A DNA stretch of 64,000 nt, from assembly GCA_019722365.1 (NCBI GenBank), contig JADFUC010001597.1, positions 22,768 to 86,767 of the forward strand. The letters run 5' to 3'. Position 1 is the first letter of the stretch. Every line of letters begins with the position of its first letter. The notes under the pieces were generated by a model. The model saw nothing but the letters and a program-made list of their open reading frames with translations. It searched no databases and was not told the origin of the DNA. The position numbers and the translations under genes were made by a program. The stretch is from Lithospermum erythrorhizon (taxonomy: Eukaryota > Streptophyta > Magnoliopsida > Boraginales > Boraginaceae). Below are positions 1 through 64,000 of this stretch, one piece after another.

Positions 1-715
1 ATAAGGAAGGCTGAATTTGAGCGGCCGCTTCAAAAGATTGTTTTGGAAGGTGGATTTAAAGGAATTTGTCCACTAATAGTGGGCGTGAGACTTACATTTA
101 TACATGCTTTTTATCGTGGGCTCTTGTTAGTGGTGTTTTGATTAATTTACCGCATATGATAGTGAACAGGCATTACCAAAGAATAAACTCCGCGCATCAA
201 TATGGCATGATCATCTCCCGTATGTTGAAGTTTAATGTCCAAAATGTTTCCAATTATGGAAGGTCAACAAATGGTACGGATAAGCCCAGGGAAAGTATGA
301 TTGGAAAATGATGGATTGCTTACCAGGGGGGGGTTGTATATATGTGGGAGGGTGTGTTGCGTTCTAGTGGGAAGTTTTCGAGCAATTTGAGCTCTGAGGG
401 ATGATGTGTGAAGTTTAACAAATTATTACCCAAATGCCGCCATTAGGATGGACACCAAGTAATGGGGAGCCACTAACCTATCCACAACCCGATTTACATT
501 GCATCGATCAGTAAGGGCCCTCCTATGGAACATCCGATCGAGCTTTGTTGGAGATACTAAACACCGGCATGAGCAAAATGTTTACCGAGATTGCGAGTAT
601 GAGGGCAGATATCAATAGACAAGGTCTTGGGATTGATCATCTTACGCCTTGAAATGAGGAGATATCCACCACTACCACCACCGCCGCCAGCAGTTGACGA
701 CTCCGAAGAAACACA
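1..715 (+). pseudogene. Degenerate plant transposon-type protein remnant
   Basis: Broken coding sequence on the plus strand. Successive pieces in different frames read as protein: positions 1-141, then about 66-311 with the piece AHQYGMIISRMLKFN, then about 430-640 with a piece ILNTGMSKMFTEIASMRAD. The pattern hydrophobic-YGM-hydrophobic-(T/S)-(K/R)-hydrophobic followed later by a helical Met/Arg-rich tail resembles the family annotated in plants as putative plant transposon protein, usually carried by retroelements. No single open frame survives: stops and shifts lie near 141, 311 and 510. The left end is cut by the window. The family call is from motif resemblance only; the remnant character is clear. 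Confidence 0.35.
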
Positions 716-719
716 TGAG

Positions 720-1343
720 TGAATGTGTTTTGGTTTTATGTTATTATGTACTTTGAAACAATTATGGTTTATTTTATTTTATGTCGTATGCGGTGTTGAA
801 CAATTTGAAGTATTTATAGTTTGCAATTTAGTATTTGAACGAAGATTTAGTATTTATGGTTTTTGCAATTTTATGTCATGTTGTTTCTGCTCGTACGACT
901 TCAGTTTTGTATTATTCTTGCTTTAAAATACTGCGTTACGCTTGTGATACTGCGTTAAGCGTGGTAGCGCTTATATTAACGTTATATGTTAATTCCTAAT
1001 TTATCTCATGAAACTTTCGGCGTTATCGGCGCGCCCCTGCATTAAGCGTTCTGCCGCGTTAATTTCATATATTTGGACCATGTTAATTGGATTAACGTTA
1101 CCGCGTCTAATACTGGCGTGGTAGCGTTTATTACCGATAATGCTTCAAGGGGCCTCGAACCCGAACCGGGCGAAGGCCTAAGTAGGCTAAGCGGGCCGGG
1201 GCTAACTCCTTGGCCCTATCCGGTTCGTTCTCGCTGAATTTGGTGGGCCTTCGTGGGCCTCTGGGGGCCTGGATCGGACCCGAACCGGGCTACCGGGCCA
1301 AGCCCGCGAATAGCCCACCCAGGCCGGTTCGTTGCCACGTCTA
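720..1343. mobile_element. Transposon end with GC-rich subterminal repeats (hAT-like)
   Basis: An AT-rich 3-prime-UTR-like stretch (720-930) leads into a zone with repeated GCGTTA/TAGCG words (930-1140). A GC-rich zone follows in which the palindromic word CCCGAACCGGGC occurs near 1150 and 1278. The stretch closes at about 1321-1343 with GGCCGGTTCGTTGCCACGTC. Plant hAT elements commonly have such GGGCC/CGGTT-rich subterminal repeats and end in a GTTGCCAC-type terminus. The matching left terminus would lie outside the window, so the call rests on one end. Confidence 0.3.
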
Positions 1344-1469
1344 AATGTAATGATTAACTTGACAACTCGTTGTCTTCCTCTACCTAGGCCATATCACTAA
1401 TTTGCCCAGCCAATGGATCAGGCCCAAAACAAGAAAAGTAAAAAATGAGCTAAAAAGTAAAAATTGCGC

Positions 1470-1543
1470 TGAAATTTGAAATTCCCTCCGCGCACTCCTA
1501 ACTGCCGCCACCGTTCTGCGAAGACCACTCCGTATAGAATTTG
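1470..1543 (+). other. Possible 5-prime noncoding exon with a splice donor
   Basis: A GC-richer stretch with CT/CCGCC words ends in a strong donor context, TTTG followed by GTAAGTCGATG near 1542. A T-rich intron-like sequence follows, and that is where the MITE cluster has landed. This looks like the leader exon of a plus-strand plant gene, but no convincing coding exon follows before 3.2 kb. A 34-codon open piece at about 3038-3140 is too short to judge. Confidence 0.2.
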
Positions 1544-1731
1544 GTAAGTCGATGACTCTATTTTTCTGAATTTGTAACCCAATTGCTCTAATTTTATGTT
1601 AGTCGTTACTCAATAATTTTACCTCCATCCTAAAAAATTGTCCACTTTGTTATCAATTTTCAAAATTAAACTCTGCTATTTTCATTTGCAATCGAAATTA
1701 TGCATCTTAATAATAAAATAGCTTCAAAATA

Positions 1732-1968
1732 CTCCCTCCATCCCACAAAGATTGTCCACTTTTTTTTATAGTTATAATTTTCAAATTTTAACCTTAAATA
1801 TATTTATTTGTGTTGTATAATATTTGATAAAAATTATATAATTTGAATTGTATTTTCATTGATATAGTTATTATCAAGTATTACATAATACAAATAAAAA
1901 TATCTACGATAAAATTTCAAAGTATAATAAAAAGTCAAAAGTGGACAATCTTTGTGGGATGGAGGTAG
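1732..1968. mobile_element. Stowaway MITE
   Basis: Near-perfect terminal inverted repeats of about 29 bp begin CTCCCTCCATCCCACAAAG and end with the complement CTTTGTGGGATGGAGGTAG. They are flanked by a TA target duplication (1730-1731 and 1969-1970). The element is 237 bp, AT-rich inside and without coding capacity. The CTCCCTCCRTCCC terminus and TA target are diagnostic of Stowaway, mobilised by mariner-type transposases. Confidence 0.92.
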
Positions 1969-2014
1969 TACTATTTACTACATAATAGTATTACATAATA
2001 GTACTATTTTGATA

Positions 2015-2266
2015 CTACCTCCATCCCAAAATAGTCCAATTTACTTTTTTAATGATCAAAATTAATAAAATTTGATGTTTTAGATCACGACACAACTCTG
2101 TTTTGAATCACATTTATATTGTTAATAGTAAAGTAGGATGGAAATACTATATTTTGGTTATTTTTCATAAAATTTTATACAACATATTAAAACTATATGA
2201 GGTCAAAGTTGAAAAAGTTAAAACATCTAATTTCAAAAGTGGACGATGTTTTAGGAATGGAGGGAG
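2015..2266. mobile_element. Stowaway MITE
   Basis: Starts CTACCTCCATCCCAAAATAG and ends with GGAATGGAGGGAG, flanked by TA on both sides (2013-2014, 2267-2268). The length is 252 bp with no coding potential. The inverted repeats match over about 30 bp with a few substitutions, so this copy is older than its left neighbour. Confidence 0.88.
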
Positions 2267-2291
2267 TATTTTTTTTTTATAGAATATTATA

Positions 2292-2530
2292 CTATTCCTC
2301 CATCGCTAAAAGATTTTCATATTTTGATTTTAATGAGTTGACTTTTTTCAATTTTGAACTTAAATAACTTGTAATATGTTTCATATTTGTTTGAAAAAAT
2401 ATCATACTTTACTATTAACTTGATAATTTTGATTTAAATAAAAGTTTTGGATGTTAATCAAGATTATAAAGTTTGTTAATATTTGACCATGAAAAAGACA
2501 AATATGACAATTTTTTATGCATGGAGGTAG
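2292..2530. mobile_element. Stowaway MITE, diverged
   Basis: Starts CTATTCCTCCATCGCTAAAAG and ends TTTATGCATGGAGGTAG with TA on both sides. The length is 239 bp. The inner inverted repeat (AAATATGAC / TTTTCATATTTTG) also pairs. Confidence 0.8.
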
Positions 2531-2645
2531 TACATTACAAAATTATTTGAGTTTATAATTTAAAAACACAAATATCAAAATTCAAACTGGACGATCTTTT
2601 GGGATGGAGTGAGTACATTATGTTGTCCTGAATTGTTTTCACAAA

Positions 2646-2890
2646 CTACATCCATTTCAAAAATATCATATAGTTTGTTTTTCAATTGTCAAAATTATGC
2701 ATGCCAATATAGGTTATAAAGTTAGGTACTTAGGCCTATAAGATTAAGCTTGTCAATTAAGGCTACAAGATTATGAGTACATTATCAATATTAATTCGTA
2801 TCAAAATTATACCTATCAATTAAGGCTATAAAGTTTGTTAATTTTGATTAATGAAAATCAAACCAAACAATCTTGTAGGGATGGATGTTG
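2646..2890. mobile_element. Stowaway-like MITE, degenerate
   Basis: Left terminus CTACATCCATTTCAAAAATATC and right terminus TTGTAGGGATGGATGTTG pair as inverted repeats. TA follows the right end but is not seen at the left. The interior has short repeats of ATTAAGGCTA(C/T)AA. The length is 245 bp. Confidence 0.6.
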
Positions 2891-3442
2891 TATGTTTTTC
2901 GGTTAAATTTGGTGTGGAGGTGGTAGCAATTTTCCAGTATGCGGGATAGAAGTTTGGTCAATTTTCGAGATGTCGCTAAAGTTGTTTGTTGTAGGTTATG
3001 AAGTATAAGCACTTGTGCAAATATTCCTAGTCTATAAGAACATTTGGCATCCCTAATGATGGGGTTATGGGGATCTTTTCTTACTTGTCGATGTCGATAC
3101 ATAGGCAGGGAGCTAGTGGTGTGCCATGGTTGCCAATGCAAGCACAAAGATTTGATATTTTTAATTCATTTCTGTTAAAAGAAAATGTATTGCATATTGC
3201 ATATCGTTGATAATTTTGGGACATCATAATATTAAAATCCTCGCAAATGCTTTGATGTCATCTAAATTTTATCAGCTCACGTACCCGTTTGGTCCCCCTG
3301 CATACTTAAATTATAGGTAGCTCCATCACTTTACGTACCCCTGGAATGAGCAGAATGAATTTTGCCGTTTATGCAGACATCAAATAGAGGTGCATATCTT
3401 GACTTGATTGAAATGGGTTAGATAGTTAGATAGAATCAAGGG

Positions 3443-3590
3443 TTTCGTGCCCTTTGTTTTACATCCTCCATTCTTGTTGGTATTATATATTGGAGTCAAA
3501 TTAGAGACGAATTAAACATGGGATTGGACCAAACAAGTTTTAGAGATCAAGTAAAACCTTTTTTATGTAAAACAAAGGAACTATGCTTGC
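3443..3590. mobile_element. Small MITE-like inverted-repeat element
   Basis: CCCTTTGTTTTACAT at 3450-3464 pairs with ATGTAAAACAAAGGA at 3565-3579, with weaker pairing outward. The stretch is about 150 bp, noncoding, and lies in the 3-prime flank of the DUF599 gene. The target duplication is unclear. The rest of 3150-3740 shows nothing recognisable. Confidence 0.35.
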
Positions 3591-3740
3591 GCTTTTTCAT
3601 TGATTGAGTTGGACATGTTGATAATCTCTACATGATATGTCTAATAAGTTATCTGTTTCAAATATGCTGCAAGTATATTCATTTCAGTATCATTCAGTTC
3701 CACTGGTGTTTGCTGTCCCATTGGCCTTTTCCGGTGTTAA

Positions 3741-4757
3741 TCAGGCTTGAGGCTCAATTACCCTATTCGCTGCAATAATTTCTTGACCAGCTTTCTTGAG
3801 AAGATTATTACTTTGTTTCGGTTGGAACTGATGCAGTGGCTTATTAGTTTTATCAAGTGTGTGCAGGAGCACCGCAGTGATCACCGACGAAGCAAACATG
3901 GGGATTGGACCAAACACCCAGAACAAGAATGTTGCAGCGAAATGTAGTGCTCGTACTCCAATTGCCCAGAAGGTACTCCCCTGTATTACTGGCTTCTGGA
4001 TTATCTCTACAGGTATATTTACATCTGGCATGCTTATGAGGAAACAGGCATGGACGTAACATCTGGCAGAATGGAAAAATGAAGCGAAGGCCGCAATCAA
4101 GCAGGCAAGCAGACAAACGTACTTGAGGGATATAATGGATTCACTGGTGTCTCCATAAATCATACTGCTTTTGAATATGTTTCTTGAGTTGCTACCAACC
4201 CATGCTCCAATTAAAGAAGACAGAACTATGCAGATTGATGATAAAGTAGTCGCTGCTGACAGATTTGAGGAGATCACAGATACCGCTATTGATCGGTCCA
4301 CGGCTTGAATCTACCAAAATTAAAGAGATTTGCCAAGAAGAATTTTTTAGTTCATGCTACATTACAGATAACCTACTTTGAAAATTGAAAACACTCTCCC
4401 TATTTTCACAGGGGTAAGGTTGCGTATTCTGGGATTAAAAAAGCTACTTTGCTTTTAGGTGGGAACTTTCTTGGAGACGTTGGAACAGGCTTTAATGTTG
4501 GTGAGAAGTCAAATTTGACATTAGGATAAGTGGAATGAGTAATAAAAAGGATGTAGATGATTTTGTTTTGTTGGATTTCTTACCTTTAGCATTCTCTCAA
4601 CCCAGACTCGCTTACAGTGGTTCTCATGACCAATGACTGTACGATATTCATATCTTTTGTATCTATATAGAAGGAAAAGGTGATAACCAAACATAACAAA
4701 CAAACTTGCTGGAACTAAAATAACATCCAAATGCTCCTTCCTCCATGTCACCTTCAT
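3741..4757 (-). CDS. DUF599 family membrane protein (two exons)
   Basis: Intact host gene. Exon 1 is complement 4584-4757 (58 codons), the intron complement 4311-4583 (273 bp) and exon 2 complement 3741-4310 (189 codons plus stop), for 247 residues. The donor is AAAG then GTAAG, the acceptor GGTAG then ATT, phase 0. The joined protein is of plant DUF599 (Pfam PF04654) length. It has a first membrane helix at about residues 11-31 (VILVPASLFVMFGYHLFLLY), the conserved TVIG-(H/Y)-EN and RVWVE region, a second helix about 70-97 ending LSSLIGAWVGS, the YGDTSESIISLKY segment, and two or three further helices including LFWVFGPIPMF. Biochemical function is unknown for the family. The predicted topology is about five membrane spans. 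Both exons are free of stops, so the gene looks functional. The start is the only Met before the first helix in exon 1. A neighbouring MITE lies in the 3-prime flank. Confidence 0.9.
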
Positions 4758-4881
4758 GCTTACAGCTTGATTCTTCCTAAGAATATATCAATTTTACCTG
4801 AAAGCTTTGTACCACTATGTATATATGATGGAAACAATTGATTCTTTTGGTGGTTGTTGGTCTGTCTTATTGATAAGTTGA

Positions 4882-4892
4882 CTATATATATG
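4882..4892 (-). promoter_or_regulatory. Candidate TATA box of the DUF599 gene
   Basis: Reading the minus strand, CATATATATAG lies about 125 bp upstream of the start codon at 4757, a usual distance for a plant TATA plus short leader. A second TATATATG-like run at about 4820 is a less well placed alternative. Confidence 0.35.
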
Positions 4893-5063
4893 AAGTGAAT
4901 AGTATGATTAAGGTGCCATGGAATATGAATTCTTAAATATAGTTTCAAATAAAAGCAAGCCTGTGAAGAAGCTGCCTTTACATGGAAAGTGATGCTTTTG
5001 CATGTACTAGTTGTGTACAAGAAAATTATACACATAGCCATCTGTCATTATGTCATCTTTTAA

Positions 5064-5347
5064 GGGTACGTTTGGTGTGAAAATGAGATGGGAGATGGGG
5101 AAGTTTTGTTATAAGAAATTATTTGTGAAGCTAAGGATCTAAAAGTTGGGACCGTCTAATCAATTTAAATTATACAAGCAAGCTAGCAACTTTTTATTAG
5201 AATCATAAAAATGAGGGGAAAGTACATAACATTCTTCAATCGTAATTAAAACATCAACCAATAAATAAAATATGATCAGCAGTTAAGGATCCTCATTTTA
5301 TCCTTGTAATCCTTGACCATTTTGGATAATGTACACCAAATGAAGCC
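5064..5347. mobile_element. Tourist-like (PIF/Harbinger-type) MITE
   Basis: GGGTACGTTTGGTGT at 5064 pairs with ACACCAAATGAAGCC at 5333-5347. The element is flanked by TAA on the left and TTA on the right, 284 bp in total and noncoding. Its position just upstream of the DUF599 gene means it could contribute promoter sequence. Confidence 0.6.
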
Positions 5348-6380
5348 TTAATATACTTTAACACTTTCGTACATGTCAATAACATGACCAGTAAGAGCTT
5401 CCATTAGGAGTATTTTTAATTTCCTAGTTGTGCAAGAAATCTGCATTACCTACGTTTCCTACCAAAAAATGAGACTTTCTAAAGTCCTATCTTCATCCAC
5501 TGGTTGTTATTATCTTTCTATCGTGCAAGTTTAATATCATCCACCTCAATGCCTCTGCTAGTCAAAGAGCTCCACATGGAGTTTTTGTGCTAGTGTTAGG
5601 TACAGATTTTAATTATTAAGATCTAAACTCTGAAGGTCTCAATCACCATTTTCTTTTTCTCTATTTGATCTGTCTCTTTATTAAAGAATGTTCGGTTTGA
5701 GTAGGCGCATTGGTCCGTATTGAAAAATCGATTATGGTTTTACTGCTAAGGTGGTAGATTCGCCTAGAAACATTCCTCAAACTCGTAAACCTCATTCACT
5801 TTCCACCTAATTATTGTTGATGACTGATTTGAATTATAATGTCTTCATGATTAAAAGGATGACCTTTATTATGAAGAGGAACATCTATGGAAAAGTTGAA
5901 ATCTAATTGAAGTCGTTTTTGCCAAGCATTGTGGGGAATTTTAGAGGTGATTTTTTTGTGCATGGATTTATGAATATGATATGCTTTAAATGGCGTTTAG
6001 CCCCACCATGTGTAATGTGCCATCAGGAAAGACAAGAGAATGATAGTAGTGCATTATTGGTACCACGCACTTTACTCTTTTCTTATTATGATATTATAGG
6101 TTTACCATGTACTTTAAGAGCTTTAAAGTGGAGCACTTGGGAAGGATAGGATCAATCTCATTATTATTCATCAATATACATGCATACAATTTACAAGTGG
6201 ATACTGCCTAACTTCATGCAATTTTCAAGGAGTTTTACATACGTAAAATGGAATTTTAATTATCGACAATTTGAGCTAACATACATACGATAAAAGTTAT
6301 AAAATCTGTGTTTGAAGACTTGAAGTTAATAAGTGTGTATAGTAAATACTTACAGAAATTGATGGAACTTAACGATGTAA
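5348..6380. other. Intergenic spacer, nothing recognised
   Basis: No family-level match by eye. An 80-codon open stretch at 5907-6149 (plus) contains a C-x-x-C-like CVMCHQ but shows no recognisable domain and no promoter, so it is not called a gene. Confidence 0.5.
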
Positions 6381-6383
6381 ATG

Positions 6384-6850
6384 AGGTATGATGTATTCGT
6401 ATTTTTTCTAGATTACACACTTGAATACTTTTTAGAAATTCGATCTACTTTGTAATATGGAGTGCGAGTGGAAATCCTTCCAGTCTATCAGGTTGGAGTT
6501 CAACTTTGGTCAAATACCGGGGATTAAATGAGGATCACTTGTAGAGCGGGGAACTTACTTGTCTGAGGAGTCAATGTATTCGGTATCCGTTGGCTTTACT
6601 GAAAGCGTGGATTCGATGCAAAGTCGATCTGGATAGTATTAATAGGTGCAAATAGGAAAGTTAACATTACCTTATATGTGGTGGGTGAGGGAGTATATAT
6701 AGTTTCAAGGTAAGGTGGTGTGTGTAATCAAGTACTGCCATGCGTATCCACTGTATTGGCGCATATTGGGCTGAAAAGCCTATGTTCTTCCTTGGGCGTT
6801 GGGCCCTTAGTGTAATGATGATGATCCCAAACCTTGTACAACTCACCATG
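6384..6850 (-). repeat. Left copy of a direct repeat bounding the Tat gypsy element
   Basis: This segment repeats 14799-15241 in the same orientation with many small changes. Shared words include AATAGGAAAGTTAACATTACC, GTGGTGGGTGAGGGAGTATA and GGGCCCTTA. It ends next to the RNase H relic, where an integrase gene would be expected. It is either the 3-prime LTR of the element (gag and pol lie exactly between the two copies) or a second copy of the 5-prime leader and gag start, since the right copy overlaps a gag-like reading frame. Confidence 0.6.
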
Positions 6851-6949
6851 GTACATGTAGAATTTATAGCTTATGTTCTGTATTTTCTTGGCTTCCAACT
6901 TGTCGTTGCAGCGGTTATTAGGTAATGAGAATACACAGCTATAGGTGTT

Positions 6950-9182
6950 ACTTCAATCTTCAAAATTTTCCAACATTGGCAAGCATCTTTTCTTGTAACT
7001 AGGATGGTCTGCGGCTTGATGGCATACCTCTTTTGGTAGTTCATCATAGTAAGTTCTAGCGAGTTGGGAAAATCTACCCGCTTCTTCATTTAATGCTCTC
7101 GGAACATGCCGGAAGATAGTTTGATCGAAACCTTTCGCCATGGTCATAGCCTTCTCATGATATTTCATCAAGGTTTCATTTTTTACTCAACATTCACCAT
7201 TTATTTGATCCATAACTAAGTTCGAATCGCCTCGTACGATCACTCGTTTCATGCCCAAGTGTTTGACCAGCATCAAGCCTGCTATCATGGCTTCATATTC
7301 CGCTTCATTGTTTGTGGCCTCGAATGAAAACCTTAGGGCGTACTCCATCTTAAGTTTATCAGGCCCTTGAATCATAATTACTGCCCCTACGCCTTTGTTG
7401 TTTCTCGCTCCACCAACATATAATATCCATTTTAGAATTTGGCTGGGCTCGCACATGTAGTTCCACTAGGCCTACCACAACTTTGGTGGTTGGCGGGTTG
7501 GCCCTTTCGATGAGGAAATCAACTAATACATGTGCTGCATGCTTTTATTCCGCGTAGTTGATACTTAAAATTCACTTAGCTCGGTTGCCAGAAAGCGCGG
7601 AAATCATCTACGGAGGCGAGCCGGACTTCAAAATTCAGGATCTTCTTCAATGGTTGTCATTAACCACGCTGCTTGGGGATGTGACTCAAAATATGGTTTC
7701 AACGCGGCCCGAGAAATCACCAAGAGGCGAATGTCGATTATTGGAATCTTTCCTACGATCCCATTGCTTGGCACATGAGGAATTAACATAACATAATATA
7801 TTGGCTTTTGCACGCCCTCTGCTTCTCGCACCAGTACACTACTTACCGCCCCTTCTGCAACGGCTAAGTATAATTGCTACTGCTCTCCTTCTTCTGGGCG
7901 AGAGAGTAGTTGTGGCGATCCCAAGTATTGTTTCAATGCTTCAAAAGCCTCATTTCATTCACCATCCCAATAAAACTTGCTTGTTGAGGCCTTCCTTAAG
8001 TTTTTGAAGAAAGGAAGGTTCCGCTCCCAATTTAGAGATAAGATAAACTCGGGCGGCTAAGCATCAGTCAACCACGGATATCCCTTGTAACTATTCGGCG
8101 GGCTCATCTCTAGTAGTGCTTTGATTTTATCCGGATTTGGCTCAATTCCTCTTTGACTTATCATATAACCCAAAAATTTCCCAAAGGTTACACCGAAAGA
8201 ACACTTCTCGGGATTAAGTTTCAACTTGCTACTCCTCAACCGTATAAAGGTTTCCCTCAGATTCTGCAAGTGTTCGCTTCTCATTTTACTTTTTACCAGC
8301 ATATCATATTTCGCCCAATTTGTGTTTCGAAAATGGTATTAGGCCATTCTTCGTATGTGGCTCCCTACATTTTTTAACTTGAACATGACTCTCAGCAGTA
8401 TAACCCATGACTTGGTTATAAAATCTTTGTCTTCTCCTCATTCTCAGGGAGCATTCTTATTTGGTGATACCCTCTTGAAGCATCCATGAAGTCGAAGACC
8501 TCATGCCTCGCACTACCGTCCACCAATAGCTCCAAACACGGTAGCGGGTAGAAGTCTTTTGGACATGCCTTGTTTAGGTTTGTGAAATCTGTACACATTC
8601 TCCATTTGTTATTCGGCTTTTTTACCAGGGGCAACATTAAGATTTATCCAACTTGAAGTGAAGAGTTCTCGAATGGCACCAGTCTTCATCAAATTGGCGA
8701 TTTCCTCTCTTATCGCCACATTTTTTTCTTCACTTAAGGTTCTTTTCCGCTGTTTAATTGGATGGAGCGATTGGATCGACTTATGGAGACGATGAAGAGC
8801 CACGGCGAGTCCCACTTGTCGCGCATTTCCCCTTGCAAAGACATCCCATGAATTCTTGGATTAACTTCGTCCGGTGGAGATGTATGGTTCTTATCCAAGT
8901 TCGTTCGTACACGAAATGTCTTGTCTTTATTTTTTCACTGAAGGGGATACATTCCACCTCCTCATGCGGGACTTCTTTCTTCAAACTCTCTTTTTCTTTG
9001 GACAAATTGTCCTTATCCTTGTTTGTCATTGTATTCACCTTGCTATTACCCCTTCTTTTCCGCCTTGACTCTTGATTCATTGCTCCACAGGTTTTCTTGA
9101 GGTGGTGCGGTGCTTGATGCTTACGTGCATCGAGGTAAGCCAGCACGGATCAACATGGTGTGCATGCTTGATAGCACACACC
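6950..9182 (-). pseudogene. Tat-type gypsy reverse transcriptase and RNase H relic
   Basis: Minus-strand pol read in pieces. A linker (9146-8790) holds the NQESRRKRRGN and HEEVECIPFS segments. The RT start (8815-8609) has VKKPNNKWRMCTDFTNLNKA and ACPKDFYPLP, then VFDFMDASRGYHQIRM (motif A Asp present). The fingers/connection follows at 8302-8057 with RETFIRLRSSKLKLNPEKC and FGKFLGYMISQRGIE. RNase H lies at 7456-7187, ending in the region 7171-6953. Damage is heavy: frames shift near 8640, 8410 and 8050. The RT YVDD box is reduced to Y-D just before MLVKSK, and the first RNase H aspartate is lost (LYVGGA where LYVDG is usual), while NNEAEYEA and RGDSNLV remain. No integrase follows. The relic encodes no active enzyme. 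Confidence 0.85.
8998..9182. repeat. Left copy of a duplicated gypsy-linker segment
   Basis: Repeats 12563-12677 in direct orientation on either side of the 3.38 kb insert. Shared stretches include CCTTATCCTTGTTTGTCATT and TGCTTGATAGCACACAC. The left copy is about 70 bp longer in its middle. Confidence 0.8.
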
Positions 9183-12100
9183 TGTAACGACCCGTCCCAG
9201 GTGGGCCCCCCTGAGGTTGGGACCGTCATTAACTTGAATAATCGAGTCGCTTGGCGATGGATAACGATAAAATGAAGCTTAAGGCAACATGATAAATAAA
9301 AACAATACAACTTGTCCATCGGGTGAACTAATCAACAACTGCCTTGGTGAAAGTAATAACAACATCAAACAAAGGGGTTTTACAACTCGAGACAACAATA
9401 ATTGTATTAAGTACAACATAAATCTCCAAAGAAGATAAAAGTATGGCCCAGTTGAAGTCTTCCGACCACCATTTGCCGTCTCAGGAGTGCAGCATTTACT
9501 TTCGGCCAATGCATCTCACAATGCGTCGCAACAACCTAGGCATATAAAATGCCAGCCATAAGGAATAGGGGTCGACTTTGAAGTGAGTGAATACAAATAT
9601 GACGAGGAAGTTAACCCGCCCACTCCTTTATACAAACAAAGATAATTCAAGGTTTCCTTACCTATTTAAAGAGACTATGTGCCTCAAAGGAGTTATATTT
9701 TATATGCTACTATCGACAAAGATAAATCTTTCCTTAATGGCTTTCCAACTAACACCGACAAACTCACACCACGTCAACAACACTCACGTTTACCTTAATC
9801 ATAGGAGATATCTACATTTGTTATCTTTTCACTTAAGTATAAAAGCTGCTTCGATAGTATTCCCGCTCCTGTGACTCAATTATTATCTTTAGTTCACTTT
9901 AAAGTACTGCTCACACAAATATAGTCACATACACCTCCTATGACATGCATGTTTATCATAAAGAACTTCAAATCGTTTCATTATTTTAATACAAACTGAC
10001 GACTTATGTCTTAATGAGGAGATAACATAAATAGGAATTATCTCACCAAATTCTTCAATTAGTATCACGGAACTTACTCGCCTCATTGGTATCAACGTCG
10101 TGGTTGAATCTTAACTTATATGCTAACACATTTGAGATCAAATTTTTTCCACCATATAAATATCATCAACACATATTCGATAAATTAGCATGAACCTGGG
10201 TTTATAATGTTTACTTTGGCACTAATGTTCTCATTCAAAAGTTATCTCGAGCCATTAACCAACTCAACTTTTAACAATAAGGGAGTATAACACGATTAAT
10301 ATCAACTAAACCTAATTCAACATAATTTCATAAAGGCAGCATCTAGTATAATCAGCACAATATCCATAACCAATAAAATGAGTCATAAGCAGTCACAAAA
10401 CACTTTCCTTGCTAAAGTTTAAGCAACGCTGTAACACAGCAGACCGGGCCCAACTCCCGGCCCATGACAACACAACTACGACACTACAACTAAACCATAA
10501 GTAGGCTCCCATGACTCCATAACCAACCAAAAACTCAATCAACGGTGTCATGCTCGGCCTGATCACAACTCAAACACAACTCGCAACAACTCAGCATCAA
10601 CTCATATCCAGTTCTGGCTGGCATATAGTAGCGCAAAGCCTGAGGGAGGCATGCCCCATCGACATGGCTTTATCATGGAGATAAAGCTAAAGATGCGAGC
10701 AAAAACACAGCGGCTTATACGAGGGGCATAAGGCAAATGCGGATAATACAGCTTCAGCATACATCGTCAACTCATACCACCAACAATCATTTCATTGCGA
10801 CTCCGGCATACCCTCCAAAGCACTGCTCACGACTTAGTAAACCATGGACACGATGACACAAAATAAACAACTTCGACCAAAACACCAAAATTTATCAATT
10901 ACAAGATGAAAATACAACCCCAAGCCAAGACACGCGGTCAACAATATATAACCATCACATCCCTTGGCGTCATCTGTGGTGAGTAATGAGTGAACATATC
11001 CTCAAGACTGACCAACAAGGAGTACAATAACATATGCAGCCTTGGAAAAGCGATCTAAATAAAACTCACGTGAGATTAGGTACTCACCTTGGCTAAAATA
11101 ACAATGCCTAAAGCTTTAAGTGAAATCGAGGTTTGCCAGCTTGCGTTCAGCGTCTAAGTCAGAAACACCAAAAATACAATTATTACTCACTTATAATTTT
11201 ACAACCCTTTATCTTAATTCAGTTCTACTTTTTCAACCCATTTGGTTTCAAATTAAACAACTTAAGTATATAGATTGTAACTATGTTTTGAATGGCAGAA
11301 TTAAAATGTAAATTTCAACTATCGACTAAATCCCATAATCGGCCAACACCTTAAACAAAATACTAACATTTTTGGCTTAAATTTTTAATCAACACAAATA
11401 TCATTTTTACGCAACTATTTTATCCATATATAACATTCATGGCTTTAAACCCAAATACTACACTAATGCTTGCCAATTCAGTTTCAGCTAATACCTTCTA
11501 ATATTATAAAACCCCAAACTTACTTAACCTCAAAACAACTAAATTAACTCAAAACAACTATATTGATCTCAACAAAAGTCAAGAAAGTCAAAGGATCCAT
11601 AAACTTCCTCATCTCTTATTATTTGAGCGATTAGAGACTTATACACCTTGTTTAAAACGCTAAAATTATACACCCATGTAATTAAGATTCAATAATATTC
11701 AACTTTTTACAAAAGTCAACTAAAGTCAACTATCCATCTCGACACATTTCCAACTCCATAAATCAGTGTTTATCAACTACATGGCATAATCTAAGCTTAG
11801 ATGATAATTCTATACCATTTTAAACCCCAAAACTTCGAAGTGACCCAAATCACAAAAGTCAACATTCTCTCGCAAACTCAATGCGCCAAAAAGATTTCAA
11901 CTTTCTTACCTAGATATGATGAGGATGATGAGGGGAAACTCTCCACAAATTTTCCTTGAGTTTAAGCAACGATTGATGAGAAGAAATGGAGGAAGAAATT
12001 TTTCTCTTTTCTTCCTAGATGGACTCGGCAGAATGGAGGGGGAGAAGAAAGGGAATCGGTTTTGGGGATGAGGAAGAGGAGTGAGTGGGGTTAGGTGGGA

Positions 12101-12562
12101 TATTTAGAATGATGGTTAAGTCCCGTTTGGTTACGGTGTTATTTCTCCACTTTTTTTTGTGGATTAAACTTGGATAGATTTCAAATGTATAATTTTTTAA
12201 ACGTGACATAAAATACTACTCATTTTAATACTAGTCTCGGTATATCATTTATTTAGAAGAGATATTTATACCATCTCTTGAGGACCCGCCACCAAAGATA
12301 TATATAATATAATTTAGTTGTCCTATAAGTTAGTTTGCGGTTTTAATTCTATTCTCGATTGTAATAACCACAGGCTCGAACATAAAATATTTCTATACCC
12401 AACCAATATTTCTATTCGACTACCGTCCTATAACTCTTAATACTGAGAAATATACTATAAGCGACCAATTTGTTTGTTCTCAACTTCAAAATTTTTTTGA
12501 TTCTCCTCGAAATAATCCACCAAGCAACTTATACTATTACAATAATATTGAGATTTATTTCA
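9183..12562 (+). mobile_element. 3.38 kb noncoding TG...CA insert splitting the Tat element
   Basis: The insert begins TGTAACGACCCGTCCCAGG and ends GATTTATTTCA, with LTR-retrotransposon-like TG and CA ends. Identity with the gypsy linker stops and resumes exactly there. No coding domain is visible on either strand. TTGGTATCAACG at 10086-10097 follows a CA and resembles a methionine-tRNA primer site, which would make 9183-10085 an LTR, but no second LTR copy is seen. The stretch 12117-12330 recurs at 24113-24330. Probably a non-autonomous retroelement; strand is assigned from the TGTAAC end. Confidence 0.5.
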
Positions 12563-12677
12563 TTTGTCCCTTATCCTTGTTTGTCATTGTATTCACCTCG
12601 CTATTACCCCTTCTTTTCCGCCTTGACTCTTGATTATTTGCTCGGGTTTGAGTGTGCGATGCTTGATAGCACACACG
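12563..12677. repeat. Right copy of the duplicated gypsy-linker segment
   Basis: Direct repeat of 8998-9182. Both copies encode the linker piece NQESRRKRRGNS-x-VNTMT on the minus strand. At 113 bp or more it is far longer than the usual 4-6 bp retroelement target duplication. Confidence 0.8.
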
Positions 12678-13100
12678 TGCACGCTTCTGGTCGCCGTTCA
12701 TCTTGCCTATACCCCCTGCTGTCGGGAACTTCAGTTTTAGGTGCAGTTGAGATACTATAGCCTTCATTTTTGTTAAGATAGGTCGCCCTATCAACCCATT
12801 ATATGACGAATCAGGAATGTCAACAAGCGTAAAGAATGCGCTTTGGAATGTATTGTACTAAGTCAAGAGCCTTTTCCCATTGTTACCTACACTTACGCTC
12901 TCAAAGCGGTACACAGAATGTCCGGTGAAGCCCGGTTAGTGGAGTTACGCGCACGTTCTATTATATTTCGAGGTAAAGTTGAGTTTGTCAAAAGCATGGA
13001 GATAGATAATATCGGCTAAGCTTCCTGTGCCTACTAACATTCGCTCCACTGTATAATGGACAATTTTTTGCGCAATCACAAAGGGGTTAGCTCGTGAGGC
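12563..13100 (-). pseudogene. Tat gypsy protease-region and linker relic
   Basis: The minus strand reads IGRPILTKMKAIVSQLHLK, then a KFPT..GIG...GDQK.AR.CY piece, which is the conserved segment between protease and reverse transcriptase in Tat-lineage polyproteins. It is the 5-prime neighbour of the linker on the far side of the 3.38 kb insert, which shows that the two gypsy blocks were once one element. No catalytic DTG/DSG could be placed in 12800-13100. Confidence 0.65.
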
Positions 13101-13103
13101 ATC

Positions 13104-15018
13104 TCAATCTGAACAATTCGCATCCATGAATGTTATACAAACCCCAAATTGTGCCAACACAGCCAGGTCATCAATTCCATAAACTTCCTTTCTTGCATAG
13201 TTTTTCCTTGAATTTCTCGAATCTCCCCCTCCATTAATTCCACCCGCTATGGTTGCGATATGCCCTCCGACTGGTGAACTTTCAGTTCTGTCTTTTGTCC
13301 TCTTATCGGTTCGTGGACGGTAAGGGCTTCTCGGTCGCTGATAGGGGCGATGTCTTGGAGGGCTATTCCTCCGCTTATATGGCGGATGGCGGGGTGGACT
13401 AGCACCGCGTCTCTGAGGCCTTTCGTGCCCCTTTTCTCTTGTGAATTCTTTCAATTGTCCTCGCTGTATCAACCTTTCGATCTCCATCCTTAAAATCCTA
13501 CAATAGAGGTTTTGATCTCGCTTGCCTGGGTTTCCCCTCATTCGCCCTCGTATTAGGAGTATTCGTTTGTCACTCACTTGTGCGAATACTTCTGCTACAG
13601 AAACTCTTAGAGGGGTGTGGGTCAATGGCTCATACGAAGATGTTTGTTGGTTAAACCTAACCAGTCCTTTCTACGGGAAAGTACCTTTATTGTATGGTTT
13701 CCCTACGAAATGTCCCCTATCCCGTTGTATCCTCTCCCATATAGGCGGTTTCTTGGGCGACACATTCCCATCTTTCTTCAAAATGGTTTCTCTTAAGTCG
13801 GTGGGTTTATCCGCACCCACCTTTAACTCCTCCAACTTAATGTGTGTAGATACCGCTACTGTAAGCTCATCCTTTGTCAACGGCGTTCGCACCAATAAGG
13901 TTTTTTTCAACTTCCATATCGTAAACCCTTGAAGAAGGCCATATATGCTACTTTGTCATCCACCATGGGTATTTTCAACAACAGGGTGTTGTATCGATCA
14001 TAGTAAGCTCTTAGGGACTCAGTTTGACCTTGCTGGATATCCATGAGGATCCGTTCATCTTGTCGCCTTTGAATGGCGGTTGCGAACTTGGCAACAAAAG
14101 CATCTGCGGTTTGTTGGTATGTATCTATCGTTTTCATGGGTAAAGCCATATACCAATCTCTTGCCTTTCCAGTGAGGTTGTTGGGGAAAGCTTTCGCATA
14201 GACATCCGGATTGTTTGATGTTATCGTCATGTGGGCGATATACCCTTGTAAATGCTTGATTGGGTCCCAGTACCATCATAAAGTTCCAATTGAGGCAATT
14301 TGAAACCTGGTGGGAGCTGAAAAGCATCCAACCTATCTGAAAATGACATTTTTGTTGTTGGGGCGACTGGTGCTATACTCGCGGGAAATGCAGTCGCCAT
14401 AAACTTTTTGAGGGTATCAAATTGTTGCTGCAAAGCTGCCACAATTGGATCATTGTGTATCACAGGTGTTTGAGGTTGCTCCTTTTGTTGTGGTATTGGT
14501 TGTTCATGAACACTTCGCGCCTCCTCGTTACTGTATTACTCCTCGATGTCTATGTAATGTGAGTATTCATGATGTGACAGGTTCCCTGCACGACTAGAAC
14601 GTGCGTGATCCTGTGCAGCCCACTCCACTTCCCATGCTCTCCGCTCTTGTATTATTGCCTCGAGGTCTGCGGGTAGCGGATTGTTTGAGAACCCTTAGGA
14701 ATTAGGTAGTGGTGTTGCGGGTGCGTGTTGTTGTGAATTCTCGCCAGGGATATTCTGATCGTCCATGTTTAATGATGAATCGATCCTCATAGACGGTGCC
14801 ACTGATGTATTCGTATTTTCTAGGTCTACACTCCGAATACTTCTTGAATTCGAACTACTTGGAATATGGGTCTGGCGAGTGGAAATCCTTCGTCTATCCG
14901 CTGGGTTCAACCTGGTCAAATACCGCGGATTGAATGAGGGATCACTTGTAGAGCGGGAACTTACTTCTGCGGAGGGTCCAATGTATCCGGTATCCGTCGT
15001 ACCTGAAAGCGTGGTCAC
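13104..15018 (-). pseudogene. Tat-type gypsy gag relic
   Basis: Several minus-strand frames in gag order. 15018-14695 is a Ser/Thr-rich amino end (MTTLSGTTDTGYIGPSAE). 14463-14227 holds a proline-rich piece ending KLPQLELYDGTG. 14230-13907 is the capsid core (NLTGKARDWYMALP, IQQGQTESLRAYYDRYN, KVAYMAFFKGLR), typical of the retrotransposon gag domain. 13910-13671 and 13625-13104 follow, with an arginine/proline-rich RNA-binding tail (SPPRHPPYKRRNSPPRHRP) and GGINGGGDSRNSRKNYAR, a Tat-lineage hallmark before protease. Frames shift near 14230, 13900 and 13650. The zinc knuckle is not recoverable. Confidence 0.82.
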
Positions 15019-15241
15019 GGAGTGACCACAGACACTTCGATGTCAAAGTCAGTACGGATAGTGTTGTATAATAGGTGCGAATAGGAAAGTTAACATTACC
15101 TTATATGTGGTGGGTGAGGGAGTATATATAGTTCCAAGGTAAGGCGGTGTGTGTAATCAAGTACTGCCACACGTATCCACTCTATTGGCGTATATTGGGT
15201 TGAAAAGCCTATATTCTCCCTTGGACGCTGGGCCCTTAATG
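14799..15241 (-). repeat. Right copy of the direct repeat bounding the Tat gypsy element
   Basis: Partner of 6384-6850. It carries the minus-strand TATA box and the start of the gag-like frame. As 5-prime LTR it would run from 15241 down, but no tRNA-complementary primer site was found after it. Confidence 0.6.
15121..15132 (-). promoter_or_regulatory. TATA box of the Tat gypsy element
   Basis: The minus strand reads ACTATATATACTCC, a canonical plant TATA context, about 105 bp before the gag-like ATG at 15018. The same motif is kept in the other repeat copy at about 6690-6702. Confidence 0.5.
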
Positions 15242-15516
15242 TAATAATTATAGGCTATTCACTAGTTCATAATCAATCACATCAAAGTCTTTAAACAGGA
15301 TAAATAGAAGTTAATTAAGACATTATTATATGTGGATATTTGATGAATGTGAATTATTGACATCATTATCATCATGTGTGCCTTAACACTCAACAGGTAA
15401 GAAGCTGTTCAAAGGATTTGGAGTCTGCTGGACTAATAAAACAATACATGATCTAAATTCCTTGCTTACTCATTGAAGCCATATCTCAACTTAGCTTCTA
15501 AGGTAATTCTGATTAA

Positions 15517-15606
15517 GAGGGTGTTTGGAAAACAAGCTTTTTCTGTAGGGAATCTGCTTATACGTACTTAATTTTGAAAAAAGAAAAAATATTTCCAAAC
15601 ACCCTC
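15517..15606. mobile_element. 90-bp Tourist-like MITE
   Basis: Perfect 15-bp inverted repeats, GAGGGTGTTTGGAAA and its complement TTTCCAAACACCCTC, flanked by TAA on both sides (15514-15516, 15607-15609). TAA/TTA targets and a GGGTGTTTGG terminus fit the PIF/Harbinger (Tourist) group. It is very short and well preserved. Confidence 0.85.
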
Positions 15607-15678
15607 TAAATAACAACCATGAGCAAAACATTTCATAATGCACTATCTTCCATACATAGCATGGTGAATATTTTGATA

Positions 15679-15904
15679 CTACCTTCATCTCAATTTAGCT
15701 CGCATGTGTTTTCAAACGAATAATTTAAATAAATAATTCATCCATGAGATTTGGGATTTTTATCAAAAGATTTATATTATTAGATTATATAGTCCAAATC
15801 CTTGTATGTCAAAATTTTGATTATTTGAATAAGATTACTATGAAGTCAAGATCGAGTTTTTTAGTAATTAGTCAAATCATCAGGTGAAATAGAAATGGAG
15901 GTAG
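15679..15904. mobile_element. Stowaway-like MITE
   Basis: Starts CTACCTTCATCTCAATTTAG after TA and ends GAAATAGAAATGGAGGTAG. The length is 226 bp. The right TA lies one base further out, so the end is slightly decayed. Confidence 0.7.
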
Positions 15905-15940
15905 TTATGTCATTTTCTTGACTATACTCAACATGCATAG

Positions 15941-16133
15941 AAAGTGGATGATACGATATCCAATGGGTTAATAGGTTGGTGACACCTGACTCAATACTTT
16001 ATTAGTAATATTTACTCTAGTCGTTTTAATTATGAATTTATGTATTATTTATTTGTAATACTCAATATCTATATTCGTAATTTACAATATTGTGTACTCT
16101 TCATCGCTAATTTAAAAAAAAAGTGGATGATAC
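15941..16133 (+). mobile_element. Short retroposon with poly(A) tail and 14-bp target duplication
   Basis: AAAGTGGATGATAC occurs at 15941-15954 and again at 16120-16133. The second copy is preceded by a run of nine or more A. The about 165-bp body between them is AT-rich and noncoding. A poly(A) tail plus a 13-15 bp direct repeat is the signature of target-primed reverse transcription by LINE machinery. The body could be a 5-prime-truncated LINE tail or a SINE; no clear polymerase III boxes are seen. Confidence 0.7.
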
Positions 16134-16139
16134 AATAAA

Positions 16140-16369
16140 GGGCGAATGGCTCCAGATATCACTCACGTTCGATAAAATTCGTAATTCGATCACTCTAGTT
16201 CCATTAAGACTGTTTTTTATCACTAAAGTTCTTTATAGGGTGCAAAATTGGTAATTGATCTTTTTTACAATTTTTCACAATTTTTTCGAGTACATTTTTA
16301 TCTTTTAATTATTTATATGTATAAATCAAGACCCATTGATATTATCCTCCCAAACCATCCCACCTCAAT
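16140..16369 (+). repeat. Left terminal inverted repeat of the Pack-MULE
   Basis: Pairs with the complement of 17098-17336 over its outer 50 bp and again strongly over the inner about 100 bp, with small indels between. Confidence 0.88.
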
Positions 16370-16452
16370 CGCTTGCTACTGCAACCAATTCATTGCCTTC
16401 ATCCCATCCTCAAACGCAGCAGGATACCTACTCTCGGAAGCCAATCTATACC
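16370..16452 (-). pseudogene. Captured carboxylesterase second-exon fragment
   Basis: The minus strand reads GYRLASESRYPAAFEDGMK then AMNWLQ, a stop, and QA. GYRLAPE-x-RYPAAFEDG is the conserved strand-helix after the oxyanion hole in the same CXE group. It is preceded on the minus strand by TTTATTGCTTTGTAG, a good splice acceptor, so the capture was from genomic DNA with its intron (16453-16815). One in-frame TAG interrupts it, and it ends where the terminal repeat begins. Confidence 0.8.
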
Positions 16453-16815
16453 CTACAAAGCAATAAAATCACAATAAACGAATAACAAAATCCCATACAA
16501 AGGGTTTATGCATCAAGTAAGAAAGGATTGAAGCTTTTCGGTTAGACCAACAACATTTCCAAAAGCAGAAAATATTTTTCAAATTCAAAATACCAACTTT
16601 CAGTCACAGTCAACAAAAATATTGAAAAGGGTCTACAAAACAAATATCATGGGGTGTTACAAGTTCAAGAACATTTCCAAAACCAGAAGTCCTTGAAAAT
16701 TAAACAAACAAACCAAAAAGATTTAAACTTTCGTGTGATTTGTACATAAAAAGATGATTTTATACTTCTATGTGACATGATTTTTCGTATTTGAATATCT
16801 AAATCCCATCATTCA

Positions 16816-17016
16816 CATATTCACAAGACCACCATTCTTCTCCAATTTACCCAAATCCCCATTTTTCATAAAGCGCAAGTCTTTATTAACAACCGAATCA
16901 AGGAGGAAAATTCGAAGCGATAACAAAGTCAACGGATCAATATGGAGGTCTTTTGTAGTAACACCATCTTCAGCAAAACTAGGATTTGATGCCGCAATAT
17001 TCTCACCTGGACGTGA
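16816..17016 (-). pseudogene. Captured carboxylesterase (CXE11/CXE16-like) first-exon fragment
   Basis: The minus strand is open for 67 codons and reads SRPGENIAASNPSFAEDGV, TTKDLHIDPLTLLSLRIFLL and onwards to a stop at 16813. The order SRP-E-(I/V)-AA-NP-F-DGV-(A/T)-TKD-(I/L)-HIDP-LT-LS-(L/V)-RIFL matches the amino-terminal part of plant alpha/beta-hydrolase carboxylesterases of the CXE11/CXE16 type. The HGGG oxyanion-hole segment that should follow is absent. At its upstream edge the homology stops exactly at 17016, four bases from the ATPase fragment. It cannot encode an esterase. Confidence 0.82.
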
Positions 17017-17020
17017 TTAA

Positions 17021-17092
17021 GGAGTGAGACCAATGGCTGGGATTTTGCTTCATGGTCCACCAGGGTGTGGGAAGACCAAACTTATCAAATGA
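17021..17092 (+). pseudogene. Captured AAA-ATPase (CDC48C/NVL-like) Walker A fragment
   Basis: The plus strand reads GVRPMAGILLHGPPGCGKTK then LIK and a stop. LGVRPM-GILLHGPPGCGKTKLA is the Walker A region of the first ATPase domain in plant CDC48-homologue C / NVL-type proteins, nuclear factors of ribosome maturation. Only 23 codons remain and Walker B is missing. The nucleotide-binding GPPGCGKT is intact but without context. It lies on the opposite strand to the esterase pieces. Confidence 0.8.
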
Positions 17093-17097
17093 ATTAG

Positions 17098-17336
17098 TGG
17101 GTGAGTGGGATTGGTTTGGAAAGATAATGAATGGGAAAAAGGGAGTGATTTATACTATAAATAATAAAAAGATAAAAATGTCTGGAATAAATATGAAAAA
17201 ATGTAAAAAATTAATTTAATCTGTCCTTTACTTAAATGATCGATTTTTGCGTTAGCTTGATTGTCAGCTTGATGCTAAGCAAAACTAGATGATGGAATTT
17301 TGCGAATTTTATGATAGCAGGAGAGCCATTAAGCCC
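17098..17336 (-). repeat. Right terminal inverted repeat of the Pack-MULE
   Basis: Complement of the left repeat. The inner boundary, at GGGTGAGTGGGATTGG, abuts the end of the captured ATPase fragment. Confidence 0.88.
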
Positions 17337-17345
17337 TACAATAAA

Positions 17346-18060
17346 TGGATTCAATTATTTATAGGATTGCTATTTGCATTGCTGGCTGAGACAAGTCCCT
17401 TGCACATGCAATGCAAGACCGGTCGTCTACATCCCTTACAGCTCACAGTTTAAACCAGTCTGTCCCCTTCATATACTTATTCAACTACATCTTATTCTAA
17501 TTAATTAAGGAGTATTCTTGTACACCAAAATAAATAATTATTTCGTACAATAGTTTTCTTTGAAAAAACGCATAACAACAGCCCTATTTACTTGACTATG
17601 TGCCTTATTCAATGAACTAGCTGATTAAGTGAATATACAAGAATATAGAGGTACTTTTACCTTTTTGTTCCCTATTTTGTGTGGGAGAAGCAGCAATCAC
17701 AGGGGATTCAAGATTATTTGACTATCTTAATTCTTTTTCAGAATTTCAAAATTATGTTTAACCCCTTGAAATCTGTAAACATCCCAGATAGGAGCATATT
17801 ATATTAAAAATGAACATATTTTTAATATTTTTAGGTGTTCTACTATTTGTACTCGAATTTAGTTCCCTACGGATAGAACTATAGAAGTGAATAGATTGAG
17901 AGATATATCTTGTCGACAGACATCTCATTTGACACCTGAACTAATTGGAATTGTTGTCTTTTTACAAATGGCAATAATAAATGAAATACCCTCTTCTTTT
18001 TTGGGAGCCCAGGAACAGATAAAAGCACGTAGGACTATTTAAACCAAAAAAACTGGAAGG
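17346..18060. other. Intergenic spacer, nothing recognised
   Basis: AT-rich, with no domain-like reading frame or repeat structure seen by eye. Confidence 0.5.
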
Positions 18061-18118
18061 GTGACTACAATCTTGTCTCATTTTTTGAAGCCGCATCAGT
18101 ATCAATTCACCGAAAATC

Positions 18119-18417
18119 CCCAAAGTTGTTTATTGGAGAAAGCCGCCTCAGGGAACCTATAGACTGAAGATGGATGGTGCATCGAAGGGTAGCTCTGGAA
18201 GATGAGGCGGGCGAGTAGCGAGCAAGGAGATATTATGTTGGCATTCAGATCTTACCATCATCAGTTCTTGACAGAGGTGAGGGTTCTACGACGAGTTTAT
18301 TTTTATGCTGAGAATGGATTCCTTCCCCTTTTTATTGAGACTGATTCAGCAAACTTGGTCAGAATATTTCATACTAAGAGAGGGAGCTGGAAGACTCCAA
18401 TACTAAGAGACTCATAA
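18119..18417 (+). pseudogene. LINE-type RNase H (RVT_3) relic
   Basis: PKVVYWRKPPQGTYRLKMDG then ASKGSSG at 18119-18202, followed in another frame by LPLFIETDSANLVRIFH (about 18325-18380). The order W-KPP-G-KL-x-DGASKG...ETDSA-LV is that of the RNase H domain at the carboxyl end of plant LINE polyproteins. The first and last active-site Asp are visible, and the middle Glu region is scrambled by a frameshift. It lies 0.3 kb downstream of the 795-residue gene, on the opposite strand. Confidence 0.7.
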
Positions 18418-18674
18418 TAGAAACTTAGTACTATTGTACCACACCAAAGAAACAAAGATATTATGCCAATTATGGATTGAACTCTAGTGATGAAGAACAA
18501 GAACAAGAAGAAAACAATAAAGATATCTAAGCAAATACCTAAATAATTAATTAAATCCAAGACAGTAATGTACAAATCATGCTTAGTAGACAAAAGTAAA
18601 GGTGTTGTGCAAAAGTACTACAAGTTCCAATAACAGTACTAAACCACACTAACCCAGAAAAGAAAGATTCTCCC

Positions 18675-18774
18675 TTTTACCGGCCATGCTCAAAACCCAA
18701 CCCTACTCGCGCCAGCATGGAATGTTTTACCGGCTATTCTTAAAACCCAACCCTAGTTGCTCCAGCATGGTATG
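18675..18774. repeat. 50-bp tandem duplication across the stop codon of the 795-residue gene
   Basis: 18675-18724 and 18725-18774 are consecutive 50-bp units, both starting TTTTACCGGC and containing AAAACCCAACCCTA and CCAGCATGG. On the minus strand the inner unit encodes YHAGATRVGF then stop. The outer unit, past the stop, could encode FHAGASRVGFEHGR. Confidence 0.9.
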
Positions 18775-21127
18775 CGGCTCGTCGCAATGGTTCCAACTTC
18801 CTCTTAGTCCAGAAACAACCGTCTTGAGCCGAAGCTAACTTCCCAGCTGTCCTCATTGGCTCAGACTTGCACCTTGTCAACACAAACGGCTCATATCCTA
18901 CAGCATTCACTAGCTTCTGTTCGATCATAGTTGCCATTGATACAGCTGCCACCGGATATGAACAAGATGATCTAGGCGGCAATAATGCCGTCTGTGGCTC
19001 TTGTGGTGGCGCTGCTGCCACAGCCGCCTGCTTGGCTTGATGGGCTGACTGAGATTTTTTGTTTAAAGAACTCTTCGAATCAGTACTATTCCTTTTCTTG
19101 ACTTCATCAGAATTGGCCACATTGGGGTCATCATTCTTTGCCACTGTAGCTGGTAGTGGCTGCTTCACATGCTTATGCCTTTGTGGTAGCCATCTACTGA
19201 AATCTCTGCTGCAAACCCATGTTTCTTTGGATACTTCCATGGATAATTTAGGTTCATACATCATTAAAAGTAAGCAATCTGGCAAAACTGAAGACTTTGG
19301 TGATGATGAAACTAAAGATGATAGCTTTTCAACAGCCTCATCATTATCTTCTATCATAAATTGATCTCTCCTCTCAAAAACCTCTTCTTCATTTTCGGTT
19401 TCTTTCTCAATTTTCAGCTCAGAAGTCTTCATTTCTTGATCTTTGACCTCTTCATTTTCATGGGTATTTCCAAAATCTTCAGTTTGATTTTCCAATTGAG
19501 GCTCAGTGTTAAAGGTGGAGTCTTTCTCACTGGTTGACTCTGTTTCTGCTTCAGCAGCTTCTTCCTCTGTTTCAACCTCTTCTCTTTCACCATCTTCTTG
19601 ATTAATTGCTGATGTAAAAGATCCACAGCTCATTCTACAACCCTCTTCTTCTTTCTCTACAATCTGATTGCGATCTTCAATTTCACTATTCTTGATATTA
19701 GCTTCTTGTTCTAGCAACACACAATTTACCAATTCTGTTTCTTGCACACTGATATCTTCATTTTCAATGTTCCTGATATGAGCTTCAAGTGCCTCCATGA
19801 AGATTAATTCTTCCTCTTTCTCTAACAACAAATCTCCTTCACTCATATTAACCTCTGCTTCTTGCTTCAAATCCTCTTCTTCTTCCTTCCCTTCATCTTG
19901 AACTTGCATTGGCAAATCCAAAACCTCTTCTACCTCGATTGAATCTAGATTTTGAATTTCCAGCACCATTTCCTTCACCTCCTCTGCAGCTTCACATTTG
20001 TCTACAACCACTTCAATTTCCTTGACAACTTCTTCTCCAAAGATGCGTCTTTTACCATCAAATAGCTCCCCTTTTTCTTGTTCTTCTTCGTCTTCGACTT
20101 GTGGTGGAGGAGCTTCCCATACCTTAGTAGTAAGAGAAGCCATCTTCATAGGATCAGATCTACACCTCATCAACAATAGAGCATTCTTGGGTGGTATACA
20201 AATGCTCACTCTACCCTCTTCTTCAACTCTTCCACCCTTTCCATCAAATATCTCATCACTAATCTTGAAATCTTCCAAAGCATGTCTTCTTGAACTCCTC
20301 AACTCAACATCATCTTCACTCTCCTCCTCATCTCCACCAACAACAAGCTCAATCTCCCTCTCTTTCCCTCCTTCCTGATCTTGCAATGTCACAAGCCATC
20401 TAGCAAAACATGAATCACCATTATTATTCTTCTTCTCTTCTTTACCCCTTTCACTAGTGGAAAAACATGAAGAGCTACAAGGAAACAAGCAGCTAAACTC
20501 AGCTCCAAAATCCCGCAAAGCTTCACATATAGTTAAAGGCAAATGAACCCATCTCTGATTCCTATGAGGCAAACAATCTTGCTGATGAGTAGATGAATTA
20601 GCTCTAGTATAATGACTACTAACATTTCCAAGAATACCCTTTTCATTATCAAGACTGAATCTTTCACCGCCACCACTTCCTTGATCTGTCAGCCTCCTTG
20701 AACTACCATCTCCACCACTCCGCCGCCTCGAAAGGGTCCGTGTTTGTTTAGCTTTTTTCTTAGTCTTGACACGTACTTGCCCAATGCAGGTGACTTTAGG
20801 TGAAGATGGTTCAGGATTGTCAAAGCCACAACCCCTTTTCTTGGCTCCATTAGTTGAATTGGTGAAGATTGGAGAAGCTTGTCCACCTTTGAGACTTCCA
20901 TTGCTTTTGAGGCGGCGGCTTAGAGAAGAAGAGAGGGACATGGGTTGATCTCTACACCTTCCAGGGCTCAGAATTGATTTGGAGATTTTCATTGAAGATG
21001 AATTAGAAGATAAGGCTGAAGTGAAGCATATGAAGAGTTCACTACTATTACTATTATTATTGTTTGTGGTTTGGTGATGATAATGGGGTCTGGTGTGACT
21101 ATTGTCCATCTTTTTCTTTGGGGTCAA
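18740..21127 (-). CDS. Acidic plant-specific protein of unknown function, 795 residues
   Basis: Single-exon intact gene. The amino end is Ser/Asn-rich (1-50), then MKISKSILSPGRCRD (46-60), a basic zone with the conserved SPKVTCIGQVRVKTKKK (109-125), KQTRTLSRRRS, and WVHLPLTICEALRDFGAEFSC (193-213). Next come an acidic block and the short motif LLLMRCRSDPMKMASL (317-332), then a long Glu-rich, probably coiled-coil or disordered stretch (about 340-620). The carboxyl part has SKETWVCSRDFSRWLPQR and a second motif VLTRCKSEPMRTAGKL (749-764). The SPKVTCIGQ and RCxS(D/E)PM motifs define a conserved land-plant family without known activity, sometimes labelled protamine-P1-like. The basic patches suggest a nuclear role, but that is a guess. 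The first ATG is used; Met46 is an alternative start where conservation begins. The stop lies in a 50-bp tandem duplication. Confidence 0.85.
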   Translation of the reverse strand: MTPKKKMDNSHTRPHYHHQTTNNNNSNSSELFICFTSALSSNSSSMKISKSILSPGRCRDQPMSLSSSLSRRLKSNGSLKGGQASPIFTNSTNGAKKRGCGFDNPEPSSPKVTCIGQVRVKTKKKAKQTRTLSRRRSGGDGSSRRLTDQGSGGGERFSLDNEKGILGNVSSHYTRANSSTHQQDCLPHRNQRWVHLPLTICEALRDFGAEFSCLFPCSSSCFSTSERGKEEKKNNNGDSCFARWLVTLQDQEGGKEREIELVVGGDEEESEDDVELRSSRRHALEDFKISDEIFDGKGGRVEEEGRVSICIPPKNALLLMRCRSDPMKMASLTTKVWEAPPPQVEDEEEQEKGELFDGKRRIFGEEVVKEIEVVVDKCEAAEEVKEMVLEIQNLDSIEVEEVLDLPMQVQDEGKEEEEDLKQEAEVNMSEGDLLLEKEEELIFMEALEAHIRNIENEDISVQETELVNCVLLEQEANIKNSEIEDRNQIVEKEEEGCRMSCGSFTSAINQEDGEREEVETEEEAAEAETESTSEKDSTFNTEPQLENQTEDFGNTHENEEVKDQEMKTSELKIEKETENEEEVFERRDQFMIEDNDEAVEKLSSLVSSSPKSSVLPDCLLLMMYEPKLSMEVSKETWVCSRDFSRWLPQRHKHVKQPLPATVAKNDDPNVANSDEVKKRNSTDSKSSLNKKSQSAHQAKQAAVAAAPPQEPQTALLPPRSSCSYPVAAVSMATMIEQKLVNAVGYEPFVLTRCKSEPMRTAGKLASAQDGCFWTKRKLEPLRRAAYHAGATRVGF

Positions 21128-21260
21128 ATGTTTTTTACTGCTTTGATTTAGCCAAAGAGGCTGTTAAATTGGGACAGGGATGAGGGAGGGGGGGTGGCGA
21201 GGGGGTGTTTTGGCATAAAGCTGTGAAATTATATGGTGGGATTGCAGGTATACCACATGG
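21128..21260 (-). promoter_or_regulatory. Pyrimidine-rich leader/core promoter zone of the 795-residue gene
   Basis: On the minus strand this zone is C/T-rich (CCCCCTCGCCACCCCCCCTC near 21186-21205), like the Y-patch of plant core promoters and leaders. No convincing TATA box could be placed; ATATAATTTC at about 21223-21232 is a weak candidate. Confidence 0.3.
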
Positions 21261-23160
21261 GAATTGATGTGGTTTAGACAGAGACTGTGCATTAGTACTT
21301 TTAGATTAGAAATGTAAACTGATTTTGGCACCTTTTTTATTTAGAAAAAATGATTTTGGAACTAATTGTACTAAAATGTGGAAACGGCTAGATCATCATA
21401 CCCCGAGGAGAATAGTGGGAAAGTAAATTACGAGTCCCAATATATTCACACTTAAATAGTGTTAAAAAAATCACTGAAATAATTATTTTAGTCTTAAATG
21501 AAATTTCTTCAAATATTATATTTATAAATTGAGGGGTCGAAATAGTCATTTCACCCCCTTTTAATATTGTTTCAGGTGAATTTAGCTCCCCTTATAAATT
21601 ACACACATACTGTCGTATATAAAAGTTCACCCATTAGAATAAAACTCAATATTACAGGTGGTCAAGACTCGAACATGAATCTTGAAACTTATGGCTATCA
21701 AGTCTCAAACATAAATCTTTATACCAATTTGTTCATATGTTATTATACTATATTCGTCCGTGCGTGTTAAGATTTAAGAGAACTTTAAATTACAATTCAG
21801 TTCAATATTTTTTAAGATTGTTTAAAAAAAAGTTGTATAGTTCATTTATTGATAATTATAATTCAATTTTTTATTTTCACTCTACACTTTAGTTTATAAA
21901 TGATATTATAATTTTGTATAAAACTTAATAGAATGATAACATGTGGATATTCTCCAAGAATAAAAATTAAGAAATAATTATCATCTTTTATTAAAATCAA
22001 GTGTTGAAATATGAGATGAGACTACATTAGCCGTTGAAGATAGGCAATAATAACAGGGTGTCAATTTCACAATAATAAGTATATCTCTATCCATAAAATA
22101 TCAATTTAATAAATTAAAACTTGATCATCAATTAATAATTATTTATTATTTTGAAATATATAAATTTATATCATTGGGATTCGCTTTTTTTAAAATATTT
22201 GCATAATATTAATTTTTTAATAATATAATTAAAGAATAATTGAAGATTAAATATTTATCTCGATATGTAAGAAATTTAATTAAAATTGATTGGAGGGAGT
22301 AATAATTAAAGAAATGGTAGGGAGTAGTGATTTGGAAGGGATAAGAAATCACATGGATGGTCAAAGATGGAATAGAACGATGTGAAACACTAGAATCCAA
22401 AGGATGCACTCATGCACGTGACCACTCTACCATATGCCCTTTGGCTTTAGTACATATTGACCGTATATATAAAGTCCTCCGTCTAAATTGCCTTTAGTGC
22501 ATGTCATGTATGCATGGAGGCTTTCATTAATAGGGTAATCTGAGGTAATATTTTCAAGACATATAAATACCTTTTTACTAACATTTTTTTAAGGTACACA
22601 TTTATTTTTGTCTTGAAAATAGTATTATTATAATCTAAGTAACTATTCGTATATTGCAGGAAAATTTGATTGGTTTTGTATGTTTTCCGATTAATAAATT
22701 TGATGACGCTACTACCAATACTGCGACATCGACTTAAGATTTCTCACAAGATTTCTTAGATTCTTAATGCTTGTCAAGATATATTCTACTTTCTCTCAGA
22801 GCATCTATTCTAATTTTCTTTAATTAGAAATTTATGTATTTGTTATTTTAATACTACGTAATCGTACTCTTCTTACTCAGCACTTATAAAATAAAATAAA
22901 AAATTGACTTGATCGAATTTTGATAATGTTATTCGACATTTATAATGTTCTTCGATACTTGATATAATCAAGATTATTTGATTGATAAATTAATCAGATT
23001 TAAGATTTATTAAATCTTGTTTTATTAGGCATTTAATACATTTGAAATGCAAAATTAACTAGAATTTATATTGGGTTGAAAAAACTTTTTGATTCGAATA
23101 ATTCTCCCAAGTTTTAGCAAACATAGTCTATAGTCTATAAGCATGAAACAAGTAGATAAT
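21261..23160. other. AT-rich spacer
   Basis: Long A/T-rich stretch without coding frames. A lone right-type Stowaway terminus (TGGAGGGAGTA) at about 22290-22300 has no visible partner. A TATATATAAAG-like run occurs near 22464 but leads into no reading frame. Confidence 0.5.
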
Positions 23161-23900
23161 TGCTCCACTCAATATTTTGTACACTATGTCACTGTGACGA
23201 TTCTCTTTTCCTAAGTCTAGATTGCGCCACTTAACTTCAAGCAAGAAGGCTAAGTCAGTTATCTTCATCCTTATAAAACACTAAGGACTTAAAAAGGCAA
23301 AAGTATTTAAAGATTATGTGATGCTGAAGAAAAGTAACTTTCAGACATATACAAGAAAACTTTACAAGAGAGTGCTTCGGTAGTACTGGCTGATGATTGG
23401 ATTTTGACACGGAGCAAATGAGACTCTTCTCCTATTTATACCAAGGGCCTAAGACTTCCACCTCCTCAAGGAAAAAGCGTTTCAGACTAACTCAACACGC
23501 ATTCATACTCATGTGCTCTGTAGCATTCTACTGGGATTACATACAACTCTAAAGTGTTCTGTGACAACTCCACAAAGTTCCTAGGCTATTCATGAATCTC
23601 TCCTCCATGGTCCAGGCTTCCCTAGGCCGTTGTAGCCTCTTCCAAACCTTCCGGATGGTCCGATGTTCCGACATTCTAATGCCTTTCGGACCTTCGCACC
23701 TCCGGAGTGTCTGTGGAGTCTTCCAAACCCTCCAAATACTTCTTGGGAAGCCTTGCATTCTCCGAAAAATTTTCAATACGCTCCTGCCCGCACCTATTCA
23801 GGCGCTTCGAGGTCTTCTCGGTTCTCCTCGCGAATCTAGAACACTGCCCCGCGACAAGTCGCTTCTAATATTTTGCATGGCTATATGTTCAAAACTAATT
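23161..23900. other. Unassigned repeat-like stretch with short proline/serine-type repeats
   Basis: Contains near-repeats of TTCCAAACC(T/C)TCC and CTTCGCACCTCCGG and a CTATTTATACC TATA-like word at about 23433. It ends in an (AATA)n run at 23900-23923. It looks like LTR or leader DNA of a retroelement but has no identified partner in the window. Confidence 0.3.
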
Positions 23901-24112
23901 CAATAATAAATAAATAAATAAATGAAAACAACTAACTCAATAATAACTCTAACTTCATGATTGATTTATGAAGAAAAAAACAAACGGTTAAAACAAGGTG
24001 GGGGAAGAATGGAATCTCACCCCAAAAATGTAGGGAATGGACGGTAGATTTAGCTCAGCGATAAGTACGGTGGAGATAAATGAAGTTGGGTGGAAGATAT
24101 TTGTGACAGAAG

Positions 24113-24330
24113 GCCCCGTCGTATTATGATTTTATTTCTCCACTTTTCTGCATTTCTTAAATCTCTAAATTAAAACCGATTCCAAATGTAAAAATTCTCC
24201 GTGACATAACCTACTACTCATATAATACTGGGCCTCCTGGTGATATCGATTTTATTCTCGAATTATTTATATTATCTCGGTCCCACCACCAACCGATATA
24301 TGTAACATAATTCAATCGCTTAGCGTAACG
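24113..24330. repeat. Second copy of the terminal part of the 3.38 kb insert family
   Basis: Resembles 12117-12330 in the same orientation. Shared words include TTATTTCTCCACTTTT, CGTGACATAA, CTACTCAT and CACCACCAA. It lies in the 3-prime region of the Athila element, so either the insert family shares LTR sequence with it or it has inserted here too. Confidence 0.6.
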
Positions 24331-24954
24331 GATTATTTCTGGGCTGAGAGACCGCCCGCTTGCGCTTAGGGAAGCATTACGAATTTGTCGACTCTTTACC
24401 TACCATACCAAAGCAACGATGACACACAAAAACAACGCTACACAATTTTCGCACAAGACTAATTTAACCACAACAATGACCAATGAATTAACAAGCAAAG
24501 GAACTGACTTAACAATCACCCAGAACTGAAATTGGAACAATTGCAACACATGGAGCATAAATAATTAGGTAATTAGTCAAGACAACAATAATTAATGTTA
24601 CTCCCAACAATCGAAGAAATAAATTAAAACTAAAACAACCATAACAATTGGACAAAACTTAATAAAATTAGTGTAATAGAACAAAATAACTAACAGAAAG
24701 AATAATAAAAATAACAATTAAAATTAAAAAAAGAAATAGAGAAAAAGAAGAAAAAAACAGTAAAAGTGCTCGTGGTTTGCATCGAATCGAGGCGCTGTGG
24801 ACGCTGGATTCGAGCGTCGCCAGACCGGGGCGGGCGGTAATTGCGGGTTGGTAAGTCAGCGAAAATGTAGAAATAGGTCTCTGGGTGTTTCAGAGCATAA
24901 GAGAAGTAAGTCTCTCATTCTTTTTTTCTTTTTTTTTTTAAATTTTAATTATGA

Positions 24955-25125
24955 CAAGTGGAGCGTCACTCACCATTGTCACCGGGCCGCCCTACTCCCT
25001 CGACTTAACATTAAGGACAAGCGAAAAGTGTCACTATTTGACCTCACATTGTCGTGGGCCGCTAATTTCGATTTATTATTAGTGATGTCGAAAGTGTCAC
25101 TTATTTGACCTCACACTGTTAGGCC
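24955..25125. repeat. Three degenerate tandem repeats of about 66 bp
   Basis: AAGTGTCACTATTTGACC (25026) and AAGTGTCACTTATTTGACC (about 25092) are 66 bp apart. A weaker first unit starts GTGGAGCGTCACTCACC (24958). Each unit continues into CATTGT and a GGGCCGC/GGCCACC word. They lie just beyond the integrase of the Athila element. Confidence 0.6.
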
Positions 25126-25161
25126 ACCCAATTTCGAAAATTAACACTAAAAACAATTTTG

Positions 25162-26565
25162 TTAAACAAAAACAAACACAAAAGACAAGAGCATAAAAAA
25201 TGTAAAATTAAGCTGCTCCCAACGAAGCGCCACGCTTAACGCCTTTAGCCCGACGGCTGACCTCAAGTAATCATTCAACGAGCGAAAGATTACCACCATA
25301 TTCACTCTTTCCACACGCCCACCATAATATCGCTTCAAACGCTCACCATTTACCTTAAAAGTGCCCTCATGAGTTACTTCCATTGCACCATAGGAAAACT
25401 GGGTAATAGTAAACGGTCCGCACTATTTGGATTTTAAGTTATACTGAACAGCCGTAGTCTGGAATTAAACAACAAAACTTGTTGTCCAACTTGAAACTCG
25501 CGAGGCGAGATTCGCTTATCATGATTAACCTTGGTTCGCTCCTTGTAAATTTTTGCATTTTCATAAGCTCCCAAACGAAACTCTTCAAGCTCATTGAGAT
25601 CCATCAATCTCTTTGCACCTGCATCCTTCAGATCAAAATTTAGAGATTTCACCGCCCAATGTGCTTTATGCTCAAGCTCCACTGGAAGGTGACAAGCTTT
25701 ACCATAAACAAGACGATAAGGAGACATACCAATAGGTGTCTTAAATGCAGTTCTATATGCCCATAATGCATCATCTAACTTCTTAGACCAATCCTTACGA
25801 GATGCATTGACTGTTTTCTCTAAAATGCACTTAAGCTCTCTATTAGACACCCAAATTTGTTTGTTCGAGGGTGATACGGTAGGAAAACTCATGGGTCACC
25901 GCATATTTAGATAGCAGGTATCTAACGCCTTATTACAAAAATATTTTACCTTCTCATCACTAATAATACTAGCTCGAGGAGTCCCAAATCTAGTACACAT
26001 TTTTCTTTAAGAAATATACGACTACCTCGCATCATTAGTTTGAAAAGCGCTTGCTTCCACCACTTGGACACACATAGTGCACTCATACCAGAATGTATTT
26101 ATTGGAGAAAGATAGGAAAAGGACTCCATGAAATCGATGCCCCAAACATCAAACAAGTCAACAGAAAAATATTATGTGCATCCTCGTTTTCCGACATATT
26201 ACCCGCTCTCCGAAAACGATCACATGACTTCACAAAGGTACTAAAACTGTGAAATAAAGTAGGCCAATAAAAACTTGGGGACAGAATACCTTTGCAAACA
26301 AGTAGAGGGGTCCGAATGACCTCTTGCCTCGCATGGCAGGCAACGCTCGAGATGTCATCAATTTCCTCTCTGCCTCGTGAATACACTCCTAACGATCATC
26401 CTAAAATTATTTTTTCACATCAAACAAAAATTTCATTTTTGTTGGTCTGTGAATTCGTGTGGTAAGCACTCACTAATAATATAGTTAACAAAATCGAGAT
26501 ACCATGGTGGACTCATTCTAACCGACTACCAACAATCGCTCATCGTAGCGTCTCCCTTTAACGGG
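25162..26565 (-). pseudogene. Athila-type gypsy integrase relic
   Basis: Minus strand in order. PWYLDFVNYI (about 26500) is followed by the zinc-binding region (26386-26099) with SFYWPTLFHSF and FVKSCDRFRRAGN, where the second zinc Cys of CDRC is Phe. The carboxyl part (25892-25434) has [40 protein letters not shown] and [19 protein letters not shown], then the tail EGTFKVNGERLKRYYGG (25383-25330). These are signature segments of Athila-lineage integrase. Frames break near 26100 and 25900 and the DDE core is lost between them. Its upstream part, RNase H, is found 8.1 kb away at 34.7 kb, on the other side of a copia insertion. Confidence 0.88.
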
Positions 26566-27546
26566 TGTTTCATGGAAATCAATGAGAATCGTTCCATTTA
26601 TTATGCCCGCTAAGTATTAATCACAGAGTTAAATTCATTTACCAAATAAGCTGTCGTGATTATCGTAACTTAGTATTCAACTTAGTAATTGTATATTACA
26701 AGTAGGGTTCTCGCTAGATAATTAAGGGTTATGAGCGATTGCTAGATCTTACTCATTAATCGTTATAATAGTAATTGGTCAATTATTATTATTATACAAC
26801 TTTACTATTATCCGAGCCTGTGGGCCACACACATACAAAGGACGTTGAGTTATATTTCCATGTATGAAATTAAAGAGAATTCATATAATTGAGAAATGGT
26901 TTCAATTACAGCGGTTCTACATTTTATGTAGAATATCTATCAACAAATAGAATCACTCAAATAGTTATTTAATTGTCTTGGTAATTTTAGTATTTATCGA
27001 TAACTTGAAAGATTATTGATATTGACTCACATTATTTAATTAGCTTAATTAAATAGTTCAGCAAACTCATTAGTGTCTTAACGAACTAATGTAGAGTTAA
27101 TCCAGTCAACTTACTACTTAACGGGTTGCTTATCGGCTTGTTTTAACAAAGAATCTTTAGGGTTTTTCATCATGCTTTTGTAAAACTTTCACCAAAACCC
27201 TAGTAGCCCCCTACGAAATTCTCCCCAAGAATTTTGGGGTTTTCTCTCGGTTTTGCTCATCCTTATTTACTAGCATGACAGCTTCGATTCAACCCTCCTC
27301 TCTGCAAGGACTAACCAGATACTCACGATTGATATTACAACAAGGAGCTGAGTGGAAGTCAAATTCCACGTTGTGAATTTGAAGCGTGTGGAATTTTGGT
27401 GGAATTTACTCCGCCGCACCTGTAAGTCCTCTGCTCATATATTTAATTATATGTTTTTGTAATAAATAACGTAGTACGCACTTTAAAGATCCCCGAACTA
27501 TGGATTTGTATTTATACTCCTATATCCATAGTGGTAATTTTCTTCA
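26566..27546 (+). repeat. 5-prime LTR of copia element 1
   Basis: About 980 bp, matching 33710-34684 throughout (TGGAAATCAATGAGAATCG at the start, TTTTGGTGGAATTTACTCCG and CCTATATCCATAGT towards the end). It starts near TGTT and ends TTCTTCA, directly before a primer-binding site. Indels against the partner are frequent, so the insertion is old. Confidence 0.9.
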
Positions 27547-27561
27547 GTGGCATCATGAGCC
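27547..27561 (+). promoter_or_regulatory. Primer-binding site of copia element 1
   Basis: GTGGCATCATGAGCC follows the LTR end directly and resembles the initiator-methionine-tRNA complement TGGTATCAGAGCC. The same sequence follows the LTR of copia element 2 at 59273. Confidence 0.75.
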
Positions 27562-29088
27562 AAAATTAAAAGTTGCTTACATTATTTATTTTATGCTTGT
27601 TTTGTGTTTTATCAATTTTTTATTTGATAATTTCTTGTTCATATATTTAATTGATAAATATATGATGAGAATAAATCACCATGTTCTTGATTATTGATTT
27701 ACACATTTGTATTTATATTTCCTATATCCATACCTTGGAAAAATTTAAAGCTCCTCCAAAAACGATTTTACAAACGGTAATTAAATTAAATCTCGAAACC
27801 GAAGTTAAATATGGTATTATTACTATAATCGCCGACATCGACTTCCGCGTAATTCTACGGGCGCGTCCTGTCGGATCGGGAAGCATTTTGAAAGAATAAA
27901 ATGACGGTCGGACGACTACCCAGGGCGGGAGGGCGGCGTGTGTCGCATCGTAGGTCGCTATAGGCAGGTCGTCTCGAGCTCATTATGATTTTGTGCCCTA
28001 ATTTTGAAAAACCCTAATTTCGAATTTATTCCTTATTTTGGTTTCCTAAAATTATGGGACTAGTTATATTTCGGTTTTTATTAATTATTTGTCATTTTAA
28101 TCACCTAATTGATTGTAATTAATTATGTGATGACAATTAATTAATTTCCTTTGTATTATATCTTTTAAATTAATTTTAAAAAGCGATATAACAATTCATG
28201 GTAATAATTTCACTACTTATGTATTTTAGAAAAAATATTTGTGATGAATATTTTTCTATAATATGTATACGGCACAATTATTGGTAATAGTTATTAATTG
28301 ACATGTGTATGATAATTGAGTTTACAATTAATTTTAATATGTGTAATTACATGGATTAATTAATTTGATAATTATGAAACATGCATTTTCCAATGCCATT
28401 TAAAATATTTATTAAGTTCATTTATGATTTAATAAAGTGCCTATATTTGTAATGGTAATTGAAATGGAGGTATAGATATGGCCCATTTATTTATTTTTCG
28501 GTCCGCGAACCGTAATGCTGTAAAATGAATCTTCTCCGGTCAGTACTTCTTGTATTTATTTATTTCATCAAGCTTTACCTCATGCTCGCAAGCCGTCTCC
28601 AAGACGGGTTAGTATGTAAACATCAGAATGCGAAGATATCACACTACTACGTGGTGATACTGTGGATAAATGAAAACAAGTTTAATTGGGCACGGCGGGC
28701 GTTACAATGTTGTATTTCATAACGATCATGCCGGGCGATTTCCCACTAACGCCAAGGCTTTCGATGATCAATCCAAGTAACACTTTTGGTTTAATTGGTA
28801 TGCTTAAACCTAAGTTTATTGGTTAAATGTTGCAGCATCCTCGTAAGCAGATGCTTAAAAATAATGCAAGTAGCATGTAGTTTTACATAATTTGGTCACA
28901 AACCTACTATTATAACTCCTGATTCAGCAAAGGTTTGCTTTGGAATTTAAGTGTAATAGGTCTTGATACTAATATATTTTCGTGAGATTTGAAGTATTAG
29001 TATTTACTTTTACAATTTATTTGTAAGTGTTTTAGCATGATAGCCATCGAGTCTATTTTATTTACTTCTATTCTTGTAGGAAACTAAT

Positions 29089-30940
29089 ATGGCTACCACT
29101 ATTCATACCCCTAGAACTCTCGCTCAAACTACATTAACTCCTGGCCAAGGTATGACGGTGCGTGCAAATTTTGGAGACGTGGTCTCGTGAGTTGAAGGTT
29201 GTCTTCAAGTTGCACGGGATTGGAATACGCCTTTGTATAAAGAATTCCTATAAGATCTTCCGGGGACACTGGCTGCAGACAGCCTCGGAAGAAATATGAA
29301 AGTCATGATAAGAAAGACTTCTAAACGCAAAGTGCCTTATGCTACTGATGGAGCCGGTTTCGTGCTCAGATGATTTAGTATCACGATATGACATTATCAA
29401 GCTCTGGTTTAACGAAGGAGCGTGCGTAATATGAGAATACGAACTTTCGTGCTCCCTTATTTACCTAGCCGAAATACGCAGCTTCATCATAAGTACCTTT
29501 GGAGTAATGGATCCGCCAAGCCACTGGCAAGTGTGATCCTTCGATGCAAGATAAGCCCCAAGTTAGAGTTCTTTATCACCATGAGATCTCGCTTTTAGCC
29601 GATATGTCTAAGTAGGTCGCTATAACAGGCCAGCGCTCCATCAAGCCTCATTTATTCATAAACAAATAACCATTGTCACAAGCAATGAGTTTTTGGATAT
29701 GAATAAGAGGTCTTCCGCTCTACCGCCGTTGCCTCTGCAATGGGTAAACGCCGGAAGACGCAGCGGCAGCAGGTCTCCCAGACGGTTCCGCCACTATCGC
29801 GAAACCTGCGGTCAAATGGTCGGCCCGTAGGAAACGTTCAATCGAGATAGGAAAATGGCTTCCCTTAATAAACACCAAGCCTAAAGCGTATGTTATTGAA
29901 GCCAGCCAACTTCAATTCTACTTCGTGGGTGCTAGACAATCGCCGCGGTTCCCTATATTTGTCGTAATATTTGGTGAACCTGCCGGGCAAGCACTGAAAG
30001 CAGGGGAAACGGATCTCGCGCATGGAAATGAAGGCGCGGGCGTCGCCTGCAGAGGATCCATTAGTTTAAATTCTGCCCACGGGCCTTGTTTTTGAACTTA
30101 TTCGCCGTTTATTGCAAAATTTCGCAATTTGCGTGAATATTATTTCTATTTCTCGCTTTGAATAATGATGGTTTTTCATTTTCAATAGATCTCGGCGAAT
30201 TTAAAGATCACTGTGAACGGGGTAGTATTTGGTACCGCTCCTTCAAAATGGCCCATAATGCTTTTAGACATTACTAATGAGTCATATAACATAAACTTAA
30301 ACGAATGCTTCCCTCAATCTACTTTTAAACCAAACATACTCTATGGCATTGCGCATCAGGGTCACATTAACGTTGCAACCCACCAAGAAACTCTAATTCG
30401 TGCGGAATACTAAGGTTTCGACATTATGAATCATACGACAGCAGTCTGCCTTTCCGGGCAAATGACCAAAAATGCCTTTCATCGCTTAAATGAAAGGGCA
30501 AGTGATTTATTGGGGATCATACACACCGACGTATGTGGGCCAATGAACACATCTGCAAGAGGTGGTTATGGGTAATTACTTCATTACATTTCATCGATGA
30601 CTTACAAGATACGGTTTTGTATCCGATGAAACACAAACACGAGTCCTTTGAGAAATTCATGAGTTCCAAATGAAGTACAAAACCAATTGAAAGACAAAAG
30701 ACTCTCCTGGCCCTGATAGAGTAGAAACATTTGAGTCACGAAGTTCAATACTCATCTTGTAGAGCGCTGGGTATTTGTTTCTACAACTCTACTCCTGAAG
30801 CAGAATTTATAATTTTGTCCGAAAGGAGAAATCGAACTCTTCTTGACATGGTTCGATCTATGATGAGCCTATCTGATCTACCAGTTAATTTCTGGGGATA
30901 TGCACTTCTAAGCGCTATCTCTACCTTAAAATAGATGTCC
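29089..30940 (+). pseudogene. Copia element 1 gag, protease and integrase relic
   Basis: Starts MATTIHTPRTLAQTTLTP, the same gag start as in copia element 2 (60441), followed by a broken region resembling WSRELKVV. Near 29920 the protease reads TSWVLDN where DTG is usual, so the catalytic triplet is lost. The integrase begins at about 30490 with DLLGIIHTDVCGPMNTSARG and ends at 30731-30934 with ERRNRTLLDMVRSMMSLSDL and FWGYAL, the conserved carboxyl core of copia integrase. Frameshifts and stops occur every 50-150 bases, far from any functional state. Confidence 0.82.
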
Positions 30941-31439
30941 AACCAAGTCAAAATAGATAAAACTCCCCATGAACTCGCGGGTTCGAAGATTCCTCAAGTT
31001 GTTTTCTAAAGATTGGGGTCGCGGAAGCTTATGTTAAGAGATTAACAAAAGATAAACTTGCGCCCAAATCTGATAAATGCTATTTCATAGGATATCCAAG
31101 GGAAATAGTTGGTTACTACTTACCGAAGTTAGAGAATAAAATCTTCATCAAGCAATGGTGAGTATTCCTCGAAAAGGAACACCGTCCGTATGACTAGAAG
31201 TAACGCAGTTCATCTGATGAAGCTCAAGCTGACGTAAGTCAATATCAATACATCATAATGCAAGCAGCATCCTATTAATACCACAAGAATCGAACCTTCT
31301 TTTCATAAGACTCAGCTTGATCCACGTGAGTTCTGGAAGTTAACCAACCCCTAGTGAGATCCAACAGTGGATCGCCACGAACTGTGAGCGCCGGTAATAC
31401 GGTGTGAAGCTTTCATCATTGAGAGGATTTGAGCCCACT

Positions 31440-32915
31440 TCTACAAAGAAGCAATGAATAGCAAGGATGCCGACAAATGGGCAAATAGCCACGCAATCCG
31501 GGAGATGGATTCTATGTACCAAACGAGGCTCGTCCTTGTCGATTTACTCAAATGGGCTCGCCTATCAATGTAAATGGGTATTTAAGAAGAAAAACATGAT
31601 AAAGACGGAAACGTTGATGTTTTCAAAGCTAGACTTAGAGCGAAGGTTTCAAACAAGTTCACGGAGCGACTACGCATTTAAACTTACCGCTGCTGGCTAC
31701 GCTTAAATCCATCCCGATAATCTTAGCTATCACGCATTTCCAAGAATTGGCGAATATGGCAAATGATGCAAAAGACCGCTTCCTCGAATGGAAATTTATG
31801 AAGATGTGTACATGGTACAACCTCCAAAGGCTTTACATGTCCTAAAGGACCAAGAAGGTACGCAAGTCAGCAAAAGTCCATTTTATGGCTCAGTTGAGCA
31901 TCCTGCTAGCTGAATCTACGCTTTGATTTAATCAATCAAAGAGTTTGGGTTTCATCAAGAACGAAGAATCTTGTATACAAGAAGGTAAGTGGGAGTTATG
32001 TATCATTCATAGTCCTCAGAGGCTCGACGACATACTTACTATTGGAAATAACGTAGAGTTACTAAACTCACCAAGGATCAAGAAATGTTTCTCAACGGGC
32101 ATTCTTAAAGGCCACGCATATACTTGGAATAAGATCCACCGGATCGAGCTAGGAGGTCAGATTGGACTTTGGTCAGATACTTGTGGAATAAGGCACGGCA
32201 AAGGTTCAACATGAGTAATTCCAAGAAGGGTAATCTCCCCACGGTACATTTGTTCAACTCCCACAGCCATTGCCCCACTTACTAGCGCTTCGGAGAGAAT
32301 GAACATGACACCTTATGCTCGGCCATAGGATCCATCATGTATGCCATGTCAGGCACTAGACCCGATGTGTCTTATGCACTAAGTGTAACCAAGTAGAGCA
32401 CAAGCTAATCCAAAGTGAAAAGCCACCGGATTGCAGCCAAGTTGCATCTTGAAGTATCCGGAAGAATTAAAGATGCTTTCTTGGTATATGGGCATGAGAG
32501 TTACTAAAGGATGTGGTACACCGACGCCGGCTAAACTCCGATGTATTTACTATCATTCCCGCCCGTATGTATTTTGTCTCAACGTGGAGCAAGATTCGGA
32601 GGAGTTCCAACAATGAGTATCAAGTTGCCGATTCTACCATGTAATCTGAGACATCGCAAATATTCTAAGCCGCTTAAAGAAGCATGTTGGATAAAGAAGT
32701 TCGGTGACTCTGAACATCCTCGGCGCTGCACGAAGCATCGAGGACCGTGGAGTTGCTGTGACAATATCGGGGCAATAGCTCAAGCTAAGGAACTGAGCAC
32801 ATCACAAATCCAAGCACGCATCGTAAAGTATCACCCGACAGATACGCTGGCTGTAGTGATGTCAAAGCATGTAGTGAACAGAGTCATCTGCCGACTTTTA
32901 CTAAACCACTAAGTC
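31440..32915 (+). pseudogene. Copia element 1 reverse transcriptase and RNase H relic
   Basis: Pieces in order: CKWVFKKKNMIKTET (31560-31610), GFIKNEESCIQEGKW (31946), DDILTIGNNVELL (about 32026, the DD of the RT active site retained), IMYAMSGTRPDVSYALSVT (about 32333), ILKYPEELK near 32450, and the RNase H pieces EACWIKKFG (32679) and DNIGAIAQAKE (32759). This is the standard copia RT-RNase H order. Multiple frames and stops make it non-functional. Confidence 0.85.
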
Positions 32916-33709
32916 GCAAAGTATTTATAATGCAAATAACATAGGTCTTGTGATGCATGTCGCAGCCGCAAGTAGGGTTGCCGGGAGTCAAGATGTATCT
33001 ATCGGTGTTATGGAACAAATATTTGAAGTCATTATTTTTATATTTTACATTGCTGCTATGACTATATGTTTGAATTCATATACATACATGTAAGTATCCT
33101 ATGATAAGGTTAAATCCTAGGTTAGTCTTATGTTTTCTGTAGAGGTAAATACGAATCGTTAATTACACCTCTTCAAGCCTAGAAACATAGGATAAATTAA
33201 AAGGCCTCGTCGATGCCTATAGTTGTATGACAAGCACATGACTAACATGGTAGCTGATTAGTGATCAAGATTGATCACGTTAGCCTGGCAGAATCAGATC
33301 ACTGGGCCGGCTTCTTGGCCCGGTGACTAAGGAGTCGGGTATGACCGAAACGAATTCAGAAGATACGTGAGACCGTGTCCTATGACATTTGTTTAGAAAC
33401 CTTGTGCCCGCCAATTTTAGACCTACGATATATAACTATCTGCAGCAAGCCTCTGCATTTTTGACTATGCACCAAACGTCATTTAAGCCGATTATAACGG
33501 TGATATATCGAGGATTTGTTCGTCCTTGATATACAAGAAAGATCTCAGCCTCTCACGCTTGTACTGAATGCCATGGAGGCCATAAATGCTTATTCACCAT
33601 ACTCGAGTAAAGAAAGTTGTGGGGTGTCATGACACACTTATGGTTACCACGAATAGAGATCGCGCTGACAAAGCGAATTGTAAGATAATCGCCCAAGGGC
33701 AAAGCTGGA

Positions 33710-34684
33710 GCGCTGGAAATCAATGAGAATCGTTCCATTTATTATGCCCTGCTGCGACAATTGTGTAGCAATTCATTTACCGCTAAGTTAAATGTGATTA
33801 TCGTAACTTAGTATTCAACTTAGTAATTTTGCTGGTTCTCATGATAATTTACGTTGTTTTATTGCCGATCTACCATTAATCGTTATAATAATAGTAATTG
33901 TCAATTATTATTATTATACAACTTACTATTATCTCGAGTCTGCAACACATACAAATGACACAGCTTATATTTCATGTATTTAAATTAAAAGAGAACTATA
34001 TAATTGAGAAATGTATTTCAATTACAAGGGTTCTACATTTTAAGAATGAATTAAATAGGAATCAATTAAATAGTTATTTAATTGGTCTCCAGTAATTTTA
34101 GTATTTATTGTATAACTTTAAAGATTTATTTATTAGACTCAATGTATCATTTACCTAGCTTAATTAAATAGTTCAATCTCTATTAGCAACTCATTAGTGT
34201 CTTAAATCTAACTAATGGGAGTTAATCCAGTCGCCTAATATTTCTTAACGGCCGCTTATCTTACTTGTTTTACCAGTCTCTATATAAGCAAACTTTAGGC
34301 TCAATCATAAGTTTTAAAAACTTTTCACCAAACCCTAGTAGCCGCCTTTGGCCACGAAATTCTCCCAAGAATTTTGGGGTTTTTCCTGGGTTTCATAGCT
34401 CATCCTTGCTTACTAGCATAGATTAAGTTCTCGATCCAACCCCTCCCTGCACTGTTCAGATATCACAATGCATCGATGATTACAACAAGGAAATTGGTGG
34501 AAAGCTCAACCACGCCAGAATTTGGTTGCGCGGATTTTGGTGGAATTTACTCCGCCGCACCGTAAGTCCTCTGCCTCAGCATATTTAATTATATGTTTTT
34601 GTACATTGAACAGTTTTGTGTAATTTTAAAGATCCTTGAACCATGACTGTACTATACTCCTATATCCATAGTAATTTTTCTTCG
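33710..34684 (+). repeat. 3-prime LTR of copia element 1
   Basis: Partner of 26566-27546. A purine-rich run, AAGGGCAAAGCTGGAGCGC, just before it (33697-33713) may be the polypurine tract. It ends at about 34684 (TTTTTCTTCG), after which Athila RNase H coding sequence resumes. Confidence 0.88.
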
Positions 34685-34689
34685 CTTCT

Positions 34690-35900
34690 AAGGGCGATTC
34701 AATTTTAGATAAGTCGTCACCACCATATTTTAACCCTTTTATGCCTCGATTTAGGTCAAATTTGTAGTAAAAGTATCCAACTGATTAACCTAGGCTTAGC
34801 ATCTTTTTGAAAGCAAATAGTTTAACGCAGCATTTAATCGCTGTATACCACCATGAGATCCTAGCGAGATATGATCTAAACTTATCCAAAGAAAAACAAC
34901 CGCAGCAATTCCCCTTCAAGAGTAGTGTAATTACGTTGAGCATCATTGAAGGTTTTGCTAGCAAAAGTAAATTACCTAAAAATACCTTTCTTATTCCTCC
35001 TGGCCCAAGCAATCGCACTAACAAAGATAATCACTTGCATCTATTACAATTTCAAACGGACGTGTCCAATCAAAAGGCAGAACGACCACTGTGTTCTCGA
35101 AATAAGTTTTCGCCTAATAGATTAAAAGCCCGCACACACTCATTATTAATATACAAAAAGTATCTTTAACAAGTAAATCACATAGAGTTTGCAGACTTGG
35201 AAATATTGCTGATGAAACTAATAAAACCCTGCATGAATTAAGAAAACTTACATCTTAGACAGACACGCCTAGTTTGATATAATTTTCAATTTAAAACCAC
35301 CTTCCCTTAACAACCTGGCCTCTGGAGAATCTTCAGACCAGAACCTACTTTCTTTGAACTACATTTTCCCTGGGCCCAAGACAAGATTAGTTTCACAACG
35401 CCCATCACAAGTCTAAGATTAAGCAAACAATCATCAAAAGATGATTCAAAAATAGAGAAATCATCCATAAAGACCTCGATGCATTTCTCTATCAAGTCAA
35501 AAAATATGGACATCATACATCGCTGAAATGTGGCTGGAGCACAACATAACCCAAACGGCATTCGCCTAAAAGCGAATGTACCATATGGACAAGTAAATGT
35601 TGTTTCTTCCTCGATCCTTCTCGGTTTACTATTTGATTGTGGAACCCAAATGAATCCATCTAAAAAGAGAATGGATACCCGGATACCTAGCTAGAAGAGT
35701 CTCTAACGCTTGATCAATAACAAGAGGAAAATATCCTTCCTAGTTACTACTTAACTTTCTGGAAGTCTATACACATTCTCCTGTAGTGGGTATCAATTCA
35801 TTTTTATCATTTCAACCACAAGACAATTTCTTTGGTACAAACTCCTTGTACTAGACTCGCCAAGCACTATCTCAAATAGTATAAATTGTACCACAACCTT
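34690..35900 (-). pseudogene. Athila-type gypsy reverse transcriptase and RNase H relic
   Basis: The minus strand reads TTFTCPYGTFAFRRMPFG (about 35610), then MPFGLCCAPATFQRCMMSIF and CIEVFMDDFSIFESSFDDCL (35561-35440). The FMDD active site at 35471-35460 is intact. RNase H pieces follow: FASKTFNDAQRNYTT (about 34960), FRSYL, then KDAKPRLISWILLLQ (about 34790), ending with a damaged ADHLSRLE equivalent at 34690. Stops and shifts are frequent. The sequence continues, after removal of the copia insert, into the integrase at 26565. Confidence 0.86.
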
Positions 35901-36039
35901 CAGCTGCCTACCACTCCTTTGAGATTAGGATTTAGTCGCTTCCGAGGCTGGATAGCCGACTTGGCACCATCCTCAAGTGAAGCGGTCAGAATCCTTAATG
36001 TCCTCACTGCAAGTTTTTTTTGTGCTCTCCAAGTACTTT

Positions 36040-37070
36040 GACAAGTTTTTCTTCATGCAACATCACCCAAAGAAGAAGAAATAAAAAGGTGTAATTCATT
36101 ATTGGCAAGGCAAAGTGCCTTCAACCCCATGGCAGGAGGTTTTTCTCGATAGACTTATCAATTCTGAGTACTTGCCCCACCAAGTGTATAACGTGAGGCC
36201 CTGATCCAATGATAATAAGTTTTCAAATGACTAGTCTCTCCTCTTTAGCATTTTAATACAACTAAACCCAGTCTGTCACACTAACGTATCAACCACACCT
36301 AATCGAAAATAATCATCCCCGGCTATCATGAAACTTTAGTGACTCCATGCACAAGTTTCAAAGACAACTTGCTCCCTCCCCCACCTCAGTACTAATTCCC
36401 CGTCTCTTTTGGCGAACATCAATGCAGCTAAAAGGTCTACCTAGCAATAAAGAACTCTTTGATCTTCTAACATATCGAGTACAACAAAATCAACAGGAAG
36501 ATGAAACCCCATCAAACCTTTAACCAAGATATCTTCAATCACAACCATGTGGGGTACATACGTAATCTATCCGCTAATTCCAGCCAGAAATCATGTACTC
36601 GACATCACCTAAACCCAACCTATAATCACAAAAAGCATCAACTTTATAAAACCCAAATCACACAACGCTTACCAAATTGAATTCCACCTATTACACAAGT
36701 GGATTGTAAAACCCCCTCGCATCTTTAACTTTCTAGGATAATTTATGTCGACGACGTATAACACTCTTCACTATTAAGACTGCTTCTATGCCCTCGACCC
36801 CTTTCTTCATGGAAAGATTCTCTATGAACTTAGAGAATCCTTTCAAAGGCCTCTCGCAGTTATTAAACTCTTTAACTGTTATATCAAGAAATTTAGCAAA
36901 TCGAAGTTGACCAGCTTTTCTTCTCTTTCGCCTCGGCAAGTGAACATGTTTAATACACTGTGAAGTATGAGATTTATCCATGGGAAACTTTCTCATAAGA
37001 TTTTCTGCCTCGTATTTGGTCAAACCCTCTAAACTCCTCATCAAAGACCTGTTTCCAGCATGTTCTCGTC
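36040..37070 (-). pseudogene. Athila-type gypsy protease-region relic
   Basis: Minus-strand piece 37044-36733 (KFIENLSMKKGVEGIEAVL and nearby) corresponds to the link between gag and protease. Further on, the frame pieces LADRLRMYPTW and VDFVVLDMLEDQR (about 36560-36470) match the Athila protease region that reads LADRS-x-YP-G...VDFVVLDM. The DTG/DSG active site is not recoverable. The stretch is broken throughout. Confidence 0.65.
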
Positions 37071-38170
37071 AAGCTTCTTTTAGGTGTTTCTTGGAAGAGA
37101 ACCCGCCATTTGTTAGCTAGATCAAGAGCCAATTGTCCCAATTGTCGCTCAACATCTCTTCAAAGCCGCATTCTATTCCGGCCTTTTTTCCACCATTTGG
37201 GACAAACAAACCTCTCTCGCCCATCCAACCGCTACCTCAGCTCTCAAACCTGGATTGATCTTTGAAACTTGGTGGCCTCATAACATTTTGGTTATTACTC
37301 CAGAGAGATTTGGGGTGGTTCCTCCAACAATTATCGTGGTAAGTATCGAGAATGCACCATTCTCATTGCCGGGTTGAAATCGACTTGATATTGACCTCGA
37401 GGGCCTCCAAGATAGTGTCTCATGATTACCACCACATAAATGAAGGAACCCCGTATTAATTCCGTGATCTCTTGCAATACCATGTCCATTTCAGAAGTTT
37501 CTCTAATCGAATGCGAGTGAGGCAACCTCTGTGCTTTCTTAATTTTGTCTTTTCATCAATTCCCCAGAATTTCAAATACCTTCAGTATGCACTCTAGGAT
37601 GAGATTGGTGTTGGGATTAGAAGCCAATTCCTCCACAAGATATAAGCTTCATCGGGTGTCTTTATCAAATGCTCCTCCAGCGTAGCCATGGACTAAAAAC
37701 TTCAAGCAGACCTTGAAACCGTTCCCCGCACTCACCTACCATCTCATCTACTATTTCACCTTGGTGGATTTTGACTGCCCCCGCGGTCAGTTGATTCCCC
37801 AGTGATTTCTCACCACTTTGCCTCCCGATGGTATATAGTTAAAACAGAGCCTGTGATAGAACTGAACACCATTCACCTTCAAAGTGGAAATTGCATTCCA
37901 TGAAATTTTACTAGGTTCTCAATATGATCTTCATGACCCAGTAATTAAATTTCACATGATTCTTCACATGTCGATCACAAAGTGGTTTAACTCAAAGTTG
38001 TTGGCATTTATTAGTGGCAATGCAACAACCCCTCATGTAGGTAGAGCACAATCCCTCAAAGTCATCCGAGGAACTACAACATTACCATCATCACGCATCT
38101 CAACGATATCCCGATTATCATCGCCCACGGCTCACAAACTCGCTTTTTCTCCAGTTTAGCCCCAGCACAG
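37071..38170 (-). pseudogene. Athila-type gypsy gag relic
   Basis: The minus strand begins MTLRDCALPT (about 38075), then LPLINANNFELNHFVI, where INANNFE is the hallmark of Athila gag. KVNGVQFYHRL follows, and the late segment CWRNHPKSLWSNNQNV lies near 37300. Several stops interrupt it. The position directly after the primer site at 38263-38279 fits the 5-prime end of the element. Confidence 0.78.
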
Positions 38171-38262
38171 CCCTATACCTTTTTCTATCTCTAGATCAAA
38201 TAAAAGAAACAGATTAGCTGGGTTAAAGAACCGAAATTAAACTAATAATAATAAGGACGGAA

Positions 38263-38279
38263 TTTGGCAACGCGCCAAC
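38263..38279 (-). promoter_or_regulatory. Primer-binding site of the Athila element
   Basis: The minus strand reads TTGGCGCGTTGCCAAATT, close to the TGGCGCCGTTGCC primer site, complementary to an aspartate tRNA, that Athila elements use. It lies between the gag start and the presumed LTR end. Confidence 0.6.
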
Positions 38280-38284
38280 TGGGC

Positions 38285-40150
38285 AACACAATTTTCTTAA
38301 GTGTTCGACTCCAGCGTCCCGGTCCTGCCGAGTAATATAGTGAATAAGTCGCAGCACGCCTCACAAATTGCAATCTAATAAACACTAGCTTTTATTCTTA
38401 ATCCTTAATTAACTAATAACTTTTCAAAGTACTTAACTCCAAATCGTTTGTTCCGATCGGTTCCAAAAATTGCTGCCCGGTTTAGCCGGTTCGGTTCGGT
38501 TTCGATTTTATGCACACCCCTGATCACGTAGCGTGTTGATTTTACCAATTCGCTGGCTTTCTCGATGGGGTCATTCCAAAGGGCCAAATTGTTTAATTGG
38601 TTGCTTAACCGTGATTTAATTAAATGCCGGGGCCGCAATACACTTGTTAGGTAGTATCCTCAGAGGTACGTTTAGTAATAAAGAGCGGCGTCTCGTTTAT
38701 ATAATTGGTTAGTTAACTCTACCACTATATCGCTCAAATGTATGTTGTTGCCGCTTGAAACCTCACTACGCAGATCTTGGATACTAATATATTTTGTGAG
38801 ATTTTGATTATTGGTATTACTTCGTGTTCTTAATTTTGTAAGTATTTGATTACTTTATAGATTACTAAACTCTTGCCTTAGAAGAATTTACAATTGTAGA
38901 ATCTAAACGGTCATGTTTCTTTTAAAACATCTAAAAATCTGCTTCAAACAACTTTAACTCACGCACGTATAATGGTGCAAATTATGAGACATGGTCCCGT
39001 GAGTTGAAGGTTGTGCCTGGGTTACACGGTAGACGTGGCATGTTCCATGGGAAGGAATTCCTAAAAGGCCTTCCGGGGTCAAGAACGCATTTGACAACAC
39101 AATTTAAGTGCTCCTGTCGAGTCCGGTCAGGTCGTAATATAGTGAATAAGTACGAGTATCGTCTTACAAATTCCAATCTAATAAGTACTAGCTCTATTCT
39201 TAAAAATAATCCTTAATTAACTAATAATAAACAGAATTATTTATTCAGACTACTCAACTAAATTTGACTGGGAAGTCTTAAATCAACTAAACTAACTCCT
39301 AATGCAAAGAAGTGGTTGTACTTACATGTGAAGTATAGCCAGACACACGATTTAGATCGTCGTAATTCACTTAGTAGTTACTTATTAATTCATAAAATAA
39401 GCATTACACAATCGAGACATTTCGCTAACACCAATTAATTCTCCTAAGTCGCTAACTATATCTCTATGATAGCTTAAAAATAGAGTCTCCTATTAACAAC
39501 ATATGCTTATAAAGTTAAAACAATCTTACTATACCTATATCTCTATGGTAAATGAACATGTGTTCGATTATTAATTCCTAAGTGACAAACCTTATTTCTA
39601 AAGTACCACTATATGTTCAATTAATATTGAGTATCAAGATATTAAATTATAACTACGCATAATCGCACTTCATGAAATTGTGAATAACAACTCCAATAAA
39701 ACGTCAAACTTAACAATAAATTAGTTCATAATACCAAGCAAAAATTAATACATGAAATTAAAATGCAACCATAATAAAATAGACTGAAATAAGAAATTTA
39801 ATTTAAACCAAACGGATCCTAATCTTAAGGACCAAATGACAAACCCAATGAGTAAGTGAAAAGGATTGTCTTTGTTGTCGCTTTCTCACGTGCACTCCTC
39901 ACTTTAACATGGAATAATTCCTTCCTTTTTCCATCAATCTTTTGTATCTGAATAAATTCATGAACTATAAAAGACATCTTCCTTTGGGTCATATTCTAAA
40001 CATTCTTCAATTTAATGTCCAATTACTCTAATTTTAATAGATAATTACTCTAGAAATCGAACTTTTGAACACGTCCAAATTATATCTCATTAAGGCAAAA
40101 ATAACATCAATTAATATTCAATTAGGCCCTCAAAAATACTTATATATAAT
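38285..40150 (-). repeat. Presumed 5-prime LTR/leader remains of the Athila element
   Basis: A segment at 38285-38425 recurs at 39090-39230 (AATATAGTGAATAAGT, ATCCTTAATTAACTAATAA), with a copia fragment in between. The remainder to 40150 is AT-rich, with repeated CTATATCTCTATG(A/G)TA words and no coding. The outer LTR boundary is not identified. Confidence 0.4.
38640..39110 (+). mobile_element. Fragment of the plus-strand copia family (leader and gag start)
   Basis: Shares TATAATTGGTTAGTTAA, TTTTGTGAGATTTTGA and then AAAATCTGCTTCAAACAACT, AATGGTGCAAATTATGAGAC and GTGAGTTGAAGGTTGTG with copia element 2 (60240-60545). Neither LTR is present. Duplicated Athila LTR sequence flanks it. Confidence 0.75.
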
Positions 40151-40184
40151 AAACACTTATCATTTATAAAATACTAATGCATGG

Positions 40185-41060
40185 GCGAGTGATGCTCTAA
40201 AAGCTAAATGTTTTATGTTACCTGAATTTTAAAAGTTTACCTATATGATAGTATCTATGACATTTATCGGAAAGTTTTCGATGAATAATATAAGAATGAA
40301 GACATAAAGTATTATAATTGGGTCAATAAATATAGGGCTGATACTATTTCCAGGCTCCTCAGAACATTAAAAGCGAACTTGATGAAGTATTAGGGGCGAG
40401 TTAAATTGCTGTGATCTCATGCAATTATAATCGGCCAATTATATTATTATACAACCGATATTATTCGAGCCTAAAAAGGTCACATATGACGTTGAATCTT
40501 ATTTCATGTGGTATGAAATTAAATCGTGATTACTAAATCGGGAATTGATTAAACATACCAACAGTTTTATATTGATAATGTAATATAACGACAAACCCCA
40601 CCAAATTAATCAGTGTCTTCCAATTTGACATTAAACAAAGAGAAGCCCATTAGGTGACTTGATAATACTTCACTCAAGTAGCATTCCGCTAGTTAACGGT
40701 TTTAACGTAGATGGGCTCCTATTGGTTAACGAGTCGGTTTCTATTCGGATTAAATAAAGTAGAGGCCAAGAGGAGATTTAAAGATGAAAACCCAATTTTT
40801 CATCTTCCTCCCTTCCCAAAAGCCATCGCCCTCCCTCTTCTCCGAGGCCACCTACATTTTGACCAATTGCTCTCAATTGATCTCGCGACTTGTGAAGTCC
40901 AATTGTGTGGTTCAACCGCCTCCTCGTGTGAACAATCGGGAGGTACGTATCTTTGTGCTTAAAGACTATGAACTGGAAAGAGTCTACGAGAGAATAGTTG
41001 CTTAATTCCCCTGATTGTAAGTACCCTGGGATGACAATAGACATGGTCATTTATTGCATT
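40185..41060 (+). mobile_element. Fragment of the plus-strand copia family (gag piece joined to LTR)
   Basis: 40193-40270 encodes SDALKAKCFMLPEF, as in the gag of copia element 2 (EDALKAKCLMLT). From about 40430 the sequence follows that element's LTR (ATGAAATTAAATCGTGATTACTAAAT, and later GTTAACGAGTCGG). Gag is joined directly to LTR, so the interior is deleted. Reading frames at 40711-41050 lie within LTR DNA and are not genes. Confidence 0.65.
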
Positions 41061-42860
41061 TAAGACATTCAATCTTGTTGCATTTATTTATGTTTTTAAA
41101 TATGAACAAGTTGCATATTTTTCCAACACAACTTTATTTATATATTTTAGATTTACAATTCATATAATACAATATGAATACCAAACAAAGCATAAAGTGA
41201 TACCGAAAACAAATCTCTTCCTAGCTCAGAACAAGAATCCAAAATTCTTTTCGAAAGCACTCCACCAGAAGGCCGATTGCATACACCAAGAGAAGTCAAT
41301 CCCACACTCTGTGAACAATCACATAACTAAAATGAACTTTATCTGCATGGAAATAACTGTCATCTCAAAAGCAGTAAGGAGGCCGCACTTCACCTCTTTC
41401 TAAGCGGCCTTTTCTTCAATTTGATGATCATTTCTCTTTAAGCCTTAGTATTTATATATGTGCAATATAAATAAAACCCTTAAGCCCAACAATCATGCTT
41501 TTAACTCATTAACTAATCGACTCACACAATTTGAACTTAATAAACAATTGTGCTAGATTTATCCTATAAATTCTATACCATGTATATTTAAATATATATT
41601 GACACCATTTTATTACAACTCAACGTCATCAGATGTGTACGAATCTTCTAGGCTCGGGGATAATAGCAACCTTATAATAGTATAATAGACCATTAATACG
41701 TACATAACCTGCTATGCATGATCTGTGAATTTCAAGTATAACCTCTCTCAGATACCAAGAATTACAATTACTAGGTTGAATGTTCCGCTTATGTAACTGC
41801 TCAACTTAGTAAAACAATTGTTACAACACGCTATCGCAACAGTGAATAAATGAAACCAATAACTATTGATTTCTAACAAATGGGGTATATCCTGAACCCT
41901 AACTTAGTTGCCCAAAGTGCTACGGGCCGAGGGCGGGTCTCCTGGCGCAGAGTCACCCTAAAAATCATGATGATGACCAATCCATGACGTTATATTTAAG
42001 TGTTGGGATATCAGAATACCCCACCCAAACAAGGACACGTTTATATGATTCGATTTAATTATATCACCAAGCTATTCTTTTCGAAGTTCATCCCTCATAA
42101 GAATTTTGCAGTCAGGTTTGACCTAGAGTACCTGTGGACAAGCACCCACTAGGAAGTTTCTCCGTACGAGTAATGAAATGGTGACAAAAAGTGCTTAAAG
42201 AATTCTGATGAAACAGGATTATCCGTCCGGCTCAACGGGGCACGATCACAAATCTTCTAAGTGAACTTCGAGGCGTCTCGTCCAAAAGGGAAGCCTTAAA
42301 AACATGTCTGTTATTCCGCCGAACACTCCGAACACGTTTCTCAAGAAAGATCGAAGAGTTTAGTTTCCGAAAGAGAGACCTCGAAGACGCATTAACTTTA
42401 TTTGATTTCCGGCCCCTCACGGCCCTTTTATTGTCGGTTGATACCTGCCTTTTTGCCTGTTTAAGGGGTCGAGTAATTACGAGCCAATGCCTCCTTGAAT
42501 CTGTCAACGCCATTAGGCTCAACGGTCTTTCCTCTCCCCGACTGAGTTTTAATTTTGCCCAACCCTCTTCAATCTGGGCCTTTGTCCAGCGTGTCCTTGG
42601 CATTCATTTATTCAAGGCTGCTTTTTCCATCGTCCATTTACTTTTTAGCATTGTGAATTGTCAATTTGAACCTTCTTATTTTTCAGTTGTCAATTTAACT
42701 CTTCTGTTCATTTTGGCAAAAGAAAAAGAGATCGAATTCTAGTTTTAATACGAGATAATTTTGATACTTCATTAACAATTATATTTAGATTTTAGTTAAA
42801 ATGTAACATAATGTAACATGTTCCATAACATTTTTTAATAGGCATAATTTTCTCAATAAC
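41061..42860. other. Unassigned stretch, probably degraded retroelement DNA
   Basis: No domain recognised. A TATA-like GTATTTATATATG (minus) lies at about 41450. Overlapping open frames of 103 and 123 codons at 42232-42742 on opposite strands show no family resemblance. A CCAACAATC boundary-like word lies at 41486. Confidence 0.35.
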
Positions 42861-42868
42861 AAACCCTT

Positions 42869-43245
42869 TTTTTTTCTCTAATACATAAGATATCAGATAT
42901 TAATTAAAATTCTAAGCTAAGCAAATGGGAGCCTAAACTCCAAAGAAACAGCTTGTCTTCTTTGTGAAGTCTCTCGCATGAACCACCGTCTTCACTTGAA
43001 TATTGTACCGAGGCCACGTAACTACTAGAAATCCCACAAAGTGGGTGCTGAAAGTCAGCCGAAAGGTCAAAGTCCCATAGTGGTCCGTGATAGCATGCAT
43101 AATATACCCTACCAGAATCGAAAAGTCTCACATAATGCAGACACGAACCGATAAAATATACTACCTCTGTCAGGAATCGAACCCGGTGACCTTTTGACAA
43201 AGTGCTCAAACAAAATTATTAGACCATTATTAGGCCACGGGTAAT
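42869..43245 (-). mobile_element. tRNA-derived SINE
   Basis: On the minus strand an A box, TGGCCTAATAATGG (43237-43224), is followed about 40 bp later by a perfect B box, GGTTCGATTCC (43183-43173), the split polymerase III promoter. The body runs towards a poly(T) run on the plus strand (42869-42877), which is the poly(A) tail of a minus-strand insert. No cloverleaf acceptor stem is kept, so it is not a tRNA gene. The target duplication is not clear. Confidence 0.6.
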
Positions 43246-45590
43246 GAGTAAATAATAGTCGATTCTTGAATATACTCCCTCTGACTTTTTTTAATTGTAA
43301 TTCTATATTACAAAGATTGATTTTAAATATTTATCATTCTATAGTTTCAATGAATTTTGTAGCCTAGTTTTTCTGTTATATCCCTATTAAATATTAAATG
43401 CAAATAGAGTACGATGATTAAATAAGTTAGTATTTATACAATCATTTGGTTAATTAAATTGGAGTTTAAATCTATTGTAATTATTAATCAACTTATAAAT
43501 GATTAAAACCACCACCAAACGTATTCAGATGAGTATTGCTGTTAAAGATATTTATTGGTGATTGAGTTTTGGTAAAATTCCATACAAGAGAGCCGAGATT
43601 CCGAGAAGTGGTCTAATCAAAGTGTAGACCCTGGAGAAACTAGGGCACTCGGATATATAGCTGGCATGAATTGGACCAAAAAGAATCTATCAATCAGTCA
43701 CTGTAAAATCTCATTCCATTGAGGAGTTTGTGTGCTCCCATCCCACGCACCACATAGAAACCTGCACATTGCACAAAGCAGCCCCTGAGAAAGAGAATTA
43801 AAATGTTGTTACTCTAAAAATATGTGTTTATAAAATCAATTATCAATTTTTTTTTTGGAAATAAATCAATTATCAATTGTTTAGTGTTAGAAGGTCTACG
43901 AGACTATATGCACTGAATGCATTCCAGCTATAGTTTGTCATATAGAGGAGTCTATATGTCCATCGGTCAAAGCTTATTTCAACCATCTAACTTTGACCAA
44001 TACTCATTTTTTGGAATAACACAAACTATTATTAGAAACGATCGCTTTAAAGTTGTAACTCGCTAGATAGATTTTATGATGCATAATGATGCCAAGATCA
44101 ATACAATAACTTTTTTTGAGAAATCCTATCTAGGTACAAAGAAGATTTAAACGACATTCTGGACATCGCTTATCATGCTTCTAAACGCACTTCCGATCAA
44201 GCTGAGACGCCTGACTCGGATTTCCATGTGTAGCTTTGGAGTTGACGTAGACTTGAAGACTTGATTCGCCTATTCGGGTCGACTTGCGCTGATTTGTGTC
44301 TCGACTAAGCGAAAGGATCCTCTGAGTCGGATTTGGATTTCATACACTGCTATACGATTCTGTCTAATCGATTACACACTCGGATGCTGAGACGGATAGA
44401 ATTGATCAAGCAGGATTCTAGACTGGATAGAAGACTCAATTTTGACTGGCCTGAATGATGTCAATACTGATCTCTTGGCCCCATGTATTTGGATCAAGTA
44501 GACTTAGACTTGATTTGCTATGTATTTATTGAAGGTCTTAGCAGCCTGATCTCAAGGCTACCAGACCGAATCCGTGTTTAGCGCCTATTCCTAATTTTCA
44601 AAGGCTTATCCGTTATATTGCCATAGATTGTAAAAAAGATGTCTAAGAAATTACTCAATGCTTCCCATTACCAGACAGGGACTATGCATCTTAAGTATCC
44701 TACCTATGATTTACTATGCGAATATTTATACTAATCATGTAGTTTATTTGATTTATGTAGTTTATTTTGATTTTATGAGATTTGAATGATCGATTCTCAT
44801 TAGTTTTGGGTCTTGATCCCAAATTATCAAGGCTTAGGCAAAGAATTCAACATTGTCCCTAATTCTAGCCTATTTTGGTCCAAATAAGATTTCATGTTTT
44901 TTACCTCGCTCTTCAATTAGGCTGAAGATTTGATGTTTTCTCCTAATAAGCAACAATACCGTAGGTTTTCACGAAGAAATATGATTTTATATAAAAGATT
45001 TCCACGTATTTATCCCATAATCACCTAGATTTTGGATCTAACCGTTGAATTTATGTAAGATTCGAGCTGGCTGATTTATGAAAATTTCTTTGTCCCTACC
45101 TGCGCAAAATAGGCGCTATTCCATGAATCAAGAAGGTTCCGATTCTTTTTAGGTCAACACATTTTCATATTAGCCCCGACGCTTTTGGAGTGTTTAAGTT
45201 TAAACCCGTTTTCTTTCTAGAATCTTTATTTAAGCCCCGAAGCCTTAACTCCCACTTCAGGCCAAATAGAAGATTTTATTGTCATAAATTTGGGGATTTT
45301 TCGAGCCCTAGCTTCAATACATTTAATTCGAGCTATTTTCTCGGCAACCCTTGCTTTATTTTAAATATGTGGTTAACTAATGATAAAAACCCTACTTCAC
45401 TTTTTAATTTAATTTCAATGGCTTACCCCGAACCCTTATCATTTCACACATGTTCGATTTTTTATTAGGTTCGTCAACTCTAATTGTCACGCCTAGCTCG
45501 TGAGATCAATTTTCTTTTAATCGATTTTCACCGATTAAAATAAATCTAGAATTTTATTAAATTTATTTAATAATCTTCATCTGCCTACAA
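43246..45590. other. Gene-poor stretch, likely old LTR fragments
   Basis: A lone Stowaway-type left terminus (TACTCCCTCTGACTTTTT) lies at 43273. 44100-44640 is rich in GACTTGA/GACTCGGAT words. 44810-45470 has GGGTCTTGATCCC and pyrimidine-rich parts resembling LTR leader DNA. No coding domain was found. Confidence 0.35.
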
Positions 45591-45596
45591 AAAGTA

Positions 45597-45850
45597 TTTG
45601 TTCCTCCGTCCCTAAAAGATTATCACATTATAACTTTGATATTTTAGCTAACTGACCGTAGATATTTTTTTGTCATTGTGTTTTATAATATTTATAAAAA
45701 TATATCAATAAAAAATGCATTTCAAATATTTTCATTGATATATTTTTTTTATTAAATATTATACAACACAAAAAAAAAATATTTATGATTGAAGTTTAAG
45801 TATTAAAAAATCAAAAAGTCAAATATGACCATCTTTTAAGGATGAAGGAG
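45597..45850. mobile_element. Stowaway MITE
   Basis: TTCCTCCGTCCCTAAAAGAT at the left pairs with ATCTTTTAAGGATGAAGGAG at the right, and the inner words AACTTTGA / TCAAATATG also pair. TA follows the right end. The length is about 254 bp. Confidence 0.75.
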
Positions 45851-46306
45851 TATTTCTTTCGATTGTTTAGTTATGCTGGACAAAAGCCTAATACTACTAT
45901 GAGAACTTACTGATTTAGTATTCGATGGGAGGGGCTTATCATACATACATAAACAACAAACAATCAATGGGATGGTCATAGTAGTAAAATAAATCTAAAG
46001 AACCAAATGAATTGATCTAATGGTAAAATGATAGGATTTAATTTAACAATATAAAGATTAGACACATGCTCATTTGTTGAATTGGGGGGACCATCTCATC
46101 ACTTAGTTTTCGATCAATATAGACAACAAAGAAAGACAAAGAAGTATCCAATATCTCAAGTGAAAGTGATGGTAAATTCAAGTAAAAAACATTTATATTG
46201 AGCTACTGATATAGGTAAATCTCGGTCACTCTATAAGACCTAACTTCGGTATCATGGGTGAAGAAAAAGAAAAGGCAATCGAAAACTACCAAAATTCTAT
46301 GTGTAC

Positions 46307-46640
46307 CACTACTAGAAAAACTATCAATTGTAAGTGGTTAATAAACTTGTTAAACTTAACAAAATTGCTATTAAAGATGGGTCTAATTTATATTTCCCAT
46401 TAATGACGACAGAGGAATTCTTGGTGATTGACAAGGGAGAGGAAGGGTGGTACTGAAAGATATAGATGGGAAGATACAGAATACCAAGGGGCACACTGGA
46501 TTCGGACAAATTGATGAAGGAAAGAAAAATATAACCATGAAGGTCACATTTTAAGAACAAATGATGTCACCAAAGGTGGCGTTTAAAAACCTAATTATTT
46601 TAGAGGTCACCATCGTGTCATTATTACACCGTTTTTAATC
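46307..46640 (+). mobile_element. CACTA-type transposon end
   Basis: CACTACTAGAAAAACT at 46307 is a typical En/Spm terminus. The following 330 bp hold degenerate subterminal-type sequence and a GATGTCACC/GAGGTCACC repeat near 46562 and 46603. No right terminus was found, and no transposase. Single-end evidence. Confidence 0.45.
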
Positions 46641-49300
46641 AATATGTATATATATACCTTCTAAAAATATAAATTAAGAAATGTTTTTTCATTTTTTTGT
46701 GAAAACTATAATACCCTCCAATAATTCTTGTAATTATATGACATTAATGCACAAATAGTTTTCAAAATTATATCAAGTTAAAATCTTTAGTACAATAAAT
46801 AATATCTATTCTTTACATTATAATATAAATAGAGAACATGCATACCTTGAATAAAAAATATTATGAGTTTATATGTTTTTTAAAATCTAAAGTCCATTTA
46901 AATATAATTTATAATGTTATTAGATATTTATATCAAAATATATTTGAAGTTAAACTACGAAGTTAGAAGTAATTTTGATATTTTTATGATAAAATGTATG
47001 ACATTATATACCGAGTATATCTTAGAAAAAGAACAATTATAACCATAAGTATAATATAATAATATTCAAATAAATATAAAATCTGTATAATTAATAGTTT
47101 TAAAAACTATTAGGTTTTAAATAAGTATTAAAATACATTTAATTATTTTGAAGTAATTAATTATAAAAATCATAGTTAAGAAGAATACAAATTAAATTCA
47201 TTAATTTTAAGTGTAAATAAAAGTTTAGATTATATTATTATTTAAGATGAATGAGAAGACAGTACTCATAACTTTAATTAGGACTCTTTATAATTTTTGG
47301 CACAAATAAATCACAATCCTTTTTTATTTTGGTTGTATATTTTACCATAGTTTCTTTGGAAGTATGTTATGCTATATTTTTATTATTAAGAAAAGGTACA
47401 ATGAGTTTATGTATTCTAACATCTTTATTCTATTCATAAATATTATAATATTATGCTATGAAAATCACATAGTATAAAATAAAATGTGATTATATTGTGA
47501 ACATATTCAAAACTAAAACTTGGATAAAAAATACTTCATTTTGATATTATAGAGTTTAAGTTAAAGATAAATGTCTACAATAATATATATTTTTGAAACA
47601 AAATGAGGAATAAGAGTAGTTCAATTGAAAAGTTTAGGAACTAATGTTACGTTGTCCTAACATCCTTCAACTAAAGTATTTGATACACTTTCTATAGATT
47701 ATTATCAGAAAAATACTAAATTTTGTCGAATGTATATACTACAAATGAAGTTAATTATAAAAACTTAATAATAATCAGAATTGAATAATTAAATATAGAT
47801 AATGAAATTTATGAATTTCACTTTAATGTACTAATAATAACTCGTTAATTTTTTTCTTTAAATCATAAGCTAAAGCTAAAGTCTCTTGGACATTATGATT
47901 CATTATTTCAAATTTTTGGAGATATACATAGCTCTCTCCCTTTCATTAGTTCTTCAATAATATAATATAACTTAGGAACCAATCTTCATAAGTTTCTCAC
48001 AAAATTGATGACATGACTGAAAAATAAAGGTAACGGGGAGGAAATCCAATGAAGTTAGTACGTGTCTATGTTTCAGGTTAGATTGCATCTTTTCTCTTTT
48101 GGTCAAATATTATTATTGGTTTGAAGATGTCAAAGTTACTAAATCAACGTATAGTAAATATCTTAATAATAAGTTTATTATATTTCTAAATTTTTTATTA
48201 TTTCATATTTTTTATCAATTATGAATAGAAGTAGAGCATGATGCTTCTTCGATTATAATGATGAAACTAATGATATTAGAGTCATTAATAATTAATTCTG
48301 AATAATAATATTTTCATATAACATAAAATTGGAGATTAACAAGAAAGGTTACTTAAGTGTGATGAAAATGGTACACACTTATTTGATTTTCTTATTTCAA
48401 TTATTTAATTTTTTTATTTCAATATAAAATAAATTATTTGAATAATTACATCTTTCTATATTATGTTTCTTTGATTGTTTCTTTATTATAAAGATAAAGA
48501 GATATGTTGATATTTTAATTATCTAAGATAATGAAACTAATGAAAGTGGTGTCTTGAATATCAATTAAAAAGAAAAATTATATTTTGGAGATATTATCAA
48601 TTAAGATATTGAATATTGCTTTCTCTTACATATGAAAGAAAATACATGAATTAAATAGAAGAATACTTTATTACCCATAGAAAAAGATATATTGATTCTT
48701 GTTTGTGATAGCAGACGGTGTCTTCCAAATAACTGAGTTGAGAATTATCGATATGTCTAAGCAAATATCTTTTAGTTTGATTAGGAATAATTATTGGTAA
48801 TGATATGTATGTTATTAGGTGTTGATAATTTGTAACGCTATTTAATTTTGTTTATATATCCTAAACACCGACATTATTTGGCCAATAAATTCAAGAAAAT
48901 CAATATTTGATGTTCTCCTAAAAAACGAAAATACTTCATAAAAAATGAATCTTTAATAATATAATTAATAATGATATGTCTGTGTATACTTATTTAGGCT
49001 ACAAATTATTCTTTTCTCTTACATTTAAATATAAGTAAGTGAATGAATTAGTAGATTACTTCATTACTTGTATTATGAATATACAAATGAGTATTGATTT
49101 TATATTTGTTAGAACTTCAATTACGTTTACTTAATTTTCACGCGCACGCACGTGAAGATATTATTAATACTTTATGAGATGTTACCACATTATATAATGA
49201 AATTAAATATGATTCATATATCATTTAGAACCTGTACTGGTCTGGACTGCTTTTCATTGAAAATAATGTACGAGTAACTGATTTAATGAGTGAATGAACG
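46641..49300. other. Long AT-rich stretch, nothing recognised
   Basis: About 2.6 kb of very AT-rich DNA without reading frames over about 60 codons, without long tandem repeats and without recognisable transposon ends. Confidence 0.5.
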
Positions 49301-49439
49301 TAAATCACGTATAGATGGGAATGGTTGTGCTATTATTGTTTGTGCAATGACAATGAATGGCAGCAAAGGCATGGTGACTTAGCGGATGAGCATCTGACTT
49401 CTTTTACACCATCTTCAAACATTCTGTATCACTTTTACA

Positions 49440-49950
49440 TATGTTGATACGCCAACGCAGGACGTTTCGCACGACAATTCATCACCACCGCGGAGATCCG
49501 AGACAGGTTCTCGCATGCGCCCCAGAGCCTACCCCATACACGCCAAGATAGCTGTGTAACCCCGCAACACCGAGGCACGACTCTGATTCAAAGAACAATT
49601 AATATCGCTGCCGCGGGACAACTTACGCCGATGCCAAGCAGGCCAAGACCGTAGCTGCGACTGAGCCCTCAGGCGCCTCCGTGACATCACTTTCACTTAT
49701 GACTACAGAACAATGGGAAACCATAACCATTATTGATAATGTTCGATCTTCTAGTAATCGTTTGCATGGTGAGTTAGTTCTCTAAATCGTCTTAAATTAT
49801 TGATACGGAAGCTTGTAATCATGTTACATGTAATATTTCCAATTTGTTTAACATAAGAAATGATAATTGCATTGTCGGACTTCCTAATGGCCACAAAATT
49901 GTTGGTAACAAAAAAGACAGTGTGATTAAAAGTAATGTAATATTTTGATT
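49440..49950 (+). pseudogene. Copia gag-end and protease relic, separate lineage
   Basis: The plus strand reads MTTEQWETITIIDN (from about 49698), the usual lead-in to copia protease. The protease itself follows: IIDTEACNHVTCNISNLFN (49797 onwards) and IVGLPNGHKIVGNKKDS. The active-site triplet is DTE instead of DTG. The 49440-49690 part is the damaged proline/arginine-rich gag end (SSPPRRSETGSRMRPRAYP). No RT or integrase follows. It differs from the DTGCGSHIC protease of copia elements 1 and 2, so it is another lineage. Confidence 0.75.
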
Positions 49951-49981
49951 ATTATAAAAGGCTTCCAACCGATAGTTCAGG

Positions 49982-50040
49982 AGGAGGCAAACGGCTACTC
50001 CCGCCACAAGTACACCCCAACCAAAACTAACATCACCAAA
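49982..50040 (-). pseudogene. Partial duplicate of the microprotein membrane segment
   Basis: The minus strand reads AFLVMLVLVGVYLWRE and stops. It is a near copy, 142 bp away, of AILVMLVLIGVYLWWD in the 59-residue frame at 50080-50259. It has no start codon of its own context. Confidence 0.6.
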
Positions 50041-50079
50041 AATGCTCGATTTTGCCTACTCTCTTTCCATAATCTTTGC

Positions 50080-50259
50080 CTACTCTCTTTCCTCTAACTC
50101 AACATCAACGTCGTCACCTTTTTTTCTCGATTTCTTATCCCACCACAAGTACACCCCAATCAAAACCAACATCACCAAAATTGCTGGACCAGTACCACTT
50201 AGTCCAAAAACCAAAGCTGCTAGATTTTTAATCAGTATGGTAGCAGTACTAGTAGCCAT
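50080..50259 (-). CDS. Predicted single-pass membrane microprotein, 59 residues
   Basis: The minus-strand frame begins MATSTATILIKNLAALVFGL, then SGTGPAILVMLVLIGVYLWW, and ends in a charged tail, DKKSRKKGDDVDVELEERE, then TAG. Layout: a short polar amino end, one strongly hydrophobic helix (about residues 24-40) after a Gly-rich turn, a positively charged stop-transfer KKSRKK, and an acidic end. This is a coherent type of small membrane protein. A TATATAAAG box lies 160 bp upstream. No family is recognised. It may be a real small gene or a leftover of a larger one; partial duplication at its 3-prime side argues for local rearrangement. The stop region is itself repeated (GCCTACTCTCTTTCC at 50054 and 50078). 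Confidence 0.5.
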   Translation of the reverse strand: MATSTATILIKNLAALVFGLSGTGPAILVMLVLIGVYLWWDKKSRKKGDDVDVELEERE

Positions 50260-50420
50260 TATGACCGAATGAATTTTTAATCATCCATACAAAACTATTA
50301 AGCAAATCGATTGAAGAGATTGCCTGCCATGGACGTTTCACCTACACGGGACCTTTCAAACGTTTCTCCTCAGGTCTTCATTACAACAAATGCTTTGAAT
50401 TTGAAAAGGCTCTCCTTCTC

Positions 50421-50430
50421 TTTATATACC
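50421..50430 (-). promoter_or_regulatory. TATA box upstream of the microprotein frame
   Basis: The minus strand reads GGTATATAAAGAG, a consensus plant TATA box, 160 bp before the ATG at 50259. Confidence 0.5.
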
Positions 50431-50509
50431 CACGGGAGGAAGCATGCATTTGGCCCTTCCTATCCGAGTTCTCGTTCCATTACACAGTTTCTTCTTATTC
50501 CACTTCTTT

Positions 50510-50680
50510 CAGGGCGGAGCCACGAACTAATTATAGGATGAGCCATATATAAAAGAAACATTAAGATTTAGACAAGGTGGGCCAAATAACGTAGATTTAC
50601 AAAATTTTAATGAAATATGTGACGTTTATGTATCATTTTTCTAACAAATTAAAGATAAAATTAACATTTGTAATCAAGGC
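50510..50680 (+). mobile_element. hAT-type transposon end
   Basis: CAGGGCGGAGCCACG at 50510 is close to the CAGGGGCGGAGCCA terminus common in plant hAT elements. No complementary right end was found, so this is a truncated or rearranged copy. Confidence 0.35.
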
Positions 50681-50689
50681 CGAGGCCTA

Positions 50690-51480
50690 CTTTGGCCCTT
50701 ACATAGCCCGCCCCCTCTTTCCACTCTTTCTTCGAAAGCACCTCTTCCCATAACGGCCCGTACTCAAGCCGGTATTCACGCTCTTTAGGTCCTCACCTCT
50801 CTGTAAGGCCGAGGCCTGGCCGGGGCAAAGATTGCATTCTCCTCCTCCGTCTCCTACGAGGCCCGGCTGCTCTCTCGGCCCCGGGTGGCGGCCCCAAAGG
50901 CATCGCTTACACTTCCTTCGCCCCTAGAGCAGACTGCTTACACTTCCTTTCTGCCTATCCTCGATCAGGGGGAAATGAAGAGGATCTCCTGCTGGCCTCG
51001 GCCCTAGGGCCGCTTCAAGAAGCTTTCCGGCTCGGGCCGCCAGGGAATTCGTTCTTCCCCGTTTCCATTTACCCTTATATGTTTCCTTTGCTCCATCTAA
51101 CCTTCCATTCTTCCGTCGTGATGCTTCTACTTTATGACCCTAAGTGGGATTTGCAATCGGCTCTTCACCAACAGATTTAGATTTGGACATGGAACTCGCT
51201 CCAAAGAACGTGTTTGTGTGAACACATCGGGAGAAGCAACTCTGTGAGGTCAGATTGCTGCGGGCTCCGCTAGCCATTTCCCTAGGGGAGCGGCCCCTAA
51301 ATAAGGACCCAGAAAGCCAGGAGTGAGCGACGAGTTCTTCAGTTGCCCGCGCCACTGTAGTGAGATGGATGACCTCCGACCAGCTTACAACAAGACAGCC
51401 CCTTCGCTGCCATCGTGTGGGCCGCCGTTTCCGCCGATTTTGTTCTCACTACTACGATCGGATCCCCCTAGCCTCCCGCT
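50690..51480. other. GC-rich, organelle-like segment (possible mitochondrial insertion)
   Basis: A sharp rise in G+C against the neighbouring DNA, with no retroelement domain. The word style on the minus strand (long purine-rich runs such as AAGAAAGAGTGGAAAGAGGG, GGAAATGGCTAGCGGAGC) recalls plant mitochondrial intergenic or ORF DNA. A 71-codon minus frame (51355-51140) starts MARATEELVAHSWLSGSLF. No mitochondrial gene is identified, so this is a suggestion only. Confidence 0.3.
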
Positions 51481-51539
51481 CTAGCGGAGTATTATGTGAG
51501 GCAAGCACTCCACTCGGTGGCCGGACACCAACCCCTTCT

Positions 51540-51900
51540 TCCCATTTATGCGATCGTCCCTATCCCTAGGCCTTAGATTTTTCCTTTTGTACTTTTCAAT
51601 TTTTGTAAACTTTTGTGTTCCCCTAGTGGAAGAATAAAAGTTTTTTCTTGATTTTACTGTCTTGTTCCATTTCCTTGTTCCTTTCTGCGTGCTTTTAGTT
51701 ATACTTTGTATTTTCGTACATACCTCTGCTCTCGCCTGGCTCATCGACCTTTTTGGTCGAGGATCTCAGCCATGGCGGCTGTGGGTTCTACCTAGAGTTT
51801 TGTATCCTTGTTTTTTCCTTTCCATGGGTCCTTTCCCATGCTTATATACCTTGAAAATTCGGATCCTACACAAGGTGGCGGATTGTACATAGGATAGCTC
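51540..51900 (+). repeat. LTR-like segment with polyadenylation context
   Basis: TTTTGTACTTTTCAATTTTTG followed by CCCTAGTGGAAGAATAAAAG resembles the R/U5 part of Tat-type gypsy LTRs on the plus strand. It lies next to the minus-strand Tat integrase relic but in the other orientation. Ends are not defined. Confidence 0.35.
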
Positions 51901-52133
51901 CCTCTACCCAGGGTCTCCTACTTGTTCAATACAAGAGGATTCAGTCCTCTGATTAGTCAGGTAGTAGAATATAATCAATATTAGATAGATTTTATCAATC
52001 CACTTTAAGGTCTACTCTCGGCAGCCTAGCTCAATTAATTTTCTAATCCATATAGAACTTTAATGGCACAAATAGTTTTAATCAATCAAGTCTTTAATTC
52101 TGAAATAATAAGAGAGGGCTTACACATAGTATT

Positions 52134-53943
52134 TTGAGTATAAGTGTTGGCCCCACAACCTCGCACTCGATTCTTCAAGGGTCGCTACCATACGTGACTG
52201 GTCCCACTATCCTCCGGATGATGTACGATCCCTCCCAAGGAGACTCCAACTTTCTGAGTTTTCCACGAGCGGATGCTTGTCTTGCTTTCAGGACTAGGTC
52301 ACCCACAAGGAAATTGCCTTGCACTGCACCTTCTTGTCAGAAAAGAATTATCTTTTTCTTGTATTTGGCTATTTTATCCATTACGGCATGTCTTTTCTCT
52401 TCCAACAAGTCTAGGTTGAGTCGCAAGCCCTGCTCATTAGCTAGCTCATCATAATATGTCACTCGAGCCATTTCCGCGTGAATCTCCACTGCAATGGCAC
52501 GGAGTCAGTAATCGGCCAAGGGGTTTTTTCGCGATCGGATTCGGGGTTGTCTGGAACGACTATAACACTGTCGGAAGCTCCTGATCCCAACTACCTCCCT
52601 CCTGTTGCAACCTTTTCTTCATGCCCTTGAAGGTTACCCGATTCATCACTTCTACTTAGTCATTTGCTTCGCGATAGACATCGAGGTCGTCTCGTGATAT
52701 ATCCACCTCCTCCGTACGTAACACTTCCACTTGGCCATTCGCTTGTGAATTAGTCCTGTCCGCGACTAGTACCCGGGCACTCAGTCCCTTGTGAAGATTT
52801 CTTTTATGAACTGACACCCGCTCCGATTCCCGCCTAGGGAGTAGGTTCACTCACCCATTCTGTGAAGGCAATACACGCCACTATGGCATAATCTCTGATC
52901 CAAAGTAGCTTAGGGAGATCCCCTACTATATCGACTCCACACTAGTAGAATGGGATGAGGCAGAGCATACTAACCATTTCGTGAGGAGGCAGATAGGGAA
53001 TGATTGCGTGTCTTTGGCATGAATCGCATCTCCTTACGTGGTCTCTGGAAAGATTTGTATATTGATGGCCATAATACTCCCATCTTAGATCTTCTAGGGG
53101 GTTTTGCATTGATAAGACTTTCACACATGCCCTCATGCACTTCCTCGAGCGCAACCAACCCTACTTCCCTTGTCACGCATCTGAGCAGCGGACTGAAGAT
53201 CTCGGTACAATATCCGTCCGTACTTTAATTCGATCATGTAATTTTGTTAGCCACCGTGAGGATCTCTCTCTCGGTAGGGTGCCGGTCCTCAAGAAGTCCA
53301 AGAAATCTTGATACCAAGGCTCCGGGGAACCCCCCTCACTCTCCGAAGCGTTGTTATTCATTACCTCCTTTGTCCGGAAGGCTTCATCTTCGACCTATTC
53401 GACCACCGTGGCCTCATGGAGTGTCTCAGATTCTTTGCCGAGCAAGCCGATAACTCTGTCATTGCTTCTCTAGGCACATGCTATATATGACAAGATCGGA
53501 AAAGTTTGGTGAGTTTCTAGACCCTTCTTAGGTATCCGACCAACCTTTCTCTAGTCTCATCAATTTTAAACTCGCCTTCATTACTGCCAACCAACCGAGA
53601 ATCCTTAAACGGATGCTGCTTCACCCCCAAAGACAAGGCTTCATATCAAATTTTGTTGTTCATGGCCTTGAAGGTGAACCGTAGAGCATATTCTATCTTG
53701 TTGCCCTCCGGGGACCACAACAAAGATCCTGCCAACGAAATTTCGATTACTCTCACCATTCACGAGCAACCGCACCCTTCTCGAGGCATCTATCAGGTTG
53801 ATCAACTCGTGTGCCTCCTCAACCGGCCCATGGGTGCATTCAACAACGAAGTCCGCCAATGCTTGAGCCTTGATACTCGTCCGTGGCTCGTTCCTCAAAT
53901 CAAATGCAACGAGTTCTATGACCCACTTTGTTGGTGTTTCCAA
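52134..53943 (-). pseudogene. Tat-type gypsy RNase H and integrase relic
   Basis: The minus strand starts with TKWVIELVAFDLRNEPRTSI and KAQALADFVVECT (53943-53840), the junction before the second RNase H of Tat elements. LLVNGESNRNFVG follows at about 53750. Next is the link region to the integrase (53361-53173, PEPWYQDFLDFLRTGTLP). The zinc-binding domain is in two frames (VALEEVHEGMCESLINAK; HVRRCDSCQRHA, 53154-52970), then the late core TNSQANGQVEV (about 52745). The integrase tail reads KASVRSWKTQ-like pieces down to 52134. Stops and shifts abound. It is a different copy from the element at 7-15 kb, which lacks integrase. Confidence 0.8.
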
Positions 53944-53950
53944 TATATAA

Positions 53951-54165
53951 ATAATATTCTAACAATACTGTGGATATGAATCCCATGATCACTACCAGTT
54001 GTATAAACAATAATTAAGAGACAAAAAATTATGTACCGTTCTTCGGAAATAATTATCAGAATAACTGCAGCGGAATATTGTGACGAAGACCCCACGAGCA
54101 TCCAAAATAGAATGCCTCCAAGATTATCCACACCAACGAGCAAACAAGTCCATCCGGGAGTTTTA
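53951..54165 (-). repeat. LTR segment of the minus-strand copia element (left copy)
   Basis: Matches 58493-58708 in the same orientation (AATATTCTAACAATACT, TATGTACCGTTCTTCG, GCGGAATATTGT). It lies at the 3-prime side of the minus-strand copia pol relic, as expected for its 3-prime LTR. The LTR probably continues to about 55.8 kb, which is otherwise without recognisable features. Confidence 0.7.
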
Positions 54166-55925
54166 CTAGAACTCTTTTAAAATATTGAACTACGCAAGGG
54201 TTAGCGAGAAAAATTCAAAGGAATTCTTCCTTTCTTGCGTCGACAAAGAAGAGGAGGGAGAGAGGAAGCTTTTGCCTTTCTAAAAGTGAATAAACTCTAC
54301 CACATCCTTTAGCTTGTTTTAGTCGAACCATAGGGGAGGGGGAGTTTTGGAATCTTCTTACTTCTTATCCCTAAAATAAAGGCGCGTTAATTGGTAGGTA
54401 GAATATTCAACAATGATCCCTACCTCCTAACCCTATTCTAGCCAAACTAGGGGTGAATTTCCAACAATTGGAAATTTGCCCCAATGTTCTTATATAGTTC
54501 CATTTTAAACCTCGAAAGTTATAATTAAATTATGACTCACTTTCGTTGTATGTGTGTGACCTCTTAAGCTTGATTGACAAAAGTCATATACTAATAAATA
54601 TTAACAGAGCATTATATATTAGTATATTGATTATGAGCGGACCCTAGTGAGTCATCATAACTCTAATGTCATCACGAGTATCCTAATATAGAACATTACA
54701 ATTTATTCAAGCGTATACGAACTTAAAACTTAAATGAGTTAATTAGTTTGTACAATCGAATTATTCCAGCAGGGCTGTTGACTATCTCATATTTCAACCT
54801 TTACAGCTTGCCCTTGGGCGATTACTTATGCTCAGCGATTCCTTCGTACTAGTTTTCCAACGGTCGAGCTATGATAAGATTATTGTCACCAAACTCTCAC
54901 AAGCCCCGAAGTTTCCATGGCTTCCACCAGTTAATGTGATAGCTTGACACCAAACTGGAGATGGCCATTACAATCGTAAATTAATCCATGAATGAAAACT
55001 ACCTACATATATAGTTTGTAAAAATAACTTATGATCTATAGGTGTTTCCATCATTACATTTATAGCATACCCAACACAATGCCATTATAGTCTTCCTTTT
55101 ACAAAAGACGTTTGACAAGGTAAAAATACATTACTCTTGTAAGATAGAATCCTGCCACGCAGGTCTAAGAATCGCCATTTAACCATAAGTTTTGTGAGAA
55201 TTCATCTTAGGACGTAATATGTTATCTTCTAAGTTTCTCACGGTGGTAATGTCCGGTCTTTGCCAAGTACTTCGACATGCATACGTGTGATTGATTAGAG
55301 TACACTCCTTTCTGATCTAAGAAATGTGATCAAACAACGAATCCTTGCGGTAAGTCATTTGGTGTTCGATTCAATCGTTAACACCTAGCTCGGGACAAAC
55401 AATCTAAATTCGTTCTCTAGGCTTGACAGAGGATCTCTTGTTCAAATCATCCATCCGAAGACCTCTCTAGAGAACTTTAGATTGTTGGCGGAATCATATT
55501 ATTGCTTGGGCAATCAGGTATACATATATATATGCAAATCTATAAATATATACAAATAATTAAACAAGGTAAATATATTCAAATGAATTTAGAAGCTAAA
55601 AATTCATGCATTGTCTTGATAATTGAAATATTTATAAATAAAATTGGGCCCCCTTAAAACTAACACCGCTCCACGTACATTTCGATCCGGCAATGCGTGT
55701 GCTGCTTATCATGTTTGATTTGAGTTAGGGGAGTTTAGTTAAAGGGGAATTACACTAAATATTATTTGTCTACTTTATATACGCTTACGTCTCCTCTTTT
55801 AGATATGTCCCGAATAAAATGGTATTTCCTGAGTACATGCTTGGATCGGTGATGTGCACTTGGCTCGTAAGCAGGCAATTTCCCAGTATTGTCGCGAGTA
55901 GGCATGCTTTGAGTTACCGATGCTA
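54166..55925 (-). other. Remainder of 3-prime LTR/tail of the minus-strand copia element
   Basis: No coding. AT-rich, with CATATATATATG-type words near 55523. Assigned to the copia element by position only, because its partner beyond 58708 is cut off by another insertion. Confidence 0.35.
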
Positions 55926-57630
55926 GGCGCGCTCAGCTCACTCTGAGGCTTCTTGTTGAATCCAACAAGCTTCTTTTGCGACTTCTGATTCTACAATGTA
56001 CTCGGCTTCTATTGTCGAATTCGGCCCACGGTGTCTTGCTTTCTCTTGCACCAAGACACTACTCCACTGGTCAGGCCGAGGAGACACATAACCCGAGGCT
56101 GATGCGAAATCATCTTTGTCCTTTTTAGGCGGCATCGGTGTAGCCTTAGGCTAAAAATCATCCTCCTCTCAAGTACACGAGACATACATCATGGTTCTTC
56201 TCAAGTACTTAAGGATGGCGCTACCGATATTCCAATGTGCATCACTGGACATGATTAGTAAGAACTTGTTATACTCAGCGTAAGAAATGCAGTCGTGGCA
56301 CAACATAGGCGTACATGATGGATCCCATGGCGAGCATATGGAACCTTACTCATTCATGTTATCTCAAGTTTTTGTAGTGTGACTATAGAGCAGTAGGGAG
56401 ATATTCCATGTCATGGAAGATTACCCCTTTAAGATTTTCCAGTATGAAATCTATCTTGAAAATTATCAATATAGGTGTTACATTTCAGTCCGATGAGCTT
56501 ATGAATCGATTGCTATATATTTTGATTCTAAGAATGTATTGGACTTCTCTCTAAATCATTCATTGAGAAACATTGCACAACCATGCTCAAATATAGGGAC
56601 CTGATTAAATATGAATCCCATTATGCTTTGTATACACAAGAATGTAGCCGTTCTAGCAAATCCAGAAAGCACTGATTTCAAACGAAGATTCCAACTCGCC
56701 TTTGGGTCCTTAAGGAATGTCATTTTTTACATCCATCGCCATTTTACATCCATACACCATTCTTACGTATCCTTGCATAAGGTTGACATTTTCAATTTAG
56801 AAGATTTAAACTTCCATGTTTTAGCATTGGAACATTGGACATCACTAGTGTCAATATATGTTGTTGATAAAGCCAAGCTTCTCGTCATCTTCTTCAAGTT
56901 ACGGAGGGAAGCTTTTGGGTTAACACGTATTCGGTTCTTTCGAGGACTTGAAATATTCTGAGTTCTAATGATCTAGGAAGTTAATGCCATTTAGTTTCCA
57001 TTTTTCCAATGCGGATGGAGGTTTTAGGGTACTAGTATTGGAATTGAACGACTATAGAAGATCACGTAAAACAAACAATAATTCAGTTTTTAGTTTATAA
57101 AAGATGTTCTAATGCAGAACATAAATACTAGTGATTCTGATCGATTAAAGGCACAGTATACCAAAGACTCCCATGCGGCGAATCTCGATCATATGGGTTG
57201 GTGATCATACACACTAAGTATGTTTAACATAATCGTTGGCATCACTAAAAAGTTAAAACCACATTGTATTAGTGAGCCTCTTTTTTTCCACGGTTCGATG
57301 TCTTGACATCGTACACCCTTAAGTAACCAAAAACTCATTAACAATTCGGAATGTTGGATTGCAAAGTCTAAGTCTTGACTTGAGATCCCAAGATGAAGCG
57401 TGTCATACTAACATGTCCGCCCGCCTCACGACTTTAGAGTTTGGTGTGATAATATTGCTTAACTTTATGGTGGGATTAGTTACGCTTATGTCACTTACGA
57501 TTATGCTAAGACATACATTTTATCGGCCAGTTTATATCATCAACGAAAGGCTAAACATAACACTTGAGATACATGGTATGACTTGCATTAGAAAATCTGA
57601 GGAAACTTATAATAGTTCTTAACTAGCTTT
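55926..57630 (-). pseudogene. Minus-strand copia reverse transcriptase and RNase H relic
   Basis: Pieces on the minus strand: WQMDVKND-like RT motif near 56740, LAMGSIMYAY (about 56340), SDAHWNIGSAILKYLRRT (about 56250-56195), YTDAA near 56140, SGYVSPRPDQW and STIEAEYIVESEVAKEACWI (56095-55950). STxEAEYIA and KEAxWI are the core of copia RNase H. Nearly every piece is in another frame. The 5-prime domains (gag to integrase) are not recognisable between 57 and 57.6 kb. Confidence 0.75.
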
Positions 57631-58492
57631 ATTTTCCGTTAGCGACTCTACAGTGAATTCTCCATCTTTTAATTATATTAACGAGTTAAGTAATTAATTC
57701 ACATGTCGTTCATTCATAAATCTCATGACATCCATCAATATATCTAAACATATATTATACATGAATAAATTAATTATCTAAATTATATTTATACATGTAT
57801 ATCATGGATGAGTAAATTGAGCAATGCGGCTCCGTCAATGGAAATTTTTATACTATTGTTTAATTGCTCGAGATAATATAAGCGATTACTTATTAAAAAT
57901 TCAACTCCGAATTTTATATCATTATATAAGTATTTAGTTATCAAATGTTTATACTTATCTAATTTAAATATTTTTAATTTATTTCTAATCAATTAATTAT
58001 TTCCGTTTTAACAAATTAAAATTAATTTTTAATTTAATTGTCGCTCAAATTAAATTGAATAAATTAATCACGAGGCGAAATTAATTTCAAATCAATTTGT
58101 CGTTGTCCGATCATCTTAACGAGCAGCTCAAGCTGAGCGATAAGCGGGCGGGCAAAGGCAGCCATTATATGAATAATTGGTGGGCGTGTTTAAATTACGT
58201 TCCACCTCAGAAGAGAGGCAATAAGTGAATTCGACTCTTATGTTTTTGACTTAATTAAAATAGTTTTTAAGATACAACAGTGTCAATGATTCTAGTATTA
58301 CAATATATTAATTTGAAGCCGACAGCATGATAATATTTAGTTTACATTTTCATACATAAGCGAAGTTAAAGATTAATCGTAAGCAAAATATAGCATATTT
58401 CGAACTCATAAAATTCATGAACTATTATTGCATAAACACAATCTAGTAGCTGGCTCAGATGGTTACTTTGTTGTTGTTTTGTAGCATTATAA
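57631..58492 (-). other. AT-rich leader of the minus-strand copia element
   Basis: Noncoding stretch between the pol relic and the LTR segment at 58493. It contains a GC-rich patch (GAGCGATAAGCGGGCGGGC, about 58135) like the leader of copia element 1 near 27900. Assigned by position. Confidence 0.35.
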
Positions 58493-58708
58493 AATAATAT
58501 TCTAACAATACTATGGATACGAATTCCATGATCCTTACCGGTTGTATAAACTTAATAATTAAGAAGGCAGAAAAATATGTACCGTTCTTCGAGAATAATA
58601 GTAGGAATAAGCATGGCGGAATATTGTAGCGAAGACCCCTGAACATGAAAATTTGAATGCCTCAAAGATGCGTCCACACCAACGGCGAACAAGTCCCTCC
58701 GAGTTTTT
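58493..58708 (-). repeat. LTR segment of the minus-strand copia element (right copy), interrupted
   Basis: Matches 53951-54165. Similarity breaks at 58708, exactly where the TG of the copia element 2 LTR begins, so the rest of this LTR must lie beyond the window on the far side of that insertion. Confidence 0.7.
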
Positions 58709-59272
58709 TGTTGGAAATGGGTGTATATTGATTTCTATAATTATGCCCATTGCGACAATTTTTTGTAATGTTTTCATTTACTCGTTTTAGTTAAATGAGA
58801 TTGATCAAACTAATTATAATTACTAGTCGAGGTTCTCATGAAAATAGCCAGGGGATGCAGCCGGATTGCTAGATCCCATGTATAATCGTTATAATAATAA
58901 TAATGATGATTATATTATTATACGACATGTATTGAGCCTAGTTACACTCTGATGACATTTGAGTTTTTATTTCATGAATGAAAATTAAATCGTGATTGCT
59001 AAATTGAGAGAGTTGATTGAAAGCAACGAGATACTCAATCGAGGTTGACACTTATAGTGCTGTAAAAATATAAATGGAGACGAAACCAATTTAATTAACT
59101 TGTTAGATTAATTAATATATGGTTTGACTAATGGAGCTACATTAGTGACCTTTTAGTTACTTACTGGGTTAGCATTTAACTAATTACTTGGGTTTTAACG
59201 AGTTCAGCTTGTTAGTTAACGAGTCAAGCTATTCGGGTTAAAGAAGAGTGTGCCTATATAGTTTTTTCTTCA
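58709..59272 (+). repeat. 5-prime LTR of copia element 2
   Basis: 564 bp, beginning TGTTGGAAATGGGTG and ending TTTTTTCTTCA, followed directly by a primer-binding site. Related to the LTR of copia element 1 (GGAAAT start, TATTATACGACA/TATTATACAAC interior) and to the fragment at 40.43-41.06 kb. Confidence 0.85.
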
Positions 59273-59287
59273 GTGGCATCATGAGCA
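59273..59287 (+). promoter_or_regulatory. Primer-binding site of copia element 2
   Basis: GTGGCATCATGAGCA directly after the LTR, the same degenerate initiator-tRNA complement as in copia element 1. Confidence 0.75.
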
Positions 59288-60440
59288 TGTTTAAGTTTGT
59301 ATATTTTCGATTACATTAGATTTGTGTTTCATGAATTGAAAGGGTTTTAAAACTTGTTTTGATTAAAAATCTAAACGTTTTAATAGGATTTGAGGCATTT
59401 AAATCCACAAAAAATCATCACGTTTTTTTTTCTAAACTCCAGATGATACAAGAACAATGTCCAAATATTTTCATAATTTTCTGGACAGTTTAAGTATCCC
59501 AAAACAATTTTTTGATTTCTGGAGTATTAATTGGATAATTAATTATTGCAAAACGTTTTTTACAAAATTCCAATTAGAAAACTTAAAAAAATTATGAGGA
59601 ATAATACATTGTTGAATTTCCAGAGGAGAAACATTTGGATGAGTTTAAAGCCCTCAAATCGGTTTTTTCAACAATTGAATTGAATCGGAAAAACTGGATA
59701 TTAAGTGAAATGGAGGTGCGACCTTGCGGAGGCCTCGAGGTGCGTCCGGTGGCAAGCGGGGACGGTTCGGCCCGGATTGGACACGCCTACGGATGTGTAT
59801 TATTTGTCAATATTACTTTTACATAGAAAGTATTGTAATGAGTCTATAAAGATGTGTATTATTTGTTTTATTTTCATGATGTGTATATTACTTGAGTATG
59901 TGCTATATAACATGTTAAATAATATCAAATAGTATTAATATCACAACTAAAATTTAAGCATCGTATCAAGCCAATTTTATTGTTGTGCAACTTATCACAT
60001 TCTTGGGCATCTTGTGGGTAAGCGGAGTGCATTAATGCCGTGATATGTATGTTGGCAATGGATCATGTTAGTGATTTCCGCTAACGTTTGTGGGCTTTCA
60101 TATGATCATTCCAAATATCGAATTAGTTTAATTAGTTTGCCCTAACGGTGATTTCCACCTTATTTGTGGGCTTGGTGATACAATTTGTTTGTTAGCGTCA
60201 CAGCCAAGGCATGCTAGTAGTAACACAAGGATTGCTATGTGGTTACATAATTGGTTAGTTAACCCTACTAGCATGTTAGTTTTTTCAAAATGTTGTAGGT
60301 ATTCTTTGTTTGAAAATCAGGGATAGTATTAATATTTGTGAGATTTTGAGTGTTAGTACTTTACAATTTATTTTGTAAGTGTTTAACATGATAGATTACT
60401 AAATTATTGTCTTTTACATATTTATTCTTGTAGAATTGAA

Positions 60441-60860
60441 ATGGCTGCCCCTAACACACCTAAAAATCTGCTTCAAACAACATTGACTCGTTGCTTGTAT
60501 AATGGTGCAAATTATGAGACATAGTCTCGTAGGTTGAAGGTTGTCTGGTGCCCACACTTTTAGTCGAATATGTATTATATAACGGACTTCCTAAGAAGCC
60601 TTGTGGGATCACGGATGTAGATACCTGGAAGAAATATGAGTTGCATAAAGAGGATGCTCTAAAAGCCAAGTGTCTTATGCTTACTCGGATGGAACCGGAG
60701 TTTCAGGTTCTGTATGATGAGGATCATGCATATGACATTTATCGGAAACTCTGGAGTGTATCGAAGGAGCGAGCAAGGCATGAGAAGTACGAATCATTTC
60801 ATGCTCTTATTGATTGGAGACGCTTGCTTTATGGATTGGTATTAACCCCAAGATAATGGT
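60441..60860 (+). pseudogene. Copia element 2 gag
   Basis: Starts MAAPNTPKNLLQTTLTRCLY at 60441, then NGANYET and a stop in place of Trp (TAG at 60520). It continues in another frame from 60548 with PKKPCGITDVDTWKKYELHK, EDALKAKCLMLTRMEPEF, and YDIYRKLWSVSKERARHEKY. This is the nucleocapsid precursor amino half of a copia polyprotein. The frame 60548-60856 is 102 codons long, better kept than in copia element 1. Confidence 0.82.
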
Positions 60861-61003
60861 TTAAAATTTGAGCAGTGTAGATCTTTCGGGATACCGATTT
60901 GATCAAAATTAGAGTTTAGAGTCATTATGAGTTACGCTTCAAGCGTGTGTCTAAGATGCATCGAGAGGTTATATGAGATACAAGTTGACTAAGCCACCAT
61001 GAG

Positions 61004-61612
61004 ATGTACACCAGCAGTCACCATTGCTTGGAAGCAAATGAGTGTTTGGATTTGAACAGAAGGAATTGTAATTATGTTAATGTCATTTTAAGCAGCAAGC
61101 TTCGCAAGACGAAGAGAGGCAAAGGTATCTCCAAAGATGATATCTGTCACTATTGCAAACTCAAAGGTCAATGGAAAGGTACCTGTAAGAAGTTCAATGA
61201 AGATAGGAAAAATGGTCTGACGATCACTAAGCCTAAATGTACTTTTGTTATTAAAGTTTATAGAACTTTCAATTTTACTTCGTGGGTGCTAGACACTGGT
61301 TGTGGTTCTCACATTTGTAGAAATATCTAGGAGGCGCAATCAAGTGAGCTTCGAAGAGGAGATGGATACTTGTATTGAGCGGCCGCCGAGGTTGCGGTAG
61401 TAGCGATGAGATCCATCAGTTTAAATTTGCCTACGGGCCTCGTGTTAAATTTGAACAATGTTTACTATGTGCCTGCGATTAGCAGAAATATTATTTCCAT
61501 TTCGGTTTTGAATAACGAAGGTTTTTCATTTTCGATTGATCCCAATGCATTTAGGATCTCGGGAGGCCAGTATAATTTATGTGTCATCTCTCCCAGTGAT
61601 ATGTCATTTTAG
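61004..61612 (+). pseudogene. Copia element 2 zinc knuckle and protease
   Basis: KRGKGISKDDICHYCKLKG then QWKGTCKKF is the CCHC knuckle, with the zinc His replaced by Gln (CHYCKLKGQWKGTC). The aspartic protease follows with WVLDTGCGSHICRN; DTG at 61292-61300 is intact. After a stop at 61330 the protease flap and pre-integrase piece resumes at 61406: NLPTGLVLNLNNVYYVPAIS and RNIISISVLNNEGFSFSID. Protease would process the polyprotein, but the frame is cut right after the active site. Confidence 0.85.
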
Positions 61613-61799
61613 AACGCATCTTGACAATAAGATTAATCTAAAGAAATATATGAATAAGCTTCTTGACTTGAACCCTACATACTGTGGCATTGCAGATTGG
61701 ATCATATACTTGAGACCCGTATCAAAAGAAACTTGACTCCGGTGGAATACTTGAAGGTTTGATTGTGAATCCTCACGATAAGTTTGAATGCTCAAGGAA

Positions 61800-62300
61800 A
61801 ATGATCAAATCACCGCTTCAGGATTCAATGAAAGTGCAAGTGACTTATTAGGGGATCATACACTGATATATGTGGACCAATGAACACACATGCAGAGAGT
61901 GGTTATAATTTCACCCGATGATTACGGTAGATATGTTTATGTGTATACGTGAGACAAAAACATGAATCCTTGGAGAAATTTAAAATTTCAAAATGGAAGT
62001 ACAAAACCAATTGAACAAGGGCTATAAGATTAAGTCGGTTTGATAGATGAGGAGAATATTTAAGTGCTTGGGTTATGTTCATCTTTAGAGAATGTGGTAT
62101 TGTTTCACTACTTCATCCCGGCCCCTAGAGCATATGACATAATGGCGTGTTGAAAGAATCGAACCTTGGTTGATCTATGATAAACCTATCGATTTACTAG
62201 TTTAATTTTGGGAATATGTACTACAAAGCGTAACACTCACACTTAATAAATGTGGAGCTAAATCGAGAAAGAAAACTCCTAAATAGTGGTTTGAAGTCTC
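61800..62300 (+). pseudogene. Copia element 2 integrase relic
   Basis: Damaged frames read FNESASDLLGDHT (about 61830), DDYGRYVYVYT near 61920 and RTLVDL-like text at about 62165, in the order of the copia integrase core. At least five frame changes occur. The catalytic DDE cannot be assembled in one frame. Confidence 0.6.
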
Positions 62301-62599
62301 CCAAGTTAGGTTTAGAAAGATTTGGTACGTAGAGGCTATGTAAATAAATTAACAAAGGCCAAAACTAGCTCCCAAAGTCGATCCAATGCTACTTTATTGG
62401 ATATTCAAAGGCTGTTGGTGCACTACTTCTACGAAGCATGAGAATAAAATATTAGATTTGCTGAATCATAGTGTTCTTTGAAAAGGAATATCTATCGAGA
62501 AGGGTTAAGTGAAGGTGTTAAATCTTGAGGAAACTTCAGAGATGATGAAAGCGGCATCCCGATACACCTAGTGTAGAGGCGGCGGCGCACCACAGTGGG

Positions 62600-64000
62600 C
62601 ACCTTCTTACATAGAAGACTCAATTCTTGATCCACAGGAAGTTGTGAAAGAACAACCCCTAGGAGATCCACTAGAGATCGTCAAGAACCATACCATTGGT
62701 ATGATGAAGCTTTCATGATTGGTAGCGAGCCTACCTCTTACGAGGGAAGCGATAGAATATAAAAATGTTGATAAATGGGCGATAGGCATGAAGTTTGAGA
62801 TGGATTCGATATGCCAAAATAAGGTTTGGTCCTTGTTGGGTTACCCAATGAGGTTTGCTCCATTGAGTGTAAATTGGTATTTAGAAGAAACATGACAAGA
62901 TGGAAGCGTCCATGTTTCAAGGCTAGGACCGTAGCGAAGGTTTCAAAGCAAGTTCATGGCATTTGACATGATGAAACCTGATAAGCCCGTTAGGCGTGGC
63001 AGAGATCCATCGGATAATCTTAGCCATTGCTACATTCCATAACTATGAGATACCAGCAAATGGATAGCGAACCGCTTTCTGAATGGAAATCTTGGCGAAG
63101 ATGTGTGCACAACCTGGAAGCCTTTCATTGTCGAAAGGACTTAAGAATGTTTGTAAGCTACGGAGGTCCATTTATGGTCTCAAGCAAACATCCAGCGATT
63201 TGGAATCTCCGTTTTGGCGAATCAATCAAGATTTTGGATTCATGAGAAGCGAAGAAGAATCTTATTTATACAAGAAGATGAGTGAGGAGTTATAACATTT
63301 ATAGTCCCTATGTCGATGACATAGTAATGGGTGGAAACTTAAATGTATAGAGAGTTACTAAACTCGATCAAAGATTAGGCGTGTAAATGTTCGATGATAG
63401 AATTAGGTGAAGCACAATATATTCCGGGTAAAATTCATCGAGATGGAAATAATCGGTGATCGGACTGCCGGAACACTTATATCAATAATGTATTACAAAG
63501 GTTGAAATGCATGATTCGAGTAATCCCATGAGACATGAGTTGCTCAGGTAAAATCACGGTGTCCATACTTATCTTTGAGATGAACAAGATGAAGGACATA
63601 TCTGCGCTTGACTATAGGGTCCATCATGTATGTCATCTTTGTACATACGACATGACATCATCATATACACTAAGTGCTACATGATACCAAGCTAATCGGT
63701 AGAAACCCTTGGATTGCGATGAATAGCATTTTAAGAAATATTTGAGAAGGAGTAAGATGTATTCTTGGTATATGGTGGAGATGAAGAGTTGGTTGTTACG
63801 GGTACACCGATGCCGGTTCTAAAGCCGCTTGAGAGATGACTACCGTTCAGTCTGGTACATGTTTTTGTCTTAATGGTGGGCAGGTATCTTGGAGAAGTTG
63901 CAAACCAAGTACCATGCTTCGATTCTACTATAGAATACGAATACATTACGGCATAGGGCGCCACAAAGAAGCTTGTTGATTTAACGCAATACGTAACTGG
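62600..64000 (+). pseudogene. Copia element 2 reverse transcriptase and RNase H relic
   Basis: CFKARTVAKVSKQVHGI (about 62910), then a 72-codon open stretch at 63027-63245 whose other frame gives LKNVCKLRRSIYGLKQTSSD (63145). YSPYVDDIVMGGNLNV follows, with an intact YVDD at 63308-63319. The RNase H part has YTLSAT (about 63665), KKYLRRSK (63733), and VQSGTCFCLNGGQVSW (about 63845). The window ends within RNase H. Confidence 0.82.

What the first reader, a model, noticed from the sequence alone, without database searches (positions are those of the whole stretch)
16131..17345. Textbook-clean Pack-MULE whose whole interior is captured host DNA
A perfect 9-bp direct repeat TACAATAAA flanks a 1197-bp body with about 235-bp terminal inverted repeats. 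Inside there is no filler: esterase exon piece, intron-like DNA, esterase exon piece, 4 bp, ATPase piece, then the other repeat. 9-bp duplications and long TIRs are established hallmarks of Mutator-like elements, and capture is inferred from the protein motifs. An intact target duplication suggests a fairly recent move.
Basis: partly seen in the sequence, partly recalled or inferred. Interest (0 to 1): 0.88.

Follow-up and report, generated by a model that had tools for sequence, protein, structure and literature searches.

The report
Chimeric gene-carrying Mutator-like transposon (Pack-MULE)
A short plant transposon with no transposase gene of its own carries copied pieces of three separate host genes; this is a well-known kind of element, but here each piece can be traced to a donor in the same genome, and a sister element carries a ribosomal-protein gene piece that lacks the introns.

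Summary
A perfect 9-bp duplication (16131-16139 / 17337-17345) brackets a 1197-bp body with real but degraded inverted repeats. The host genome is held (366 Mb; inferred Lithospermum erythrorhizon). The interior is a mosaic from three contigs: two pieces of one exon of a carboxylesterase-11/16-like gene (95.9%, 90.9%), the 5' flank of a gene for an uncharacterised protein (93.4%), and the P-loop of a CDC48C/NVL-like ATPase (93.9%). 32 of 1197 bp are unassigned.
Correction: the 'intron-like DNA' is not an esterase intron (the exon is uninterrupted there); it is the third donor, lying between two pieces of one exon.
The donor stretches lack the terminal repeats, which recur at about 39 other places; 6 of 10 paired relatives have perfect 8- to 11-bp target duplications. 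It is an ordinary chimeric Pack-MULE, a new member of a known kind. No autonomous partner or empty site was found, and the intact duplication does not show a recent move.
A sister element carries a ribosomal L18 piece with both introns exactly missing. That is less ordinary and unresolved, because the search for an intronless donor did not complete.

The parts
16131..16139 (.). target site duplication, left copy TACAATAAA
16140..16373 (+). left terminal inverted repeat (relatives start GGGCGAATGGCTCCAGAGATCACTC or close to it)
16369..16457 (-). carboxylesterase piece b (codes VGYRLASESRYPAAFEDGMKAMNWLQ), from the same exon as piece a; donor C1865:52078-52166 (L009 about 4579-4667), 80 of 88 aligned bases identical
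16447..16805 (-). 5' flank (leader or promoter) of a gene for an uncharacterised protein, Leryth_008301; donor C1615:942538-942892 (L010 4539-4893), 311 of 333 aligned bases identical, 4 indel events
16806..16819 (.). 14 bp unassigned between the 5'-flank piece and esterase piece a
16820..17016 (-). carboxylesterase piece a (codes ..NPSFAEDGVTTKDLHIDPLTLLSLRIFLLD..); donor C1865:51593-51789 (L009 4094-4290), 189 of 197 identical
17017..17019 (.). 3 bp unassigned between esterase and ATPase pieces (the BLAST match of the ATPase donor reaches 17017 with mismatches)
17020..17082 (+). AAA ATPase P-loop piece of CDC48C/NVL type (GVRPMAGILLHGPPGCGKTKL); donor C1989:102227-102292 (L011 4728-4793); over 17017-17082, 62 of 66 identical
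17083..17097 (.). 15 bp unassigned between ATPase piece and right repeat
17098..17336 (-). right terminal inverted repeat; no row of the genome search reaches into its outer 117 bp
17337..17345 (.). target site duplication, right copy TACAATAAA

Best explanation
A non-autonomous Mutator-like element (a Pack-MULE). Shown: terminal repeats, 9-bp target duplication, and an interior made of copies of three host loci that stay in place on other contigs. Inferred: a break inside an ancestral element was repaired by DNA synthesis that hopped between templates: ATPase exon, esterase exon, another gene's 5' flank, then back to the same esterase exon in the same orientation 288 bp further on. The patched element was then moved to its present site by a MULE transposase supplied in trans, duplicating 9 bp. 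No protein product is expected. The confidence given is for a Pack-MULE with three donors; for the one-round order of hops it is about 0.45.
For: TSD and TIRs. Donors C1865, C1615 and C1989 tile the interior; the esterase donor matches an annotated protein along both exons, the C1615 gene matches another, and the ATPase donor has open AAA exons. None of the three donor stretches matched the terminal repeats at E 0.001, so this is capture and not duplication of a TIR-flanked locus. The esterase exon is uninterrupted in the donor and in paralog C1495. The junction of 5' flank and esterase b shares GGGT between both templates (chance of 4 or more shared bases 0.024, not corrected for four junctions); esterase piece a ends inside an imperfect coding tandem repeat of the donor. 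TIR family: 53 of 64 rows, about 39 distinct places, are terminal-repeat matches elsewhere; 6 of 10 loci with paired ends carry perfect 8- to 11-bp duplications with ends shifted by at most 2 bp. The genome holds MULE transposase matches (130 places, a lower bound).
Against: No element with both this TIR and a MULE transposase was found: 30 of the 130 transposase places (about 3 kb each) gave two weak hits only (E 1.6e-4 at L029, E 0.001 at L039). One copy among the 40 of 48 candidates scored; no second copy of the left flank among the 40 of 298 scored, so no empty site seen. The arms differ from each other (36 of 208 columns, 21 indel events) more than the captures differ from their donors, and the right arm's outer part matched nothing else, so the present ends may be poor substrates. 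Four of 10 paired loci showed no perfect duplication. The one microhomology is weak; the other junctions have 3, 14 and 15 unexplained bases.
Confidence: 0.94

Rival explanations
1. Same element, two-step history: a contiguous 574-bp stretch of the esterase exon was captured first, and a later break inside it was filled with the C1615 5' flank, replacing 288 bp.
For: The two esterase pieces keep donor order and orientation; one piece ends in a tandem repeat, a plausible break site.
Against: Identities to the donors (95.9%, 90.9%, 93.4%) do not separate the steps; no intermediate copy with only the esterase was among the scored matches.
Confidence: 0.4
2. The mosaic arose elsewhere by unrelated illegitimate recombination and was captured whole as a ready-made chimera.
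For: Not excluded by the junctions; 3, 14 and 15 unexplained bases at three junctions resemble end-joining.
Against: No second copy of the mosaic among the scored genome matches.
Confidence: 0.1
3. No transposon: a chance 9-bp repeat and AT-rich pseudo-TIRs around degraded pseudogene pieces, or an assembly artefact.
For: Outer TIR halves align poorly; the 9-mer occurs five times in the window.
Against: TIR score beyond all of 1000 shuffles; the left repeat recurs in the genome, six times with perfect target duplications at the matching ends; 3 of 200,000 random pairs of places match over 9 bp.
Confidence: 0.02

Closest known systems
Pack-MULEs of rice, tomato, maize and Arabidopsis
   Same: Long TIRs, 9-11 bp TSD, captured host gene pieces. 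Tomato Pack-MULEs are commonest at 1000-1200 bp (PMC3310237, passages), and this body is 1197 bp. [quoted passage not shown]
   Different: Nothing categorical. Noteworthy: an out-and-back visit to one exon with a third gene's 5' flank in between; arms more diverged from each other than the captures are from their donors.
Pack-TIRs of animals (gap filling / FoSTeST)
   Same: Template-switch gap filling with short microhomology is the model proposed there (PMC8277862, passages).
   Different: Those are in animals; here a plant MULE with donors on three contigs.
Pack-CACTA, Pack-hAT, gene-carrying Helitrons
   Same: Also carry host gene pieces.
   Different: hAT 8-nt and CACTA 5-nt TSDs in the surveyed set (PMC8903248, passages); that Helitrons leave no TSD is recalled.

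Membership tests
Mutator-like element (MULE) | 9-11 bp target site duplication at the element ends | tested here: met
   9/9 bp; 6 of 10 paired relatives have perfect 8- to 11-bp duplications, 4 of 10 do not
Mutator-like element (MULE) | long terminal inverted repeats | tested here: met
   degraded, especially the outer halves
Mutator-like element (MULE) | ends shared with an autonomous transposase-bearing element | tested here: inconclusive
Pack-MULE | captured non-transposon host sequence whose parent copies are not MULE-associated | tested here: met
   three donor loci; no TIR match at E 0.001 in 9.5 kb of each
Pack-MULE | non-autonomous (no transposase inside) | tested here: met
   no stop-to-stop frame of 80 codons or more overlaps the element (frames); 1165 of 1197 bp are assigned to TIRs and donors
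Pack-MULE | demonstrated mobility (several copies, empty site or excision) | tested here: inconclusive
   one copy among scored candidates; no second copy of the left flank among scored candidates; no other accessions available
hAT / CACTA / Helitron carrier | 8-bp, 5-bp or no TSD respectively | tested here: not met
   9-bp TSD; the TSD lengths of hAT and CACTA from PMC8903248 passages, of Helitrons recalled

The most novel reading that the evidence does not exclude
This MULE family can also take up spliced message sequence: sister element C1827:569519-570793 (L016 1520-2794, TSD AATAAACAA) holds a 117-codon open frame, most of it ribosomal protein L18, in which both introns of the L18 genes are precisely absent, so gap repair in these elements may copy RNA or cDNA templates as well as DNA. 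The window's own element neither shows nor excludes this, because its esterase and ATPase pieces each lie within one exon.
Probability: 0.2. Interest if true: 0.7.

Novelty: new member of a known kind. Interest (0 to 1): 0.33.

Why it matters
Each captured piece has an identified parent still in the genome, so the junctions can be read base by base as a record of template switching, a mechanism whose role in plant Pack-MULEs was called 'worth exploring' in 2021 (PMC8277862, passage). The out-and-back visit to one exon is a compact test case. The sister element with a spliced ribosomal-protein piece would, if no intronless DNA donor exists, mean that RNA-derived sequence can enter a DNA transposon; at least one published animal pipeline discards intronless captures from multi-exon parents before counting (PMC8277862, passage).

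Tried and rejected
Esterase intron: rejected; the donor exon and paralog C1495 are uninterrupted there and the DNA matches C1615. Autonomous partner: TIRs of the element and of relatives against 30 of 130 transposase loci gave two weak hits. Empty site: the left flank gave 40 rows (40 of 298 candidates scored); apart from self all fall in query 405-563, window 15964-16122, an interspersed repeat. The right flank was asked once and not answered. Protein search of the esterase frame used the wrong frame and is worthless. My own Pfam scan of the C1615 gene's long frame found no family; PF27747 is the precomputed label. Literature: seven searches that could touch the topic (one search found no paper) showed no listed title or abstract start describing spliced cargo in a MULE; I read no whole paper and many MULE papers are not held, so this is weak. 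In one search none of the 10 papers listed (of 396) mentions this host.

Not obtained: genome searches for the L18 peptide (an intronless donor), for the cargo of L013, and for the right arm alone did not complete.

Full report
OBSERVATION. The 9-bp repeat TACAATAAA is at 16131-16139 and 17337-17345. The 9-mer occurs five times in the window (2.1 expected), so its position at both ends is what matters: 3 of 200,000 random pairs of places matched over 9 bp. The ends align as inverted repeats well beyond chance: strict local score 101 against 21.8 +- 3.0 (largest 37) and lenient 196 against 102 +- 7.5 (largest 132) in 1000 dinucleotide shuffles each. The strict alignment covers only the inner part; over the whole length 208 columns align with 36 differences and 21 indel events. 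The repeats are real but not clean.

HOST. The window lies in a held genome of 366,103,689 bp in 2391 contigs. The esterase donor's protein record is Leryth_018070 of Lithospermum erythrorhizon on a contig of 203,997 bp, the length of C1865; the C1615 gene's is Leryth_008301 on a contig of 1,102,050 bp, the length of C1615. I infer that the host is that species.

INTERIOR. Searching the genome with the whole element (64 match rows; 40 of 48 candidates scored) and re-aligning the donor loci gave this order on the minus strand: right TIR; ATPase piece (coding on plus); esterase piece a; 5' flank; esterase piece b; left TIR. The three donors are on three contigs; whether they are linked is not known. 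Identities on re-alignment: esterase a 189 of 197, esterase b 80 of 88, 5' flank 311 of 333 with 4 indel events, ATPase 62 of 66. The esterase donor has a 282-codon first-exon frame with Abhydrolase_3 at E 2.5e-23 and resembles proteins named carboxylesterase 11 and 16 in many plants. The ATPase donor has AAA domains; the best solved-structure matches of the 23-residue piece are Rix7, with NVL in seventh place; the name CDC48C is recalled. In the donor the two esterase pieces lie in one uninterrupted frame, 288 bp apart, and paralog C1495 is likewise uninterrupted. The DNA between them in the element is therefore not an esterase intron. It matches C1615 just upstream of the annotated start of Leryth_008301: fragment L010 4539-4893, start codon at 4925. 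Whether that stretch is transcribed leader, leader intron or promoter was not tested.

JUNCTIONS. 5' flank to esterase b: GGGT shared by both templates; 4 or more shared bases arise by chance with P 0.024 (one junction of four, uncorrected), weak support for template switching. ATPase to esterase a: 3 bp unexplained. Esterase a to 5' flank: 14 bp unexplained. ATPase to right TIR: 15 bp unexplained. Piece a ends inside an imperfect tandem repeat of the donor's coding sequence (extra matches; repeated KNGDLGKLEKNGG-like units). In total 32 of 1197 bp are unassigned with the boundaries I set.

FAMILY. Of the 64 rows, 9 are the element itself, its donors, paralog C1495 and a short match at C1767; 2 are the element's own arms matching each other; the remaining 53 are terminal-repeat matches elsewhere. 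14 of these 53 are places matched a second time by the other arm, which leaves about 39 places (my sorting). I tested 11 end pairs at 10 loci for target duplications, allowing shifts of up to 12 bp and lengths of 8-11. Six loci (L012, L013, L015, L016, L025, L026) gave perfect duplications of 8-11 bp with ends shifted by at most 2 bp; four (L018, L023, L024 with two pairings, L027) did not. No row reaches into the outer 117 bp of the right arm. PF10551 transposase matches occur at 130 places, a lower bound with 150 of 253 candidates scored; 30 of the 130, as loci of about 3 kb, were tested against terminal repeats of the element and relatives and gave two weak hits.

AGE. Captures differ from donors by 4-9% of aligned bases (K2P 0.042, 0.098, 0.069, 0.063). 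At about 3% per lineage an 18-bp pair of duplications would be intact with probability near 0.58 (my arithmetic), so the intact duplication is not evidence of a recent move. The arms differ from each other (K2P 0.197 plus 21 indel events) more than the captures differ from their donors, so they were probably unlike before capture.

FUNCTION. No stop-to-stop frame of 80 codons or more overlaps the element. No protein product is expected. Effects on the donors through small RNA are possible but untested.

SISTER ELEMENTS. L013 (C783) carries a broken gene piece with a PCC domain (PF03479 E 4.4e-07; frames). L016 (C1827:569519-570793) carries ribosomal protein L18 (PF17135 E 2.8e-54) joined to a piece of C2132 (95%). 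Three matches that are separated by introns in L18 gene C2010 are contiguous in L016, and the joins fall exactly at GT..AG boundaries of C2010. The first of the three exons is 83 of 83 identical to C2196; the other two differ from C2196 by 3 and 5 substitutions but 31 and 17 gap columns. Results against a simple RNA-uptake story: locus C1517 shares the TIR/L18 junction of L016 but is clearly more diverged, which fits badly with a very recent capture in L016; only 40 of 188 candidates were scored, so an intronless donor gene is not excluded; and the dedicated search did not complete.

PAPERS. PMC8277862, PMC13317346, PMC8903248, PMC3310237 and PMC4858842 were seen as passages only; others as search listings.

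VERDICT. A confirmed chimeric Pack-MULE with traced donors: a new member of a known kind, interest modest. The spliced cargo of its sister is the lead most worth following.

Noticed in passing
L016 1520-2794 (C1827:569519-570793): Sister element of the same TIR family carrying a 117-codon open frame, most of it ribosomal protein L18, with both introns precisely missing, joined to a piece of another locus (C2132).
   Followed up: partly
L062 180-520 (C1517): A second TIR-linked L18 piece sharing the TIR/L18 junction of L016 but more diverged; hard to square with L016's near-identity to C2196.
   Followed up: partly
window 15941-16137: Interspersed repeat (matching part about 15964-16122; 298 candidates genome-wide, 40 scored) ending in a run of A and flanked by a 17/18-bp direct repeat AAAGTGGATGATAC[G/A]ATA: looks like a SINE or truncated LINE whose right-hand duplication overlaps the Pack-MULE's left one.
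   Followed up: partly
L013 1546-2861 (C783): Another sister element carrying a broken PCC-domain gene piece.
   Followed up: partly
L060 347-1094 (C2196): L18 gene whose two later exons differ from L016 mostly by small indels while the first is identical: noisy assembly or a decayed gene.
   Followed up: no
window 50001-54000: GC content rises to 0.46 in a 0.24-0.42 background; possibly organellar or retrotransposon DNA.
   Followed up: no
window 18740-21163, minus: 807-codon open frame with no Pfam match, about 1.4 kb from the element; a 50-bp tandem repeat (18675-18774) overlaps its 3' end.
   Followed up: no
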